64,000 bases of DNA, taken from positions 2,498,001 through 2,562,000 of the forward strand of contig NZ_OY761823.1 in the NCBI RefSeq assembly GCF_963664965.1, written 5' to 3'. The position numbers and the translations under genes are program-made. Numbering within the stretch: position 1 is the stretch's first letter; each line of letters starts with the position of its first letter. The notes beneath the pieces are model-generated. The model had not been told where the DNA came from. It did no database searches and was given only the letters and a program-made list of their open reading frames with translations. Positions 1 through 64,000 of this stretch are shown here, in pieces. This DNA is from an uncultured Pseudodesulfovibrio sp. (GTDB lineage Bacteria > Desulfobacterota > Desulfovibrionia > Desulfovibrionales > Desulfovibrionaceae).

Positions 1-1420
1 CCATGCCGCCGAGCATTTCCTCGATTTCATGGCCCCATGCACGAATCAGGTTCGTGAGTTTCTTGGCCGCAATATCGGGGTTTTGGCGTTTGGACAGCTT
101 GGGATCGTTGGTAGCGATACCCCAAGGGCATTTACCTGTGTAGCATCGACCGCAAATGGTACAGCCCACAGCAATCAAGGTGGCGGTGCCGATGTATACG
201 GCGTCCGCGCCCAGAGCGATTGCCTTGATGACGTCACCGGCGCAGCGGATGCCGCCAGCGGCTACAACGGATACGTTGTTGCGGATACCTTCGTCACGCA
301 GTCGCTGGTCAACCTGGGCCAGAGCGAGTTCGATGGGAATCCCCACGTTGTCGCGGATCATGGCAGGTGCCGCTCCTGTACCGCCACGCATGCCGTCCAC
401 AGTGATGATATCTGCGCCAGCCCGTGCAATGCCGGATGCAATGGCTGCGACATTGTGTACAGCAGCAATCTTGACGGAAATCGGCACCTTGTATTCAGAC
501 GCCTCTTTCAGGGCGTAAATGAGCTGAAGCAGGTCCTCAATGGAGTAGATGTCATGATGCGGTGCCGGAGAAATCGCATCGGAACCAATAGGAACCATGC
601 GGGTTTCAGACACCTTGTCATTGATTTTTTCACCGGGAAGATGACCGCCGATACCGGGTTTTGCGCCTTGCCCGACCTTGATTTCAATGCCGGCTCCGGC
701 TTTCAGATAATCGAGATGCACGCCGAATCGACCGGATGCAACCTGAACGATCGTGTTCTTTCCATACTTGTATAATGACTTGTGCAGTCCGCCTTCACCG
801 GTGTTGTACGCTGTTCCGGTTGCAGTTGCGGCGCGGGCCATGGCGCGGTGCAGATTGAAGTTGATCGCACCGAAGCTCATGGCTGCAAACATGATGGGAA
901 TATCAAGTTCAAGCTGGGGAGTCAGCTTTGTCTTGAGTTCCGGCTTGCCGTTTTTGCCGGTTACGATGTTGATCTTCTTGGGCTTGGCTCCAAGGAAGGT
1001 CTTGAGTTCCATTGGCTCGCGAAGCGGATCGATGGAGGGGTTGGTAACCTGGCTTGCATCAAGAAGCATGCGGTCCCAGTAAACAGGAATGTCAACAGGC
1101 GATCCCATACCGGCGAGGAGCACCCCGCCAGTGTCGGCCTGTTTATATATGTTTTGAAGGAAAACAGGACGCCATAGGCTGTTTGTCCTGAACTCCGAAG
1201 GTTTCTTGCGAATGTTGAGGGCCGCTGTGGGACAAAGGGCTTCGCAGCGATGGCAGCCGATGCATTTGGTGTTGTCATGCATGACTTTCTGCCTATTTTC
1301 GTCCCAGTAATGGGCTTCGTAGGAACACTGTCGGACGCAAACCTTGCAGTTGATGCAAAGGTCTTTGTCTCGGTCAATGCAAAACTCATGGTAGTTTTTA
1401 TTGACGGGTTGGAACAGCAA
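1..1420 (-). CDS. Glutamate synthase-like protein with N-terminal ferredoxin domain (partial, runs off the left edge)
   Basis: Read on the minus strand, the N-terminal 60 or so residues hold two 4Fe-4S motifs (CINCKVCVRQC and CIGCHRCEALCP). They are followed by the FMN-binding barrel of the glutamate synthase large-subunit family. Visible motifs are a GGIRCAGDVIKA segment and a cysteine cluster CTICGRCYTGKCPWGIAT, the expected Fe-S site of GltB-type enzymes. This arrangement is the split, archaeal-type form found in many anaerobes, where glutaminase and reductase are separate proteins; it would make glutamate from 2-oxoglutarate and glutamine-derived ammonia. The chosen start is a TTG at 1420-1418, preceded by AGAGGT about nine bases upstream; no ATG occurs before the ferredoxin motifs. 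The C-terminus lies beyond position 1. Confidence 0.85.
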   Translation of the reverse strand, partial: MLFQPVNKNYHEFCIDRDKDLCINCKVCVRQCSYEAHYWDENRQKVMHDNTKCIGCHRCEALCPTAALNIRKKPSEFRTNSLWRPVFLQNIYKQADTGGVLLAGMGSPVDIPVYWDRMLLDASQVTNPSIDPLREPMELKTFLGAKPKKINIVTGKNGKPELKTKLTPQLELDIPIMFAAMSFGAINFNLHRAMARAATATGTAYNTGEGGLHKSLYKYGKNTIVQVASGRFGVHLDYLKAGAGIEIKVGQGAKPGIGGHLPGEKINDKVSETRMVPIGSDAISPAPHHDIYSIEDLLQLIYALKEASEYKVPISVKIAAVHNVAAIASGIARAGADIITVDGMRGGTGAAPAMIRDNVGIPIELALAQVDQRLRDEGIRNNVSVVAAGGIRCAGDVIKAIALGADAVYIGTATLIAVGCTICGRCYTGKCPWGIATNDPKLSKRQNPDIAAKKLTNLIRAWGHEIEEMLGGM

Positions 1421-1625
1421 GACGGTTACCTCTTTCAGTTTGTTGCCAAAAAAGTCATCTTTTCGTCAAAATGAATCAATTGGCTTTTCCGTTTTTTTAC
1501 AATTCAGGCAAAAGCCTGAGCGTTATTGGAAGAAACAAAAAAGCATATCCACCTACAGCGTGTCAAGAAAAGTTTTAAACCACTGTATTTAAATGGAAAA
1601 AACATTCTTGTATACATGTTCATTT

Positions 1626-1653
1626 TTGTCTAACCGCAACGAGACAATAATAT
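1626..1653 (+). promoter_or_regulatory. Possible promoter for the Phe leader/symporter transcript
   Basis: TTGTCT at 1626-1631 and TAATAT at 1648-1653 are separated by 16 bases, giving a start near 1660. A second TTGACA at 1768-1773 has no usable -10 element far enough upstream of the leader start codon. The stretch 1421-1802 holds no gene; this promoter-like pair is all I see in it. Confidence 0.35.
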
Positions 1654-1802
1654 AACACGTCGAGTTGCCTGCCAATTATTAACGGCAGAACATGAAATCG
1701 CGGGTATGACGTTTCCAGAAAACGGCAGCATGGCGCGCTTTGCGAAGAGCATGACAGCAATGTAAGCTTGACATGCTTCCATAATCTGCATAAAGGATTC
1801 TC

Positions 1803-1892
1803 ATGAACACAAACCAGAACCGCTTTAGCTTCTTTTTCTTTTTTAGCTTTCGCTTTTTTAGAAGCGCCTGCGGTCTTGGGGTGTGTGTATAA
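1803..1892 (+). CDS. Phenylalanine-rich leader peptide (29 residues)
   Basis: A 29-codon open frame starts at ATG 1803 with AAGGA five bases upstream and ends at TAA 1890-1892. Nine of the twelve codons from residue 8 to 19 are Phe, including a run of five. This is the hallmark of a transcription-attenuation leader such as E. coli pheL and pheM, where ribosome stalling at Phe codons reports low charged tRNA-Phe. The 3' end of the frame carries the segment that pairs with the downstream terminator stem. The peptide itself is not expected to act; its translation is the sensor. Confidence 0.85.
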   Translation: MNTNQNRFSFFFFFSFRFFRSACGLGVCV

Positions 1893-1935
1893 CTGAAAGA
1901 GGTTGAATCACATCAATAACAAGGGCCGCAGGCGT
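1864..1935 (+). promoter_or_regulatory. Antiterminator pairing of the Phe attenuator
   Basis: CGCCTGCGG at 1865-1873, inside the end of the leader frame, is perfectly complementary to CCGCAGGCG at 1926-1934. With G-U pairs the helix extends to 1864-1877 with 1922-1935. It overlaps the left arm of the terminator, so the two structures exclude each other. A ribosome stalled on the Phe codons (1824-1859) leaves the first strand free and favours read-through. A ribosome reaching the stop codon masks it and lets the terminator form. Confidence 0.8.
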
Positions 1936-1957
1936 ATAGCCGGCGGCCCTTTTGTTT
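1921..1957 (+). terminator. Attenuator terminator hairpin
   Basis: AAGGGCCGC (1921-1929) pairs with GCGGCCCTT (1943-1951), with a further GGC/GCC pair inside and a five-base loop, followed by a T-rich tail to 1957. It lies 46 bases before the next start codon, between leader peptide and transporter genes, as in classical attenuators. Confidence 0.85.
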
Positions 1958-2002
1958 TATCCGCCGATCATACGCCCAGTCCGCAGATCAAGGAGAGAGG
2001 TC

Positions 2003-2143
2003 ATGTTGGGATTCGGTAGCCTGGAGATTGCTCTGGCTTTCTGGATGAGTATCGGGGCAACAGTACTGTGCGTCGTTTACGGAATTGTGAAATGGAACGA
2101 TGCGGGGGATGATTCCGGTCATCATCCGAGGGGGGATGGATAA
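2003..2143 (+). CDS. Symporter small accessory protein (46 residues)
   Basis: The start at ATG 2003 is chosen because AGGAGAGAGG lies just upstream; the frame is open further upstream but runs into the attenuator. The protein has one hydrophobic segment (about residues 6-29) and a polar, His/Asp/Gly-rich tail. It ends one base before the symporter ATG, so the two are translationally coupled. Short one-helix proteins encoded directly before SSS-family symporters recur in delta-proteobacteria and are thought to be subunits or assembly partners. That role is inferred from position, not from a known domain. Confidence 0.8.
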   Translation: MLGFGSLEIALAFWMSIGATVLCVVYGIVKWNDAGDDSGHHPRGDG

Positions 2144-3751
2144 ATGGAAGGTAAAATCCTCGGAATACTGATCTATCTTCTCGTTATTTTCTACCTTGGC
2201 TACAAGGCATGGAAAAAAACAAAAGAATCAACTGACTACATGCTTGCAGGACGGCAGATGAATCCGTTCATTCTTGCCATGTCCTATGGCGCAACATTCG
2301 TTTCAACTTCAGCTATCATCGGCTTCGGCGGTGTGGCCGGAATGTTCGGCATGTCGCTGCTCTGGCTGACCTTTCTTACTATTTTTGTCGGCGTATTCAT
2401 TGCCATGGTCTGTTTCGGCAAACGCACCCGTCGCATGGGATTGGCTCTTGATGCACACACTTTTCCCGAGTTGCTCGGCAGAAGGTATAAATCAAAATTC
2501 ATCCAACAGTTTTCCGGTGTCGTCATTTTCGTGTTTATTCCGGTTTATGCCGCAGCAGTCTTGATCGGTATATGCAGAATGCTTGAAGTAGCCTTCCCTG
2601 CCGTCAGTTATGGGGCGTGGTTGCTGATTGTGACGGCTCTTGTCGCCCTGTACGTTGTTACCGGTGGCCTGAGGGCCGTCATGTATACAGATGCATTTCA
2701 AGGATCCATCATGGCTGGCATGATGCTTATTCTGATTGTCACGACGTATTCCCTGCTTGGTGGCGTGACCGAAGCACATCAGGCGTTGACGGATATGGTC
2801 AACCTCGTGCCGGACAAGCTGCTTAAGGGGGGGCTGACCGGGTGGACGACAGGGCCGCATATGGACTCCCCTATCGGGCTGACTATTTATACAACGATCA
2901 TTTATGGCGTCGGTATCGGGGTGCTGGCACAGCCGCAGCTTGCCATTCGCTACATGACGGTTCCCAGTGACCGTGAATTGAACCGGGCTGTTGCCATTGG
3001 CGGTGTCTTCATTCTGCTCATGACCGGTGTAGCCTTTGTGACGGGCGCACTTTCGAATGTTGTTTTCTTCAAGGAGTTCGGAAAGATATCCATAGCCATG
3101 GCTGCCGGAAACTTTGACAAGATCATTCCTATATATATCGAAAAGATCATGCCGGGGTGGTTTTCCGGACTCTTCCTCGTAGCCATGTTTGCTGCGGCCA
3201 TGTCGACCATGAGTTCTCAGTACCATGTGGGCGGCACATCGCTGTCGCGTGATTTTCTCGAACAGCACGTCAAGATCGGTAACGACGGTTCCTCCATGAA
3301 ATTGAATCGACTCGGAGTCACGGTTGCCGTCATCGCCACACTCGTCTGGGCATGGCTGCTTCCGGGAAGTATCATCGCTCGTGCCACGGCATTCTTCTTC
3401 GGCCTGTGCGCTGCATCCTTTTTGCCGATCTATCTGCTTGGACTGTACTGGAAAGGCATGACCAAGACTGCCGCCAAAATATCCATGGTCGGTGGGTTTG
3501 CTGTATCCATGTTCTGGCTGCTGTTCGTGCATCTGAAAGAAGCGGCTGCCATCGGGCTGTGCAAGGCCTTGACCGGACAGGTTACGCTGGTTGCTACGGC
3601 TCCCAAGGGATCGTGGCTGTGGCTCATGCAGTGGGTAGACCCGAATGTCGTCGGTCTTCCGGTCGCAGTTCTTCTCGCCGTAAGCGTCAGCTACGCAACC
3701 CGACGAATGGAGCAAAAGCATCTTGATCTCTGTTGGGAAGGTCTCTGTTAG
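2144..3751 (+). CDS. Sodium/solute symporter (SSS) family transporter, predicted Phe or aromatic amino-acid uptake
   Basis: A 535-residue membrane protein with about 13 hydrophobic segments. It opens with a helix and the sequence YMLAGRQMNPF, and carries the SSS signature region with conserved glycines and a GGLRAVMYTDAFQ segment near residue 175. The family couples Na+ entry to uptake of solutes such as proline, pantothenate, acetate or sugars, and sequence alone does not fix the substrate. The upstream Phe-codon attenuator gives the clue: expression should rise when charged tRNA-Phe is scarce, so phenylalanine or a related aromatic compound is the likely cargo. The last 15 residues are polar and cytoplasmic. 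A strong terminator follows. Confidence 0.9.
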   Translation: MEGKILGILIYLLVIFYLGYKAWKKTKESTDYMLAGRQMNPFILAMSYGATFVSTSAIIGFGGVAGMFGMSLLWLTFLTIFVGVFIAMVCFGKRTRRMGLALDAHTFPELLGRRYKSKFIQQFSGVVIFVFIPVYAAAVLIGICRMLEVAFPAVSYGAWLLIVTALVALYVVTGGLRAVMYTDAFQGSIMAGMMLILIVTTYSLLGGVTEAHQALTDMVNLVPDKLLKGGLTGWTTGPHMDSPIGLTIYTTIIYGVGIGVLAQPQLAIRYMTVPSDRELNRAVAIGGVFILLMTGVAFVTGALSNVVFFKEFGKISIAMAAGNFDKIIPIYIEKIMPGWFSGLFLVAMFAAAMSTMSSQYHVGGTSLSRDFLEQHVKIGNDGSSMKLNRLGVTVAVIATLVWAWLLPGSIIARATAFFFGLCAASFLPIYLLGLYWKGMTKTAAKISMVGGFAVSMFWLLFVHLKEAAAIGLCKALTGQVTLVATAPKGSWLWLMQWVDPNVVGLPVAVLLAVSVSYATRRMEQKHLDLCWEGLC

Positions 3752-3774
3752 TCGAATCATTAAACGTCATTCAG

Positions 3775-3812
3775 AGAGCGCCGGGATCAAGATATCTCGG
3801 CGCTCTTTTGTG
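3775..3812 (+). terminator. Rho-independent terminator after the symporter
   Basis: AGAGCGCCG and CGGCGCTCT form a nine-base-pair stem around a 14-base loop, followed by TTTTGTGTTT. Confidence 0.85.
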
Positions 3813-3820
3813 TTTGGCGA

Positions 3821-3849
3821 TTGACAGCCCCCGTCTTTAGTTCCATAAA
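3821..3849 (+). promoter_or_regulatory. Sigma-70 promoter of dut
   Basis: TTGACA (3821-3826), 17-base spacer, CATAAA (3844-3849). It sits right after the symporter terminator and 36 bases before the dut start codon. Confidence 0.6.
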
Positions 3850-3884
3850 CAACCAACCGAAAATTCAAGCATCAGGTAGAACAA

Positions 3885-4343
3885 ATGAGAAAAATCGACG
3901 TAAATGTGAAATATCTCCATGAAGTGTGGAGTGAAAATGATCTGGCGTATGGCACCGAGTATTCCGCTGGGCTGGACCTCAGAGCCTGCATCGATGTTGA
4001 TGAACTTGAGATCGGTCCCGGTGAAAAAGCTGCTGTTCCCGCAGGAATAGCCATAGAAATCAAGGAACCGAGTGTCGCGGCGTATGTCTTTTCCAGAAGT
4101 GGACTTGGCACCAAAGAGGGGCTGACAGTCAGCCAGGGAGTAGGTGTCATCGATCCTGATTATCGTGGTGAAATCAAGGTTTCCCTTTTGAACACCTCGG
4201 GCGAAGTACGACGAATCAAGCGCGGACAGCGCATAGCCCAGCTCGTCTTCATGCCCATTTTTCAAGCCGTCCTCGCTCCGGTCGACGAACTCGGTTCAAC
4301 CGATCGCGGTGCCGGAGGATTCGGGTCCACGGGAAAACACTAA
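3885..4343 (+). CDS. dut: dUTP diphosphatase (dUTPase)
   Basis: Hydrolyses dUTP to dUMP and pyrophosphate, keeping uracil out of DNA and supplying dUMP for thymidylate synthesis. All five trimeric dUTPase motifs are visible in the 152 residues: AGLDLRA (28-34), SRSGLG (70-75), GVGVIDPDYRGEI (85-97) with the catalytic Asp region, RGQRIAQLV (113-121) and the glycine-rich arm RGAGGFGSTG (141-150). Length is normal. The ribosome site is weak (AGGT). It is followed after 17 bases by argD and probably shares its message. Confidence 0.97.
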   Translation: MRKIDVNVKYLHEVWSENDLAYGTEYSAGLDLRACIDVDELEIGPGEKAAVPAGIAIEIKEPSVAAYVFSRSGLGTKEGLTVSQGVGVIDPDYRGEIKVSLLNTSGEVRRIKRGQRIAQLVFMPIFQAVLAPVDELGSTDRGAGGFGSTGKH

Positions 4344-4360
4344 TTTTCACAGGATGCATC

Positions 4361-5578
4361 ATGTCCAATACATTTGACGAAATACAAAAACGGGAAAACG
4401 CCCTGCTCTGTAACACTTATGGCCGGTATCCGCTGGCTGTTTCAAAAGCCAAGGATTGCACTCTGTTCGATCTGGATGGAGAGGAATACCTCGATTTTCT
4501 TGCCGGAATTGCCGTATGCAGCCTTGGGCACAGCCGTGAGGATATTGCTGACGTCATGGCTGAACAGGCCAGAAAAATGGTTCACGTCAGCAATCTTTTC
4601 TATCAGGAACCGCAGTTGGAACTGGCCGAGAAACTCCTGTCCACCTGTGCCGCAGGCAAGGTCTTTTTCTGCAATTCCGGCGCAGAGGCCAATGAGGGAG
4701 CCATCAAACTGGCCCGCAGATACATGCGTAAAGTTCGTAACGAAGATCGTCACGAAATCATTACCCTTGAAAGGTCGTTTCACGGCAGGACGCTTTCCAC
4801 TTTGACGGCGACCGGGCAGGAAGGTCCCATCAAGGATGGCTTCAGCCCGCTGCCGGAAGGGTTCATCACTGTGCCTTTCGGAAAGATCAATGCCCTGCGT
4901 GGCGCAGTCAACAGCAAAACCGCAGCCATCATGGTTGAAATGGTGCAGGGAGAAGGTGGTGTCCGCCCTCTTCCCACTGATTACGTCAATGATATCGTCG
5001 CAATCTGCAAGGAAAACGGCATTCTTCTTATCGTGGATGAAGTGCAGACCGGCCTTTGCCGTACTGGACGTTTCTGGGCACATCAGCATTATGGGATCAC
5101 GCCTGACATTTTCACTTCTGCCAAAGCGCTTGCCAATGGCCTCCCCATGGGAGCGGTTATGTGTTCGGATGAAGTCGCCAAAGGTTTTGAGCCGGGTTCA
5201 CATGCCACGACTTTTGGCGGAGGCGCTGTGGTTTCCGCTGTCGCCTCGAAAGTCATCGACATCATGCTTGAAGAGAAGATGGCTGAAAGAGCACTGAAAA
5301 TGGGAGCATTCGCCAAAGCCGAAGCAGAAAAACTCATGGCGAAACATCCTGACAAGATTGCAGGCACTCGCGGCTTGGGGCTGCTTTTCGGCATTGAATT
5401 GTCGTTTAACGGTGCAGACGTCTGGAAAGCCCTGCTTGATAACAAGATTGTCTGCAACCTGACGCAGGGTAAAATACTGCGGCTTGTGCCACCCCTGACA
5501 ATTACTGAAGAGGATATCCGTACTTTCATGTCTGTATTGGACTCCATCCTTGAGAGCACAGCTCCTGAGGCTGCTTGA
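4361..5578 (+). CDS. argD: Acetylornithine aminotransferase
   Basis: PLP-dependent class III aminotransferase of arginine synthesis, converting N-acetylglutamate semialdehyde and glutamate to N-acetylornithine and 2-oxoglutarate; family members often also serve as succinyldiaminopimelate aminotransferase in lysine synthesis. Landmarks in 405 residues: NSGAEAN (105-111), SFHGRT (139-144), DEVQTG (226-231), and the PLP Lys in TSAKALANG (Lys255). Aspects of substrate choice between acetylornithine, GABA and ornithine cannot be settled by eye, but length and the short N-terminus fit ArgD. It lies directly behind dut. Confidence 0.92.
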   Translation: MSNTFDEIQKRENALLCNTYGRYPLAVSKAKDCTLFDLDGEEYLDFLAGIAVCSLGHSREDIADVMAEQARKMVHVSNLFYQEPQLELAEKLLSTCAAGKVFFCNSGAEANEGAIKLARRYMRKVRNEDRHEIITLERSFHGRTLSTLTATGQEGPIKDGFSPLPEGFITVPFGKINALRGAVNSKTAAIMVEMVQGEGGVRPLPTDYVNDIVAICKENGILLIVDEVQTGLCRTGRFWAHQHYGITPDIFTSAKALANGLPMGAVMCSDEVAKGFEPGSHATTFGGGAVVSAVASKVIDIMLEEKMAERALKMGAFAKAEAEKLMAKHPDKIAGTRGLGLLFGIELSFNGADVWKALLDNKIVCNLTQGKILRLVPPLTITEEDIRTFMSVLDSILESTAPEAA

Positions 5579-5622
5579 CCCTCTTGGGGCGAGTGCGTAT
5601 CTTCATAAATGGAGGTAGCCTC

Positions 5623-5832
5623 ATGAGCGGAATTGATCCTCTTCAGTCGGTGAGCGAATATGCGCCCAACCGATATGATGATAAAAAAGAGTTAACGGTC
5701 GCCAAGGAAGAATTTGACGATCAGACGAAAGCCCCTGTCGTTCAGACTGCTGCTGAGCATCAGGACAAGAAAACGACAACGCAAGGCTTTCAATACACCG
5801 GAAAAGGCTCCTTTATTGACGGTATTTTTTAA
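5623..5832 (+). CDS. Hypothetical small hydrophilic protein (69 residues)
   Basis: The start at ATG 5623 is chosen because GGAGG lies seven bases upstream; the frame is open back to 5575 but without a ribosome site. The product is soluble and charged, rich in Asp, Lys, Gln and Thr, with no membrane segment, cysteine or recognisable domain, and a compact hydrophobic C-terminus (GSFIDGIF). It sits between argD and prmA and is followed by a hairpin. I do not recognise it. Confidence 0.65.
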   Translation: MSGIDPLQSVSEYAPNRYDDKKELTVAKEEFDDQTKAPVVQTAAEHQDKKTTTQGFQYTGKGSFIDGIF

Positions 5833-5860
5833 TCCGCCACCCAAACAAGATTAACCGACA

Positions 5861-5890
5861 GGCCGGGAACACTGCGTCCCGGCCTTGTCA
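5861..5890 (+). terminator. Hairpin, weak terminator
   Basis: GGCCGGGA and TCCCGGCC form an eight-base-pair stem with an eight-base loop. Only TTGT follows, so termination is probably partial and prmA may be read through. Confidence 0.5.
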
Positions 5891-5914
5891 TATGGAACTT
5901 CTGGAGACAACCAT

Positions 5915-6778
5915 ATGTCCACCCTTCTGAAAATCGAATTTACCCTGCCCGAAAACATTGCTGATGAAGCCGGAGTCTTCATTTCTTCCAAGGTGCCGCA
6001 CGGATGGGAGGAAACCCCTCTCGCTGACGGTCGCCTTTTTACTCTCTACCTTGAAGACCACCCTCTCGGTATGGAAGTTGTCCGCGAATTTCAGGCTCAC
6101 TTCCCTGATGGTGAGGTCAAGCACTCCGAACAGGAGTCAGAGAACTGGGCAATGGCCTGGAAGGATTTTTTCAACCCCGTCAACTGCGGTGAGATTTTCA
6201 GAATCCTTCCGCCCTGGCTTGAAGACGATGATGAAGACGGCACGACACATATTGTCATCGAACCGAAGATGGCTTTCGGCACCGGGCATCATCCCACGAC
6301 ATCCCTTTGTCTGGAAACCATTGGAAAACTGGCAAAGAGCGGAACCATTCAGGCAGGACAGACGTTTCTGGATCTCGGAACGGGTTCCGGTATCCTCGGT
6401 ATCGGCCTGGGAAAACTTGGTCTGATCGGAACAGGACTAGATATTGACCCGCAGGCTATCGTCTGCGCTGTAGAAAACGTCGAAGCCAATGGAGTCTCTG
6501 ACGTTTTCGACCTCGCTGTCGGTGGTATCGACAGCCTTGACGCGGACCTGCAATTCGATCTTGTCGTAGCGAATATTCTTTCCGGGCCGCTTATCGAAAT
6601 TGCGAACGAAGTTACTGCCCGCGTCAAACCGGGCGGCAGCCTGATTCTTTCCGGTATTCTTGCGGAAAAGCAGTCGGATGCTGTGGCGGAATGCTATGAA
6701 AGATTGGGCTTTGGCCAGCCGGAACGATTCATAGACGGAGAGTGGATTTGTCTGGTCTGGGAAAAAGTGCAGAAGTAA
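5915..6778 (+). CDS. prmA: Ribosomal protein L11 methyltransferase
   Basis: SAM-dependent enzyme that methylates lysine residues and the N-terminus of ribosomal protein L11. The start at ATG 5915 follows GGAGA at a good distance, giving 287 residues, the usual PrmA size. An N-terminal substrate-recognition domain (1-90) precedes the family signature FGTGHHPTT (121-129) and the SAM motif LDLGTGSGIL (152-161); ANILSGPL further on matches the catalytic N-I-L region. It is followed after seven bases by the glycosylase gene. Confidence 0.94.
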   Translation: MSTLLKIEFTLPENIADEAGVFISSKVPHGWEETPLADGRLFTLYLEDHPLGMEVVREFQAHFPDGEVKHSEQESENWAMAWKDFFNPVNCGEIFRILPPWLEDDDEDGTTHIVIEPKMAFGTGHHPTTSLCLETIGKLAKSGTIQAGQTFLDLGTGSGILGIGLGKLGLIGTGLDIDPQAIVCAVENVEANGVSDVFDLAVGGIDSLDADLQFDLVVANILSGPLIEIANEVTARVKPGGSLILSGILAEKQSDAVAECYERLGFGQPERFIDGEWICLVWEKVQK

Positions 6779-6785
6779 TCCGGGG

Positions 6786-7439
6786 ATGACGGCAGTGTCT
6801 GTGTTCATGGAAATGTATGACGCCATGTATGCGTCGCTTGGTCCGAGCCATTGGTGGCCGGGGGAGACCCCGTTTGAAATAGCCATTGGGGCCATCCTGA
6901 CGCAGAACACCAACTGGAAGAACGTGGAAAAGGCGATAGCGAATCTCAAGGCCGCCGATTCACTTGATCCGGAAGCCATGCATGCCTTGTCCCTTGGCGA
7001 ACTGGCTGAATTAATTCGTCCTGCCGGATATTACAATATTAAGGCGAAGCGGGTTCATAATTTTCTCGATTTTCTCAAACATGAGTCGGATTTCAATCTG
7101 GAAAATCTGAAACATCGGGAATTGAGTTCGCTTCGTCCGCAAATTCTCGGCATCAATGGTGTCGGGCCTGAGACAGCGGACTGCATTTTATTGTATGCGC
7201 TCGATTATCCGGTCTTTGTCGTTGATGCCTATACTCAGAGAATACTGAGTAGACACGGATTGGCGTACGAGGGAATCGAATATCATGGCCTGCAAGAGCT
7301 TTTCATGGACGCACTGCCTGAAAATGTGGCACTCTACAATGAATATCACGCGCTTATCGTTCGCGTCGGCAAGGATTGGTGCAAAAAAAAGGCAGGGCTA
7401 TGCGAGACATGCCCGCTGAAATCTTTTCTAGATCAATAA
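6786..7439 (+). CDS. Endonuclease III-like DNA glycosylase (HhH-GPD family)
   Basis: A 217-residue helix-hairpin-helix glycosylase for removal of damaged bases. The hairpin is at 121-132 (LGINGVGPETAD) and the catalytic Asp at 147 (VVDAYT). The position that holds the AP-lyase Lys in endonuclease III is Glu129 here, so it should be a monofunctional glycosylase, as in the 3-methyladenine (MagIII-like) branch. The C-terminal Fe-S motif is incomplete: Cys199, Cys206 and Cys209 are present in C-x6-C-x2-C spacing but the protein ends eight residues later without the fourth Cys. The stop overlaps the next start (TAATG). Confidence 0.88.
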   Translation: MTAVSVFMEMYDAMYASLGPSHWWPGETPFEIAIGAILTQNTNWKNVEKAIANLKAADSLDPEAMHALSLGELAELIRPAGYYNIKAKRVHNFLDFLKHESDFNLENLKHRELSSLRPQILGINGVGPETADCILLYALDYPVFVVDAYTQRILSRHGLAYEGIEYHGLQELFMDALPENVALYNEYHALIVRVGKDWCKKKAGLCETCPLKSFLDQ

Positions 7440-8545
7440 TGAAACGTATTTTTTTCCCGTTATTATTGCTGCTTACCCTATTGCCTTCAGCGGTCTCCGC
7501 TCAAGACGAAGGCGAAGTGCTTCAGCGTTCTCTACAGCAGGAGCATCAAAAAGCGGATGAAAGGGAAATGAAAGTACGGGAACTGACCAGAAAAGCCGGT
7601 CAGATATCAACGCGACTCTCGGACATTGAAGATGACATCAAATTTCTGAAAAGAAAAATCAGATCACAGGAAAAAATATTAGCCAAAATCAAGGAAGATG
7701 AACACAAGGCGAGGCAGGATCATTTTGCCCTTGAAAAGGAAAAGCAGCGCATCAGTATGGAACTCTCCGGCTTGATGCAGACATTGTGGCCGGTTCATTT
7801 GCAAAATGTTCGAGCCAAGTTTGAAGGGATTGAAAGTTGGGACATGTTCGACCGCCGTTTCAACTGGCTGGCAGATATTTACAAGGCCACAAGCGGCAAG
7901 TTGGAAGAAGCAAAAGTCAATTCTGAACGCATTTCCAGAAACCTTGAAAGGCAACGCCTTTTGGAGAAGGAGGCTGAAGATCAACTTGTCCAGATCAACA
8001 GAAGCAAAGACCATCTCCTTGGAAACAAGTACGCTTTGCGTAAGAATTTAAATAAAATCAGGAAACAACGATCGACTGCCGAATCTGATTTAAGCGAAAT
8101 TCTCGTCACCATTGAAGAGTTGAAATACCAGCTTCAATCACAGAAAACCAAGCGCTTTTCTCTGTATAAACGCAGTCTGCCATGGCCGGTTGACGGTAAA
8201 CTTGTTTCCGGATTCAACTTGCGAGCAAATCCGCCGATACGAGGACTGGCTATCAGTACAGCGCAAGGGGCCGATGTCCGTTCCGTATTCTGGGGCAAAG
8301 TAGTTCACAATGACACCTTGAGAGGATTTGGGCATGTTGTTATACTTTACCATGGGTTTGATTATTACAGCCTCTATGCTTATTTGGCAGAAACCCATGT
8401 TCGAAACGGTCAGGAAGTCGAGAAGGATGAACCTCTCGGTGTGGTAGGGTTTTATCCCAAGGTCGATGGTCCCGGTTTGTATTTTGAATTGCGTTTTCAT
8501 CAAAAACCAATTAACCCAAAACTCTGGTTAACTTCGCTAAAATAA
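7439..8545 (+). CDS. EnvC-like murein hydrolase activator (coiled coil plus degenerate LytM domain)
   Basis: Start at ATG 7439, overlapping the previous stop by one base; this puts a clean signal peptide (about 1-20, ending VSAQ) at the N-terminus of a 368-residue protein. Residues about 25-235 are a long charged coiled coil; the last 120 are an M23/LytM fold. The zinc ligands of active M23 peptidases are missing: the first His is replaced (RGLAIS), YSLYAYL lacks the usual His, and GLYFELR has Tyr for His. It should therefore activate amidases at the division septum rather than cut peptidoglycan itself, as EnvC does. It precedes ctpA, a common neighbour. Confidence 0.85.
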   Translation: MKRIFFPLLLLLTLLPSAVSAQDEGEVLQRSLQQEHQKADEREMKVRELTRKAGQISTRLSDIEDDIKFLKRKIRSQEKILAKIKEDEHKARQDHFALEKEKQRISMELSGLMQTLWPVHLQNVRAKFEGIESWDMFDRRFNWLADIYKATSGKLEEAKVNSERISRNLERQRLLEKEAEDQLVQINRSKDHLLGNKYALRKNLNKIRKQRSTAESDLSEILVTIEELKYQLQSQKTKRFSLYKRSLPWPVDGKLVSGFNLRANPPIRGLAISTAQGADVRSVFWGKVVHNDTLRGFGHVVILYHGFDYYSLYAYLAETHVRNGQEVEKDEPLGVVGFYPKVDGPGLYFELRFHQKPINPKLWLTSLK

Positions 8546-8594
8546 TGCAAAGTTGGCAAAAAATACTTCGACTCCGATATGCGGGGAGGCTTTC

Positions 8595-9878
8595 ATGCGT
8601 GTAGCGCTTTGGATCTGTACATTCTTTCTTCTTTTCACTCTTACGATTGCTCCCGCTCCGACGATGGCGGGAAAAACCGAGCATTTCGAAGCGCTTAAGC
8701 GTTTTTCTCAGGTTCTTGACATGGTGGAAACCTACTACGTCGAACCTATCACCCGTAAAGAGCTGATCGACAACTCCATCAAAGGAATGATCGAACAGCT
8801 TGATCCGCATTCGACGTATCTCACTCCTGAAGATTATAAGGAAATGCAGGTTGATACAGCTGGTAAATTCAGCGGTATCGGCATTGAAATTTCTCAGGAG
8901 CAAGGACGCCTTACCGTAGTTTCTCCCATTGAAGACACTCCGGCTTACAAAGCAGGCCTGCAAGCGGGTGATCTCATCCTTGAAATTGATGGCGAGACCA
9001 CGCAGGACATGACCTTGATGGACGCGGTCAAACACATCCGCGGCAAAAAAGGCACGACGGTTGACCTGCTTATTTTGCACAAGGATTCCAACAAGCCTGA
9101 GGAAGTCGCCATTGTTCGCGGTACGATTCCCATCGTCAGCGTTAAGACGCAGTCTCTTGAAGATGGCTACCTCTATCTTCGTTTGACGAAATTCCATGAG
9201 TCCACCACAAGGAATATGCGTGAGAAGCTCGCAGCATATCAGAAGACTCACAAGCTCAAGGGCATTGTTCTCGACCTTCGCAACAATCCTGGCGGTCTGC
9301 TCGGTCAGGCTGTTTCCGTTGCCGACACGTTCATTAATGACGGCACGATTGTTTACATTCAGGGCAAGGACAAAGCGAATCGAAAGGACTTCTTCGCAGC
9401 AGGTAACAGCAAGGAGGCGAAAGTGCCTCTCGTCACTCTGATTAACGCCGGTTCCGCTTCCGCTTCCGAAATCGTTGCCGGTGCCATTCAGGACCACAAG
9501 CGTGGCCTGATCGTTGGCGAGCGTTCCTTTGGCAAGGGATCGGTTCAGACTATCATTCCCATGGCTGATGGGTCCGGTATCAAATTGACGACTGCTCTTT
9601 ACTACACTCCCAATGGCCGTTCCATTCAGGCCGAGGGAATTGAACCTGACATTCGCATTCCCTTTGTTGCGCCGGTCAAGGACGAAGACAAGGCCATGCG
9701 TGAACGGTTCACAGTTCGAGAAAAAGACCTGAGCCGTCACCTTGAAAATGGCAGTAAAGCCAAAAAGGACAAGGATTTGGACGCTGAAAAGGCCAAGGAA
9801 ATGCTTGAACGCGACAATCAGCTGAGAATGGCTTTGGAATTGGTGAAGAGCCTGCCGAAGCTCAAAGAAATTCAGTAA
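8595..9878 (+). CDS. ctpA: C-terminal processing protease (S41 family)
   Basis: Start at ATG 8595 gives a signal peptide (residues 1-25, ending TMAG) and 427 residues in total; an earlier in-frame ATG at 8553 would add a polar stretch before it. An N-terminal helical region is followed by a PDZ domain (about 85-165) and the S41 catalytic core with NAGSASASEIVAGA (nucleophile Ser) and GERSFGKGSVQ (general-base Lys). The C-terminus is very Lys/Glu-rich. Such proteases trim or degrade periplasmic proteins, often murein hydrolases, which fits the EnvC-like neighbour upstream. Confidence 0.95.
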   Translation: MRVALWICTFFLLFTLTIAPAPTMAGKTEHFEALKRFSQVLDMVETYYVEPITRKELIDNSIKGMIEQLDPHSTYLTPEDYKEMQVDTAGKFSGIGIEISQEQGRLTVVSPIEDTPAYKAGLQAGDLILEIDGETTQDMTLMDAVKHIRGKKGTTVDLLILHKDSNKPEEVAIVRGTIPIVSVKTQSLEDGYLYLRLTKFHESTTRNMREKLAAYQKTHKLKGIVLDLRNNPGGLLGQAVSVADTFINDGTIVYIQGKDKANRKDFFAAGNSKEAKVPLVTLINAGSASASEIVAGAIQDHKRGLIVGERSFGKGSVQTIIPMADGSGIKLTTALYYTPNGRSIQAEGIEPDIRIPFVAPVKDEDKAMRERFTVREKDLSRHLENGSKAKKDKDLDAEKAKEMLERDNQLRMALELVKSLPKLKEIQ

Positions 9879-9886
9879 AAAGGATA

Positions 9887-11125
9887 ATGGTTCCCATGGA
9901 CGATCGTTCCCTGGAAGAAACCACACAGGAAAAGCCCGGGCCGGACAGCTTCTTGAGGAAGCTGTATCGGCCCGGGCCTCTTGTTTTCTTCTTTATCGCA
10001 GCTTTTCTGGGGTTGGCTTTTATAGGTTACTCCCTGCTGCAATCCCCTACTCCTCCTCCGCAGGTCATTGAACCTCCGCAGACAGCGCCTGTCACTTCCA
10101 AGGTGTACGAGGAAGATACTTCTTCAGAAATGGAAGATCAGGTCAAACAGATTGATCTGGCCATCATCGAAACCATGCGCGATTTGAAGATCGCAATGAA
10201 CCAACTGAATCTGCTGGATGTTGAAATTCGGGAAAAGGATGGACACGGGTATCATTACCAGGTCCTTCAGCTTCCTGCCCTTTCGGATAGAAAAGCTTTT
10301 CTGACAACACTGCATAAACGGCTGGCTGCTCGTCATTCTGAAGCTGCCATTGCGGATAATAGCCCCAAAGAGGCGCTGATTTCCATTGGCGCACTGCCAA
10401 CGCACCGTTTGTTGCTGAAAGCCATCCCGATGCAGCTTCCTGTGCCGCAAGAAAAAAACGGACCTCTTTTGGCTATTGTCATTGACGACATTGGTGAAAA
10501 CAAGGCGGTCCTCAGGGGATTGGTCAATCTCGATTTTCCCGTCACTTTGGCAGTCTGGCCCAATGCAAGTTTTACCAGAGAGTCTGTCGAACTGATTGTT
10601 GAAAAGAAGCATGAGCTTATTATCCATTTCCCAATGGAGCCAAGGCAATACCCTCGGTATAATCCCGGCGATGATGCCCTGTTTGTCAGCATGTCGGACG
10701 ATGCCATTCGTAAACGTGTGGCACTCAATGTCTCCATGATTCCGGAAGCCATTGGCGTGAACAATCATATGGGCTCACGATTCACGGAAGATACGGAAAA
10801 GATGCAGGTTGCCCTCAAAGCATTCAGGCAACATGGTCTTTTCTTTTTGGATAGCCTGACCACTGGCAAGAGTGTCGGCAGGTCTGCTGCCAAGCAGACG
10901 GCGACTCCTTTTTACGAGCGAGACATCTTCATAGATAATGTTAAAGACGTAAACGCGATTGTTCACCAATTGAAAAAAGCTGAAAATGTCGCTCGGAAAC
11001 AGGGAACAGCCATAGCCATCGGTCATCCTTACCGGGAAACTTTGTCCGCGTTGAAAAAATGGGCTGCTACTAGAGGGGCTTCTGTTAATCTTGTTTCGAT
11101 TTCTAAAATCCCGGCAGCAAAATAG
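9887..11125 (+). CDS. Divergent polysaccharide deacetylase family protein
   Basis: A 412-residue protein with a polar 25-residue N-terminus, one membrane anchor (about 29-51), a proline-rich linker and a periplasmic domain. The domain starts with LAIVIDDIGEN and carries FPVTLAVWPN and NNHMGSRFT, the pattern of the divergent (YibQ-like) polysaccharide deacetylases that accompany EnvC and CtpA in many Gram-negatives. The enzymatic activity of this branch is unproven. Two ATGs compete: 9887, three bases from AGGA, and 9896, at better distance; I keep the longer one with reservation. Confidence 0.85.
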   Translation: MVPMDDRSLEETTQEKPGPDSFLRKLYRPGPLVFFFIAAFLGLAFIGYSLLQSPTPPPQVIEPPQTAPVTSKVYEEDTSSEMEDQVKQIDLAIIETMRDLKIAMNQLNLLDVEIREKDGHGYHYQVLQLPALSDRKAFLTTLHKRLAARHSEAAIADNSPKEALISIGALPTHRLLLKAIPMQLPVPQEKNGPLLAIVIDDIGENKAVLRGLVNLDFPVTLAVWPNASFTRESVELIVEKKHELIIHFPMEPRQYPRYNPGDDALFVSMSDDAIRKRVALNVSMIPEAIGVNNHMGSRFTEDTEKMQVALKAFRQHGLFFLDSLTTGKSVGRSAAKQTATPFYERDIFIDNVKDVNAIVHQLKKAENVARKQGTAIAIGHPYRETLSALKKWAATRGASVNLVSISKIPAAK

Positions 11126-11490
11126 ACTGTGTCATCACCGGTCTTTTAAAGAGGCACCCAATTCTCGGTTAATCACTTCATTAAGAGTTCTTTTCAGTTT
11201 GTAACATGCTGATTTTATATATACATTCATTGGACGCGAATAGGCTGTTGTGCTTTTTGCATAATTTTTTCCAGACTTTTTCTCAAAAAAAAAGGCATTG
11301 AGCCAGCCTCGTACTATTGCTTTCGTGTGATTGGGCGTGTAACAATTTCTTAAGTGAAACACCCATTCTGCCGAAAAGAATAGATAGAGTCGGTCCATTT
11401 TTTGCTAATTGTTTCACTGTGTTCAAAATACCGGCACAGGCCGGTGGCAAACGGGCCGAAAAATCGGCGAACAAATGAGGCTTTTTCCCA
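11126..11490 (+). other. Gene-free stretch before fliM
   Basis: AT-rich, with no credible open frame on either strand (the leftward frame at 11135-11398 has no ribosome site or domain). A six-base-pair hairpin, ACCGGC/GCCGGT, sits at 11430-11445 without a T tract. I found no convincing sigma-70, sigma-28 or sigma-54 promoter, although fliM must have one here. Confidence 0.6.
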
Positions 11491-12468
11491 ATGAGCAAAA
11501 TCCTCGAACAAGATGAAGTTGATGCCCTGCTCCGGGGCTTATCCGGTGGGGATGTAGAAACGGAAACCGAAATACCGGAGGATGACTCCGGTGTGGTCTC
11601 GTTTGATCTGGCCAATCAGGACAGAATTATTCGTGGCCGCATGCCCGTTCTCGAAATCGTCAACGATCGTTTTGCACGACTTTGCACCAACGCACTTGCC
11701 AATACCATGCGTAAGCGTGTGGATATCAACCCGATATCCATTGATATGTCCAAATTCGGCGATTTCATGCGTTCCTTGCCGGTCCCGACGTCCATCTCCA
11801 TTTTCAAGATGGATCCTTTGCGCGGCAACGCCCTGCTCGTTGTAGATTCCCGTCTTGTCTTCGCCTTGGTGGAAAACTTTTTCGGTGGTGCCGGCAGTCA
11901 GCCCAAGGTTGAAGGACGTGATTTCACTCCGATCGAACAGGCAATTGTCGAACGTGTGGTCAAGATTGCATTGGCCAATATGGAGGAATCCTGGAAGCCG
12001 GTCCATGAAGTGCACGTCGAGATGGTTCGCACTGAGGTAAATCCCCAGTTTGCCGCCATTGTTCCGCCTTCCGATGTCGTTATCGTCGTAACGTTCGAGG
12101 TTGAGCTTGAAAATGCCATCGGTTCTCTGATCGTCTGTCTGCCATATGCGACAATGGAACCGATTCGTTCAAAGCTGCACGCTTCTTTTCAGTCTGAGCG
12201 TCTTGAAGTCGACCATGTCTGGATCAATCGATTCAAGGAACGGCTCATGGAAACACCTGTGGAAATGGTGGTACGCATGGGACGAACGACCATCAGTGGC
12301 CGCCAGTTACTGTATCTTCAGGAAGGAGACATCATCCTGCTTGATACGGATGAAGACGAAATGCTTGAAGCGGAAGTGGAAGGCGTCCGTAAATTCTACG
12401 GATATCCGGGCCGCGTAAAAGGCAACAAATCTTTCCAGGTGACCAAGGAAGAAGAGATTCGTTTTTAA
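11491..12468 (+). CDS. fliM: Flagellar motor switch protein FliM
   Basis: Component of the cytoplasmic C ring that sets rotation direction and binds CheY-P. The N-terminal motif ILEQDEVDALLRGL is the FliM CheY-binding helix; the middle CheC-like domain contains FFGGAG near residue 131; the C-terminal SpoA domain ends the 325-residue protein at normal length. GAGG lies 11 bases before the ATG. It is not within a visible flagellar operon here; neighbours are an envelope gene and an ABC importer. Confidence 0.97.
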   Translation: MSKILEQDEVDALLRGLSGGDVETETEIPEDDSGVVSFDLANQDRIIRGRMPVLEIVNDRFARLCTNALANTMRKRVDINPISIDMSKFGDFMRSLPVPTSISIFKMDPLRGNALLVVDSRLVFALVENFFGGAGSQPKVEGRDFTPIEQAIVERVVKIALANMEESWKPVHEVHVEMVRTEVNPQFAAIVPPSDVVIVVTFEVELENAIGSLIVCLPYATMEPIRSKLHASFQSERLEVDHVWINRFKERLMETPVEMVVRMGRTTISGRQLLYLQEGDIILLDTDEDEMLEAEVEGVRKFYGYPGRVKGNKSFQVTKEEEIRF

Positions 12469-12491
12469 CGTGTTTTGACAATATTGACTTC

Positions 12492-12517
12492 AAGGCCGCA
12501 AATGCGGCCTTTTTTAT
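12492..12517 (+). terminator. Terminator after fliM
   Basis: AAGGCCGC, loop AAAT, GCGGCCTT, then TTTTAT: a compact textbook intrinsic terminator. Confidence 0.92.
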
Positions 12518-12597
12518 GTCTGGTTTTCGCGAATCACTTGACTTTCAGGTGCTCGCCAGTCCAGATACTACAGAAATATTTTGGAGGAGCCTGTCCC

Positions 12598-13548
12598 ATG
12601 AAAAAAGTACTGTTGTCCTTGCTGGCAATTCTTGTGGTTGCCACCACGGCATTTGCCGGAAAAACCTACACTGTTTCCGTTACACAGATTGTCGAGCACC
12701 CTTCGCTTGACGCCATGCGTAACGGCGTCATTGATCGTCTGAAAGAAAAAGGCGCGGATGCCGAGTTCAATGTTCATATTGCTCAGGGCAATGCCGCTAC
12801 CAACATCCAGATTGTCAATCAAATGAGGGATGAACAGCCAGACCTCATTCTTGCTATCGCCACTCCCGGCGCTCAGGCCGCTGCACAGAAAATTCATGAC
12901 CGACCTATTCTCTTTACAGGCGTGACCGACCCTGTCTCGGCCGGACTGGTCAAGGATCTCCAGAACTCTGACGGGAAGAATATTACCGGCATGACCGACT
13001 TCCCGCCAATCGACAAGCACATTGAATTGATTCAGGAAGTCGTTCCGACCGTTAAGAGTATTGGCGTCATATATAATGCAGGTGAGCCCAACTCGGTTGT
13101 ACTGGTCAACAAACTGAACGAGGAGGCTGCAAAGGCCGGTCTCGCAGTAGAAGAAGCCACCATCGCCAACTCCAGTGGTGTGTATCAGGCAGCCAAAAGT
13201 CTGGTCGGACGCTGTGATGTCATTTACATTCCCACTGACAACACCGCCATTTCCGCTTTGGAGTCCGCCATCAAGGTATGCAAGCAGAATCGTTTGCCGC
13301 TTATCGTCGGTGATGTTGATTCTGTTGCCCGTGGCGCCATTGCTGCCATCGCAGTTGATTATTATCAGATGGGACTTCAAACCGGCGACATGGCTTACAA
13401 AATTCTTGTTGATGGCATCAAGCCGGCAGACATGCCCGTCGAGTTGCTCCACAACCTGAATCTGCATGTTAACAAGAAAGCTGCCGCCTCCATGGGCGTC
13501 ACCCTTCCCGAAACGGTTATCAAACGAGCTGCCAAAGTCATCGAATAA
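12598..13548 (+). CDS. ABC transporter substrate-binding protein, TrpX-like (DUF534 family)
   Basis: Start at ATG 12598 after TTGGAGGAG; it opens with a signal peptide ending TAFA-GKTY. The 316-residue mature fold is the two-lobed periplasmic binding protein of the uncharacterised/TrpX family (for example NQMRDEQPDLILAIATPG and IGVIYNAGEPNS). TrpX was named for tryptophan uptake in streptococci, but relatives bind other small aromatic or purine-like ligands, so the cargo here is open. The importer is completed by the permease and ATPase genes downstream; a terminator between binding protein and permease suggests higher output of the former. Confidence 0.9.
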   Translation: MKKVLLSLLAILVVATTAFAGKTYTVSVTQIVEHPSLDAMRNGVIDRLKEKGADAEFNVHIAQGNAATNIQIVNQMRDEQPDLILAIATPGAQAAAQKIHDRPILFTGVTDPVSAGLVKDLQNSDGKNITGMTDFPPIDKHIELIQEVVPTVKSIGVIYNAGEPNSVVLVNKLNEEAAKAGLAVEEATIANSSGVYQAAKSLVGRCDVIYIPTDNTAISALESAIKVCKQNRLPLIVGDVDSVARGAIAAIAVDYYQMGLQTGDMAYKILVDGIKPADMPVELLHNLNLHVNKKAAASMGVTLPETVIKRAAKVIE

Positions 13549-13586
13549 AAGCTTGGCATTTGCGTATTTGACGCAATAAGTATACA

Positions 13587-13619
13587 AGGCGCGTTGTCCG
13601 CAACGCGCCTTTCTCTTTG
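13587..13619 (+). terminator. Intra-operon terminator between binding protein and permease
   Basis: AGGCGCGTTG, loop TCCG, CAACGCGCCT, followed by TTCTCTTTG. The interrupted T tract suggests incomplete termination, which would make more binding protein than permease. Confidence 0.75.
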
Positions 13620-13661
13620 TATTCAGGATATCGCGGTCAACCGACTTCAACAGGAAACAGC

Positions 13662-14561
13662 ATGACCACTTACGCACTTTTCGGAGCTATGGAACAGGGA
13701 TTCGCCTATGGCCTCATGGTTATCGGTGTTTATCTCACATTCCGGGTGCTTGATTTTCCGGATCTTACCGTTGACGGCAGCCTTCCACTCGGAGCGGCTG
13801 TCTCCGCTGTAGTTATTACGTCCGGCCACTCCCCTCTTCTTGCAATCTTTTTAGCAGCTTGTGCCGGGTTCATTGCTGGAGCCGTGACTGGAATTCTGAA
13901 TACCAAATTCAAGATTCTTCATTTGCTGGCTTCCATTCTGACCATGATTTCGCTGTACTCGATCAACCTTCGAATAATGGGACGCCCCAACATGGCCCTT
14001 CTTGGACAGGACACCGTTGTGGACTGGTTCATGAACTTTTCCGGATTCGTCGCCTATCTTTCCACACCGATTTTCTTTGGAATCATTTGCTTTATCGCTG
14101 TGTTCATACTCATCTGGTTTCTGCACACCGAACACGGTCTGGCTTTTCTGGCAACCGGTGACAACATCCAGATGATCACCAGTCAGGGAGTCAACACCGA
14201 CAACGTCATTATTTTCGGTGTCGGCTTGTCAAATGCGCTGGTCGCCGCTTCCGGAGCCCTTGTGGCTCAGAATCAGGGAGCTGCGGACGTGAACATGGGC
14301 GTCGGCACCATCATTGCCGGTCTTGCCTCGGTCATTATCGGTGAAACCGTCTTTGGCGACAAAACCATTTCTCGAGCGCTCATTGCCGCGTTGCTCGGTT
14401 CGGTCCTGTACCGTATCGCGATCGCCTTGGCCCTCGGACTCAAACTTGGCAGCTTCTCCTTCACACCGAGTGACCTCAACCTCATTACTGCCCTGCTTGT
14501 CATTTTTGCACTCGTCATGCCGAGAATGAAACAGAAATTCATCGCCCGGAGGGCTTCATGA
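13662..14561 (+). CDS. ABC transporter permease (TrpY-like)
   Basis: Start at ATG 13662; the protein has 299 residues and eight or nine hydrophobic segments in the branched-chain/ribose permease fold. GLSNALVAASGALVAQNQGAAD is the kind of cytoplasmic coupling loop seen in the family, and FPDLTVDGS near residue 35 is typical of the TrpY/uncharacterised group. Its stop overlaps the ATPase start (ATGA), so the two are translationally coupled. Confidence 0.9.
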   Translation: MTTYALFGAMEQGFAYGLMVIGVYLTFRVLDFPDLTVDGSLPLGAAVSAVVITSGHSPLLAIFLAACAGFIAGAVTGILNTKFKILHLLASILTMISLYSINLRIMGRPNMALLGQDTVVDWFMNFSGFVAYLSTPIFFGIICFIAVFILIWFLHTEHGLAFLATGDNIQMITSQGVNTDNVIIFGVGLSNALVAASGALVAQNQGAADVNMGVGTIIAGLASVIIGETVFGDKTISRALIAALLGSVLYRIAIALALGLKLGSFSFTPSDLNLITALLVIFALVMPRMKQKFIARRAS

Positions 14562-15352
14562 TAGAAATTTCAGCCCTCAACAAGGCGTTCAACAAGGGGG
14601 ACGTCAACGAAGTTGTCGCCCTCAACAATGTTTCCCTGAAAGTCAACAAGGGAGACTTCATCACCATCATCGGTTCCAACGGAGCCGGTAAATCCACGTT
14701 TCTGAACGCTCTTGCCGGCACGTTCCCGCTTGATTCGGGTCGAATCGTACTGGCTGATGAAGACGTGACCAAATGGCCCGAATACAAACGTGCCGCACTT
14801 ATTGGCCGTGTGTTTCAGGACCCCCTTCTCGGAACATGTTCCGGAGCGACCATTGAACAGAACCTCGCCATGGCCATGAAGCGTGGCAAGAAGCGCGGGC
14901 TGTCCATGGGGGTCAAAACGAACGATAGAAAACATTTCAAGGAACAGCTTTCCATTCTGAAACTCGGACTTGAGGATCGACTCAAGACCAGAACCGGATT
15001 GCTTTCCGGCGGTCAGCGTCAAGCTCTGACAATGCTTATGGCAACCTTGGTTCGCCCGAAGCTGTTGCTCCTTGACGAACATACTGCCGCCCTTGACCCG
15101 AAGACGGGTGGCATGATTCTCGATATCACGGCTGAAATTGTGCAATCGCAAGAATTGACGGCTCTGATGGTCACACACAACATGAATCAGGCCATCAGCA
15201 TGGGTAATCGTCTCATCATGTTCCACCGCGGCGAAATTGTCCTGGACATTGCCGGGGAGGAAAAAAAGAACCTCAAGGTCGAAGACCTTCTCCTGCGTTT
15301 TTCCAAATTGCGCGGAGAGGAAGGCGTCTCAGACCGAATGTTGCTTTGTTAG
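14558..15352 (+). CDS. ABC transporter ATP-binding protein (TrpZ-like)
   Basis: ATPase subunit of the preceding importer, 264 residues. Walker A is GSNGAGKS, the signature is LSGGQRQ, Walker B is LLLLDEHTAALDP, and the switch His is in VTHNMNQA. It starts inside the permease stop codon. A hairpin AGGACTG/CAGTCCT follows at its end without a T tract. Confidence 0.92.
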   Translation: MIEISALNKAFNKGDVNEVVALNNVSLKVNKGDFITIIGSNGAGKSTFLNALAGTFPLDSGRIVLADEDVTKWPEYKRAALIGRVFQDPLLGTCSGATIEQNLAMAMKRGKKRGLSMGVKTNDRKHFKEQLSILKLGLEDRLKTRTGLLSGGQRQALTMLMATLVRPKLLLLDEHTAALDPKTGGMILDITAEIVQSQELTALMVTHNMNQAISMGNRLIMFHRGEIVLDIAGEEKKNLKVEDLLLRFSKLRGEEGVSDRMLLC

Positions 15353-15436
15353 GACTGTTTTTCCGGGCAGTCCTGGGGATATAGTGGCAAATTCCTGCCT
15401 ATACGTATAAGAAAGAAACTCACAAGGGAGATTCAA

Positions 15437-15859
15437 ATGGCTATCGAAAAAACTTTTTCCATCATCAAGCCTGACGCAGTGGAACGCAACCTCATCGGCG
15501 ACATCCTCAAAATGATCACCGAGTCCGGTCTCAAGATCAAGGCCATGAAGATGATCCACATGGATCGCGCCAAGGCTGAAGGTTTCTACGCCGTCCACAA
15601 GGAACGCCCCTTCTTCGGCGAACTGGTTGATTACATGATCTCCGGTCCTGTCGTCGTTTCCTGCCTGGAAGGCGAAAACGCTATCGAAGCATACCGTAAC
15701 CTCATGGGCGCAACCAACCCGGCAGAAGCCGAAGAGGGAACCATCCGTGCAGCTTTCGGCCAGAACATTCAGAACAACTCCTGCCACGGTTCCGACGGTC
15801 CTGACACCGCCAAGACCGAGGTGGCTTACTTCTTCAACGACGACGAGCTGGTGGGCTAA
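15437..15859 (+). CDS. ndk: Nucleoside diphosphate kinase
   Basis: Transfers the gamma phosphate between nucleoside triphosphates and diphosphates through a phosphohistidine. The 140-residue sequence is intact: FSIIKPDAV at the N-terminus and the active-site motif NNSCHGSD with His117. AAGGGAG precedes the ATG. Its stop overlaps the proC start (TAATG). Confidence 0.98.
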
Positions 15860-16662
15860 TGACAAAAAAAATCGGGTTTATCGGTGTAGGTAACATGGGA
15901 TCGGCCATTATCAGTGGTCTTGCATCCCGTGATGACATTCAGATTCATGGAACGGATCCGAACTCTGCCAAGGTGTATGCTCTCAGCAAACAGTTTGGAA
16001 TCGTTGTTCAGGAGAATGCTGTGGATCTTGCCAAGGTATGTGATTACATTCTGCTGGCTGTCAAACCACAGCAGGCCGAACCCGTAGTCAGGGAAATTGC
16101 TTCCAAACTGGACGATTCCAAATGCCTTGTTTCCATTTGTGCAGGCATCAAGCAATCGCAATACAAGGAATGGGTGGACAATCGCTGCCCCGTTGTCCGG
16201 GTCATGCCGAACACCCCCGCCCTTGTCTCCGAAGGCGTTTCTGCCGTCTGTCTGGATGATGATGGACTGACTGATGAAATGCGTGAGTTTGTTCCGAGCC
16301 TCTTCGAGGCTGTCGGTCAGGCACATGTTCTGTCGGAAAAGCAGTTCGATGCCTTTACCGGCGTTATCGGCTCCGGTCCCGCATATGTATTCTACTTCAT
16401 GGATGCCATGATAGAATCCGGTGTGGCACTTGGCTTGACGCGTCAGCAGGCGACGGAAATGGTCAAAGGCCTTTTCCTTGGCTCTGCCAAACTCGCAAGC
16501 GAAAGCGAATACTCCGTAACACAGCTTCGTGAGATGGTTACATCTCCCGGCGGAACGACCGCCAGAGCGCTTATGCACTTTGATCGTCAGGCCATGCGTG
16601 GTGACATCATTGACGGCGTTTTCGAATGCTATCTGCGAAGTATCGAACTCGGCGAAAAGTAA
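15859..16662 (+). CDS. proC: Pyrroline-5-carboxylate reductase
   Basis: Last enzyme of proline synthesis, reducing pyrroline-5-carboxylate with NAD(P)H. The dinucleotide motif GFIGVGNMGSAI (5-16) and the C-terminal signature REMVTSPGGTTARAL are present; 267 residues is the normal size. It is translationally coupled to ndk and ends at a strong terminator. Confidence 0.97.
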   Translation: MTKKIGFIGVGNMGSAIISGLASRDDIQIHGTDPNSAKVYALSKQFGIVVQENAVDLAKVCDYILLAVKPQQAEPVVREIASKLDDSKCLVSICAGIKQSQYKEWVDNRCPVVRVMPNTPALVSEGVSAVCLDDDGLTDEMREFVPSLFEAVGQAHVLSEKQFDAFTGVIGSGPAYVFYFMDAMIESGVALGLTRQQATEMVKGLFLGSAKLASESEYSVTQLREMVTSPGGTTARALMHFDRQAMRGDIIDGVFECYLRSIELGEK

Positions 16663-16666
16663 ATTG

Positions 16667-16697
16667 AAAGGGCTCCGAAAGGAGCCCTTTTTTTTAT
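16667..16697. terminator. Bidirectional terminator between proC and cbiB
   Basis: AAAGGGCTCC, loop GAAA, GGAGCCCTT, then eight T; the left side is A-rich enough to work for the leftward cbiB transcript too, whose stop lies inside it. Confidence 0.92.
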
Positions 16698-17644
16698 AGT
16701 ATGATTTGCAGCCAGCCGAGTGTGAGGATGAAAATCCAGGCTGCAAGATGTCCGGCTGATTTACTGAGATTGATAAGCTGGCGAATCTTCTTTTTGTCCC
16801 AGATGCGTCCCTTCGGACCGAGTACGGGTTTTTCCGTGAGCTTCCCGAAGTAGACGGCCTGTCCACCCATTTGGGCTTCAAAGAGCCATGCAGCGGCTGC
16901 CATGGGCCAGCCTGCATTCGGGCTTTCCATTTTGCCTGCGTCAGCCTTGTAATTCTCTTTTGCCAAACCAACGTTCAGACCAAATCTTTTCCCGACACAC
17001 AGCAAAAGCGAAGCTGTAATGCGTGCAGGGATAAATGCCAGCAGGTCATCTGTTTTTGCGGCCGCATAGCCTAAATCCTTGAATCGCTCTGTCTTGTAGC
17101 CCCACATCGAATCCATGGTGCTGACCACTTTGTAGGCCCACAATCCTCCCGGCCCGAAAATGGCGAGGTAGAACATGGGGGCAACGAACCCATCGTTGAG
17201 ATTTTCACTGACGGTTTCAGCCAGCGTACGGCGAATCCCGTTGGGGTCCAATGATTCCGTATCACGGCTCACCAGCATTGAAAGAGCCTTGCGGGCTCCG
17301 GGCAGGTCACCTGTATCCAGAAGCGTGGCGACCCGTCGCGAGTCACGGACAAGGCAACCGAGAGCCAAGCCTGCGTAAGCAAGGTAAATGGCTATCAGGA
17401 CGCCGAGGTATGGAATGGCAATGAGATATTCCACAATACCCCATACCGCTGCGGATAAAAGGATCATGGCGGCCCATCCTGCCACGCGCAATCCAAGCCC
17501 TACCCTACGTGCGGAACTTTCAAACACATCGAGAGCCTGTCCTATGAAGCGGACGGGGTGCGGTAGGTTGTGAGGATCGCCGAACAATGAATCGAGAATG
17601 ACGGCGACGAAAGGAACGATAAAAGCGAAAGTGATTGATTCCAT
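16694..17644 (-). CDS. cbiB: Adenosylcobinamide-phosphate synthase
   Basis: Membrane protein that attaches the aminopropanol arm in cobalamin synthesis. The 316 residues contain the family hallmarks LDSLFGDPHNLPHPVRFIG near the N-terminus, NDGFVAPMFYLAIFG in the middle and KVVSTMDSMWGY soon after, with about five membrane segments. It lies alone behind the rpoD terminator without a clear ribosome site, and no other cobalamin gene is in the window. Confidence 0.94.
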   Translation of the reverse strand: MESITFAFIVPFVAVILDSLFGDPHNLPHPVRFIGQALDVFESSARRVGLGLRVAGWAAMILLSAAVWGIVEYLIAIPYLGVLIAIYLAYAGLALGCLVRDSRRVATLLDTGDLPGARKALSMLVSRDTESLDPNGIRRTLAETVSENLNDGFVAPMFYLAIFGPGGLWAYKVVSTMDSMWGYKTERFKDLGYAAAKTDDLLAFIPARITASLLLCVGKRFGLNVGLAKENYKADAGKMESPNAGWPMAAAAWLFEAQMGGQAVYFGKLTEKPVLGPKGRIWDKKKIRQLINLSKSAGHLAAWIFILTLGWLQIIL

Positions 17645-17667
17645 GATGAGGTGAGCGTGTAGGAGTT

Positions 17668-17705
17668 AAAAAAAGGGCCGGGAAGTTGAACTTCCCGGCC
17701 CTTTG
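17668..17705 (-). terminator. Terminator of the rpsU-rpoD operon
   Basis: On the minus strand AAAGGGCCGGGAAGTT pairs with AACTTCCCGGCCCTTT, followed by four more T; about 16 paired bases. Confidence 0.93.
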
Positions 17706-17711
17706 GAGTGT

Positions 17712-19457
17712 CTAGTTTTCGAAGTAGGAACGAAGCAGCGCGCTTCTGACCGGATGGCGCAGCTTTCTGAGCGCCTTGGCCTCGATCTGACGAATACGTT
17801 CGCGGGTAACGTTGAAGAGCTTGCCCACTTCCTCAAGGGTGTGGTCCGATTTTTCACCGATTCCGAAACGTTTACGCAGAACCTGCTCCTCTCGAGGCGT
17901 CAGGTCGGACAGGACGGAAGCGATCTGCTCACCAAGTTTGGTGGAAACCACTTCTTCTGCCGGAGCAGTCGCCTTCTTGTCTTCAATGAAATCGCCGAGA
18001 CTGGAATCTTCCTCGTCACCGATGGGGGTTTCAAGGGAAATGGGTTCCTTGGCAATCTTGAGGACTTTCTTAACCTTCTCAAGCGGGTAGTCCATGCGTT
18101 CCGCGATTTCCTCGGGAGACGGGTCGCGACCGAGTTCCTGAACAAGATAACGGGACGTACGGATAAGTTTGTTGATGGTCTCGATCATGTGGACAGGAAT
18201 ACGGATGGTACGGGCCTGATCCGCAATGGCGCGAGTAATAGCCTGACGAATCCACCATGTCGCATACGTCGAGAACTTGTAACCGCGCTGGTATTCGAAT
18301 TTGTCCACAGCCTTCATCAGACCGATGTTGCCTTCCTGGATCAGATCGAGGAACTGAAGACCGCGGTTGGTGTACTTCTTGGCAATGGAAACGACCAGAC
18401 GCAGGTTGGCGCGGATAAGCTCCTGCTTGGCGCGCATGGCAGAAAGGTTGCCGCGCTTGATACGCCAGAGCACTTCTTCAAGATCATGCACAGAGTGGCA
18501 GCACTTGTCCTGAAGACGGGTCATGATCTCCAGTTTACCGGCGAGCATTTCCTTGAAGGAAAAGAACTCTTCGACCGTCATGCCAAGGGTGTCAGCCGCG
18601 ACAACCGGATTGATTTCACGATCATCGACTTTTCTGAACAGTTCCTTGATTTCAGTCTTGGTCTGACCTACCGACAGCACATACGCGGAAAGGTCTCGTT
18701 GACAGTTGTGCATCTGGCGAACGTAGTCGTTGACAGTCTCGATGATGCGATCGATGAGAGTTTTCTCAAGCTTGATGTCGCGTAGGCGGCTGACAACCTC
18801 GTCCTTGTAATTGAGGATGTCTTTTTGCACACCGTATACGCGCTTATCAAGATTCGCACAGTAATCGAGTTTTTCGTAAATCTTCTGCTTCTTTTGATAG
18901 AGCTGCTTGACTTCGTCGAGCAGGAAGATGACGCGCTGCCGCTGGTTCATCTCATCTTCACTCGGATCGTCTTCTTCAATGGTCTTGACGACGTCCTTGA
19001 GTTTGACGCGCCCTTCCATGAGGTCTTCCCCCACGGTAATGAGTTCTTCGACGGCAACAGGAACTTCGACAAGAGAGTAGAGAACTTCCATCTCGCCGTT
19101 TTCAATCTTCTTGGCGATGACGACCTCGCCTTCACGGTCCAGAAGCGACACAGCACCCATTTCACGCAGATACATACGTACAGGGTCGGTGCTGCGGGAA
19201 ACATAATCCGCTGCATCGTCGTCCTTTTCCGTCAGTTCAAGCTCTTTGCTATCGTCTGTAAGCTTTTTGCCGGCGTCGTTTGACTCGACCAGAGCAATGC
19301 CCATCTGGTCAAAAATGGCGTGTATCTCTTCCAGCTGTTCCGTAGTGTTGTAGTCGGAAGGCAGTGCCTTGCTCAACTCTTCATAGGTGAGAAACCCCTT
19401 CCGTTTACCTTCGGCGATCAGGGTTTTTATCTGCTGGATTTCTTTAATGTTGCTCAT
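17712..19457 (-). CDS. rpoD: RNA polymerase primary sigma factor RpoD
   Basis: Housekeeping sigma-70 of 581 residues. It shows region 1.1 at the N-terminus, the non-conserved insert typical of proteobacterial RpoD, region 2 with [24 protein letters not shown] and the -10 recognition helix, and region 4 with [16 protein letters not shown] and the -35 recognition helix [18 protein letters not shown]. Its start overlaps the dnaG end by 14 bases, so expression is coupled. The terminator follows at once. Confidence 0.98.
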
Positions 19458-21198
19458 CGTCCCTCCTGAGAGATTCTTCCAAAGCCCGAAAACAATCGTT
19501 GATTCGCTGGCTGTCGCCGCTGAGTTGTGCCTGACGCAGGGCTTCCTTGAGCTGCTGTCTATTCAGTTTTTTTTGTCCAACCGCGATTTTATTACAAATA
19601 TGTTCCCATTCGTCCAGTAATTCACGTCCTGAAAGAGCTGCTTTTCGCACTTCTTCACGGCACCGGATGTAAAAACTCTTTTCGTGTTCGCCTAGCAGGC
19701 TTAAAATATTGCCATGCTGCGTATTCATGAGTTTTTCCCAAAACATTCTGGCCCAATCCGTAACAAGAATGTTCGCAAACCCTTTTTCCATCAGTGCCGG
19801 GATGTAATCCGGGTACTGAATCGGGAACTTCAAATAATACTGATCATCCTTGTCTTCTTTGCCAACGGGCATAACCTTCTGCTGCACGTTTGGCGACTGA
19901 GTCTGCTGCTGCCGATGATGGGTGTTGCGTGGTGGCGCTGTCACGCCAGCGTCACGCCTGAAATCGGCTTCGGACAAACCCAGCCCGCCTGCCAGTCGCG
20001 GCAGATAATATGCTCGCAAAGAAGCATCGGACAAATCAGCCAAAAAACTTTTGGCCCATGCCATTATTTCTCTCGGCGCAAACTCGTCGCGCAGAGTTTT
20101 CATGCAAAAATCAAGACCGTCAGGGGCTTCGTTCATACATGCTTCGAAGCCTTCAGCTCCATGAGCTTGCAGAAGGCTGTCAACGTCCTCGCCGTCTGGC
20201 ATGAGGACAACCTTGCATGCAACCCCTTGCAACAGAATCATTCTGCTGCTCTTCAGTGCGGCCTTGCGCCCTGCTCCGTCACCATCAAAAACCAGATCAA
20301 CACGCGAGCAGAAGCCTGCCAGTCGTTTGACCTGATCCGGTGTGAGAGCTGTTCCCAATACGCCGCAGGAGTCCGTGTACCCGAACTGATGCAGCGATAT
20401 GACGTCCATGTATCCTTCGGTCAAGAGGGCCCGTTTTGTACGGGTCATTGTCGACCGGGCCAAACTGAGGCCGTACAGATGATCACCCTTCTTGTAGATC
20501 GGTGTATCCGAGCTGTTAAGATACTTGGGTTCTCCATCTGTAATTATTCTACCGCCAAAAGCAATAACCTTTCCCGATAAATTTTGAATTGGGAAGATCA
20601 GGCGGCCACGAAATCGGTCATAAATATTCCCTTTTTCGTTCCTTGAAAGCAATCCTGCTTCCACACCCTGCTCCGGGGTACGGCCCTTGCTTTTCAAATG
20701 ATTGTCGAGGCCGTGCCAGTCATCCGGACTGTATCCCAGTCCAAATTTATCAATCATTTCCTGCGTCATGCCGCGATTCATCAAATACTTTCTGGCAACA
20801 TCGCCCGCGGCCATACGCAGATTTCTCTGAAACCATGCAGATGACTCATCGTGCATGGTCATAAGCAGATTCTTTCGTGCTTTTCTTTCGGCGGCATGAG
20901 GGTCATGCGGCACATTCTGCAATTCAATTCCGGCCTCAGCGGCCAGCTGTTCCAGGCTTTCCCTGAAATCAAGGCCGTTTATACGGGAATAAAAATCAAT
21001 GACATCACCAGACGCCTGACAACCGAAACAATAGAAAAAACCTTCCTCGTCGTTCACCGACATGGATGGTTTTGTCTCCTGATGAAACGGGCATGCACCC
21101 ATCCATCGACCTGAAACCGGTTTCAAGTCCACATATCGGCGAACAATGTCCGCGATGCTGATACGGGCCTTGACGGCCTCGACAGCACTCCTGTCCAC
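19444..21198 (-). CDS. dnaG: DNA primase
   Basis: Makes RNA primers at the replication fork. Starts at GTG 21198 with GGAGG eight bases upstream. The CHC2 zinc ribbon uses Cys36, His39, Cys57 and Cys60; the RNA polymerase core follows, with the TOPRIM motifs [14 protein letters not shown] and VFDGDGAG; the C-terminal helicase-binding part is divergent. It sits 28 bases behind mutS2 and overlaps rpoD, the classical macromolecular synthesis arrangement. Confidence 0.97.
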
Positions 21199-21226
21199 AG
21201 TGCGCCTCCGCGCCGGAATAGTCCGG

Positions 21227-23536
21227 CTATTTAAGTGTTACTTCGGTCATACCGTCCCCGCCACGCTCTTCGTTGGCAAGGGAAAAATCCTGTACAGCCG
21301 GATAATGTTTCAAAAAATCATGCACTTCACGACGCAGGGCCCCGGTTCCACGTCCGTGGACCACTTCCATGCGCCCCGCCCCTCTTCGCAAAGCGTCATC
21401 CATGGCCCGTTCAAGCATGGACAAAGCCATGTCAGCACGGTTGCCGCGCAAATCGACTTCAACAACGAGATCAGACGGAGCCGCAGCCTTCAGCGAAGGC
21501 TGTTTAACCGGTCCCTTGGACGTTTTACCCGCAGGCCCGAGATGTTCGGCCTTAACCCACATGGCGACACCGTTGATATCGACCTTAGCCTGCTTTTTCC
21601 GTGCATTGACCTCGAGCACCGTGCCGGACTTGTCCCATGCCAGATACGACACTTTTTTGCCGGGGACAATATCATCAAAAGAAAATGTTACAGCTTTCTT
21701 TGCTTTTTGCGGTCCGATATTTTCAGCCTTTACACGAATCTCAGCAAGTTTCTTGCGTGCTTCCTTGCGGCCCACCTTTTCCTTCTGCCATTCCTTTACA
21801 ATGGTCTGGGCCTGTGTCTGAATCTCGTTAAGCAACTTGCCGCGTTCTTTTTCAAAACGGGCTTCCAGCTTGGCACGCTTCTCTTCAATCTTGGCCCGTT
21901 CGATTTCAACGGCTTCCAGTTCCGCTTCACGCTTGACCGCCATTTCATTCAGTCGATCAAGAACGGAAGATGTATCAGAACCATCCAAAAGAAGATATTT
22001 TTCAGCTCGTTGCAATATGGCATCAGGGAGGCCGTGCTCTCTGGCCACATCCAATGCGATGGAAGCGCCGACTTGGTCATATGCCAACTTGTAAAGCGGT
22101 CTTTTGGTTCCCGGATCAAACAGGACACTTGCAGCCCGAACGGATTCAGCTGCCATGGCATATGCTTTCAGGGCAGGGAAATGAGTGGCAATTATGCCGG
22201 TCGCACGGCGTTCAACAAGGGTATCAATCACACCTTGTGCAAGCGCAGCGCCTTGAGTGGGATCGGTTCCGGCACCGAATTCGTCGAGAATGAACAGAGT
22301 ATTTTCGTCAACATCATCCCACACCCGTTTCAGATATTGAATCTGTGCGGTGAAAGTGGAGACATTTTCCTCAAGGCTCTGCTCATCACCCATGACAACA
22401 AAAATATTATTCCACAAAGGAATGCAACTGCCTTCAGCAGCCGGTACCGGCAGACCTGTGAGAGCCATAAGGCCGATCAAACCAAGTGTTTTGAGGCAAA
22501 CTGTTTTTCCGCCGGCATTTCCGCCACTGACAATGAGTGCCTTCTGCCCTTCAAGCAATTCGATGTCCATTGCCTGAACAGAGTCTTCCGCCAAGGCAAG
22601 CAAAGGATGGCGGGCTTTCAGCAGCTTTGGCTCGCCGCCGGCTTTGACGTCTATTGTCCGTCCGCCATAAGCTTGTGCGAGTTTGACCTTGGCTGACAAT
22701 ACATCAAGATTGACCAGCCCTGCATATGCTTCAGCGACACCGCGTTGCTCTTCGCGTACAAGCGAGGTCAAGTACTCGAGAATCTTGTATTCTTCAGCTC
22801 GCTCCTCGCGCTTCAACTCTTGCAGGCGGTTGTTCGTCTCGACAAGAAAAATCGGTTCAAAGTAACACGTCTCACCAGTCTGCGAGTAATCGTGAATGAT
22901 ACCTTTGGTTTTGTTTTTGTAGTTTGCCTTGATCGGCAGCACGTAACGATCAGACGAGATCGTCATGAACTCGTCCTGCAACGCCTGTGAAAGATTTTCT
23001 TGAAGAACGAAATCCTTTACGCGTTTGGTGCAGCGCTGGTGGATTGAACGAATTTCCTGGCGTACGGACATCAGCCCCGGAGAGCTTTCATCCTTGATGT
23101 GCCCTTCCGGATCAAGACAGCGACCTATGCCGGATGCTGTTTTTTGCGGCCACTCATACGAAAACAGTGACTCAAAGAGCACATCCCATGAACGCTCTTC
23201 ATACTTTTTCAGCGACTCACGAGCTCCGTGAGCGAGATCGAGAACCTGCTTGAGCGCAAAAAGCCCATCCTGGTCAAGCACACCGCTTGGCCGATCCAGA
23301 TAGGCAAAAAGGCCGTCCAATTCCGGGAATGCCTTGAAAGAATAATCGGATTCATTGATCCATGCAGCTGCCTGATCATAAAGATCCGAAGCATGCTTAA
23401 TATCTTTCAGAGTTGTAAATGGACGCAACCCCAAACACGCGGAAAGGCCGGCTTCGGAAACTGCGAAACCGGACAACGCCCCAAGAATCTTGGGGAATTC
23501 CAACACCTGAAAAGTACGGGACTCTATTTGAGCCAT
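21227..23536 (-). CDS. mutS2: Endonuclease MutS2
   Basis: MutS-like ATPase of 769 residues lacking the mismatch-recognition domain. Walker A is SGGNAGGKT, Walker B is FILDEFGAGTDP, a long charged coiled coil spans about 490-610, and the C-terminal Smr nuclease domain has VEVDLRGNRAD and VVHGRGTGALR. MutS2 proteins suppress homologous recombination or rescue collided ribosomes; which applies here is unknown. No clear ribosome site precedes ATG 23536. Its position between yqeY and dnaG is a clade-specific variant of the operon. Confidence 0.95.
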   Translation of the reverse strand: MAQIESRTFQVLEFPKILGALSGFAVSEAGLSACLGLRPFTTLKDIKHASDLYDQAAAWINESDYSFKAFPELDGLFAYLDRPSGVLDQDGLFALKQVLDLAHGARESLKKYEERSWDVLFESLFSYEWPQKTASGIGRCLDPEGHIKDESSPGLMSVRQEIRSIHQRCTKRVKDFVLQENLSQALQDEFMTISSDRYVLPIKANYKNKTKGIIHDYSQTGETCYFEPIFLVETNNRLQELKREERAEEYKILEYLTSLVREEQRGVAEAYAGLVNLDVLSAKVKLAQAYGGRTIDVKAGGEPKLLKARHPLLALAEDSVQAMDIELLEGQKALIVSGGNAGGKTVCLKTLGLIGLMALTGLPVPAAEGSCIPLWNNIFVVMGDEQSLEENVSTFTAQIQYLKRVWDDVDENTLFILDEFGAGTDPTQGAALAQGVIDTLVERRATGIIATHFPALKAYAMAAESVRAASVLFDPGTKRPLYKLAYDQVGASIALDVAREHGLPDAILQRAEKYLLLDGSDTSSVLDRLNEMAVKREAELEAVEIERAKIEEKRAKLEARFEKERGKLLNEIQTQAQTIVKEWQKEKVGRKEARKKLAEIRVKAENIGPQKAKKAVTFSFDDIVPGKKVSYLAWDKSGTVLEVNARKKQAKVDINGVAMWVKAEHLGPAGKTSKGPVKQPSLKAAAPSDLVVEVDLRGNRADMALSMLERAMDDALRRGAGRMEVVHGRGTGALRREVHDFLKHYPAVQDFSLANEERGGDGMTEVTLK

Positions 23537-23548
23537 ATATAAGGGGGG

Positions 23549-23998
23549 TTAGGCTGAAAGCCTGGATTTGACCAATGTGCTGGCCATTTTGCCGTCAACA
23601 CGACCTTTATGAGCCGCCATGACGGCCTGCATCACCTTCCCCATGTCCTGCATGCCGGAAGCGCCGAGTTCGGCTATGGCAGCATCAATGGCCTCAGTGA
23701 GTTCTTCCTCACTAAGCCCCTTGGGGAGGTACTGTTCAAGCTCTGCAAGCTCCTCGGCCTCGGTTTTGGCAAGATCATCCCTGCCGGCCTTGGTGTACTG
23801 ATCAAAGGAATCCCTCCGCTGCTTGACCTGCTTGGCGATGAGATCCATCACGACATCGTCGGGCAGCGAATCGGCCTTCTCTTCAATCATACGGTTTTTG
23901 ATGGCCGTCTTGAGATGCCTCAAGACGGCCACTTTTACCGTAGCTTTGGCTTTGTAAGCCTCAATGTAGTCTTTGTCTATTTTCTGTGAAAGACTCAT
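23549..23998 (-). CDS. GatB/YqeY domain-containing protein
   Basis: A 149-residue helical protein of the YqeY family, related to the tail of the amidotransferase subunit GatB; contains KQVKQRRDSFDQYTKAGRDDLA and the C-terminal MQDMGKVMQAVMAAHKGRVDGK. The function is not settled, but it commonly lies between rpsU and dnaG, as here. ATG 23998 is two bases after the rpsU stop. Confidence 0.92.
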   Translation of the reverse strand: MSLSQKIDKDYIEAYKAKATVKVAVLRHLKTAIKNRMIEEKADSLPDDVVMDLIAKQVKQRRDSFDQYTKAGRDDLAKTEAEELAELEQYLPKGLSEEELTEAIDAAIAELGASGMQDMGKVMQAVMAAHKGRVDGKMASTLVKSRLSA

Positions 23999-24000
23999 GT

Positions 24001-24201
24001 CTACATGTTACGCATTTTGCGCATTTTTTTTGCAAGCCTTTTCTTGGCGGCAGCTTTCTTTTTCTTCTTCTGCACGCTGGGCTTCTCGTAGTGCTGACGC
24101 TTCTTCAATTCAGAAAGAATGCCAGCCTTTTCGACCTGCTTTTTAAAGCGACGCAGGGAAATGTCGAAATTGTCGCTATCATCCAGATAAACGCCGGGCA
24201 A
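24001..24201 (-). CDS. rpsU: 30S ribosomal protein S21
   Basis: The product (66 residues, starting [19 protein letters not shown]) is a full S21 with its basic C-terminal tail. The start is a TTG at 24201-24199: a perfect GAGGAGGTGA lies about eight bases upstream, and family members begin M-P-G-V. A GTG three codons earlier is part of that ribosome site and should not be used. S21 helps mRNA binding at initiation; this is the first gene of the rpsU-yqeY-mutS2-dnaG-rpoD operon. Confidence 0.95.
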
Positions 24202-24224
24202 TGAAATCACCTCCTCGGTGAACC

Positions 24225-24242
24225 GCCCGCTCTTTGGCGGGC
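24225..24242 (-). promoter_or_regulatory. Leader hairpin in front of the rpsU ribosome site
   Basis: GCCCGC, loop of six, GCGGGC on the minus-strand message, ending about nine bases before the Shine-Dalgarno sequence. No T tract follows, so it is not a terminator; it may be a site for translational feedback or message stability. Confidence 0.45.
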
Positions 24243-24262
24243 TGGCGAAATAAGAAGATGTT

Positions 24263-24325
24263 CATATACTCATCTAAATCAGAATGCAACAACTAATAGA
24301 ATATTTCTTTCAATTAACTCATCAA
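24263..24325 (-). promoter_or_regulatory. Candidate promoters of the rpsU operon
   Basis: Minus strand: TTGATG (24325-24320), 16 bases, TATTCT (24303-24298); and TTGTTG (24292-24287), 18 bases, TATATG (24268-24263). Both lie between the upstream terminator and rpsU. Neither is strong. Confidence 0.3.
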
Positions 24326-24334
24326 GAGCGCTCA

Positions 24335-24372
24335 TAAAAAAACAGCCCACCGAACTACTGTTCAGCGGGCTG
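24335..24372 (-). terminator. Terminator of the HU/small membrane protein transcript
   Basis: On the minus strand CAGCCC/GGGCTG with an inner GAAC/GTTC pair, followed directly by seven T. Confidence 0.85.
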
Positions 24373-24396
24373 AGTACATTTTTTTCAAATCACTTT

Positions 24397-24567
24397 TTAA
24401 TGATTTGCGCCTTTGGCGTCAAACCAGGACTTGATGACGGTGTAGGCCAAACCGACACCGAGAACTCCAAGAACGACATACAGAACGCCGAAAAAGACAA
24501 AATGGTCAGGCATCCACCAAGGCAGATCCATGGGCAGCGAACTATGAACGGTTTCACCGTGAATCAT
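24397..24567 (-). CDS. Small membrane protein (56 residues)
   Basis: A short open frame with start ATG 24567 and GGAGG seven bases upstream. The product has a polar, Trp-containing N-terminus (PMDLPWWMPDHF), one hydrophobic helix (about 23-42, rich in Val/Leu/Gly) and a short charged tail. It lies 14 bases behind the HU gene and before a good terminator, so it is probably co-transcribed. The single-helix design resembles small subunits of respiratory complexes, but nothing ties it to one; I do not recognise a family. Confidence 0.75.
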   Translation of the reverse strand: MIHGETVHSSLPMDLPWWMPDHFVFFGVLYVVLGVLGVGLAYTVIKSWFDAKGANH

Positions 24568-24581
24568 GAGAATCCTCCAAT

Positions 24582-24854
24582 CTACTTAACGGCATCCTTG
24601 AGGATTTTGCCGGAACGGAACTTGACAACCTTGGTAGCCGGGATTTTGATTTCGGCTCCAGTGCGGGGGTTACGACCAACACGAGCTTTGCGCTCTTCAA
24701 CAACAAACGTACCGAAACCGGTCAAGGTAAGCTTGCCTTCGCTTACCAGTGTCCCCTCAACGGCTTCCAAAAAGGCGTTCAGGGAACGCTCGGCGTTTGC
24801 TTTTGTCAGATTGGCCTTTTCAGCGATTTTGACAACCAACTCAGCCTTTGTCAT
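24582..24854 (-). CDS. HU family DNA-binding protein
   Basis: Nucleoid protein of 90 residues. N-terminal helices (MTKAELVVKIAEKANLTKA) precede the beta arm GFGTFVVEERKARVGRNPRTG with the DNA-intercalating Pro region, and KFRSGKILKDAV at the end. AGGAGGAAGG precedes the ATG. It is followed by the 56-residue membrane protein gene. A second, IHF-like paralogue is at 37.7 kb. Confidence 0.95.
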   Translation of the reverse strand: MTKAELVVKIAEKANLTKANAERSLNAFLEAVEGTLVSEGKLTLTGFGTFVVEERKARVGRNPRTGAEIKIPATKVVKFRSGKILKDAVK

Positions 24855-25125
24855 CAGTCCTTCCTCCTCAATAAGAAATTATCCTACCATATTAATTAAG
24901 TGCAGCCAGAATGCGTCACGACATTCGCACTTTGCTTCCAAAGCACATTACCTCTTGGCCTTTAAATGAACTTTGAACTTGTGTCCAGTCCACAAGGCCA
25001 AAAAAACCGAAAAAACAACGTAATCTGGACCTTTCAGAGGATTTTGCCCTGCTTTGCTTTCTGCTAGAATTCATTTTTTTTGAAGAGTCAATAGGGGAAA
25101 AACCCATTTTTTGTGAAAAAATGAA

Positions 25126-25911
25126 CTAAATATACTGCGACAACCCGAGAAACTGTGCGGGGGTCAAATTTTCGGGACGCCAGTTCGTCATGACTTCTTC
25201 TCGCGTGAACCATTCCTCCATTTCCGGCGACCATTGCTTTTTGAGAATCGTCGAAAGCTGTTTTCTGCGTTTCTGAAACAACATCTTAATAAGCTTTGAA
25301 AGATTCTCCGGCGATTCCGGCCACTGTTCGATAGGGCGTGGGAAAAAAGCCACGACTGCTGAATCAACTTTCGGTTGCGGGCGAAAGACCGTCGGCGGGA
25401 CTTTGAAAAGATATTTCGTATCCGCAAAATTCTTTACCCATGCAGTCAGCCCGCCATAGGCCCTGCCGCCGGGATCAGCTGTCAATCGCAGGGCAACTTC
25501 ATGCTGAACCATGAAGACTGCTTTTTCCAACGTTTTTACTTTACTGACTATATCCCAGATGAGCTTTGAGCCAACATTATAAGGAAGGTTCCCGATTATC
25601 TTGCAACCATCGAGATCGTTGAGTGATTCCCAGGAAAACTTCAGTGCGTCACCGCGAATAACCTCAAGCTCTGAATGTGCTGACTCTAGGCGGTCCGCCA
25701 ATTCATCGTCCATTTCAAGAACTGAAAGTTTCTTGGGAGCAGTATTTATAAGGTGTTCGGTCAACGCCCCCTGCCCCGGTCCGATCTCAAATATGTGATC
25801 ATCATGATTCGGCCTGATGGCGTCCACAATTTTTCGACAGATATTCTGATCTGTCAGAAAATTCTGACCAAGGCTTTTTTTAGCTCGATGATATTTTTTT
25901 TCTGTATTCAT
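25126..25911 (-). CDS. rsmA: 16S rRNA (adenine1518/1519-N6,N6) dimethyltransferase
   Basis: Also called KsgA. Dimethylates two adjacent adenines near the 3' end of 16S rRNA late in 30S assembly. The 261 residues show the N-terminal KKSLGQNFLTD, SAM motif FEIGPGQGALT, the catalytic motif GNLPYNVGSKLIWD, and the C-terminal PKVDSAVVAF. Divergent from apt; no partner gene. Confidence 0.96.
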   Translation of the reverse strand: MNTEKKYHRAKKSLGQNFLTDQNICRKIVDAIRPNHDDHIFEIGPGQGALTEHLINTAPKKLSVLEMDDELADRLESAHSELEVIRGDALKFSWESLNDLDGCKIIGNLPYNVGSKLIWDIVSKVKTLEKAVFMVQHEVALRLTADPGGRAYGGLTAWVKNFADTKYLFKVPPTVFRPQPKVDSAVVAFFPRPIEQWPESPENLSKLIKMLFQKRRKQLSTILKKQWSPEMEEWFTREEVMTNWRPENLTPAQFLGLSQYI

Positions 25912-25965
25912 TCTTTCTCCGTGTGAAAAAACGTCTAGCCGAAGTGAATGATCGTGGCAACATTA

Positions 25966-25995
25966 TTGACACAGTGTCGATATCGCCCTTATGAA
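25966..25995 (+). promoter_or_regulatory. Promoter of the apt-mtnP-mtaD operon
   Basis: TTGACA (25966-25971), 18-base spacer, TATGAA (25990-25995), about 28 bases before the apt start codon. Confidence 0.55.
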
Positions 25996-26023
25996 TCAAC
26001 GGTACTTAATTCAGGAGGATTCA

Positions 26024-26545
26024 ATGAACTTACGTGACTATGTCAGAGATATTCCGGATTATCCCAAGGAAGGGATCGTCTTTTTCGATATTACCCCGAT
26101 TCTCAGTGATCCTGATGCCTTCAGGCATACCGTGGATTGTCTTGCGGAAAAATTCAAGGACTCGGGCGCAACCAAAATTGTTGCGGCCGAAGCTCGTGGA
26201 TTCATTTTCGGCGCGCCTCTCGCCTATAAAATGGGTATTGGCTTCGTGCCTGTACGCAAACCCGGCAAATTGCCTTACAAGAGCCGGTGCGTCAGCTACG
26301 AACTCGAATATGGATCGGATACGCTCTGCATGCACGAAGACGCCATTGAAGAAGGTGAAAAAGTCCTCATCATTGACGACCTGCTCGCCACAGGCGGCAC
26401 AGCCGAAGGCATGGTGCAGATTGTCAAGGAAGCCGGTGGCGACCTTGTGGGATGCGGATTCGTCGTTCAGCTTGGTTTCCTTGATGGCCCCAAGATCATG
26501 AAGGACGCTGGGCAGGATCACTGCTTCCTGCTTGAAATCAATTAA
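26024..26545 (+). CDS. apt: Adenine phosphoribosyltransferase
   Basis: Salvages adenine to AMP with PRPP. Start at ATG 26024 with AGGAGG seven bases upstream gives 173 residues; the in-frame ATG at 25991 has no ribosome site and overlaps the -10 box. The PRPP motif is VLIIDDLLATGGTAE; AEARGFIFG and RKPGKLPYK are APT-specific. It is followed after 11 bases by mtnP, whose product releases adenine. Confidence 0.97.
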   Translation: MNLRDYVRDIPDYPKEGIVFFDITPILSDPDAFRHTVDCLAEKFKDSGATKIVAAEARGFIFGAPLAYKMGIGFVPVRKPGKLPYKSRCVSYELEYGSDTLCMHEDAIEEGEKVLIIDDLLATGGTAEGMVQIVKEAGGDLVGCGFVVQLGFLDGPKIMKDAGQDHCFLLEIN

Positions 26546-26556
26546 GCGGGATTCAT

Positions 26557-27306
26557 ATGACTAAAATAGGCATTATCGGCGGTAGCGGACTCGACAATCC
26601 TGACATTCTTCATGGTGCAAAGGATGTCGAAGTAACCACTCCCTATGGTCACTCCACTGCTCCGCTCATGGAAGGCACCATCGCAGGCAAGGAAGTTGCC
26701 ATCCTGGCACGACATGGTCGGGAACACACCATCCCGCCCACTCACGTCAATTACAGGGCAAACATCGTTGCTCTCAAGGATGCCGGGTGTGATGTCATTC
26801 TTGCAACCACAGCCTGCGGTTCCTTGCGAGAGGAAATCGACCGGGGCCATCTGGTTATTCTCGATCAATTCATTGACTTCACCCGCCTGCGACACCTTTC
26901 GTTCCATGATGAGTTTGCTCCTCATGGTGCGGTACATACTGCTATGGCAGACCCATTCGACGCTTCCCTGCGTGCACTCATGAATGACACCTGCGAACAG
27001 ATGGGAATAGTTCACCATAAAAAAGGAACCGTCGTAACCATTGAAGGCTCTCGCTTCTCTACCAGAGCAGAATCGAACATGTTTCGCATGTGGGGGGCGG
27101 ATGTCATCAATATGAGCGTTGCTCCGGAATGCATTCTCGCCAATGAGGCGGGAATTCCATATGCGGCGGTTGCCATGAGCACGGATTACGATTGCTGGAA
27201 AACCGACGAAGCTCCGGTGACTTGGGATGAAATCCTTGAAGTCTTCAAGGGCAATGTCGAAAAAGTCACATCCCTGCTCACCAAAGTCATTGAACAAATG
27301 GACTGA
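26557..27306 (+). CDS. mtnP: S-methyl-5'-thioadenosine phosphorylase
   Basis: Splits methylthioadenosine with phosphate into adenine and methylthioribose-1-phosphate. The 249 residues show IGGSGLDN (phosphate loop), ARHGREHTIPPTHVNYRAN, and STDYDCW, whose two Asp residues are those that read the 6-amino group of adenine in human MTAP; this favours adenine over hypoxanthine substrates. Lies between apt (which recycles the adenine) and a deaminase gene. Confidence 0.93.
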   Translation: MTKIGIIGGSGLDNPDILHGAKDVEVTTPYGHSTAPLMEGTIAGKEVAILARHGREHTIPPTHVNYRANIVALKDAGCDVILATTACGSLREEIDRGHLVILDQFIDFTRLRHLSFHDEFAPHGAVHTAMADPFDASLRALMNDTCEQMGIVHHKKGTVVTIEGSRFSTRAESNMFRMWGADVINMSVAPECILANEAGIPYAAVAMSTDYDCWKTDEAPVTWDEILEVFKGNVEKVTSLLTKVIEQMD

Positions 27307-27313
27307 TCCGCTC

Positions 27314-28663
27314 ATGCAAACAAACAATTCAGCTGCGTCCAAACAGACGCCATGTGATCTGCTCATCAGGGCGGATGTAATTGTTACCCAAAACGACACC
27401 CGCGATGTGATTCGGAACGCGGGTGTCGCCGTTTCGGACGGCATCATTCTGGCTGTCGGGACATATGCCGATCTTGATGCACTTTATGTCCCTGCATCCC
27501 GTCTCGACATGGCCGGGAAAATGCTCATGCCCGGGCTGGTCAACGGACATACGCATCTTCCCATGACTCTTTTCAGAGGATTTGCCGACGACCTGCCGCT
27601 CATGGAATGGTTGGAAGACCACATTTGGCCGGTAGAATTCCAATTGACTGAGGAAATGCTGAAAATCGGTGCAAAAATTGGATGTGCCGAACTTATCCGA
27701 ACCGGCTGCACCGCCTTTCTCAACGGTTATTTCAATGAGCACGTCACAGGAGATACGGCTTCAAGTGCCGGACTTCGTGCTGTACTCGGGGAAGGCTTTT
27801 TCCATTTCCCGTCACCGATGTATCCCACAGCGGAAGATTGCTGGAAAACACTTCGCGCACTTGCAGCCCGTTATGAGGGGGCTTCCCGCATTCGCACGGC
27901 AATAACCCCTCATGCAGCGTTCACCGTCAATCCGGATGAGCTGAAAACAAGTTTCGCATTGGCTGAAGAATTGGATGTCCCGTGGCAGATTCATTTGGCT
28001 GAATCCCCTGCTGAAACGGCTGTATGTCTGGAGAAACATGGAAAACGTCCTGTCGAACTGTTGCGAGACCTCGATTTGCTTACCTCTCGGACCACACTGC
28101 ATCATTGTGTTGACGTGACGGATGAAGAGATAGCCGCAATCGCCGAAGGAAAAACCAAGGTCGTTCATAACCCGGCATCCAATCTGAAACTCTGTTCAGG
28201 TATGGCCCCCGTTCAGAAGATGGTTGACGCAGGGGTGACTGTCGGACTCGGAACTGATGGGGCATCCAGCAATAATCAACTGAACATGTTCCGCGACATG
28301 GCTCTTGCGGCATTGATCGGAAAAGTCAAAAGCAACCATGCATCCGCAGTTAATGCCCAAACCGCATTGGATATGGCAACCCGTGGATCGGCAGCCTGTC
28401 TCGGCTGGCCAGAACTGGGCCGCATCGAAAAAGGATGTCCGGCCGACATTATCGCTCTGGAGCTTTCAAGCCCGAACCTGATGCCCGCCTATGACTGCGT
28501 TTCCCATGCCGTATATGCTGCAACAGGAATGGAAGTGTGCATGACCATGGTAGCGGGAGAGATTCTCTACATGTATGGAGAATACAAAACAATGGACATT
28601 TCAGGGCTGAAAAAGGAGGCAGAAAAGGCTTCTCGATGGGTTTTTTCCAAGTCGAAAAAATAA
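27314..28663 (+). CDS. mtaD: 5-methylthioadenosine/S-adenosylhomocysteine deaminase (amidohydrolase)
   Basis: Start at ATG 27314, eight bases behind the mtnP stop; an upstream in-frame ATG overlaps mtnP. The 449-residue amidohydrolase has the metal motif NGHTHLP, the later His in TPHAAF and IHLAESP, and the Asp in GTDGASSNN. Deaminates methylthioadenosine or adenosylhomocysteine to the inosine forms. With mtnP and apt this gives two routes for SAM by-products. Substrate preference within the family cannot be fixed by eye. Confidence 0.9.
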   Translation: MQTNNSAASKQTPCDLLIRADVIVTQNDTRDVIRNAGVAVSDGIILAVGTYADLDALYVPASRLDMAGKMLMPGLVNGHTHLPMTLFRGFADDLPLMEWLEDHIWPVEFQLTEEMLKIGAKIGCAELIRTGCTAFLNGYFNEHVTGDTASSAGLRAVLGEGFFHFPSPMYPTAEDCWKTLRALAARYEGASRIRTAITPHAAFTVNPDELKTSFALAEELDVPWQIHLAESPAETAVCLEKHGKRPVELLRDLDLLTSRTTLHHCVDVTDEEIAAIAEGKTKVVHNPASNLKLCSGMAPVQKMVDAGVTVGLGTDGASSNNQLNMFRDMALAALIGKVKSNHASAVNAQTALDMATRGSAACLGWPELGRIEKGCPADIIALELSSPNLMPAYDCVSHAVYAATGMEVCMTMVAGEILYMYGEYKTMDISGLKKEAEKASRWVFSKSKK

Positions 28664-28681
28664 AAAAAATACCTAAAAAAC

Positions 28682-28711
28682 TTGACAACACCCCCCTTGG
28701 GTGCATATCGA
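28682..28711 (+). promoter_or_regulatory. Possible promoter of the PxxKW gene
   Basis: TTGACA (28682-28687), 18 bases, TATCGA (28706-28711). The -35 is perfect, the -10 poor. Confidence 0.4.
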
Positions 28712-28791
28712 ATTCTGCTCTTACACCAAACACGAAATTTTTTGCTGCTAGCATATTGTGAGCCGCATCATTTTTAGGAGGAAGGCATAAA

Positions 28792-29076
28792 ATGGCCAAG
28801 AAGAAAATTGTTTCCCTGGAAGGCGCTGTCAAAACCGACGCAGGTCTGAGCTACAAAGGTATCATCATGGAACCTGTAGTTGAAAAATGTGAAGGTTGTG
28901 AGCGTGTTGTCGCCTTTGAAGGTGACAACTACTGCCCGACCTACGCCCAGCCCGAAAAGAAGTGGGCACATGGTGTCTGCAACTTTGCCACCCACGTCCG
29001 TGCAGAAATGGACAAGGCCGGCAAGGTCAAGGTCAACCCGCTCAAGGCATCCAAGCGCGCTGCCCGCGGTCGCTAG
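28792..29076 (+). CDS. PxxKW family cysteine-rich protein
   Basis: A 94-residue basic protein with four Cys (CEGCERV, YCPTY, VCNF) that could bind a metal, and the name-giving PEKKW motif near residue 55; the tail is Lys/Arg-rich. The family is known mainly from sulfate-reducing delta-proteobacteria and has no assigned function. AGGAGGAAGG precedes the ATG. It is monocistronic, between its own promoter and a strong terminator. Confidence 0.9.
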   Translation: MAKKKIVSLEGAVKTDAGLSYKGIIMEPVVEKCEGCERVVAFEGDNYCPTYAQPEKKWAHGVCNFATHVRAEMDKAGKVKVNPLKASKRAARGR

Positions 29077-29090
29077 ACCAATTGAGACTA

Positions 29091-29122
29091 AAAAAAGGCG
29101 GGGCTTGTCCCCGCCTTTTTTT
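29091..29122. terminator. Terminator after the PxxKW gene
   Basis: AAAAAGGCGGGG/CCCCGCCTTTTT with loop CTTGT-like centre and seven T; A-rich on the left, so it can work in both directions. Confidence 0.92.
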
Positions 29123-29177
29123 GTTTATACGGTCTGTTTCGATTTATATCGCTGCAATATAACCAACCGGAGATCTC

Positions 29178-30398
29178 ATGGACGCTCTTTTCACCATTCT
29201 CGACACTCAGACGGAAGCCGTTGTCGATCTTCAAACGAAGTTGACAGCCATCCCTGCCCTCGGCCCCAAAAACGGGGGAGACGGGGAAAAGGCGAAAGCC
29301 GAATTCCTTCTCTCGCACCTCAAAGATATTGGAATCAAAGATATTCGGGAACTCAAGGCTCCGGATTCCGAGGTTTCCTGTGGGTATCGCCCGAATATCG
29401 TTGCAGTTCTGCCCGGTAAGAATACTGAAAGGACACTGTGGGTCATTTCTCACATAGATGTGGTGCCTCCGGGAGATCTCAATCTCTGGAATTCCGATCC
29501 ATACACCGTCGTGCGTGATGGCGACACTCTTATTGGTCGCGGAGTCGAGGACAATCAGCAGGGAATCGTTTCCTCTCTCCTGACAGCACAGGCTCTGATT
29601 GAGAACGGCGTGACTCCGGAAATCAATTTCGGAATGATTTTTGTCGCAGACGAGGAAACCGGAAACAACTTCGGAATGAGCTACCTCGTTCAGGAGCATG
29701 AAGATCTCTTCGGAAAAGACGACCTCTTTCTGGTGCCTGATTTCGGTGAACCGAGTTCTGAAATGGTTGAGATCGCTGAAAAGTCCATGTTCTGGCTCAA
29801 GGTCACTGTCGAAGGGAAACAGTGCCACGCATCCACCCCCAATCAGGGGCTGAATACGCTTATCCCCACGGCGGCGCTCATTCTCAAGGTCAAAAAACTT
29901 GAACAGATTTTCGATGCGGAAAACCCGTTGTTCGACCCGCCCTGCTCCACTTTCGAGCCGACAAAGAAGGAAGCCAACGTGGAAAACGTCAACACCATTC
30001 CGGGACGTGACGTGTTCTACATTGATTCCCGGGTGTTGCCGGAATACGACCTTGATGAAATTCTTGCGAAGATCAAGGAGTACGGCGTAGAAGTCGAAGA
30101 GGAATACGGCGTTAAGGTCACATTTGAAGTGGCCATGCGTGAACAGGCTGCTCCCGCCACTCCCGAAGACAGCGAAGTTGTCCAAAAGGCCATAAAGAGC
30201 ATCAAGAAAGTTTACGACAACAACCCTCGCCCTGTCGGCGTGGGAGGCGGCACCGTCGCCGCAGGCCTGCGTCACATAGGCCATAACGCCGTTGTATGGG
30301 CTACATTGAATCACAATGCACATCAGCCGAATGAATCGGCATCCATCAAAAGCACTATCGGTGATGCCAAGGTTATCGCCGACATGCTCCTGTCGTAA
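29178..30398 (+). CDS. M20 family metallo-hydrolase (ArgE/DapE/CPG2 type)
   Basis: A 406-residue zinc amidohydrolase. Metal-binding features: SHIDVVPPGD (first His/Asp), GRGVEDNQQG, the catalytic pair VADEETGNNFG, and the C-terminal NHNAHQPNES. A lid/dimerisation domain is inserted from about 190 to 310 (KVTVEGKQCHASTPNQG). The substrate is not evident; candidates are acylated amino acids, succinyl-diaminopimelate or dipeptides. It precedes mnmG by 18 bases. Confidence 0.88.
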   Translation: MDALFTILDTQTEAVVDLQTKLTAIPALGPKNGGDGEKAKAEFLLSHLKDIGIKDIRELKAPDSEVSCGYRPNIVAVLPGKNTERTLWVISHIDVVPPGDLNLWNSDPYTVVRDGDTLIGRGVEDNQQGIVSSLLTAQALIENGVTPEINFGMIFVADEETGNNFGMSYLVQEHEDLFGKDDLFLVPDFGEPSSEMVEIAEKSMFWLKVTVEGKQCHASTPNQGLNTLIPTAALILKVKKLEQIFDAENPLFDPPCSTFEPTKKEANVENVNTIPGRDVFYIDSRVLPEYDLDEILAKIKEYGVEVEEEYGVKVTFEVAMREQAAPATPEDSEVVQKAIKSIKKVYDNNPRPVGVGGGTVAAGLRHIGHNAVVWATLNHNAHQPNESASIKSTIGDAKVIADMLLS

Positions 30399-30416
30399 GG
30401 CAGGAGCGGAGGGCAT

Positions 30417-32300
30417 ATGTTGAAAAAGGCCCCCTTTCCCGAGAAATTCGACCTCATCGTCGTCGGTGCAGGCCATGCCGGTTGTGAAGCCGCCATGGCC
30501 GCATCGCGTCTCGGCCTGAAAACCCTGCTGCTGACCATCAACGCAGACCGCATTGGGCATCTTTCCTGCAATCCTGCCATTGGCGGGCTTGCCAAAGGCC
30601 ATATGGTCAAGGAGATTGATGCACTTGGCGGCATGATGGGCCTCTGGGCCGACGCCGCAGGCATTCAATTTCGCATTCTCAACACCCGCAAGGGCCCTGC
30701 CGTCAGGTCCAGTCGGGCGCAGATTGATCGTGCCGAATACATGCGCGTCGTGCAGAAGGATATTTTCAATCAGGAAAATCTCTGGGTTTTTCAGGATACT
30801 GCGGACGTCATTCTGACTGAAAACGGTCGTGCGTGCGGCATTCAGACCGAACTCGGCGAAATCATCAAGTCAACATCTGTCCTGTTGACAACCGGGACCT
30901 TTCTCAAAGGGCTCGTGCATGTCGGCATGAACAACTTTAGTAGCGGACGTATGGGTGACCCTGCATCCAATGGTTTGTCCGACAGCTTGCGTGACATCGG
31001 TTTTGAGCTGGGACGACTGAAGACTGGCACAACCCCTCGTCTTCTCAAGGCGTCAATCGATTTTGACAAGATGGAGATACAGCCGGGTGACAATCCGCCC
31101 AAACCGTTCAGTTTTCGCAATAAAACGGTCCCCATGCCGCAGGTCCCCTGCTACCTGACTTACACCAACCCTGACGCTCACGAAGCCATCCGTTCCGGAT
31201 TTGACCGTTCTCCCATGTTTACGGGAGTAATTGAAGGAACCGGCGCCAGATATTGCCCGTCCATCGAAGACAAGGTCGCCCGCTTTCCGGAAAAAGACCG
31301 TCATCAGGTGTTTGTAGAGCCGGAAGGACTCGATCATCCGGAAATGTATCCAAGCGGTATTCCGACGAGTCTGCCGTTTGATGTACAGAAGAAAATGGTC
31401 GCGGCTATCGTCGGACTCGAAAATGCCCAGATAGTCCGCCCCGGCTACGCCATTGAATATGATTTTGTTCCGCCGACCCAACTCAAGCCCACGCTTGAGA
31501 CCAAGCTTCTTCCCGGTCTATACCTCGCAGGCCAGATCAACGGAACCTCTGGTTACGAAGAAGCCGCAGCGCAAGGACTTTGGGCCGCAATCAACGTTGC
31601 TCGCCAACAACAGGGGCAAGCCTCCTTCCTGCTGTCTCGCGATCAGGCATACATGGCCGTCCTTGTTGATGATCTTGTCACCAAAGGCACACAGGAGCCA
31701 TATCGCATGTTTACCTCGCGTGCCGAGCACCGACTCTTATTGAGGGAAGGCAACGCGGATGAGCGGTTGACAGCTATTGGCCGTGATGTCGGGTTGGTGG
31801 ATGATGCTCACTGGAAGCTGTTTTCCGACAAAATGGCAAAAATGAAGGTTGCTCTTGAGGCGATGAAAAACATTCGTATCAGGCCGAATGCAGAAACCCG
31901 TGAGAAGCTTGACAAGATTGGTGCGGCGACTCCGGGCAAGGCTGTTGAGCTTGCGGCACTATTGCGTCAACCTCAGATGGAAATTGAAAGACTGTCAATC
32001 TTTTATCCAGAACTTGAAGGATTGGATGAAGAAATCCTGCGGGAAGTTGAAACGCAGGTAAGGTATGAAGGTTATTTGAAAAAGCAGGAAGAACTTGTCG
32101 CGAAATTCAAGCTTCTTGAAGATGTCGCCCTGCCGCAGGAAATTGATTATGAAGAAGTTTCCGGCCTGACTCGTGAGGTCATTGAGAAACTGACGAGTGT
32201 CGCCCCGATGACCTTGGGACAGGCAAGCAGGATTTCCGGCATCACCCCTGCGGCCATCAGCTGTCTTGAAATCCATTTGAAAAAAATGGGATTTCTGTAA
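30417..32300 (+). CDS. mnmG: tRNA uridine-5-carboxymethylaminomethyl modification enzyme MnmG
   Basis: FAD protein (GidA) that with MnmE modifies U34 of certain tRNAs. FAD motif [19 protein letters not shown] (22-40), the family signatures [12 protein letters not shown] and [13 protein letters not shown], and the C-terminal MnmE/tRNA-binding helices are all present in 627 residues. GGAGGG precedes the ATG. Downstream, 32301-32424 carries only a promoter-like pair. Confidence 0.98.
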
Positions 32301-32317
32301 CAGTATTATGCAGAGTG

Positions 32318-32346
32318 TTGACATGACGGTCTGCTCTGACTAATTA
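32318..32346 (+). promoter_or_regulatory. Possible promoter of the corC-lnt-prfB set
   Basis: TTGACA (32318-32323), 17 bases, TAATTA (32341-32346). Confidence 0.4.
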
Positions 32347-32424
32347 TTTTTTCTACACTGTACGTTACTGCAATTTTTTGTTTTAAGCAGCGTATCATAC
32401 CCACATTTATCAAGGAGTCTGATC

Positions 32425-33243
32425 TTGGACGAAGGGTCTGACAGTCGATTCTCACATATTTTCAAGAAATTATTTGGTTCTAACGGCCAACAGTTGGAAG
32501 AACACATCCTCGAAGCCAAAGCAGAAGGCGAAATCGAGGGTGACGAAGTTTCCATGCTGCTCAACGTTCTGGACTTTGACGACAAGCAGGTCACAGAAAT
32601 AATGGTCCCGCGAACGGACATGGCCTGTGCAGACGCCCAAAGCACGGTGAAAGATATCGCCGATATAATTATCAGTCAGGGCGCTCATTCCCGTATTCCC
32701 ATCTATCAGGATACCAAGGACCATATCATTGGCGTGGTTCATGCCAAAGACCTGCTCAAGCCTCTTCTCGAAGGACTTGGCAACACTCCCATACGCGATC
32801 TGATGCGCCCCGCCCTTTTTGTACCGGAAGAACTTTGCCTTGACGACGTCCTATCTGCCTTCAAGCGCGAAAAGCTTCATATGGCGATCGTACAGGACGA
32901 ATACGGCGGTACCTCCGGCATGGTAACCATGGAAGATGTCCTTGAGGAAATCGTCGGAGAAATCGCAGATGAATATGATCAGGAGCGTCCTGAAGAAATT
33001 CAGATGCTGTCTGATGACACTTTCATTGTTTCCGGCCGCGTTCCGCTTGATGAAGTCTGCGAAAAATGCGCCTTGGAACTGGAAAGCGGCGACGTTGATT
33101 CCGTCGGCGGTTTTCTGGCTGCAATGGCTGGACGCATTCCGCATAATGGTGAATTTTTCACGTTTGACGGAAAACGATTTACCGTCCTCGAAGCAGACGA
33201 ACGGCAAGTCTGGTCAATCAAAATTGAACCCATTCAAGGCTGA
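32425..33243 (+). CDS. CBS-domain hemolysin/CorC-like protein
   Basis: Starts at TTG 32425 with AAGGAG seven bases upstream. The 272 residues comprise two CBS domains (about 60-185, with VPRTDM, SRIPIYQD, YGGTSGMVTMEDVLEEIVGEI) and a C-terminal transporter-associated CorC_HlyC domain. It lacks the membrane DUF21 part of longer relatives, like E. coli YbeX. As in E. coli it lies directly before lnt. The family is linked to magnesium/cobalt handling, but the mechanism is unclear. Confidence 0.92.
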   Translation: MDEGSDSRFSHIFKKLFGSNGQQLEEHILEAKAEGEIEGDEVSMLLNVLDFDDKQVTEIMVPRTDMACADAQSTVKDIADIIISQGAHSRIPIYQDTKDHIIGVVHAKDLLKPLLEGLGNTPIRDLMRPALFVPEELCLDDVLSAFKREKLHMAIVQDEYGGTSGMVTMEDVLEEIVGEIADEYDQERPEEIQMLSDDTFIVSGRVPLDEVCEKCALELESGDVDSVGGFLAAMAGRIPHNGEFFTFDGKRFTVLEADERQVWSIKIEPIQG

Positions 33244-33246
33244 TCC

Positions 33247-34752
33247 GTGTTCAAACTCGTTCTGATCGCGACCATTGGAGCATGGCTTGGCTATGCAAAT
33301 CCCATTTTCCAGTTCCCCCTTGCCGTTTTGGCATTTCCCCTCGGCCTTGCTTGGATAGGCTTCCGGGCCACCTCCAAACGCAATGCCTTCAAGTTCGGCT
33401 GGCTGGCCGGTCTGCTCGCAGGTATCGGCTGTTTTTACTGGATGGTCATTCCCGTTGAAATATACGGAGGACTTCCGTGGTTCATCGCCCTGCCGTGCCC
33501 AGTGCTTCTGTCTGCCTTCATGGGAATTTATTACGGCCTGTTTTCTTTGGGAATGTACTATGCCGGAAGGCAAATCGAAAGCATCCCACTCTGCCTGCTT
33601 GCAGGACTGAGTTGGGCTTCTCTGGAAATGTTGACCAGTCAACTTTTTTCAGGGTTTCCGTGGATGAACCTGTCTTCGGCATTTGCTCCCTGGCCATTTG
33701 CCGTTCAAATGGCGTCTGTGGTCGGTGCGTACGGCCTGTCAGGCATATTGGCGACTCTGGCGGTAGCGCTGCTGCTCTATTCGACCTACCGCAGTGCCCT
33801 GCTTTTTTCCGTTGGCCTGACGGCATTTCTGGTTGCATTCGGCTTTTACCGTATCAACACCATTGATGATTCCAATGCCGATTACATGATCTCCCTTGTG
33901 CAGGGAAACGTTGAACAGGGAATGAAATGGGAACCAAAGTATCAGCGGGAAACGGTCAAAAAATATGCAAAACTGACCTTGGAAGCAGTAGAAAAGAATG
34001 ATCCCCGCATTGTGATCTGGCCGGAAACAGCCATGCCTTTTTACATGCAGGACCGCACCCTCCTGCGTAAGGCTGTGGAAACACTTGCACGGGGAACAAA
34101 GACAAACATCATCACTGGTTCTCCCGCTTACCGTGTCACGAACATGAAGACCAACGACTATGTCTTGTACAACCGGGCATGGCTCATGGACGATACAGGG
34201 CGGACTACGCAATCATACGACAAAGAACATCTCGTCCCGTTCGGCGAATACATGCCGTTTGAAGAGTTAATTCCCTTCGACAAGCTGGTTCAGGCGGCAG
34301 GAGACTTCGTGTCGGGAACTCAAAACAAGCCGCTTATGCTTGATGGCGTTGCTCTTGGCATGCTGATCTGCTATGAAGCGATTTTCCCGGAGCTTGCACA
34401 AAAGCAGGTTGAACGCGGAGCCAGTGCTCTTTTGAATATCAGTAATGACGCATGGTTCGGCGAGACCTCTGCTCCGAGGCAGCACCTCAACCTGACCATC
34501 ATGCGTGCCGTTGAACAAGGGCGATGGCTTGTGCGGTGCACCAATACCGGAATTTCCGCATTTATTGACCCCGTTGGTCGCATCACAGCCGTAAGCAACC
34601 AATTTCAAGCTGAAACTTTGAGCGCAAAGATTGCGCCCATCAAAAAAACGACCATTTACCATCAGGAATTTTCCTGGATAGGTCCGGCAACATATATTTT
34701 AACCATTCTCAGTTTTTGCTGGATTACTTTTGCTGCAAGAGAACAGAATTAA
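33247..34752 (+). CDS. lnt: Apolipoprotein N-acyltransferase
   Basis: Adds the third acyl chain to lipoproteins in the inner membrane, allowing their sorting to the outer membrane. Start GTG 33247, three bases after the corC stop. Six or so N-terminal membrane segments are followed by a nitrilase-like periplasmic domain with the catalytic Glu in WPETAMPF, Lys in DKEHLVPFGE and Cys in LICYEAIFP; a last helix ends the 501 residues. Confidence 0.96.
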   Translation: MFKLVLIATIGAWLGYANPIFQFPLAVLAFPLGLAWIGFRATSKRNAFKFGWLAGLLAGIGCFYWMVIPVEIYGGLPWFIALPCPVLLSAFMGIYYGLFSLGMYYAGRQIESIPLCLLAGLSWASLEMLTSQLFSGFPWMNLSSAFAPWPFAVQMASVVGAYGLSGILATLAVALLLYSTYRSALLFSVGLTAFLVAFGFYRINTIDDSNADYMISLVQGNVEQGMKWEPKYQRETVKKYAKLTLEAVEKNDPRIVIWPETAMPFYMQDRTLLRKAVETLARGTKTNIITGSPAYRVTNMKTNDYVLYNRAWLMDDTGRTTQSYDKEHLVPFGEYMPFEELIPFDKLVQAAGDFVSGTQNKPLMLDGVALGMLICYEAIFPELAQKQVERGASALLNISNDAWFGETSAPRQHLNLTIMRAVEQGRWLVRCTNTGISAFIDPVGRITAVSNQFQAETLSAKIAPIKKTTIYHQEFSWIGPATYILTILSFCWITFAAREQN

Positions 34753-34766
34753 AGGACACTCAGATA

Positions 34767-35880
34767 ATGCTTGAATACCCCGAAATGAAAGCCTCCTCTT
34801 CGGAGCTTCTGGAAAAATTTGAAACCCTTTGGGGGCGTCTTTGACTATGTCGAGACGAAGCAGCGACTCGATGAAATAGAAACAGAACTCTCCAAACCGG
34901 GCGCATGGGACAAGCCGGATGCCTTGACGCCGGTTCTCAAGGAAAAGAGCCAGCTTTCCACCAAATTGCAGATGTATGACGACCTTGCAGAAGCCAAGGA
35001 CGATCTTGAAGCATGGCTTGAACTCGCACAGGACGCCGCAGACGATGAAGCCCTCGGCGCATTGGAAGCACAGGTAGCTCTCTTCAGGGAACGACTTGGA
35101 AGTGTTGAACTTGCTACCATGTTCGCCTTTGAGCATGACAAAAACAACGCCATTCTTGAAATCCATCCCGGAGCCGGTGGTGTTGAATCTCAGGATTGGG
35201 CCGAAATGCTGTTGCGTATGTACAACCGTTATGCCGAACGAAAAGGGTTCAAAGTCAGTCAACTGGACTTCCAACCCGGCGACGAAGCGGGCATCAAAAG
35301 CGTCACACTGCAAGTAGAAGGCCTCTACGCCTACGGGCTGCTCAAGGGAGAGGCCGGGGTTCACCGCCTTATCCGCATTTCTCCATTCGACTCTTCTGGT
35401 CGTCGTCATACGTCTTTCGCCTCAGTGGATGTCTATCCCGACATGGATGAAGACATCGAGATCGAAGTCAAGGACGAGGATCTTCGAATAGACACTTTCA
35501 GGTCCAGCGGCCCCGGAGGCCAGAGCGTTAACAAAACGAGTTCTGCCGTTCGTATTACGCACATACCGACAGGAATCGTTGCTCAGTGCCAGAATGAAAA
35601 ATCTCAGCACAGAAACAAGGCGACAGCGCTACGTCTCGTCAAAGCCCGTCTTTATGAACAGGAACTGAAAAAAATCGAAGAAAGCCGCAGGCAGGACTAT
35701 CAGGCCAAAGAGGCCATCGCCTGGGGAAGTCAGATACGGACATACACCCTGCAACCATACCGACTGGTCAAAGATCATCGTTCCAACTGCGAAAACGGTA
35801 ATGTGGAAGCATTCCTTGACGGAGATCTGGACGAGATGATCCGAAACCACCTATTATTCATCCATGCCAAAGGAAAATAA
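34767..35880 (+). CDS. prfB: Peptide chain release factor 2 (programmed +1 frameshift)
   Basis: Recognises UGA and UAA. Frame one runs from ATG 34767 through codon 25 (CTT) to an in-frame UGA at 34842-34844; translation continues after a +1 shift at GAC 34843, giving 370 residues. With that numbering the SPF tripeptide falls at 205-207 and GGQ at 250-252, as in E. coli. A conceptual translation that ignores the shift would start inside. The 3' end overlaps the next gene by 17 bases. Confidence 0.97.
34830..34845 (+). promoter_or_regulatory. prfB autoregulatory frameshift site
   Basis: TGGGGGCGTCTTTGAC matches the RF2 signal: an internal Shine-Dalgarno (GGGGG), a short spacer, slippery CTT, UGA and a following C. 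Low RF2 lets the ribosome shift and make more RF2. Confidence 0.96.
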
Positions 35881-36718
35881 CATCACATTTCCCCAGAATG
35901 AGCTTGCGACTGAACTTGCAATGCTCCAAAAGGAACTCGGTAGCCATTTCGATTCATCCAATGGAACGAAGCTGGCAGAATCATTGTGGGTTTTCAGACA
36001 GATAGAAGGCCTGTCCACAGAACAGTGGGACTCTCTTTCATCCAAGCACGATCTCGCACAATGGATCACCCTGCCTCTTGATGGCGATGCGTTTCCACAC
36101 CTGAACAGGTTGCAGAAAACGCTCGAAAGACTTGCCTACCAGACGGAACACGATCCCCTGACAGGCCTTGCCAATCGTCGAGCCTTCGACCGTATTCTGG
36201 ATATCGAAATGGAGCGCTCCAAGCGTGCCAAGACCCCACTGTCTCTGGCAATCTTTGATCTCGATAATTTCAAGAAGGTCAATGATACGTACGGGCATCC
36301 CAAAGGCGATGAAGTGCTGGTCGAATTTGCGAAAAAGCTTCAGGAAACCACCAGGCGTTACGATCTGGCCGCACGTTTCGGCGGCGAGGAGTTCGCGCTT
36401 ATCATGGCCGGTTCCGGATTGGTGAAAGCCCAACGGTTACTCACCCGACTTCTCAAGGAATTCAAGGAAATAGAATTCGAAAATCCTGAAGACAACGGCA
36501 CATTCAACGTAACCTGTTCTGTTGGCCTCACCTGCTACAAAGGGTCCGTGAATATTGAAATCAGCGAACTGATCGAACTGGCTGACGGTGCTCTCTATGA
36601 GGCCAAACTGGCTGGAAAGGATCAGGTCAAGGTTTCAAGGCTACCCTTTGTGGACAACGTTCCAGACGACACTCTGGTCCATGCAAACGAAAAGCAATTC
36701 CTGTTCGGCGGGAAATAA
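35864..36718 (+). CDS. Diguanylate cyclase (GGDEF domain)
   Basis: Makes cyclic di-GMP. The N-terminal 90 residues are helical without a recognised sensor; the GGDEF domain covers about 95-265 with metal Asp132 (FDLDNF), active motif GGEEF at 173-177 and an intact product-inhibition site R164-x-x-D167 five residues before it. No membrane segment, so cytoplasmic. The start lies inside the end of prfB, and a FlhG-like gene follows after 12 bases. Confidence 0.92.
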   Translation: MPKENNITFPQNELATELAMLQKELGSHFDSSNGTKLAESLWVFRQIEGLSTEQWDSLSSKHDLAQWITLPLDGDAFPHLNRLQKTLERLAYQTEHDPLTGLANRRAFDRILDIEMERSKRAKTPLSLAIFDLDNFKKVNDTYGHPKGDEVLVEFAKKLQETTRRYDLAARFGGEEFALIMAGSGLVKAQRLLTRLLKEFKEIEFENPEDNGTFNVTCSVGLTCYKGSVNIEISELIELADGALYEAKLAGKDQVKVSRLPFVDNVPDDTLVHANEKQFLFGGK

Positions 36719-36730
36719 CGGAGACAGGAT

Positions 36731-37540
36731 ATGAACGATAATAATACACTCAGTCTATCTATCATGAGCGGCAAGGGCGGTGTCGGCAAAACAAACATCG
36801 TCCTGAATCTCGGCTACGCTCTGCATGGGGCCGAAATGACATCCATGCTCATGGATTGCGACCTCGGACTCGCCAACCTTGATGTCCTGCTCGGCATTTC
36901 TCCAGACCGTACGCTGCACGATCTTCTTCAGACTGGTGTGGATGCAGAAGACGTTCTGGTGGCAATCGAAAACGGTTTTGACATGCTCCCAGCCACAAGC
37001 GGGGTTCCCGAATTGGTGGAAATGGACGAAGACATGCAGGATATCCTGTTCAAGAAGCTGGTAAATCTGGCTGGAGAATACGACTTCCTGATGCTCGATC
37101 TCGGAGCCGGAATCAGCCACACGGTCCTTTCATTCGCCTCATTGACGCAATTGCGTATTGTAGTTGTCACGCCGGAACCGACTTCATTGACCGATAGTTA
37201 TGCGATGATAAAAGTCCTTGTCACGCAGCACGGGGTAAAAGATTTTCTTGTTCTGGTAAATCAGGCAACCTCTGCCGGAGAAGCGAAGCAAACGTTCGAA
37301 CGACTGTCAGCCGCGTGTAAAAATTTTCTGAATATTGATCTCAGAAATCTCGGATTTATCCATCAGGATTCAACACTTGTGGAATCCGTACGCCGCCAGA
37401 CGCCGCTTTTAAAATTCGCTCCCAACGCCCAAGCCAGTAAAGATATCAAGGGGATAGCAAAAAAACTGATGCGTTACCGAGAGGACAATCTGGAACGGAT
37501 ATCAGGCCGTGCTATTCTGAAAGATTTTCCGACTCCATGA
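36731..37540 (+). CDS. MinD/ParA-like ATPase (FlhG/YlxH type)
   Basis: A 269-residue deviant Walker ATPase: KGGVGKT at 15-21, MDCDLGLANLDVLLG, and MLDLGAG at the Walker B-like site. Length and the lack of a MinD amphipathic C-terminal helix favour the flagellar-number regulator FlhG over MinD, but no flagellar genes adjoin it. Linked to the diguanylate cyclase upstream, it may take part in motility or cell-pole control. GGAGACAGG precedes the ATG. Confidence 0.85.
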   Translation: MNDNNTLSLSIMSGKGGVGKTNIVLNLGYALHGAEMTSMLMDCDLGLANLDVLLGISPDRTLHDLLQTGVDAEDVLVAIENGFDMLPATSGVPELVEMDEDMQDILFKKLVNLAGEYDFLMLDLGAGISHTVLSFASLTQLRIVVVTPEPTSLTDSYAMIKVLVTQHGVKDFLVLVNQATSAGEAKQTFERLSAACKNFLNIDLRNLGFIHQDSTLVESVRRQTPLLKFAPNAQASKDIKGIAKKLMRYREDNLERISGRAILKDFPTP

Positions 37541-37556
37541 AAAGTAAAATAAGGGG

Positions 37557-37586
37557 TTGACGAAAAGAGTCAATTTTCGGCATAGT
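37557..37586 (+). promoter_or_regulatory. Promoter of the IHF/HU-like gene
   Basis: TTGACG (37557-37562), 18 bases, CATAGT (37581-37586). Confidence 0.55.
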
Positions 37587-37678
37587 TAGTGAGAATTTAT
37601 TAGTGATTCTCATTTGTCATCATGTTAGATCGATCCAGTCGATCTGTTGTGGACAACTCAATGTCTCAGGGGGAAACC

Positions 37679-37954
37679 ATGAATAAGAGCGAATTGATCA
37701 AGGCTCTTTCGGAAGAGAAAAAAATGCACGTTGACGAGGCCACCAAAGTGGTCGGAGCCTTCGTCGATTCCGTCAAGGAAGCCCTTCTGCGTGGCGACCG
37801 TGTCGAAATCAGAGGATTTGGCAGCTTCAAGATCAAGGATTATGAAGGCTATACAGGCCGTAATCCCAAGACTGGCAGCGTCGTTCAGGTCAACTCCAAA
37901 AAGCTTCCCTTCTTCCGCCCTGGTAAAGAGCTGAAAGAATATATCAACGATTAG
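37679..37954 (+). CDS. HU/IHF family DNA-binding protein
   Basis: Start at ATG 37679 with AGGGGGAAACC before it gives 91 residues; the longer frame from 37622 lacks a ribosome site. It shows EIRGFGSFKIKDYEGYTGRNPKTG and PFFRPGKELKEYI, closer to IHF subunits than the HU at 24.6 kb. Nucleoid structuring or site-specific bending is expected. The next gene starts one base after its stop. Confidence 0.93.
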   Translation: MNKSELIKALSEEKKMHVDEATKVVGAFVDSVKEALLRGDRVEIRGFGSFKIKDYEGYTGRNPKTGSVVQVNSKKLPFFRPGKELKEYIND

Positions 37955-37955
37955 A

Positions 37956-38810
37956 ATGCGACGAGTTCTCATCTGCCTGTTTTTGGCTGTTGTTTTTTTT
38001 GCGTCCAACGCGCAGGCGGCTGATCCGTTACTGTCCATTCTGTATACGGCAAATACGTACGGCATCGTTAGGCCATGCCCTTCCTGAGGTGGTAAAACAC
38101 TCGGAGGCGTGGCCCGGCGGGCTACGTATTTTTTTGATTTTCAATCACCTGCACCGCACCTGCTCGTTTCCGGTGGCTGGGAGTTTATGGACACCAAAGG
38201 GAATAAACCATCCCCTGAGGTCATAAACGGTCTTGCCAAAGCATTTGATTTAATGAAATATGACATTGGCCTCCTTGCTCAGGGCGAGGCTGATGGCATG
38301 GATAAATCCTTACTGCCACTTGATTCGACCCGGAAAACAGCAAGTAGTGAGCCTGTTACGGTTCTTACTATTGCGACAGGAGACCGAATCGGCTTTATCC
38401 GCCTCCCCTCTCTTCCAAAAGGTGAAGATGTTCCATCCAAGAAATTGATTAATAAAATTTCCATGATGGTGAAAAAAGAGCGGGAACAAGTGAAATTGCT
38501 GATTGCCCTGTCCGACTGGGGTTGGATTGCCGAGCGCGAATATCTGGCTCAAAATCCAAAGTACGTGCCGGATATTCTCATGGGCAGTGGGTATGGATCC
38601 GGCGTAAGCGGTCGTATTCAAGCCGACAAACGTTGTTTCTGGATTCGTCCCTATGACAAAGGGCGAACCCTTTGTGAAATCGAAATTTTCAACTGGCCGG
38701 ATCGTACCACGAAATTCGAATGGGAAGCACCGGCCGACATCAAGGCTCTTTCTGTGGGGCTTGGTGACCAATATCAAGACAACCCGGACGTGAGCGCCAT
38801 CCTCCATTAA
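37956..38810 (+). CDS. UshA-like protein with in-frame UGA, candidate selenoprotein
   Basis: One continuous frame of 285 codons interrupted only by UGA at 38085-38087. It starts at ATG 37956 with a signal peptide (cleavage near residue 21, SNAQA-AD), so the product is exported. The UGA is codon 44 in the context R-P-C-P-S-U-G-G-K-T-L-G-G-V-A-R-R-A; Cys41 and U44 form a CxxU redox-type pair where relatives would carry CxxC. The frame stays open and well conserved in style to the end at 38810 (SSEPVTVLTIATGDRIGF and others). I recall UshA-like families with Sec or Cys at this place. A plain nonsense mutation is the alternative, but the hairpin downstream argues for Sec. Confidence 0.8.
38108..38126 (+). 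promoter_or_regulatory. Candidate bacterial SECIS hairpin
   Basis: CGTGGCCC, loop GGC, GGGCTACG: eight pairs (one G-U). The loop begins with G and starts 28 bases after the UGA, within the spacing and loop rule described for bacterial SECIS elements recognised by SelB. Confidence 0.65.
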
Positions 38811-38849
38811 GGCGCAAAGCGCCTAGGGCTATACTCAGGAGGGATTAAC

Positions 38850-39731
38850 ATGGAATTAAGAGGAGCCTACACTGCCCTCTCGACACCTTTCGTCAACGGC
38901 CAGATCGATGAAAAGAGCTACCGCGAATTCATCGAATGGCAGATCGAACAGGGTATCGATGGGCTTGTTCCGTGCGGAACGACAGGTGAAGCCGCGACCC
39001 TGACTCATGAAGAGCAGGGACGGATCATCAGAATATGTGTAGATCAGGTCAAAGGGCGCGTGCCGGTGATCGCCGGAGCCGGTTCCAACAGCACCAAGGA
39101 AGCCATCGAGCTTACCAGACTGGCAAAAGAGGCCGGTGCGGACGCAACGCTTCAGATTACGCCCTACTACAACAAACCGACTCCCGAAGGCCTTATCGAG
39201 CATTTCAAGGCCATTGCCGCTGAAGTCTCTATGCCGTTCGTCGTATACAATGTCCCCGGACGTACCGGACTGAATCTTCTTCCCGCCGACCTCAAACGTA
39301 TTGTTGACGCTGTTCCCGAGGCAATCGCAGTCAAAGAGGCTACCGGCAACATGACACAGGCCGCACAGGTGATCGAGTACTGTGGAAAGGATTTCCAGCT
39401 GCTCTCCGGTGACGACTTTACCGTGCTTCCGCTTCTTTCTGTGGGAGGCCGGGGTGTCATTTCGGTTATTTCCAATATCATGCCCAAGGCAATGAGTGAC
39501 ATGTGCAGGCTTTTCGAAGAAAAAGATCATGCAGGCGCTTTGGACATCAGTCTCAAAATGGCTCCGGTCAACAGGGCCATGTTCATGGAGACAAATCCGA
39601 TTCCGGTCAAGACCGCACTGAGCATGATGGGAGTTTTCCCGAAAGCCGAATTCAGACTTCCCATCGTTCCCTTGAAGGAAGAGAATTTGCCGAAACTGAG
39701 AAAAATTCTTGAAGAAGCCGACATACTGTAA
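38850..39731 (+). CDS. dapA: 4-hydroxy-tetrahydrodipicolinate synthase
   Basis: First step of the diaminopimelate/lysine branch, condensing pyruvate and aspartate semialdehyde. TIM barrel of 293 residues with PCGTTGEAATLTHEE, catalytic Tyr in FVVYNVPGRTG and Schiff-base Lys in AIAVKEATGN. AGGAGGG precedes the ATG. Monocistronic here, ending at a strong terminator. Confidence 0.97.
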   Translation: MELRGAYTALSTPFVNGQIDEKSYREFIEWQIEQGIDGLVPCGTTGEAATLTHEEQGRIIRICVDQVKGRVPVIAGAGSNSTKEAIELTRLAKEAGADATLQITPYYNKPTPEGLIEHFKAIAAEVSMPFVVYNVPGRTGLNLLPADLKRIVDAVPEAIAVKEATGNMTQAAQVIEYCGKDFQLLSGDDFTVLPLLSVGGRGVISVISNIMPKAMSDMCRLFEEKDHAGALDISLKMAPVNRAMFMETNPIPVKTALSMMGVFPKAEFRLPIVPLKEENLPKLRKILEEADIL

Positions 39732-39737
39732 AAAAAA

Positions 39738-39771
39738 TGAAAGCCCCGACCAAATGCCGGGGCTTTTTTCT
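39738..39771 (+). terminator. Terminator after dapA
   Basis: AAAGCCCCG, eight-base loop, CGGGGCTTT, then TTTC. Confidence 0.9.
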
Positions 39772-39795
39772 TGTGCAACAAAGTGAATGTCCTGA

Positions 39796-40443
39796 TTATT
39801 CTGATTCCCCATGCGGCAAACGCTGAATGACGCGAATGGTGCCGACAGCCAGTACTTCCTTCCACTCATCAAGCTGGCTTATTTCATTATAAAATTGAGT
39901 CACTCCATCCCAAGTCGTCACATCATGAAAGGCTATCAAGCCTGATTCAGGGACAAAAGGACTCCAGTCCAAAAAATCTTTCCGCGTACCTTCATATGAA
40001 TGGTCGCCATCAATAAAAAGAAGCCTGATGGATTTTGACCACTCTGAAGCAGCCTTGCTGCTTTCATTGACTATGGGCTTTACCTTTTCATCAAAGCGGT
40101 GCGTAGCAATATTTTGTAAAAAAATTTTCAGTGTACTGCCGTCAGTCGCAATAGCCGTCTGCTCGCCCTGTTCGCCCACCTGATGCTCTTTAGACCCTTT
40201 AAACGTATCAATGGCATAAACACCCCCTCTGCCATTACGAGCGCTGCCTGAAGCCAAATAGCAGGTAGAACGGCCATACAGGCTTCCAATTTCCACAATC
40301 TCCCCTTTTCCCGGACCAAAAGCAGCCATTGTGTGAAGAGCATACCCTTCAATAGGTTCCAGAAAACCCTCAATGTCTTTAAATCTGTCAGTCAACAACC
40401 AATAGTCGGTCGCCGGTTTAAGCAATTGCGTAACGGCCTCCAT
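39796..40443 (-). CDS. Class I SAM-dependent methyltransferase
   Basis: A 215-residue protein of the Methyltransf_24-like group: SAM motif EIVEIGSLYGRST (about 48-60), acidic end of strand two in VYAIDTF, and LLFIDGDHSYEGTRKD, which is typical of small-molecule or glycan O-methyltransferases. The acceptor is unknown. It stands alone, convergent with dapA, and its message would end near the dapA terminator. Confidence 0.82.
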   Translation of the reverse strand: MEAVTQLLKPATDYWLLTDRFKDIEGFLEPIEGYALHTMAAFGPGKGEIVEIGSLYGRSTCYLASGSARNGRGGVYAIDTFKGSKEHQVGEQGEQTAIATDGSTLKIFLQNIATHRFDEKVKPIVNESSKAASEWSKSIRLLFIDGDHSYEGTRKDFLDWSPFVPESGLIAFHDVTTWDGVTQFYNEISQLDEWKEVLAVGTIRVIQRLPHGESE

Positions 40444-40524
40444 CTAATGACACTCCGTTATTTAGATATTTTTTTACATTCACCTCCGCCTATAGCATTC
40501 TTTCTGATTATTGTGAAAAGAACG

Positions 40525-40561
40525 CAAAAAAGCCCGCCAGCACAACGCTGACGGGCCTGAC
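40525..40561 (-). terminator. Terminator of ppaC
   Basis: On the minus strand GCCCGTCAGC pairs with GCTGGCGGGC (one G-U), followed by six T. Confidence 0.9.
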
Positions 40562-40586
40562 TTTGCGCTATAACAGTAGGTTACTA

Positions 40587-41507
40587 CTAGCCTTCGAAGG
40601 CCTTGATGAAGTTGGGGGCAACCTGTTTCTTGCGGCTCATGACGCCGTCAAGGTAAACAGGCTTGCCATCGGTGGCGATACCGAAAGCCTTCTCAACCAC
40701 GGACGGATCGTCAGAGGCGATGAGCATTTCGGAACCCTCTTTCATGATGTCGGTCAGCAGCAGGAAGACGGAGTGACGACCGTCAGCCTTGACCTTCTCG
40801 ATTTCAGCCTGAAGAGCTTCCTTGTGAGCGTCCAGCATGGACAGATCAACGACTTCCAACTGGCCGATGCCGACCTTGTTGCCGGACATGTCGAAGTCCT
40901 TGTAGTCACGGAAGACCAGCTCGTTGGCGGAAGCACCGTCAACAGCGGACTTGACCTTGAACATTTCCATGCCCAGAGCCATGACGTCATCAACACCGGC
41001 GATCTTGGCCAGAGCTTCAACAGCAGCCTTGTCCTGATCGGTGCAGGTGACGGACTTGAACATGACGGTGTCGCTCAGGATGGCACACAGCAGGATACCT
41101 GCGATGTTAGCCGGAACTTCAACGTTGTAGAAGTCGTACATGGCCTTGATGACGGTACCGGTGCAGCCCACAGGCCAGACCCACATCTCGAGCGGGTTGG
41201 GAGTGGTGACGTCGCCCAGCTTGTGGTGGTCAACGACAGCGAGAAGCTCGCCCTTGTCCAGATTGTCAATGGTCTGAGAGATGTCAGTGTGGTCAACCAG
41301 AATGATTTTCTGATCGGTAGCATCAGTGACGATCTCGGGAGCAGCCAGACCGAATTTCTCCAGCACGAAAGCAGACTCGGGAGCGATTTCGCCCTGAGTG
41401 ATAGCCTTGGCCTCCTGGCCACGTTTGGTGAACAGATCTGCGACAGCGATCGCGGAAGCGACGGTGTCGGTATCGGGGTTTTTGTGTCCAACAACCAAAA
41501 TTGCCAT
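40587..41507 (-). CDS. ppaC: Manganese-dependent inorganic pyrophosphatase
   Basis: Family II (DHH) pyrophosphatase of 306 residues: VVGHKNPDTDTVASA (metal ligands), VDHTDIS, AVVDHHKLGD and the C-terminal SRKKQV substrate motif. Without CBS inserts, so the simple, highly active form. Sulfate reducers need it to pull sulfate activation by removing pyrophosphate. AGGAGGAC precedes the ATG. It is the last gene after the PTS cluster. Confidence 0.97.
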   Translation of the reverse strand: MAILVVGHKNPDTDTVASAIAVADLFTKRGQEAKAITQGEIAPESAFVLEKFGLAAPEIVTDATDQKIILVDHTDISQTIDNLDKGELLAVVDHHKLGDVTTPNPLEMWVWPVGCTGTVIKAMYDFYNVEVPANIAGILLCAILSDTVMFKSVTCTDQDKAAVEALAKIAGVDDVMALGMEMFKVKSAVDGASANELVFRDYKDFDMSGNKVGIGQLEVVDLSMLDAHKEALQAEIEKVKADGRHSVFLLLTDIMKEGSEMLIASDDPSVVEKAFGIATDGKPVYLDGVMSRKKQVAPNFIKAFEG

Positions 41508-41603
41508 ATCTAAAGTCCTCCTAATTAAATTACTCCTGAAATCAGGAAAATTTGCCCTTGAAATAGAATGTGCCGAATATCACAATCTTTTGCGGCTGCC
41601 AAG

Positions 41604-42301
41604 CTAAAAGCGTCCCAAGATGTCGTAAAGAACGACAAAAGAAATGCCGACCGTCAAGACGACATATACCCGTTTTACCCTGAGAGCCATGAGCCCGCCT
41701 AGTGTTGCGGCGATCCAGAGGTGTGCCCAGGTGATGTCGACAGCCGATAAAAATCCCGGATAGATTGTGAAAAGAGTGTTAAATGCATATCTGAGCACAA
41801 GAATTGTTATATAAAATGAAACCCACGACAGCATGAATGTCCGCCCGAGCGAACGCATGACCAGCGAAGTCGGCAGCGTTGGCGATTCCGGGTTGCGAGC
41901 CCAATTGAGCAATTTATTGTAATTGACTTGTTCCTGCTCACGCAAACGGGCTTCCACTTTCATTCCAATCCATGCCAACGGCATGCTGGCAAAGAGTACT
42001 CCCATGATTCGTGCCGGTTGATCCAGGCCGAAATATGTTGATAACGCGAGAGCAGAAAATGTTGCTGCCGTGAGATGCGGAGGAAGGAATGTTCCGACCG
42101 GAATCAAATCGAGCCAGAACAACTCAAAGAAAATGGCAATATAAAGACTTGTGTGAAAATCGCCCGTAAATGCGCCCCAAAACAATCCAATAACCAGCGG
42201 GCGCTCAAGCAGGCCGATGCTTATGGAATAACGGAACAGGGAAAACAGGGCAAAAAAAAAGCAACTATGGCAAACCAGAGATAGGGATTGGACATGGCCA
42301 T
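41604..42301 (-). CDS. PTS mannose/fructose/sorbose-family IIC component, with apparent frameshift
   Basis: Membrane permease subunit (RYSISIGLLERPLVIG, GAFTGDFHTSLYIAIFFELFWLDLIPVG; about six or seven helices). The expected N-terminus starts at ATG 42301 or 42295 just behind the IIB stop, but frame is lost at a run of nine T on the coding strand (42252-42260): one more T would join MAMSNPYLWFAIVAFF to the rest. A TTG at 42185 would give an N-terminally short product of 193 residues. Sequencing error, slippage or real mutation cannot be told apart here. No IID gene adjoins. Confidence 0.75.
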
Positions 42302-42303
42302 AA

Positions 42304-42765
42304 CTAGAACCTCACCTGAACGGGGTCATTGGGGACACACCGGAAATCAAGGATCACGCCCATGCGGGACAATTGACGCAGACACCCTTCTTCTTCATCA
42401 GACAACGCTACGCTTGGAGAAATCTGTTTTTTGCCGGGGCTATAGTGGACATTGCCTATATTCAGATTTTCAAAACCAAACCCGCTGTCAAAAGCTCTTT
42501 TCGCATCTGAACAGTTCGAAAAGAGGACCAGAATGGTTTCAGGGCTGTCCACAGATGTTTTATCAAGCTCGTGCGCCAAGCCCTCCACGTTAACAAACAA
42601 CGTTGTCACGGACTGAGGAATTGCAAGAGACATGATTTCCTGCTGCAAGACATCCCCTGCCAACTCGTCATTGGCTACTATTATTCGACTTGCCCCAGTG
42701 TGCGGCAGCCAAGTCTCAATTATCTGGCCATGAATCAATCTGTTATCAATACGAACAAGAGCCAC
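42304..42765 (-). CDS. PTS mannose-family IIB component
   Basis: Phosphocarrier of 153 residues; RIDNRLIHGQ places the phosphorylated His at residue 13, and IIVANDELA follows as in man-type IIB proteins. It takes phosphate from the IIA encoded just upstream. In desulfovibrios this cluster may be mainly regulatory, since sugar use is rare. Confidence 0.93.
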   Translation of the reverse strand: MALVRIDNRLIHGQIIETWLPHTGASRIIVANDELAGDVLQQEIMSLAIPQSVTTLFVNVEGLAHELDKTSVDSPETILVLFSNCSDAKRAFDSGFGFENLNIGNVHYSPGKKQISPSVALSDEEEGCLRQLSRMGVILDFRCVPNDPVQVRF

Positions 42766-42774
42766 GGCGCTTTC

Positions 42775-43212
42775 CTATTTCTTCCCTTTTTTACGCAGCA
42801 TAGCTCCGGCAACCTTGATTCCTTGCTGTCCGGCCTCCTTGGCTTTTTCTGCAAGGGCATCCAAATTCATCGCACGATGTTGCAGCGTGGCGACCAGCAT
42901 AGGGAGATTGACGCCGGTAATGACTTCAAGATGTTCCGACTTCATCAGGGACAAACTCATGGTTGTCGGTGAACCACCGAACAAATCGGTCAGCGTTGCG
43001 ACCCCTCTTCCTGTTTCAACAGAGCGAATCGCCTTACGAACAGTCTCCATGACTTCATCAACGCCCTTCTGGACATCGACACCGACAGCCAGACAGTTTT
43101 CCTGCGGGCCGAGCACTGTTTCCGCCGCTTCCAACAGAGTTTGACCAAAAGAGCCGTGTGTGACGAGCACCACGCCTACTTGTGAATTCTTATTCTTGGA
43201 CTTTGCAGTCAT
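42775..43212 (-). CDS. PTS mannose-family IIA component
   Basis: Single-domain IIA of 145 residues: VVLVTHGSFGQ with the phosphorylatable His near residue 19 and LTDLFGGSPTTMS, a family signature. The N-terminus and C-terminus are Lys-rich. Sits between rapZ and IIB with two- and nine-base gaps, so one transcript. Confidence 0.93.
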   Translation of the reverse strand: MTAKSKNKNSQVGVVLVTHGSFGQTLLEAAETVLGPQENCLAVGVDVQKGVDEVMETVRKAIRSVETGRGVATLTDLFGGSPTTMSLSLMKSEHLEVITGVNLPMLVATLQHRAMNLDALAEKAKEAGQQGIKVAGAMLRKKGKK

Positions 43213-43214
43213 TT

Positions 43215-44096
43215 TTATCCCAGTTCCATATGTCTATGTTCAATTGTAACTGCATACCTCTTTTTCAAGAGGGTCGCCAGCACGGATTCAGCAACAGAAA
43301 CCGAACGGTGCCGACCGCCGGTGCATCCAATGGCGATAGTAATCCTGTATCTGCCTTCCTCTGCATAGAGGGGGAGCATATATGTCAGGAAATCGAGAAA
43401 TCTTTCGTTGAACTTTTTACCGACTTCGCTACCGAGCACATACTCTGAAATGGCCTCATCCATCCCGGACAGCGGGCGAAGTTCCTTTTCAAAATACGGA
43501 TTCGGCAAAAAACGTAAATCAAAAACAAGGTCAGCTTCCGAAGGAACGCCATACTTAAATCCGAATGTAACAATATGAACACGCATGCCCCGGCCCAATT
43601 CTTCAATGACGGACCATTTGGTCTGTATTACGCGCCTGAGGTCATGCACCGAATATCCGGTAGTATCGAGTACCAGTTCGGCTGTATTGCGTATCGGCTC
43701 CAAAAGCTTCTGTTCCCGTTCCAAGGCCTGTTCCAATCCGAGGGATTGGCTTTCAAGCGGATGCGGTCTGCGCGTAGTAGCGTAACGCCGGACTAATTCC
43801 TCCCGCTTCGCTTCCAGAAACATGATCTGGGGAGTGATTCCCATTTCCGCCAGTTCATTGAAAGAAACGTCCCACCCTTCCAGAAATTCATTCTGGCGCA
43901 TATCCATGCCAAGAGCCAGACCGCGGTATTTTGAATCCTGCTTCAATATGAGTTCGGCAATCTTCGAGGCCATTCCGGAAGGCAAACCGTCAATACAGAA
44001 AAAGCCCAGATCCTCAAAAACCTTGAGAGCTGTGCTTTTTCCTGAGCCGGAAATTCCGGTCACAACAACGACTGGAAAGGTGTTGCAGGGAGTCAA
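43215..44096 (-). CDS. rapZ: RNase adapter protein RapZ
   Basis: Nucleotide-binding protein of 293 residues: Walker A GISGSGKST (14-22), the middle segment RRPHPL, and the C-terminal domain GCTGGRHRSVSVAE. In enterobacteria it guides RNase E to a small RNA controlling amino-sugar synthesis. The place after ptsN in the rpoN cluster is conserved. Confidence 0.96.
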   Translation of the reverse strand: MTPCNTFPVVVVTGISGSGKSTALKVFEDLGFFCIDGLPSGMASKIAELILKQDSKYRGLALGMDMRQNEFLEGWDVSFNELAEMGITPQIMFLEAKREELVRRYATTRRPHPLESQSLGLEQALEREQKLLEPIRNTAELVLDTTGYSVHDLRRVIQTKWSVIEELGRGMRVHIVTFGFKYGVPSEADLVFDLRFLPNPYFEKELRPLSGMDEAISEYVLGSEVGKKFNERFLDFLTYMLPLYAEEGRYRITIAIGCTGGRHRSVSVAESVLATLLKKRYAVTIEHRHMELG

Positions 44097-44114
44097 GAAC
44101 GTATTCCTACATGA

Positions 44115-44564
44115 TTAAACATCTTTTAACAGTTCCCACAGCGCATCATGGGTATCGGCCTGCAAAAAAGCTGACCGAAAAGCTTCATCTTTCAAAATTC
44201 TGGAAACCTGAGCTAAAATACGTAGATGCATTCCAGCGACCTGCTCAGGAGCGAGAACAAGGAAAAAAATTGAGCAAGGTTTATTATCGAGCGCCTCGAA
44301 CTCAATACCCGAAGAGCTGCGGCCGACAACCAGAATAACCTTATCCAGATTTTCCAGTTTGCCATGAGGAATGGCGATGCCGTCCCCGATACCGGTCGTT
44401 CCGAGTTTCTCACGATCAAGAAGGACACGGACCGCCTGGTCCGTGTCCATTTCAGGATATTTTTCGCCCAAAGGGGCAACAAGTTCTTTCAAAACCTCTG
44501 ATTTATTCTCAGAAGTCAGGGAAGGAAGGACAAGTTCCTTCTCCAGATAATCTCCAAGTTTCAT
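44115..44564 (-). CDS. ptsN: PTS IIA-like nitrogen regulatory protein PtsN
   Basis: EIIA-Ntr domain of 149 residues; the phosphorylated His is in GIAIPHGKL. Regulatory phosphotransferase linked to nitrogen and potassium balance. Two bases separate it from hpf upstream. Confidence 0.93.
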   Translation of the reverse strand: MKLGDYLEKELVLPSLTSENKSEVLKELVAPLGEKYPEMDTDQAVRVLLDREKLGTTGIGDGIAIPHGKLENLDKVILVVGRSSSGIEFEALDNKPCSIFFLVLAPEQVAGMHLRILAQVSRILKDEAFRSAFLQADTHDALWELLKDV

Positions 44565-44566
44565 GC

Positions 44567-45106
44567 TCAGTATCCAGGGTCAATAAGGCCGTAATCGCCG
44601 TTTTTCCGCTTGTAAATTACATTAACACCCTCGGTTTCCGAATTGAGAAACACAAGGAAATCATTTTCCAGAGAGTTAAGCTGCAATGCCGCTTCATCGA
44701 CGGACATGGGCTTGGGTTCATATGAATCAGTCCCTACAATGGTCGGACCGGATTCTCCCGCAAGATCTTCATAGGAAAGAAAGTTCATCTGAACCTTGTT
44801 CCCACGAGCCTTACGACTGCGATTCTTCATTTTTTCACGCATCTTGCGTAACTGGGCCTCAAGTTTATCGAGCACCATGTCAATGGTGGAATACATGTCT
44901 TCGGAGTCTTCATAGGCAGATATATGAATACTGTCCGCGTTCAGGATGACATCCGCTTTGTGCCGAAACTTGTCGACCAGCAGGTTGACCTGCAAATCGG
45001 CTTCGGAATCGGAAACGAACTTGGCTACCTTTTCAAAACGCTTCTGCGCGTACCCCTTGAGATGATCGGACGGCTCAAAGTTCTTGAAAGTGAAGCTGAT
45101 GTTCAT
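44567..45106 (-). CDS. hpf: Ribosome hibernation promoting factor (long form)
   Basis: Long HPF of 179 residues: N-terminal ribosome-binding domain (MNISFTFKNFEPSDHLKGYA, RKMREKMKNRSRK) and a C-terminal dimerisation domain (PMSVDEAALQLNSLENDFLVFLN). Forms 100S ribosomes in resting cells. Located directly behind rpoN, as in E. coli; AGGAGG precedes the ATG. Confidence 0.96.
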   Translation of the reverse strand: MNISFTFKNFEPSDHLKGYAQKRFEKVAKFVSDSEADLQVNLLVDKFRHKADVILNADSIHISAYEDSEDMYSTIDMVLDKLEAQLRKMREKMKNRSRKARGNKVQMNFLSYEDLAGESGPTIVGTDSYEPKPMSVDEAALQLNSLENDFLVFLNSETEGVNVIYKRKNGDYGLIDPGY

Positions 45107-45143
45107 ACGCTACCTCCTGGTTATGGGTGCAGACTTAAATAAC

Positions 45144-46550
45144 CTAAAAATACTGCTTGCGCTTGGAAGATGAAGCAATGCCCATGGCTGAACGATATTT
45201 GGCAACTGTGCGCCGAGCGATATTCACATCAAGTTTTTCCTTGAGGATTTCGCCTATCTTTTCGTCGCTGAGCGGCTTCTTGGTATCTTCCCCGGCGATC
45301 ATCTGTTTAATGAGCGCCTTGACGCTTTCCGATCCAACCTGAGAACCGTCATTCAGATCCAGCGCACTGTTGAAGAAAAACTTCAACTCGAAAATCCCGT
45401 GCGGCGTGGAGACATACTTGTTTGTCGTAATACGGCTCACAGTGGATTCATGCATTTCGATATCTTCGGCAACCTCCTTGAGAATCAAAGGCTTGAGTTT
45501 GGTGACGCCTTCTTCGAAAAAGCTTCGTTGAAAACGGACAATACTCTCAACTACCTTATACAATGTTCTCTGACGCTGGTACAGGCTTTTCATCAACCAT
45601 GCGGCAGAACGCATCTTTTCCTGAAAATATTCTTTCTCTTTTTCCCGGGCCCCTTTCATTGTGTCCATATAGTAGGAGTTCATCTGCAAACGGGGCAATC
45701 CATCTTCATTCAAAATAATAACGAACTCGTCACCGTACTTGTAAACAAAAACGTCCGGGCTGACGTAATGAGGCTCGTTGCTGGCGAAATTGGCACCAGG
45801 CATGGGATCAAGCGTCTGCATAATATCAAGATAATCCTTGAGTTCTTCCATGGATATCTTGAACTTGCGAGCCAACGGCTTATATCGGTTTTTCTCCAGG
45901 TCCTCCAGATGATCACGAACAAGAGAAACCAGAACCGGATCATCATATTCGAGAACGTCCAGTTGGACGAGCAGGCACTCTTGCGGCGTACGGGCAGCAA
46001 CGCCGACCGGATCAAGACGTTGAATGCGCTTGATGACAGACTCGACCTCTTCTTCGGTTGCCTGCACCATGCCAATGATTTCTTCACTCGTTGCCTGAAG
46101 ATAACCGTTATTATCGACATTGCCGATAATAATTTCGCCTATGGCGATATCATGTTCGGAGAAATTGGAAAGGCGCATCTGCCAGTTGAGATGTCCTTCA
46201 AGAGAAGGCTTGGAAGCCAAGCGGGCTTCAAAAGACAATCCTTCTTCCGGAACTTCAGAATCACGGGCCGAAGCCTGCTTGGAAGTACTGGAAAATTCAC
46301 CCAGATAGTTTTCCCAATCGGCAGTACGAACCAACTCCTCCTCGGCCTGCGATTCGGTCAACTCTTCCTTTTCACGGATTTCTGTTTCCGTTTCGCTCTC
46401 ATCGAGAAACGGATTTTCCATGAGTTCCTGCTGAACAGTCTCAAGAAGCTCCAACCGGGAAAGTTGCAGCAGCTTGATGGCCTGCTGCAACTGGGGCGTC
46501 ATAACCAGTTGCTGAGAGAGCTTAAGTTGCTGTCTGAGTTCCAATCCCAT
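45144..46550 (-). CDS. rpoN: RNA polymerase sigma-54 factor
   Basis: Start at ATG 46550 (MGLELRQQLKLS) with GAGG nine bases upstream; a TTG five codons earlier has no ribosome site. 468 residues: Gln/Leu-rich activator region at the N-terminus, acidic linker, core-binding middle, and the C-terminal RpoN box ARRTVAKYRSAMGI. Serves enhancer-dependent promoters. Confidence 0.97.
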   Translation of the reverse strand: MGLELRQQLKLSQQLVMTPQLQQAIKLLQLSRLELLETVQQELMENPFLDESETETEIREKEELTESQAEEELVRTADWENYLGEFSSTSKQASARDSEVPEEGLSFEARLASKPSLEGHLNWQMRLSNFSEHDIAIGEIIIGNVDNNGYLQATSEEIIGMVQATEEEVESVIKRIQRLDPVGVAARTPQECLLVQLDVLEYDDPVLVSLVRDHLEDLEKNRYKPLARKFKISMEELKDYLDIMQTLDPMPGANFASNEPHYVSPDVFVYKYGDEFVIILNEDGLPRLQMNSYYMDTMKGAREKEKEYFQEKMRSAAWLMKSLYQRQRTLYKVVESIVRFQRSFFEEGVTKLKPLILKEVAEDIEMHESTVSRITTNKYVSTPHGIFELKFFFNSALDLNDGSQVGSESVKALIKQMIAGEDTKKPLSDEKIGEILKEKLDVNIARRTVAKYRSAMGIASSSKRKQYF

Positions 46551-46590
46551 ATATTCGAGCCTCAAAGGCTAAAAGACAATTTGCTTTCAG

Positions 46591-46655
46591 GTGGCGGTTA
46601 TTTTTTTCGCCACTTCCATTACTTCTTGGTTCTGATTATTACACAGCCAACACAA
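46591..46655 (-). promoter_or_regulatory. Possible rpoN promoter and leader hairpin
   Basis: Minus strand: TTGCTT followed after 16 bases by TAATAA near 46640, then a GTGGCG/CGCCAC hairpin (46613-46591) with an A-rich loop, 40 bases before the start codon. The gap 46551-46785 contains nothing else I can support. Confidence 0.35.
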
Positions 46656-46785
46656 CGAAGCAACACTTTACTTGTAACACATCGAGACCGTTGGATTATT
46701 GCCCACGATCTGCATACATGAAAAAAGTGTACCAATGATTCTGCGATCTGTAAATCGCCAATAAGGGAATGACTCGAAAAAAGGA

Positions 46786-47511
46786 TTACAGGCTGAAATC
46801 TTCACCAAGATAGATTTGACGGGCACGGCTGTCCTGAACGATATCCTCAGGGGTGCCCTCCAAGATGACAGAACCTTCATAGACAAGGTATGCCCTGTCG
46901 CAAATATTCAATGTTTCCCGAACATTGTGGTCGGATATGAGAATGCCGATCCCCATGCTCTTCAGTACGGAAATGATCTCCTGAATATCAATAACCGCGA
47001 TCGGGTCAATGCCGGCAAAAGGCTCATCAAGCAATATGAACTGCGGGTCCATGATAAGGGCCCGTGCGATCTCAAGCCGACGTCTTTCACCGCCGGACAG
47101 AAACATTGCGGCCTGGTCCGCAAGTTTCGTGATGGTGAACATTTCCATCAACTCTTCAGCCCTTTTCTTCTGGGCTGCGGAGTTCATGGAAGTCTGTTCG
47201 AGAATAATCTCAAGATTTTGTCGAACAGACAGTTTTTTGAAAATGGAGCTTTCCTGCGGCAGATAACTGACTCCCATACGGGCACGTTCATGCAGAGGCT
47301 TGTCAGTCAATGAGGTGCCGTTGAGAACAACACTCCCCGTATTGGGCTTGACTATGCCGACAAGCATATAAAAAGTGGTGGTTTTTCCTGCTCCGTTAGG
47401 GCCGAGAAGTCCAACAACCTCTTTGGGATTCAATTCAAGATTGATCCCATGTACGACCTCTTTCTGGCCGTACCGTTTGGACAGATTTGCAGCAACCAGT
47501 CCTTCGCTCAT
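46786..47511 (-). CDS. lptB: LPS export ABC transporter ATP-binding protein
   Basis: Cytoplasmic ATPase of the Lpt bridge, 241 residues: Walker A GPNGAGKTT, signature LSGGERRR, Walker B FILLDEPFAGIDP, switch His ISDHNVRE. Its start overlaps the lptA stop (TAATG). Confidence 0.97.
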   Translation of the reverse strand: MSEGLVAANLSKRYGQKEVVHGINLELNPKEVVGLLGPNGAGKTTTFYMLVGIVKPNTGSVVLNGTSLTDKPLHERARMGVSYLPQESSIFKKLSVRQNLEIILEQTSMNSAAQKKRAEELMEMFTITKLADQAAMFLSGGERRRLEIARALIMDPQFILLDEPFAGIDPIAVIDIQEIISVLKSMGIGILISDHNVRETLNICDRAYLVYEGSVILEGTPEDIVQDSRARQIYLGEDFSL

Positions 47512-48383
47512 TACTGCCTCTTCATGTTTTCAGGGGTCATGAATACCGCCTTGACCCGTTTGCCCTTACCACCCACAACTTCACTCCGGTTCTCGCGTAC
47601 ATGAAATTTGATAACCTCACCCGTCAAGCTGTTCGGGCCATCCTGAAGGAGCGGATTATTTTCCATTTTCAGCAACTGTTTGCCGACCAGATACGTTAGT
47701 TTGCCGCATGTGCCTTCTGTCGTACCTTTCTTTACGCGGACATTTCCTTCGGCAACGATTCTATCCACACTGTCGGCAGAAAATTGCTTATTGGATTTTG
47801 AAGCAAAGAAGGCAGAAAGCTTTTCCGACCACAACGTCAACTCACCGTGTTCTGCCACAACGTTTCCGACAAAAGAGACGACCTTGCCGGTTTCATCATA
47901 CGTCATGCGATCCGATGAAATCTTGACTGGCATTCTGCTTGGGTCAACGCCGACCCTGATCGGATCCGGTTGCGGAGTTGCCGCCACGGGAGCCTTCACT
48001 TCTCCTTCGCCTTTAACGGTCGCCGGGGCAGGCTTGGTCTTGACTGGTGCGGAAGGAGTGTCCTTTTTCTTTGCCACCTCTTCAACAGTGCTCACGTATT
48101 TAACGTTGACATAACCGATAGCGCGTTTTTCAGAACGAACAGTTTCATTCAGATTGAAAACAGCTCCCCATCCGTCCTGAATGAAATCCATCTTGACCCG
48201 CTGCCCTTTTGCCAAAGTGACGACATGTTCACTTTTCGGAGTTCTTTTCTCCCGGACATTCAGATTGCTTTTGGCCTCAACAATCTTACCCCAGTCTTGA
48301 GCCTGAGCAAAAGCCGTAGTCGCAAACAGGCACAGTACGACGAAACACACGCTGAAAAGTCTTTTTGTCATGGGCATACTCAT
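47511..48383 (-). CDS. lptA: LptA-like LPS transport protein with N-terminal SH3-type domain
   Basis: A 290-residue periplasmic protein. After a signal peptide (about 1-28) comes a bacterial SH3-like domain (SNLNVREKRTPKSEHVVTL, about 38-95), a Pro/Lys/Ala-rich linker, then the OstA/LptA beta-jellyroll (about 150-285; SSDRMTYDETGKVVSFVGNV, VDRIVAEGNVRV). Ordinary LptA is about 185 residues, so the SH3 part is an added module. It may tether the bridge to peptidoglycan; that is inference. Confidence 0.9.
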   Translation of the reverse strand: MSMPMTKRLFSVCFVVLCLFATTAFAQAQDWGKIVEAKSNLNVREKRTPKSEHVVTLAKGQRVKMDFIQDGWGAVFNLNETVRSEKRAIGYVNVKYVSTVEEVAKKKDTPSAPVKTKPAPATVKGEGEVKAPVAATPQPDPIRVGVDPSRMPVKISSDRMTYDETGKVVSFVGNVVAEHGELTLWSEKLSAFFASKSNKQFSADSVDRIVAEGNVRVKKGTTEGTCGKLTYLVGKQLLKMENNPLLQDGPNSLTGEVIKFHVRENRSEVVGGKGKRVKAVFMTPENMKRQ

Positions 48384-48390
48384 TACCTAA

Positions 48391-48990
48391 TTATTTAAGT
48401 GGGTTGTTTTCCAACCCCTGAGGGGCCAGCAAGGCTTCAACTCCACCGGCTGCAACCATTTCCCTGCTGAGCAGATCAATTTCAACCGCAACGGCAGTCA
48501 GGGTCATATCCGGCCTTCTCACCGTCACTCCGCCTTTGAGGTATACCTTGCTGATCGCACCGACATAATCCAGATGCTGTGCATCCAATGCCAGATCACC
48601 AAATCGGCCGGTCACATTGTCATAAAGGGTAAGGTTGTCATTCGTCTGATCGACCTCTCCACGTTCGGCTTTGACATACACTTCCTGGCGGTCATCGCCA
48701 AAAAAGGCCGTCAGCTGAGGACGCTCAACTCCAACCAACTTTTTTTCCTGATTATACTTGGCTGAGGTAGCCAGCAATTTCCACGTCATTGCCCCCTGCT
48801 TCCCCTGCACGAGTTCAATATCCTCGGCAGTGACATCAGCTTCATCGAGCAATTGTTTACGAGTTTTTTCGGAAAGAGTTTTATCAGCGACAGGCTCAAT
48901 GACGGAGTCGGAAAAAAAGACCGCCTTGACCGCGATGCCAAGTGCGATTCCAACGACGAATATAATGATCAGAGGCAAACGCCTTTTCAT
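48391..48990 (-). CDS. lptC: LPS export protein LptC
   Basis: Bitopic protein of 199 residues: one N-terminal helix (about 5-25), then a periplasmic jellyroll with TWKLLATSAKYNQEKKLVGVERP and LTLYDNVTGRF. It links the inner-membrane complex to LptA. Directly behind kdsC. Confidence 0.92.
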   Translation of the reverse strand: MKRRLPLIIIFVVGIALGIAVKAVFFSDSVIEPVADKTLSEKTRKQLLDEADVTAEDIELVQGKQGAMTWKLLATSAKYNQEKKLVGVERPQLTAFFGDDRQEVYVKAERGEVDQTNDNLTLYDNVTGRFGDLALDAQHLDYVGAISKVYLKGGVTVRRPDMTLTAVAVEIDLLSREMVAAGGVEALLAPQGLENNPLK

Positions 48991-49518
48991 TTATCCAGCC
49001 CATTCTTTCATGGCTTCATCCAGCAGGCCCCGAGCCTTGAGAATAAACCCAATCGCTTCACGCACTGCTCCCTCGCCGCCGGAACGGGTAGAAACCCAAT
49101 CTGCGATTTCGACAACTTCCGGCTGTCCATTAGGTACAGCCAAAGCCATTCCGGCACTTCGCATGGGAGCAATATCAATCCAATCATCCCCCATGAAGGC
49201 TGCTTCAGACAACTCAACGCCGACTTTTTCGCATATTTCCTTCAAGAGAGGAACTTTTTTGTGCTTGCCCGCATAGTAATGCTTGATGCCCAGTTCGTTG
49301 ACACGGTTGGCCACAGGCTTTTGATCGAGTCCTGAAATAACACCGATTTCCAGACCGACCGCCTGTGCAAGCTTGATTCCCAAGCCGTCCTGAACATTGA
49401 ACCGCTTCATGGCAAGGCCATTGTCGCCATAATACAGTCCACCGTCAGTCAAAACCCCGTCTACGTCCAGTACAAGCAGCTTGATGTTTTTCGCGAGCTC
49501 CAATGCGCGATCACTCAT
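48991..49518 (-). CDS. kdsC: 3-deoxy-D-manno-octulosonate 8-phosphate phosphatase
   Basis: HAD phosphatase of 175 residues with the Asp pair in [22 protein letters not shown] and [11 protein letters not shown]; no cap domain, as in tetrameric KdsC. ATG 49518 is preferred over the TTG at 49524 because GGGAG is seven bases before it. The start overlaps the kdsA end by eight bases. Confidence 0.95.
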
Positions 49519-50320
49519 TACCAAGCTCCCAGATTGCCTTAAGACGCTTCAAAAGCGCTTTTACCTTATCAAGAGGGATGCTGTTGGGACCATCACACAG
49601 AGCCTTGTCCGGATCGGGATGCGTTTCCATGAACACACCACTGGCCCCGGCTGCGACGGCAGCTGCGGCGAGTACGGGCACGTATTCACGCTGGCCGCCG
49701 GAAGCGCCGCCGAGTCCACCGGGAATCTGAACCGAATGCGTGGCATCAAAGACCACGGGCACATCGAATTTCTTCATTTCCGGGATGGATCGCATGTCTA
49801 CAACCAGATTGTTGTAGCCGTACGTAGAGCCGCGCTCAGTCAGCCAAACCTGATCGTTGCCGGAAGCACGAACCTTTTCAACCGCATTTTTCATATCCCA
49901 AGGGGCCAGAAATTGTCCCTTCTTGATATTGATGACACGGCCGGTCCGTGCAGCAGCGACAAGCAAATCCGTCTGACGGCAAAGAAATGCCGGGATTTGC
50001 AGCACGTCAGCGACTTCAGCCACAACAGCAGCCTGTTCGGGATGATGAATGTCAGTGACGACCGGCAAACCGGTTTCCTTTTTCACCTCGGCCAGTATCT
50101 CGAGCCCCTCATCAATTCCGGGACCGCGAAAACTGGTGACTGACGTCCTGTTCGCCTTGTCGAATGAGCTTTTGAAGACAAGGGGGATATCAAGCTCTGC
50201 GGCAATTTCAGCCAGAACTCCGGCTGTTTGCAGTGATATATCCCGACTCTCGATAACGCACGGTCCGGCCAAAATGAATGGGCCGGACCGGCTGGATGAG
50301 TAAAGTTCGCTTGCAGCCAA
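49511..50320 (-). CDS. kdsA: 3-deoxy-8-phosphooctulonate synthase
   Basis: Condenses PEP and arabinose-5-phosphate to KDO-8-phosphate. The 269 residues contain [29 protein letters not shown] and [11 protein letters not shown]. Starts with TTG 50320 behind AAGGAAAA, at the pyrG stop. Together with kdsC this supplies KDO for LPS, which the lpt genes then export. Confidence 0.96.
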
Positions 50321-51976
<1,656 letters not shown>

Positions 51977-52026
51977 CTACTTGATTTATAAGGAAATATC
52001 ATGGAAACATCCATGCATCGTCCATG

Positions 52027-52055
52027 TTGACTGACTCGCGTTGGACACGTATGTT
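52027..52055 (+). promoter_or_regulatory. Promoter of purQ-tadA
   Basis: TTGACT (52027-52032), 17 bases, TATGTT (52050-52055), divergent from pyrG. Confidence 0.55.
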
Positions 52056-52129
52056 CCTGCCCGAACGCATAGCCGCTTTGCAAATTATGCAAGGTCTTGC
52101 CCCAAAGTCAATACGAAGAGGAGAATTTC

Positions 52130-52945
52130 ATGGCCCGCGTTAATGCACTTGTCATCACGGGATACGGAACCAACTGCGAAAATGAGTCCGCTTATGCTCT
52201 CAAAGCAGCCGGAGCGGAATCTGCCGATATAGTCTATTTTTCGGATCTCGCTGCCGGTCATGTCCGCATGGACAAGTACAACTATCTGCTCTGCCCCGGC
52301 GGATTTCTCGACGGCGACGATCTCGGCGCAGCTCAGGCCGCCGCTCTCCGTTGGCGTTGGTCAAAGACAACAGACGGTACGCCTGTTCTCGATCAACTGA
52401 AAGGTTTTTTCAATGCCGGAGGAATCATTCTCGGCATCTGCAACGGCTTCCAGCTGCTTTGCAAACTCGGCCTGCTCCCTGCCATCGGCGAAAAATATTT
52501 CGAACGTCAGGTTTCCCTGTCTTATAATGATTCAGGCCGATTCGAGGATCGCTGGGTCACGCTGAAGACAAATCCGGAATCTCCTTGCGTCTTTACCAAG
52601 GGAATCGACTGCATCGAGGTGCCCATTCGTCACGGTGAGGGAAAAATCATTCCCATGAATGACGAAACACTTCAGCACATTGTGGACAACAACCTGCACG
52701 CTGTTCAGTATGTTGACCCGGAGACCAAGGAACCGACTCTGGAATATCCTTACAATCCGAACGGTTCTCCGCTCGGCATCGCAGGCCTGACCGATCCTTC
52801 CGGACGCATTCTCGGCCTGATGCCCCATCCCGAAGCATACAATCACAAAACCAACCACCCGTCCTGGACCCGTGGTACGGATGAGAAGATGCCTCTCGGA
52901 CTGGCCATGCTCGAAGCTGGCGTCAATTACCTGAAAGCCAAATAA
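52130..52945 (+). CDS. purQ: Phosphoribosylformylglycinamidine synthase glutaminase subunit
   Basis: Start at ATG 52130 after GAGGAGAA; 271 residues. Class I amidotransferase with CPGGFLDGDDLG, the Cys nucleophile in LGICNGFQLL and the His/Glu pair in MPHPEAY. It supplies ammonia for the fourth step of purine synthesis, working with a separate PurL. It is about 40 residues longer than small PurQ forms; no purS or purL nearby. Confidence 0.93.
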   Translation: MARVNALVITGYGTNCENESAYALKAAGAESADIVYFSDLAAGHVRMDKYNYLLCPGGFLDGDDLGAAQAAALRWRWSKTTDGTPVLDQLKGFFNAGGIILGICNGFQLLCKLGLLPAIGEKYFERQVSLSYNDSGRFEDRWVTLKTNPESPCVFTKGIDCIEVPIRHGEGKIIPMNDETLQHIVDNNLHAVQYVDPETKEPTLEYPYNPNGSPLGIAGLTDPSGRILGLMPHPEAYNHKTNHPSWTRGTDEKMPLGLAMLEAGVNYLKAK

Positions 52946-52964
52946 ACCGCACCGGATTATATCC

Positions 52965-53468
52965 ATGCCTGTCAAAACACCGCCAAGCGAGCCCGAGGGG
53001 ATCACTTGGCGGTCTCTTATGGATGTGGCTTTTGAAGAAGCCTGCAAGGCGGCCAAGGACAACGAGGCACCCATCGGCGCTGCGTTGTTCAGTGTAACCG
53101 GCGAACTGATCGCCAAGGCGCACAACGCCCCGATCTGCCTGAATGACCCGACGGCCCATGCTGAAATCCTCTGCCTGCGAAAAGCCGCTGGAAAAATCGG
53201 CAACTACAGGCTCACGGACACGATCATGGCGGTCACGCTGGAGCCGTGCCTCATGTGTACCGGCGCACTCATTCATGCCCGCGTCGCAGGACTCGTCATC
53301 GGCGCAATGGACCCGAGAGCCGGGGCAATATCCTCGAACCTTGAAGGCCATGCCCTACCGTTCACCAATCACTCAATGTGGTTCATAAACGGCGTCATGG
53401 AAGATGAATGCAGCTCTCTCTTGAGACGTTTTTTTCTTGAACGGCGCAAAAAGCGGAAAAAGGGATAA
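52965..53468 (+). CDS. tadA: tRNA-specific adenosine deaminase-like protein
   Basis: Cytidine-deaminase-fold enzyme of 167 residues with zinc motifs THAE-like DPTAHAEILCLRKAAG and EPCLMCTGAL. Expected to deaminate A34 of tRNA-Arg to inosine. No clear ribosome site; it follows purQ by 19 bases. The family overlaps with guanine and CMP deaminases, so the substrate is moderately certain. Confidence 0.85.
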   Translation: MPVKTPPSEPEGITWRSLMDVAFEEACKAAKDNEAPIGAALFSVTGELIAKAHNAPICLNDPTAHAEILCLRKAAGKIGNYRLTDTIMAVTLEPCLMCTGALIHARVAGLVIGAMDPRAGAISSNLEGHALPFTNHSMWFINGVMEDECSSLLRRFFLERRKKRKKG

Positions 53469-53505
53469 CCAACAATCCCGATATAGCTCAAAATAAACAA
53501 ACTTC

Positions 53506-53534
53506 TTGCAAGCCGCGGCGAGTCTGTTTATATA
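53506..53534 (+). promoter_or_regulatory. Promoter of tRNA-Ser
   Basis: TTGCAA (53506-53511), 17 bases, TATATA (53529-53534), about 40 bases before the tRNA. Confidence 0.65.
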
Positions 53535-53573
53535 CCCATTCCACATCGGCGTGAGCAGATGTAAAAAAGCTGC

Positions 53574-53669
53574 GGAGAGGTAGCGAAGTCCGGCCGTAAC
53601 GCGCTCGACTCGAAATCGAGTTACGGGTTAATAGCCCGTACGTGGGTTCGAATCCCACCCTCTCCGCCA
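53574..53669 (+). tRNA. tRNA-Ser (anticodon CGA)
   Basis: Type II tRNA: acceptor GGAGAGG/CCTCTCC with discriminator G and encoded CCA, anticodon arm CTCGA-CTCGAAA-TCGAG (CGA reads UCG), a long variable arm (TTACGGG...CCCGTA) and T arm GTGGG-TTCGAAT-CCCAC. Its 3' end is the probable attachment site of the element that begins right after it. Confidence 0.97.
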
Positions 53670-53734
53670 CGCACTTGAAATTGCTTGAGAAATACAGGCA
53701 ATTCACAATATATCGCCAAAAAAGCGGTTGTAAA

Positions 53735-53810
53735 TGGGACACAAATGGGACATAAACGCCCCGTTGTGTCCCATTTTGGTGTAGGAAATATGTCCCACCA
53801 ATATGTCCCA
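53735..53810. repeat. Five heptamers TGGGACA/TGTCCCA before the integrase
   Basis: TGGGACA at 53735 and 53746 and its reverse TGTCCCA at 53767, 53791 and 53804. They lie between the tRNA attachment site and the integrase start (53836), where arm-type integrase or excisionase sites and the int operator are expected. Confidence 0.8.
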
Positions 53811-53835
53811 ATTCTGGACCATCTGAGGCAACCGC

Positions 53836-55521
53836 ATGTGTAAAATCAAATACGTCCACAGACGCCGCAACAGTGGCAAATATCAGTTTCGTCAAAACGT
53901 CCCTGCTGATCTCCATGAATTGCTCGGCATGAAGGTGATCAAGCGTTCTTTGGATACGATGGATAAACGGACGGCTGGTAAAATCGCTGCGGCCTACGCT
54001 GCCGAAAATAAGAGACTGTTCAAGAAGCTCCGTGAAGACAAGGACAAACCGATTGATCCGGCTACATTAAACTATGAGCTTTACCAATTCTTGGAGACTC
54101 TTCAATCCGGTGACCAATTAAAAAGGGCCAATATCGCCCCATTACATCCAGCTATGGCCCGATTTTCTGGTTTTTCTGTTCCGAATGAACCGACATCGAA
54201 CCAAATTATGCTGGATGAGATGCAGTTGGCCCTCTATCAAGGCGACTACAGCTTTATCCAAGGCCACATTGATTCCTTTATCCATGCTTGCGGCTTCTCC
54301 GTTGAGCAAGGCTCCACCGCATACAATCAGATTGCTCGTGGTGTCTTTGAGACTCTCATCAAATACCATACGATTACCCAAAAACGCAGTGAAGGAGATG
54401 TCGTAGGGGCCAGCTTACTGGCGACAAATCTCTTGCAACCTGTAGAGAAGCCGGAATCTAAAAGGTACTCTCCCAAGCTTTCAGAAATGCTGGAATTATG
54501 GGGCAAAGAACACGAGCGCGTAGGCGGTGCCAGAAGGACGTTATCTGACTTCAGCACACAAGTCTGGCGATTCATCGACTTGCACGGGGACCTGCCCGTT
54601 CACAAGATCACGCCGACTCACGTTGTGGAGTTCAAAGATGCGATGTTACGACTTCCGAGCCACATGAACAACATAGAGCGGAAACTGTCTTTCAATGACC
54701 AGTTACGGCTCGGTGATACCGATCCAGATCGGAAAAAGGTCTCTCCCCGTACCGTAAACGACAAAGCTCTTGGTGCATTGTCGGCTGTTCTGGGCCATGC
54801 CAAGGATCAGCAGTTCATAACTGGCAATCCGGCAACAGGGATCAAAATCAAGCACTCCAGACGCGGATCGCTACGCCGACTCCCCTATTCCTCAGAAGAT
54901 TTCCAGACTATTTTCAACTTCCCGATCTACACAAAGGGCGAGAGGCCGCAAGCAGGAGCCGGAGAGGCTTCTGTTTGGTTGCCCTTACTGGCGATGTACA
55001 CGGGCGCACGGCTTGAGGAACTCGGTCAAATCCATGTGACAGACGTAAAGCAGGAACAGGAGATTTGGTTCATCGATATGCTGAATATCGAAGAGGATCA
55101 GCCTACTCATAAATTCAAAAACGAAGGTTCCCGCCGACAGGTTCCAATACACAGAAGACTTATCGAACTGGGTTTTCTCGATTACGTCGAAACCATACGT
55201 ACGAATGATCGAACGCGCCTGTTCCCCTATCTCCAGAGCGCAGGGGATGAGGTAACAGCGAACTACTCAAAATGGTGGAGCCGATACGCTCGGAAGCATG
55301 GCGGCTTTAATCGCCAGAAGGTTTTTCATTCCATCCGACATTCTGCGAAAGACGCCTTCCGGAACTCCGGCGTTGGTCCCGATCTGCGCGATGCGTTGCA
55401 GGGACATGCCGCTGTTTCCGAAGGTGATAAATATGGGCGAGGTTTCTCGCTTCACATCTTGCAAGAGGCGTTAGACAAACTGGAGTATGATGTTGATTTG
55501 AGTCATTTAAAGCTCGTATAA
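53836..55521 (+). CDS. Tyrosine site-specific integrase
   Basis: A 561-residue recombinase. N-terminal residues 1-70 resemble the short DNA-binding segment of DUF6538-type integrases; a core-binding region spans about 210-330; the catalytic domain has Arg392 (TGARLEE), a Lys near 426-430, His498 and Arg501 (HSIRHSAKD), His524 (GHAAVSEG) and the nucleophile Tyr533. It starts 166 bases after tRNA-Ser and reads into the element. All catalytic residues are present, so it should be active. Confidence 0.95.
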   Translation: MCKIKYVHRRRNSGKYQFRQNVPADLHELLGMKVIKRSLDTMDKRTAGKIAAAYAAENKRLFKKLREDKDKPIDPATLNYELYQFLETLQSGDQLKRANIAPLHPAMARFSGFSVPNEPTSNQIMLDEMQLALYQGDYSFIQGHIDSFIHACGFSVEQGSTAYNQIARGVFETLIKYHTITQKRSEGDVVGASLLATNLLQPVEKPESKRYSPKLSEMLELWGKEHERVGGARRTLSDFSTQVWRFIDLHGDLPVHKITPTHVVEFKDAMLRLPSHMNNIERKLSFNDQLRLGDTDPDRKKVSPRTVNDKALGALSAVLGHAKDQQFITGNPATGIKIKHSRRGSLRRLPYSSEDFQTIFNFPIYTKGERPQAGAGEASVWLPLLAMYTGARLEELGQIHVTDVKQEQEIWFIDMLNIEEDQPTHKFKNEGSRRQVPIHRRLIELGFLDYVETIRTNDRTRLFPYLQSAGDEVTANYSKWWSRYARKHGGFNRQKVFHSIRHSAKDAFRNSGVGPDLRDALQGHAAVSEGDKYGRGFSLHILQEALDKLEYDVDLSHLKLV

Positions 55522-55707
55522 TCAATGTGTTGACCGCAACCCCTCAACCAAAGGATTAATTCCCGTAAACTGCTCTACTCGTATCGAATCTGCTACCTAC
55601 ATCTCCGAAATCGACTGCTCTCTTATCGACCCTGAACGCGACCTCTACTACTCCACCGTGACCTGCTGTGTCGTGAAACACTAGTTCTAGATCGGTCTGG
55701 ATATGTT
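55522..55707 (+). other. Stretch with a Cys-rich reading frame lacking a normal start
   Basis: From about 55566 to the TAG at 55681-55683 a frame encodes VNCSTRIESATYISEID and continues with CSLIDPERDL and a CC pair. No ATG, GTG or TTG starts it; AAAGGA lies near 55549. It could be a tiny protein with an unusual start or a remnant of a longer gene. Confidence 0.3.
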
Positions 55708-55748
55708 GCCCCGGTTCCCTTTTATGGGTGCCGGGGCTTCGTATTTTT
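55708..55748 (+). terminator. Terminator before the phage-like small gene
   Basis: GCCCCGG with inner CCC pairs GGG and CCGGGGC, then TTCGTATTTTT. The right arm and tail are nearly repeated at 56337-56357. Confidence 0.8.
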
Positions 55749-55873
55749 AATGTCGAGACAGCTTGGCAAAGACGTGTAGTTCAAATATGATAGCCATAAA
55801 TCAAAGCCCACAAACTCAAACGCTCTGGAGGTAGTCATGTCAAACCTATAACCAACTCATAGGAGGCATGATT

Positions 55874-56302
55874 ATGTCCATCACCCCTTGGCCTTACCGA
55901 CCACAGGCTTTTCTTTCTCCCTTCATCAATACGATACGGAGTGTATTTTACGGCATTCGCAATCTGATCTATTGGTTTCCGTTGATCTGGCAGGATCGCA
56001 ATTATCACTACCAATATCTTTTCAGGATTCTTCGACACAAGCTCTTCGACATGGAACACATGCTTCGTAAAGAAGGACTGGCTGTTGACTCGGAACATAG
56101 CGCACGACAGCTTCATCTCTGCGTGGCCCTGCTGGATCGTTTGATTGCAGACAAATACGAAAGTATGTCTCTTGGCTGTTACGACAACGAGAAAGGGACG
56201 CAACCTCTTAAACGCATGAAGCGCATGTCCATGCTCAAAAAACAAGACAGTGACTATTTGTTCACCTGCATGGCAAGGTATCACGATAAATGGTGGGATT
56301 GA
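55874..56302 (+). CDS. Hypothetical phage-type protein (142 residues)
   Basis: Start at ATG 55874, seven bases after a perfect AGGAGG; the ATG at 55868 is too close to it. Aromatic-rich N-terminus (NLIYWFPLIWQDRNYHYQYLF), then a helical body and a Lys/Met-rich end. The pattern W-x-P-x-I-W-x-D-R is common in uncharacterised phage proteins of about this length. No membrane segment or enzyme motif. Flanked by two related terminators, it is a self-contained cassette. Confidence 0.7.
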   Translation: MSITPWPYRPQAFLSPFINTIRSVFYGIRNLIYWFPLIWQDRNYHYQYLFRILRHKLFDMEHMLRKEGLAVDSEHSARQLHLCVALLDRLIADKYESMSLGCYDNEKGTQPLKRMKRMSMLKKQDSDYLFTCMARYHDKWWD

Positions 56303-56320
56303 TCCGGTTCTCGACCTATT

Positions 56321-56363
56321 GCCCCAGTGCCTCAAAAGTGGGTGCCGGGGCTTCGTAATTTTT
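56321..56363 (+). terminator. Terminator after the phage-type gene
   Basis: GCCCC/GGGGC stem with a partly paired interior, followed by TTCGTAATTTTTG; its right half GTGGGTGCCGGGGCTTCGTA is a near copy of the previous terminator. Confidence 0.7.
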
Positions 56364-56437
56364 GTGAGGGGTGGTTTTGTGGTGTGTGGTGGGGATTTTT
56401 GAGGAGGGGGAGTTGTAGCCTTATGACTACGACTGAG

Positions 56438-56473
56438 CACCGTCACGATTTTCTTGACGGTGGTAACCGTGAC
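56438..56473. repeat. Palindrome cluster
   Basis: CACCGTCA (56438-56445) and TGACGGTG (56455-56462) are a perfect inverted repeat, followed by GGTAACC and a CGTGAC that can pair with the GTCACG. Between convergent genes; possibly a terminator-like or protein-binding site. Confidence 0.5.
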
Positions 56474-56495
56474 GCTTTCAGTACGGTTGAATTTG

Positions 56496-56520
56496 TGGTG
56501 ACCCATGGAATCGAACCACG
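56496..56520 (-). other. tRNA-like 3' fragment
   Basis: On the minus strand CGTGG-TTCGATT-CCATG forms a good T arm followed by GGTCACCA, like the 3' end of a tRNA. No matching 5' half is found upstream, and it differs from tRNA-Ser. It could be a relic of another attachment site or chance. Confidence 0.3.
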
Positions 56521-56584
56521 CACCGAGATTGTCATATAAAAATGACTCCTGCCGAAGGGATGTTCATTACGAACACCCCTTTGC

Positions 56585-57779
56585 TCAATCGCGCATCAGG
56601 GAATCAACATTGCGGTACCCCTTGCGGAACCATGCATCGAGGACGGCGAAAGCTTCTTCGTGGTACTTACTGAGGGCGGGGCGAACAGCGGGCTTGCACT
56701 TGTTGGGGGTAATCATGAAGAGCCAACCGCTGAGTTTTTCAATGGGGAGCATGATCATTTCATACTTCTTGTCCTCAGCGGCAGTCATGTAGATATCTGT
56801 CCGACTCGCGCTCAATTCGCTGTCAGTGTTGATCTTTGCTCGTTGCCCAGACCATGTCAGGCCGATTGCATCGCAGATGTGCTTGGCCGAAAAGTACTGG
56901 CCTCCGTCTGCGGTGACAGCAACCTGTTTGGTAAGCTCATTGATCTGGGCCTGAGCTTCTGCCGGGAGGTTGGTGTCTCCAACAGAGAGATTGTCTTCGC
57001 CGAGCTTAACGAGGAGTTCGCCGTCAGATACTTCGACAAGGCCCGTCTCGCGAATCTTCTCGATACACCACAGGTGGAATTTCGGAGACAGGTACTGAGC
57101 ATAGGCAATACCCAGATCGCCATAGGCGAAGGTGCCGGGAGCACGTCACCACGGTAGGTTTTAACGGGGTCGAAATTCTCAAGGTAAGAATTCTTACCTT
57201 GAGCCTCTGTTTTCAGCTTTTCCTTAAGGGTTTCAATGAGTCGCTGGGTGTCGGCGTTCTTCAGCCAGTGAACAGGCTTATTCCGTGCTTCCGAACCACA
57301 CGCTCTCCACATGTTGGTCAGGTTGATCATGCCGTCTTCGACTTTGATTTCGTGGCCTTCGTAGAGGCCGAGAAGTATGAAATTATCTCAACAGTCAGCG
57401 TCTGAATCATGGTGTCCGGGGCATTGAGCATGGACTCGACAGTCTGCTCGGTGGCGTACATGCCACGTTTGCGGATACTGGGCAGGACTTCGGCAGTAAT
57501 CCACTTCTTGAATGCTTTGGCCTCCGGTTTCCGGGAGCGCAGGATCAGAGAGTACAGGCCGGATTCGTTGATGACGGTGGCCATGGGATTACCGCGCATA
57601 TTATGCGACTTAATCTTAACCGTCTGTTTTTCATCATCATCCAGACCACGGACGGAATCTGCGGGCTTTGCGAAGCCCAAAATGTCACATACGTCCTTCG
57701 CGACGAACCACGGGTCTCCGTTGTCGTCGGTCAGGATGTGGAGATCGAGACGACATATCGCGTCTCGTACATCTCTCAA
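56585..57779 (-). pseudogene. Bro-N/KilA-N phage antirepressor, broken by two frameshifts
   Basis: Three minus-strand frames in series. 57779 to about 57385: Bro-N domain (GDPWFVAKDVCDILGF, NPMATVINESGLYSLILRSRKPEAKAFKKWI, then LNAPDTMIQTLT). About 57384 to 57146: KilA-N start (ILLGLYEGHEIKVEDG, MINLTNMWRACG). About 57145 to 56585: KilA-N remainder (GTFAYGDLGIAYAQYLSPKF) and a C-terminal domain (DSLMRD end). Each join needs one extra base. It may also be two genes, Bro-N and KilA-N, of which the second is frameshifted. TTG 57779 is a tentative start. Confidence 0.75.
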
Positions 57780-57843
57780 ATTTCGATTCTGAGGCGTTTT
57801 TTATCTTTTCGTAGCACGATTACGATTCGTTCTAGGAGCAAAC

Positions 57844-57936
57844 ATGAGCGAAATTTGGACACATAAGCGGAACCATTCACTGCATTTCTGGGATATGTCT
57901 TCACAAGATTCTGGAAGTTATCTAATATTTGGGTGA
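57844..57936 (+). CDS. Tiny protein (30 residues), divergent from the antirepressor
   Basis: ATG 57844 with AGGAG six bases upstream, TGA at 57934-57936. Polar, His/Trp/Ser-rich (MSEIWTHKRNHSLHFW); no domain. The good ribosome site and the tight spacing to the next gene support translation. Confidence 0.5.
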   Translation: MSEIWTHKRNHSLHFWDMSSQDSGSYLIFG

Positions 57937-57948
57937 AGCGAGGTTGTT

Positions 57949-58095
57949 ATGGAGTTTCTGGAATTCGTGATTCTGTTTGCTGTTTTGGGTCTTTTGGGTG
58001 CCATTGTTTACTGGGTCTTCTCTCTTGCATTAATGGGTGTGGGATTCTTCATTGTTGGGATCGTGCTACTTGTGATCTGGAACCTGTTGTCTTGA
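57949..58095 (+). CDS. Small two-helix membrane protein (48 residues)
   Basis: ATG 57949 with GCGAGG upstream, TGA at 58093-58095. Almost wholly hydrophobic: helices at about 5-28 and 30-46, joined by a short Gly-Val turn. Twelve bases behind the 30-residue gene, so probably one transcript. Could be a toxin, holin-like or superinfection-type peptide; nothing in the sequence decides. Confidence 0.6.
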   Translation: MEFLEFVILFAVLGLLGAIVYWVFSLALMGVGFFIVGIVLLVIWNLLS

Positions 58096-58116
58096 TCTCT
58101 GTTACAGCCCCAGAAA

Positions 58117-58274
58117 GGGCTTCAGCCCACACGAGCGAAGCGAGTATCGGCACGAAGTGCCGACCATACATGTCTTGTGCATCCCATTTCTCATACATGT
58201 ATCCCTATTGTTCATGATGTACTGGGGTTCCCCCGGCCTTGCGGCCTCCTCCAGCCCAGTACATCCGCTTCGCG
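58117..58274. repeat. Array of mini-hairpins with GAA/TTC loops and an 11-bp inverted repeat
   Basis: GGGC-TTCA-GCCC (58117-58128), CGAGCGAAGCGAG (58132-58144), CGGCAC-GAA-GTGCCG (58148-58162), GATGTACTGGG/CCCAGTACATC (58216-58226 and 58255-58265) enclosing GGCC-TTGC-GGCC, and CGC-TTC-GCG (58266-58274). No gene is seen in 58096-58557, which separates convergent genes. Confidence 0.8.
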
Positions 58275-58340
58275 TTCACTGGTCCTTTGTTTCTTCTCCT
58301 CCGGTAAATCACTTCTCCCCTGTCATATCCCTTGTCTCTC

Positions 58341-58542
58341 TGTTGGACATTGGAACACTTTCAGTACCCTACAGGTATCTCTTGTCACCCTTCTTATTAC
58401 TCTTCTCTCTTGTGAAAAAAATGAAAGTTGTTGTGGCAGTAGGGTTAACGGGCGATTCGATGTCCACCCCCCCCCCGCTCAGAGCATTCTACGCGCTTCT
58501 GTTGGACATTTTCAAAATGCTCTGTTGGACAAATGTCCAACA
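58341..58542. repeat. TGTTGGACA repeats
   Basis: TGTTGGACA at 58341, 58500 and 58523; the last forms a perfect palindrome with TGTCCAACA (58534-58542) around AA. A run of ten C lies at 58467-58476. The core TTGGACA differs by one base from the TGGGACA heptamers before the integrase. Confidence 0.8.
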
Positions 58543-58557
58543 AGAATCCTCCCAAAA

Positions 58558-59193
58558 TCACAGGTTCTGGAGAGCCTTTTTGATGCCTTCCTTGAGGTCG
58601 CCACGCTGAATGAAAGGCTTCCGTTTGTGTATACCTCCGGGAGCCTTGCCGAGTGTGCCGATGACATACATCCCCGGTTTGTTGGGAACGGTTCTGAGTT
58701 CCTTCAAGATTCCGGCTTCGACCATGAGGTTGATTTGGCGTTTCACGGTTCGCTCTCCACATCCCAGTTTCGAGGCGATCACTTTCTTGTCAGGTTCAAC
58801 GACAAGATCACCGTAATCATCCTTGCCGTACCCCTTGTGAAGGTATGGTCTGCCGCCTGCGGCTTTGATTTTGGCTTTTACATCATCGTCTGCATGCGGG
58901 CGTAGCTGATGGTGATCGTAAATTTCCATGAAGACGGGCTTGAACCTCGGAGGGAGTTTGATCGACGGGTCATTGAACATTGCAATGCCGCGCTTGGACT
59001 TCTTCACTTTGTCGCTGAATTCTTGCTCAATAACTGCCTTGGCTTCGTCCAGAATTTCCTTGAGACGCTCGAAATCTGCGTTGGGCATGTACGAGTCTGG
59101 GCCGAGGTCTTTAATGCGCTCTTCGGCTTCCTTACGCATAATCTGGAGCACTTCCCAGAGTGCTCGTTCTTCCCATTCGTGTTTATTCTGCAT
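58558..59193 (-). CDS. Winged-helix DNA-binding protein, possible replication or control protein
   Basis: A 211-residue protein. The N-terminal 75 residues are a charged helix; residues about 135-175 (VIASKLGCGERTVKRQINLMVEAGILKEL) are a clear helix-turn-helix with the wing of MarR/replication-initiator type; the C-terminus is basic. It is the last gene of the leftward set, next to the repeat-rich stretch, a layout compatible with a replication initiator beside its origin, which is inference only. Confidence 0.75.
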   Translation of the reverse strand: MQNKHEWEERALWEVLQIMRKEAEERIKDLGPDSYMPNADFERLKEILDEAKAVIEQEFSDKVKKSKRGIAMFNDPSIKLPPRFKPVFMEIYDHHQLRPHADDDVKAKIKAAGGRPYLHKGYGKDDYGDLVVEPDKKVIASKLGCGERTVKRQINLMVEAGILKELRTVPNKPGMYVIGTLGKAPGGIHKRKPFIQRGDLKEGIKKALQNL

Positions 59194-59213
59194 CGGTGAT
59201 TCCTATGGTGATA

Positions 59214-59243
59214 CCCCGGCATGCACGGGCATACATGCCGGGG
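59214..59243. repeat. Intercistronic hairpin
   Basis: CCCCGGCATG (59214-59223) and CATGCCGGGG (59234-59243) around ten bases, 20 bases before the start of the winged-helix gene on the minus strand. No T tract, so more likely a processing or stability element. Confidence 0.6.
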
Positions 59244-59256
59244 CTTGTTGGTGTCC

Positions 59257-59703
59257 TTATCGGATCGAGGCAGCGTAACGGGCAGCGGCTTCGGCTTCAA
59301 GCCTGTTTGCCAATTCGGGGTCGATACTGCGAATCCGATTCTGTTCGGATACGTCCTTGAACAGCCAAGGATTGGCAGAAGTCTCGGTGTCGATCTTCAT
59401 GCCCTGCGCCTCCATCGCCTTGCGGGCGGCTACGGGGTCTTTCTTGTAGAGTTCACCGATTGCGGTCAAGCTCATCTTCTTAGCGGCTTCGGTGGTCTGC
59501 TGTTCCTTGGTCTGGGCCGCAACTTTCTTGTGTCCTGCCTCAATCTGTTTGTCGAGATTCTGGACCTGACCATGCAAGTGATCCACAGTGGAGTTCAGAG
59601 CCTTGAAGAAAACGCGATCTTCGACATGTTCCAATTTCATCTTAGATACTTCCAGAGTGAGTTTGGCGATCAGGGACTTGAGTTCAGCTATTTTATTTTC
59701 CAT
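59257..59703 (-). CDS. Hypothetical coiled-coil protein (148 residues)
   Basis: Start ATG 59703 with AAAGGAA seven bases upstream; the longer frame to 59769 overlaps the previous gene. Residues 1-70 are a predicted coiled coil (leucine-rich heptads, Lys/Glu), followed by a Gln/Thr linker and a conserved-looking C-terminal part (ELYKKDPVAARKAME, DPELANRLEAEAAARY). Function unknown. Confidence 0.7.
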   Translation of the reverse strand: MENKIAELKSLIAKLTLEVSKMKLEHVEDRVFFKALNSTVDHLHGQVQNLDKQIEAGHKKVAAQTKEQQTTEAAKKMSLTAIGELYKKDPVAARKAMEAQGMKIDTETSANPWLFKDVSEQNRIRSIDPELANRLEAEAAARYAASIR

Positions 59704-59704
59704 T

Positions 59705-60082
59705 TTAGTTCCTTTCTCGAAAGAGAATGTTGTGCGCCTCTTTATACATTTGGGCGCGGTTATTTCCATGGATACGGGTAAGTTTGTCGAACAACTTTTC
59801 GACCAACTTCTGGTCGTAGTCGTCGGGGATCACAAAAAGGCGCAACACTCCATCAAGCAGGAGTACTGCGCCTCTGTTCAGGAGCCTGATTCGCTCCTCT
59901 TCGTCGTCTGGGAGTTGTGCAGGGCTTCGTGTTCTGGTGACCGGGGAAAACGCCTCGATATCCGAGAGGAAGTCACTGTCGCGCCGTACAACCTGCCAGA
60001 CACATTCGATGGGCCTATGCTTCGCCTCGATTTCCTCGAAGGCTTTCTCCAATTTCTTCAATTTCACGGTCAGTTCCGACAC
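59705..60082 (-). CDS. Hypothetical protein (125 residues)
   Basis: Start ATG 60082 inside the upstream gene. N-terminal charged helix, middle acidic DDEEERIRLL, hydrophobic AVLLLDGVLRLFVIPDDYD. Ends one base before the coiled-coil gene. No family recognised. Confidence 0.65.
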   Translation of the reverse strand: MSELTVKLKKLEKAFEEIEAKHRPIECVWQVVRRDSDFLSDIEAFSPVTRTRSPAQLPDDEEERIRLLNRGAVLLLDGVLRLFVIPDDYDQKLVEKLFDKLTRIHGNNRAQMYKEAHNILFRERN

Positions 60083-60314
60083 TGGTCTGGCCCTCCATGA
60101 GCATGTTGATCTTGTTTTCCAGTTCCTCGATTGCAGTTGAGGTCTTGATGTCCTTCATCATGGTGAACATCTGTTGCAGCACATAGACGTACTTGGACCC
60201 ATGCTGCACCGGAATTTCCTCATTCCTCATGAGCCTGTAGATTTTGCCGACCTCGGCTGCTACATTATCGAGCGTAGCGAGTTGAGGCCGATAACGGGGC
60301 TTCTTCGTTGCCAT
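60015..60314 (-). CDS. Hypothetical helical protein (99 residues)
   Basis: Start ATG 60314 with AAGGA eight bases upstream; the frame is open back to 60497 but without a ribosome site. Contains NVAAEVGKIYRLMRNEEI and KYVYVLQQMFTMMKDI, amphipathic helices that suggest an oligomer. Its 3' end overlaps the next gene by 68 bases. Confidence 0.65.
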   Translation of the reverse strand: MATKKPRYRPQLATLDNVAAEVGKIYRLMRNEEIPVQHGSKYVYVLQQMFTMMKDIKTSTAIEELENKINMLMEGQTSVGTDREIEEIGESLRGNRGEA

Positions 60315-60541
60315 TCTTCTGTTCCTTCTGGGCTGATTCTGGGCAATTACCGGGGTGGGAGGTCTAAAAAATTTGGCGACACGCGGTGCCGCTTTGTGGT
60401 GGCCTCTCATCACACAGGGGGAGTCAAGACGATCTCTTTGCGGCTCTAAGCTCCTCAGTCGAGCAAGCCATGCGAGATCACACCCTCCCCATCCCATCAG
60501 CTTGTTGTTTGTTGGTGTTGTCGAGGTCCAGTTGACTTCGC

Positions 60542-60784
60542 CTACAACTGTCTCGCCAACGGCTGCATTCCTCTTTTCTGCTCAAGAGACTCAAGGATGA
60601 GTTGTTTTACGGGCTTCCTTTCAAGCTGGAAGGCTCCAGCCTCCCGCTCCCACTTGGGCAGGTGTTCGTCTAGTGCGATCTGTGCCAGCTTCGACGGTGT
60701 ACAACCGAGCCTCTTGCAGAGTTCCATGAGTCTGTCGTGGGTCTCGGCGGGCAAGGAGATGTGTTTGGACTTGTACTGGGTCAT
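60542..60784 (-). CDS. Ribbon-helix-helix-like DNA-binding protein (80 residues)
   Basis: N-terminal strand-helix-helix pattern (KHISLPAETHDRLMELCKRLGCTPSKLAQIALDEHL) typical of CopG/MetJ-Arc regulators, then a basic C-terminal extension. AGGA precedes the ATG. Followed by 227 bases before the next start, where no other gene is seen. Confidence 0.75.
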   Translation of the reverse strand: MTQYKSKHISLPAETHDRLMELCKRLGCTPSKLAQIALDEHLPKWEREAGAFQLERKPVKQLILESLEQKRGMQPLARQL

Positions 60785-60804
60785 TTCTGGATTCCTCCAC
60801 GGGT

Positions 60805-61020
60805 TTACTGTTGTGCTTTCATGGCCATTGCCAATGCAACCTTGGCACCAATTGCCGGATTGTCGCTGGTAATGGAATCAAGCGTGTTCTGAAAATCTCT
60901 AACAATGAGATTCAATGTGGCAGACCGGGAAACCCCGTAGGTCTGCGAGAAGCCATCCAGAAAGGCGATGACTTCGGGTTTGAGGACATATGTCCTTCGC
61001 TGTGCTTTGTGATTGCTCAT
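60805..61020 (-). CDS. Ribbon-helix-helix-like protein (71 residues)
   Basis: Start ATG 61020 with AGGAGG seven bases upstream. RRTYVLKPEVIAFLDGFSQTYGVSRSATLNLIVRDF is the strand-helix-helix motif; the C-terminus is a hydrophobic Ala/Met helix. First gene of the leftward set and probably its autoregulator. The 303 bases upstream (61021-61323) hold the divergent promoters. Confidence 0.78.
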   Translation of the reverse strand: MSNHKAQRRTYVLKPEVIAFLDGFSQTYGVSRSATLNLIVRDFQNTLDSITSDNPAIGAKVALAMAMKAQQ

Positions 61021-61253
61021 AAAGCCTCCTTGGTTGTTGATCGGTGTGAATAAGGTGTTCATACGGACTGACAAATAAGGAAGAGGGCATCCCGCAATGG
61101 AGACTGCCCTCTTCCAACCCGTTTTCCCGGTATCACCGATGGGAAATATTTTAATTTAATTGTGTTGTCTCAAAAGGTACACGTTGTGTGTCTGCTGGTC
61201 CTTGCTCGAAAAGCCGTAGGCCCCCGTGTCACTAAACCTTGAAAATTGTTTTA

Positions 61254-61282
61254 TTGACACACCTTCTCGGAAGGACTAAAGG
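61254..61282 (+). promoter_or_regulatory. Probable promoter/operator of the resolvase gene
   Basis: TTGACA (61254-61259), 17 bases, TAAAGG (61277-61282). The spacer contains the palindrome CCTTC-TCG-GAAGG (61262-61274), a likely operator or res half-site. Confidence 0.5.
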
Positions 61283-61323
61283 TTTCTTTACACGAGCCGA
61301 TTAATTCACACGAGGATCACAAC

Positions 61324-61872
61324 ATGGCAGACATCGCATACATTCGAGTCAGTTCCGTTGACCAGAACACAGACCGTCAGCTTGACGGGCTTACCTTTGA
61401 AGAGACTTTCACTGAGAAAGCCAGTGCGGCCACGACCAAACGTCCTGAACTGGAGAATTGTCTTCGCTACCTCCGCAAAGGTGACACTCTTCATGTCCAT
61501 AGCATTGACCGTCTGGCCCGTAATCTCGAAGACCTGTTGCGACTCCTCAATGAACTTGTTGGTCGAAGTGTAGCCGTTAAATTCCACAAAGAGCATCTCA
61601 CCTTCACCGGGGAAGACAACCCGTTTCAGACTTTGCAACTCCAAATCATTGGAGCCGTGGCACAATTCGAGCGGTCCATCATCAAGGAAAGGCAGCGCGA
61701 AGGCATTGCCAAAGCTCAAGCCAAGGGCAAGCACTGTGGGCGCAAAGCCAAGCTGACACAGGATCAGGTCGAAGAAATCAAGAAGCGTATTACGGCTGGT
61801 GATGAGAAGAAAGCTTTAGCCGCTGAATACGGCATCAGTAGGCAAACTTTGTACAGAATCATCAAGAAGTAG
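61324..61872 (+). CDS. Serine recombinase (resolvase/invertase)
   Basis: A 182-residue recombinase of Tn3-resolvase/Hin type. The catalytic Ser is Ser10 in YIRVSS; SIDRLARN and GAVAQFERSIIKERQREGI are family motifs; the C-terminal HTH is at about 148-182 (KKALAAEYGISRQTLYRIIKK). GAGGATC precedes the ATG. A diverged copy of the last 35 codons occurs at 62.6 kb. Confidence 0.95.
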   Translation: MADIAYIRVSSVDQNTDRQLDGLTFEETFTEKASAATTKRPELENCLRYLRKGDTLHVHSIDRLARNLEDLLRLLNELVGRSVAVKFHKEHLTFTGEDNPFQTLQLQIIGAVAQFERSIIKERQREGIAKAQAKGKHCGRKAKLTQDQVEEIKKRITAGDEKKALAAEYGISRQTLYRIIKK

Positions 61873-62112
61873 CTGAAACCGTATCCCATACTTGTCCCAC
61901 ATGGCTCGTTGCGCCCCTGCGCCAACAACATACGTTCAATACAAAAAATAGAACGCCTTTACCGCGGCGTCCGCAAACACCCGCTCACCCTCATTCCTGA
62001 GTAGGCTTTGTGTTATCGCACAACCTACTTTAAAGCTTGTATCAGTATATATATTTTGTTAGCTACTATCCTCTTTCGCGCTTACCAATTAACCAAAGGA
62101 AAACAAGTTTTT

Positions 62113-62589
62113 ATGATGAAGAAACTACTAACACTTCTAGTTTTCGCACTAACTGTATCGACCATGTCCGGTTGTGCTTCAATGTCTATGCTACCTAATA
62201 CATCGACTGAGGCGGAACAGAAGACCTTAGCAGAAGGCGACACCGGATGGGCAAGCTACAGAGAGATCTCCAGATTCTCTGACACGACTTCTGACGAGCT
62301 TATTGAAGCCGCTAAGTATGGTCTTGGATACTCAAAATTCGCTCTCACCAAAGTAGATAAAATCAATGGGGTAGTATTTGGCGAGCATGGTATGACTCTT
62401 CATGATTGGAATATCATAGCCGCAGTCTATATCATTGATAAAAAGGACTGGTTCAAAGTTATTGTTGCAGCGGAAGGCTCAAAAGATATTGGCTTTTCAG
62501 GTGATGCAACTGGCGGAGGATGGACTGGACAAATACTAATAGGCATGCGTGAATACTTGGATAAATACCGCATCAAACCAATTCAATAA
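62113..62589 (+). CDS. Putative lipoprotein (158 residues)
   Basis: Start ATG 62113 (or 62116) after AAAGGA. Signal peptide ends in a lipobox (STMSGC, lipidated Cys near residue 20). The mature part has no known domain: SYREISRFSDTTSDELIEAA, HDWNIIAAVYIIDKKDWFKVIVAAEG, GGGWTGQILIGM. The region is more AT-rich than the core genome. It lies between an intact resolvase and a duplicated resolvase tail, so it looks like cargo. Confidence 0.8.
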   Translation: MMKKLLTLLVFALTVSTMSGCASMSMLPNTSTEAEQKTLAEGDTGWASYREISRFSDTTSDELIEAAKYGLGYSKFALTKVDKINGVVFGEHGMTLHDWNIIAAVYIIDKKDWFKVIVAAEGSKDIGFSGDATGGGWTGQILIGMREYLDKYRIKPIQ

Positions 62590-62592
62590 GGA

Positions 62593-62715
62593 ACTCTTGA
62601 AAATGTACAGATAAGTGAGATCAAGAAGCGCATTGAGGGTGGTGAGGAGAAGAAAGCTTTGGCTCATGAGTACGGTATCAGTAGGCAGACTTTGTATCGG
62701 GTGATCAAGAAATAG
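62593..62715 (+). pseudogene. Duplicated resolvase C-terminal remnant
   Basis: A frame without its own start encodes EIKKRIEGGEEKKALAHEY and GISRQTLYRVIKK then TAG, matching the last 35 residues of the resolvase at 61324-61872 with several substitutions. It begins directly behind the lipoprotein stop and in the same frame. Confidence 0.88.
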
Positions 62716-62730
62716 CAATATTTCTTTGTT

Positions 62731-62948
62731 GTGCCACTGCGTGGCACTGTTCGCCTTCGGCTCACGTTTATTTTTATTGTTCTGCTGGGTGTTGTAAGTT
62801 GCACAACCCAGAAAGGAAATTATCCAACAAACAGCGAAGCTGGTGATTTTGTATTGATGAGCGAAGCGAATCAATCAACGTCACCCAAACAAGTCATTTG
62901 TCTGTGGTGTGCTTCACTGCGTTCGCACACTGCTCATCTTCGATGAGC
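62731..62948. repeat. Second array of mini-hairpins
   Basis: GTGCCAC-TGC-GTGGCAC (62731-62747), GCC-TTC-GGC (62753-62761), CAGC-GAA-GCTG (near 62833), TTGATGAGCGAAGCGAATCAA (near 62856, tandem G-A mismatches around GCGAAGC), GTGTGC/GCACAC (62907-62930) and GCTCATC-TTC-GATGAGC (62932-62948). No supported gene in 62716-63112. Confidence 0.75.
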
Positions 62949-63112
62949 GGGATTTTCATGACATTTTCTTATTGTTTGCATTCTTCTTGTCTCTCTTCCT
63001 AATAACATACACGTTTTAGGGGGTGGGTTCGGAAGCTCTTTTCGGCAATTTTTCCAATCTTTTTTCAAAAAAGTGTATATCTGTCTGAAAACACAACAAA
63101 GTAAGACCACCT

Positions 63113-63778
63113 TTACGCAGCCACCCATTTCCCTTCGATCAGCATCGGGTAATCGCCAGCATTCAGAATACGGGTCAGCGTGGCATATTCCTTCCAGAGT
63201 TCTGCTTCCTTTGCTCGTTCGCGCCAAAGGTCTCGAATGTGATTGGTCACTGCGACATTGAGATACGTTCCAATCGTGGCTTTTTCAGAGTTAGATTTTC
63301 CCGCACTAGGATCAAATTTGGTGCTGCATTTCATGAAGACATGCGCGACCTCGCCAAAGACCTCATCAAAGGTGATGTTGCGGTCAAATTCTCTGAAGCT
63401 TTTAAAGCGATATCTGGCTTGAGAACGCACAATCTCAATGAGGTCTTCCCTTTCAGTGTTGAAAAGCGGAATATCGACATCCCCTTTGATCTTGTCAAAA
63501 TCTGATTCATTGACCTCTTTTGGGTAATGCCGAGCCTTCTTATCTCCGATCTCCTTGCGAAGTTCCAGTTCTCTCAAGGCAAACGAAAAGGCAACTTCGA
63601 GTGGGTACTCATATTTGATGCGTCGAAACACTTTCTCGTAGCTAATATTGAGGGGATACAGGCATTTGTCAGATAGGAGCTTTCGTTTCAATTGCTTGTA
63701 GATGGCAACAAAAGGACTCCAATACGAGCTGTTGTCGTCTGGCGCTTTCAGAGTGACTCCCATAGGGGCAGTGAGCAT
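63113..63778 (-). CDS. Protein resembling sigma-70 region 2
   Basis: Start ATG 63778 with GGAGGA six bases upstream, 221 residues. The C-terminal third (EVFGEVAHVFMKCSTKFDPS, then ATIGTYLNVAVTNHIRDLWRERAKE) follows the pattern of sigma-70 region 2, where a KFDP segment precedes the core-binding and -10 helices; no region 4 is present. The N-terminal 130 residues are charged and unassigned. It could be a phage-type sigma-like factor or an unrelated helical protein. Confidence 0.6.
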   Translation of the reverse strand: MLTAPMGVTLKAPDDNSSYWSPFVAIYKQLKRKLLSDKCLYPLNISYEKVFRRIKYEYPLEVAFSFALRELELRKEIGDKKARHYPKEVNESDFDKIKGDVDIPLFNTEREDLIEIVRSQARYRFKSFREFDRNITFDEVFGEVAHVFMKCSTKFDPSAGKSNSEKATIGTYLNVAVTNHIRDLWRERAKEAELWKEYATLTRILNAGDYPMLIEGKWVAA

Positions 63779-63794
63779 ATAATTCCTCCGTTCT

Positions 63795-63837
63795 AATGAA
63801 GCCCCGGCGTTCTCTCATTGATCACCAGGGCTTCATT
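63795..63837 (-). repeat. Long-loop inverted repeat between leftward genes
   Basis: AATGAAGCCC (63795-63804) and GGGCTTCATT (63828-63837), with a 23-base loop. The right part on the minus strand, GCCGGGGCTTC, recurs in the element's other hairpins. Confidence 0.6.
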
Positions 63838-63851
63838 CCCGGCTTTGTGGT

Positions 63852-64000
63852 TTATTTCTGGATGACAGTGACGGTTTCGCCGTCGACGTTCAGGACGATG
63901 ACTTCGCAATCTCTGCGTGAGTAGTAGATGCCCTACTCACCATTGACGACTTCAAGCCACTCAGAATGGATTTGGGCAAGGTATTCAGTCGATTTAACCT
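63852..64000 (-). pseudogene. Partial gene with in-frame amber codon
   Basis: On the minus strand a frame enters from the right edge (STEYLAQIHSEWLEVVNGE), meets TAG at 63935-63933 and continues in the same frame (GIYYSRRDCEVIVLNVDG, ETVTVIQK) to TAA at 63854-63852. The residues after TAG look like a continuing protein. Either the gene ends at TAG and the rest is decayed, or a CAG codon has mutated. Confidence 0.5.

What the first reader, a model, noticed from the sequence alone, without database searches (positions are those of the whole stretch)
37956..38810. Candidate selenoprotein: exported UshA-like protein with CxxU and a SECIS-like hairpin
Seen: a signal-peptide-bearing start at 37956 and the long frame to 38810 are in the same frame, separated only by UGA 38085-38087, in the context C-P-S-UGA-G-G-K. 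An eight-pair hairpin with loop GGC begins its loop 28 bases after the UGA. Known: bacterial Sec insertion needs such a hairpin roughly 16-37 bases downstream, and Sec often replaces Cys in CxxC. Inferred: Sec at residue 44 of a periplasmic redox-active protein. Gene callers would split or truncate this gene.
Basis: partly seen in the sequence, partly recalled or inferred. Interest (0 to 1): 0.85.

Follow-up and report, generated by a model that had tools for sequence, protein, structure and literature searches.

The report
Exported UshA-like selenoprotein, known family
A gene that looks broken by a stop codon very probably encodes an exported selenium-containing protein of an already named family, built on the frame of a phosphatase that has lost its metal-binding residues; its task is unknown.

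Summary
A frame with a signal-peptide-like start at 37956 runs to 38810, interrupted only by UGA 38085-38087 (C-P-S-U-G-G-K), with an 8-pair GGC-loop hairpin whose loop starts 28 nt downstream. Sec insertion is strongly supported. In 101 homologues the UGA position is Sec (75) or Cys (26), nothing else. selA, selB, selD and tRNA-Sec are in the genome. In a chosen sample of family genomes, selA is in 20 of 22 with the Sec form but 3 of 13 with only the Cys form. The hairpin core occurs in 48 of 52 Sec but 1 of 23 Cys genes, with compensatory changes. The protein is not new in kind: it matches NCBIfam NF049981, 'UshA-like (seleno)protein family 2', at 311 bits, cut-off 140, listed in a 2026 review (PMC13188914). 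It has the 5'-nucleotidase/SoxB fold with every mapped metal ligand replaced, so hydrolysis is unlikely; a periplasmic selenol-thiol redox role is my guess. Unexpected: in its genus the hairpin is mostly followed by a U-tract, resembling an intrinsic terminator.

The parts
37956..38810 (+). Selenoprotein gene, UshA-like (seleno)protein family 2; ATG 37956, stop TAA 38808-38810, 284 residues with Sec at 44
   Evidence: NF049981 E 4.6e-93, 311.4 bits, cut-off 140
37956..38021 (+). Probable Sec-type signal peptide (residues 1-22; likely cleavage after AQA or AQAA)
   Evidence: read by eye; no predictor run
38076..38087 (+). C-P-S-U motif, Cys41 and Sec44 (UGA 38085-38087)
   Evidence: Cys41 in 60 of 60 family and 24 of 26 distant members; column 44 Sec or Cys in 86 of 86 and 101 of 101
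38108..38126 (+). bSECIS hairpin: 8 pairs, loop GGC at 38116-38118, 28 nt after the UGA
38128..38137 (+). ATTTTTTTGA directly after the hairpin, terminator-like; T run of 6-7 in 16 of 19 own-genus members
37679..37954 (+). HU-type DNA-binding protein; one base lies between its stop and the selenoprotein start
   Evidence: PF00216 E 1.4e-30; HU cluster upstream of 55 of 60 family members; spacing
38850..39731 (+). dapA-like dihydrodipicolinate synthase, frequent downstream neighbour, probably no functional link
   Evidence: PF00701 E 7.2e-97; its cluster is a neighbour of 40 of 60 family members

Best explanation
The gene encodes an exported selenoprotein of NCBIfam NF049981. SelB with Sec-tRNA-Sec, recruited by the hairpin just downstream, decodes UGA 38085-38087 as Sec44. 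The protein has the metal-binding-domain fold of 5'-nucleotidases and SoxB but has lost the metal ligands; a Cys41-x-x-Sec44 pair lies in the sequence just after the first metal motif. Shown by computation: Sec/Cys interchange, selection on the hairpin, Sec machinery, predicted fold, ligand loss. Inferred: export, and that the Cys-Sec pair works as a selenol/selenenylsulfide redox centre in the periplasm, possibly exchanging electrons with c-type cytochromes, since some distant relatives carry a fused four-haem tail. The confidence below is for Sec insertion and family membership; I give the redox role about 0.6.
Against: Against Sec insertion: the Rfam SECIS_1 model found nothing, but it rang in none of 14 control genomes either. 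Folding-energy tests do not separate Sec from Cys genes. Three of 13 Cys-only genomes (genus g28) keep selA, and 2 of 22 Sec-form genomes show none, both incomplete. The outer two hairpin pairs are unpaired in 16 and 18 of 51 rows. Against the redox role: no direct evidence; no redox gene among the conserved neighbours, no haem tail in this protein, no substrate known; and PMC2398784 (passage) names UshA-like, with SelD and FdhA, as the exceptions among the major families with conserved Cys-based redox motifs.
Confidence: 0.95

Rival explanations
1. Pseudogene or sequencing error: the UGA is a real stop and the rest is decaying.
For: A plain ORF list gives only a 233-residue ORF from 38109.
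Against: A UGA stands at the same codon in 75 of 101 homologues from many genera and the other 26 have Cys; the rest of the frame is conserved.
Confidence: 0.01
2. The hairpin plus U-tract is primarily an intrinsic terminator or attenuator, not a SECIS element.
For: The scan calls 38107-38127 plus ATTTTTTTGA terminator-like; T run of 6-7 in 16 of 19 own-genus members.
Against: The hairpin is kept in Sec genes of other genera, 31 of 33 of which have at most 4 T in a row there, and is lost in Cys genes. A terminator does not explain Sec/Cys interchange. The scan found 3 terminator-like sites against 2.1 expected by chance.
Confidence: 0.03
3. Sec is inserted, but the Cys41/Sec44 pair binds a metal or metalloid, or is structural, rather than cycling redox.
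For: The Sec column aligns with a Cys of snake-venom 5'-nucleotidase in the same loop; metal interactions are discussed for selenoproteins in PMC13188914 (passage); PMC2398784 sets UshA-like apart from the Cys-redox families (passage).
Against: Sec for a purely structural role would be costly (general knowledge); 41 and 44 are the only positions where Cys/Sec occurs in 20 or more of 60 family members, few ligands for a metal site.
Confidence: 0.3

Closest known systems
NCBIfam NF049981, UshA-like (seleno)protein family 2
   Same: Match over profile 1-261 of 262 at 311 bits, CxxU motif, Sec or Cys; listed in PMC13188914 with CxxU
   Different: No difference found; this is a member
NCBIfam NF041198, UshA-like (seleno)protein (PCGU)
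   Same: Related N-terminal region (weak match); listed with CxU in PMC13188914
   Different: CxU, longer model (519); our protein scores 34.7 bits against a cut-off of 275. Distant relatives with PCG[UC]-type motifs have haem tails; I did not score them one by one against this model
SoxB thiosulfohydrolase and 5'-nucleotidase/UshA metallophosphoesterases
   Different: Metal ligands replaced; 284 residues, against about 500 or more in the SoxB and 5'-nucleotidase chains; CxxU instead

Membership tests
NF049981 UshA-like (seleno)protein family 2 | Score over the curated cut-off of 140 bits along the whole model | tested here: met
   311.4 bits, positions 1-261 of 262
NF049981 UshA-like (seleno)protein family 2 | CxxU (or CxxC) motif | tested here: met
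   C41-P-S-U44; 60 of 60 family members have Cys41 and Sec/Cys44
Selenoprotein | Cys/Sec interchange at the UGA in homologues | tested here: met
   75 Sec, 26 Cys, 0 other
Selenoprotein | selA, selB, selC, selD in the genome | tested here: met
Selenoprotein | Sec present in the protein | not testable with these tools
   needs 75Se labelling or mass spectrometry
[quoted passage not shown]
   loop GGC, 8 pairs, 28 nt; best fold of the 48 nt after the UGA -18.5 kcal/mol (this includes a second small hairpin)
Dinuclear-metal phosphoesterase (UshA/SoxB type) | Fold of the metal-binding domain | tested here: met
Dinuclear-metal phosphoesterase (UshA/SoxB type) | Asp/His/Asn metal ligands of motifs I-V (ligand motifs recalled, mapped by the alignments) | tested here: not met
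   window residues N33, Y35, W75, Q109, G110, D187, G212, G214; among 60 family members D33 2, H35 2, D75 1, N109 1, His at 110, 187, 212, 214 0

The most novel reading that the evidence does not exclude
In this genus the SECIS hairpin doubles as a selenium-sensing intrinsic terminator: if the ribosome stops at the UGA, RNA polymerase meets an uncovered GC hairpin followed by a U-tract and stops, so transcription of the rest of the gene (and perhaps downstream dapA) falls when selenium is short.
Probability: 0.12. Interest if true: 0.65.

Novelty: already known. Interest (0 to 1): 0.3.

Why it matters
It confirms by independent comparative evidence a selenoprotein family that a plain ORF list truncates. 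It also shows a phosphatase fold whose metal ligands are lost while a Cys-Sec pair is conserved, an unusual setting for selenium: most of the earlier selenoprotein families were homologues of thiol oxidoreductases or had a thioredoxin-like fold (PMC2398784, passage). A genus with both Sec and Cys versions, in which the Cys versions go with absence of selA and of the hairpin, is a natural experiment on Sec-to-Cys change, which PMC13188914 calls rare (passage); the direction of change was not tested here.

Tried and rejected
Rfam SECIS_1 over the own genome: no match, but no control genome rang either, so uninformative. Pfam: no family for the window protein; 3 of 59 alignment members hit Metallophos (best E 5.2e-05). 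Folding-energy tests with dinucleotide or codon shuffles: not discriminating. Function from neighbours: the HU and dapA clusters include none of the 26 distant members, whose flanks were at most 1.5 kb, so I draw no function from them. Own genome searched with the PCGU family: four matches, none over the cut-off. Plasmid collection by tblastn: no match. The relatives search in named genome contigs found only two loci. Papers: searches. One search gave three papers with both 'UshA-like' and 'selenoprotein', one with NF049981; one search gave 15 papers, 8 listed, of which I opened only those already named. I read passages of PMC13188914, PMC2398784, PMC9312934 and PMC12013277, no whole paper. 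In these passages and listings I saw no account of the family's function, its metal-ligand loss or a SECIS-terminator overlap; that is not proof of absence.

Rows dropped or chosen: the first alignment kept hits of 80 bits or more (86); the duplicate window row and two weak second-domain pieces were left out. Loci L002-L017 (other searches) were not scanned. Of the 132 family genomes with matches I fetched a part, not all; all 17 own-genus genomes were fetched. The match lists were cut at their low ends. In one search I chose 53 genomes; the Sec or Cys residue was read directly for all 13 Cys-only genomes and for 15 of the 22 Sec-form ones, the other 7 being taken from the single TGA listed. 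'Cys-only' rests on that cut listing. Several genomes are incomplete. The tree is a quick one with long branches.

Full report
What is there. The frame from ATG 37956 to TAA 38808-38810 has one internal stop, UGA 38085-38087, residue 44. The start is probably right: one base separates the upstream HU stop from it, and the first in-frame start lies 0-1 nt after the HU stop in 15 of 16 own-genus rows (in the other row the HU end was probably mis-detected) and overlaps it by one base in 12 of 12 rows of a second genus; in other genera the spacing differs.

Identity. NCBIfam NF049981, UshA-like (seleno)protein family 2, matches at 311.4 bits, cut-off 140, over nearly the whole model. A 2026 review lists the family with a CxxU motif as 'GenBank annotated' (PMC13188914, table passage) and a related entry NF041198 with CxU. 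UshA-like COG0737 selenoproteins with CxU were counted in the ocean survey of 2008 (PMC2398784, passage). Pfam has no match for the window protein. Two of the nearest relatives found lie in contigs titled Pseudodesulfovibrio, which is probably the genus of the window (inference).

Sec or stop. The family model matched in 132 of 199 genomes of the taxonomic family (131 over the cut-off) and 122 of 297 of the phylum sample (4 over the cut-off); most of the listed matches have exactly one in-frame TGA, the lists being capped. In an alignment of 86 the UGA column held 68 Sec and 18 Cys; with 15 more, 75 Sec and 26 Cys in 101. At least 7 changes between the two are needed on the quick tree, 3 on well supported branches alone. 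The own genome has selA, selB, selD and tRNA-Sec, and selD itself is a UGA gene (AAGUAAK) with an 8-pair GGA-loop hairpin 20 nt downstream.

A natural experiment. selA over its cut-off was found in 20 of 22 chosen genomes with the Sec form (the two without are 65 and 54 per cent complete), 6 of 6 with both forms, 3 of 13 with only the Cys form and 9 of 12 with neither (Fisher 8e-5 for Sec against Cys-only, relatedness not corrected). Within genus g19 it is in 3 of 4 Sec genomes and 0 of 8 Cys genomes, one of which keeps a fragment; completeness of those eight runs from 67 to 95 per cent. Against the pattern, the three Cys-only genomes of g28 keep selA.

The hairpin is under selection as RNA. 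The core CCCGG[CA]GGG is in 42 of 45 Sec and 1 of 15 Cys family genes, and in 48 of 52 and 1 of 23 with 15 more genes. One of the four Sec exceptions, L102, keeps the pairing by a C-G to U-A exchange. Inside g19 the core is in 4 of 4 Sec and 0 of 8 Cys genes. Arg54 is CGG or AGG in 43 of 45 and Arg55 in 44 of 45 Sec genes, against 163 of 527 Arg codons elsewhere downstream. Of 121 testable codons in the Sec genes the five with the greatest synonymous constraint are 54, 53, 52, 55 and 58; in Cys genes, of 52-55 only 53 is raised, and 58 was not testable. On 52 Sec hairpins (51 distinct) 90.9 per cent of pair cells are standard, 4 pairs have changes on both sides (reached by 12 of 500 shuffles), and the covariation score is 0.286 against 0.176 in shuffles (0 of 500) and at most 0.092 when slid. 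The outer two pairs are unpaired in 16 and 18 of 51 rows. Folding energy gives no such separation.

What it may do. Some distant relatives with PCGU- or LCGC-type motifs carry a C-terminal tail with four CxxCH haem motifs (L059, L060, L061, L070, L074, L075; L055 shows two in the part held). The window protein has no such tail. This suggests, without showing it, that the Cys-Sec domain exchanges electrons with c-type cytochromes. Against it, PMC2398784 names UshA-like as an exception among the major families with Cys-based redox motifs (passage). Neighbours give no hint: HU, dapA and, in the window, a ParA/MinD-like ATPase.

An odd extra. In the own genus (17 genomes plus two Pseudodesulfovibrio MAGs that nest among them) the hairpin is directly followed by a T run of 6-7 in 16 of 19 members, and the scanner calls it terminator-like. 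Of 33 Sec genes of other genera, 31 have at most 4 T in a row there; two g19 genes have 6 (L115) and 5 (L116). Where residues 58-60 begin Tyr-Phe (22 genes, other genera included), Phe59/60 use TTT 35 of 36 times against 114 of 190 elsewhere, and Tyr58 uses TAT 22 of 22 against 76 of 130; relatedness is not corrected. selD's hairpin has no such tract in the stretch folded. So the run is not part of the SECIS element in general; a selenium-dependent attenuator is possible but unproven.

Verdict. The added points are the strength of the evidence, the loss of the metal site, Cys versions that go with absence of selA and of the hairpin, and the terminator-like overlay.

Noticed in passing
window 38107-38137: The SECIS hairpin is followed by ATTTTTTTGA, terminator-like; T run of 6-7 in 16 of 19 own-genus members, at most 4 in 31 of 33 Sec genes of other genera.
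   Followed up: partly
window 34767-35880: Release factor 2 gene with an apparent classical +1 frameshift site CTTTGAC at 34839; RF2 reads UGA (recalled) and its gene lies about 3 kb upstream of the UGA-Sec gene.
   Followed up: no
L078-L082, L092: Genus g25 has tandem copies of the family, one Cys and one Sec, in six loci.
   Followed up: partly
L055, L059, L060, L061, L070, L074, L075: Relatives with an UshA-like Cys/Sec domain and a tail with CxxCH haem motifs, four in six of them.
   Followed up: partly
L063 (phylum relative): A relative that still has the metal-type motif NDTHG together with CPTU, a possible intermediate.
   Followed up: no
G095, contig 24, 10721-11230: A fragment of selA (213.4 bits, profile 17-184) in a Cys-form genome, as if selA were decaying.
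   Followed up: no
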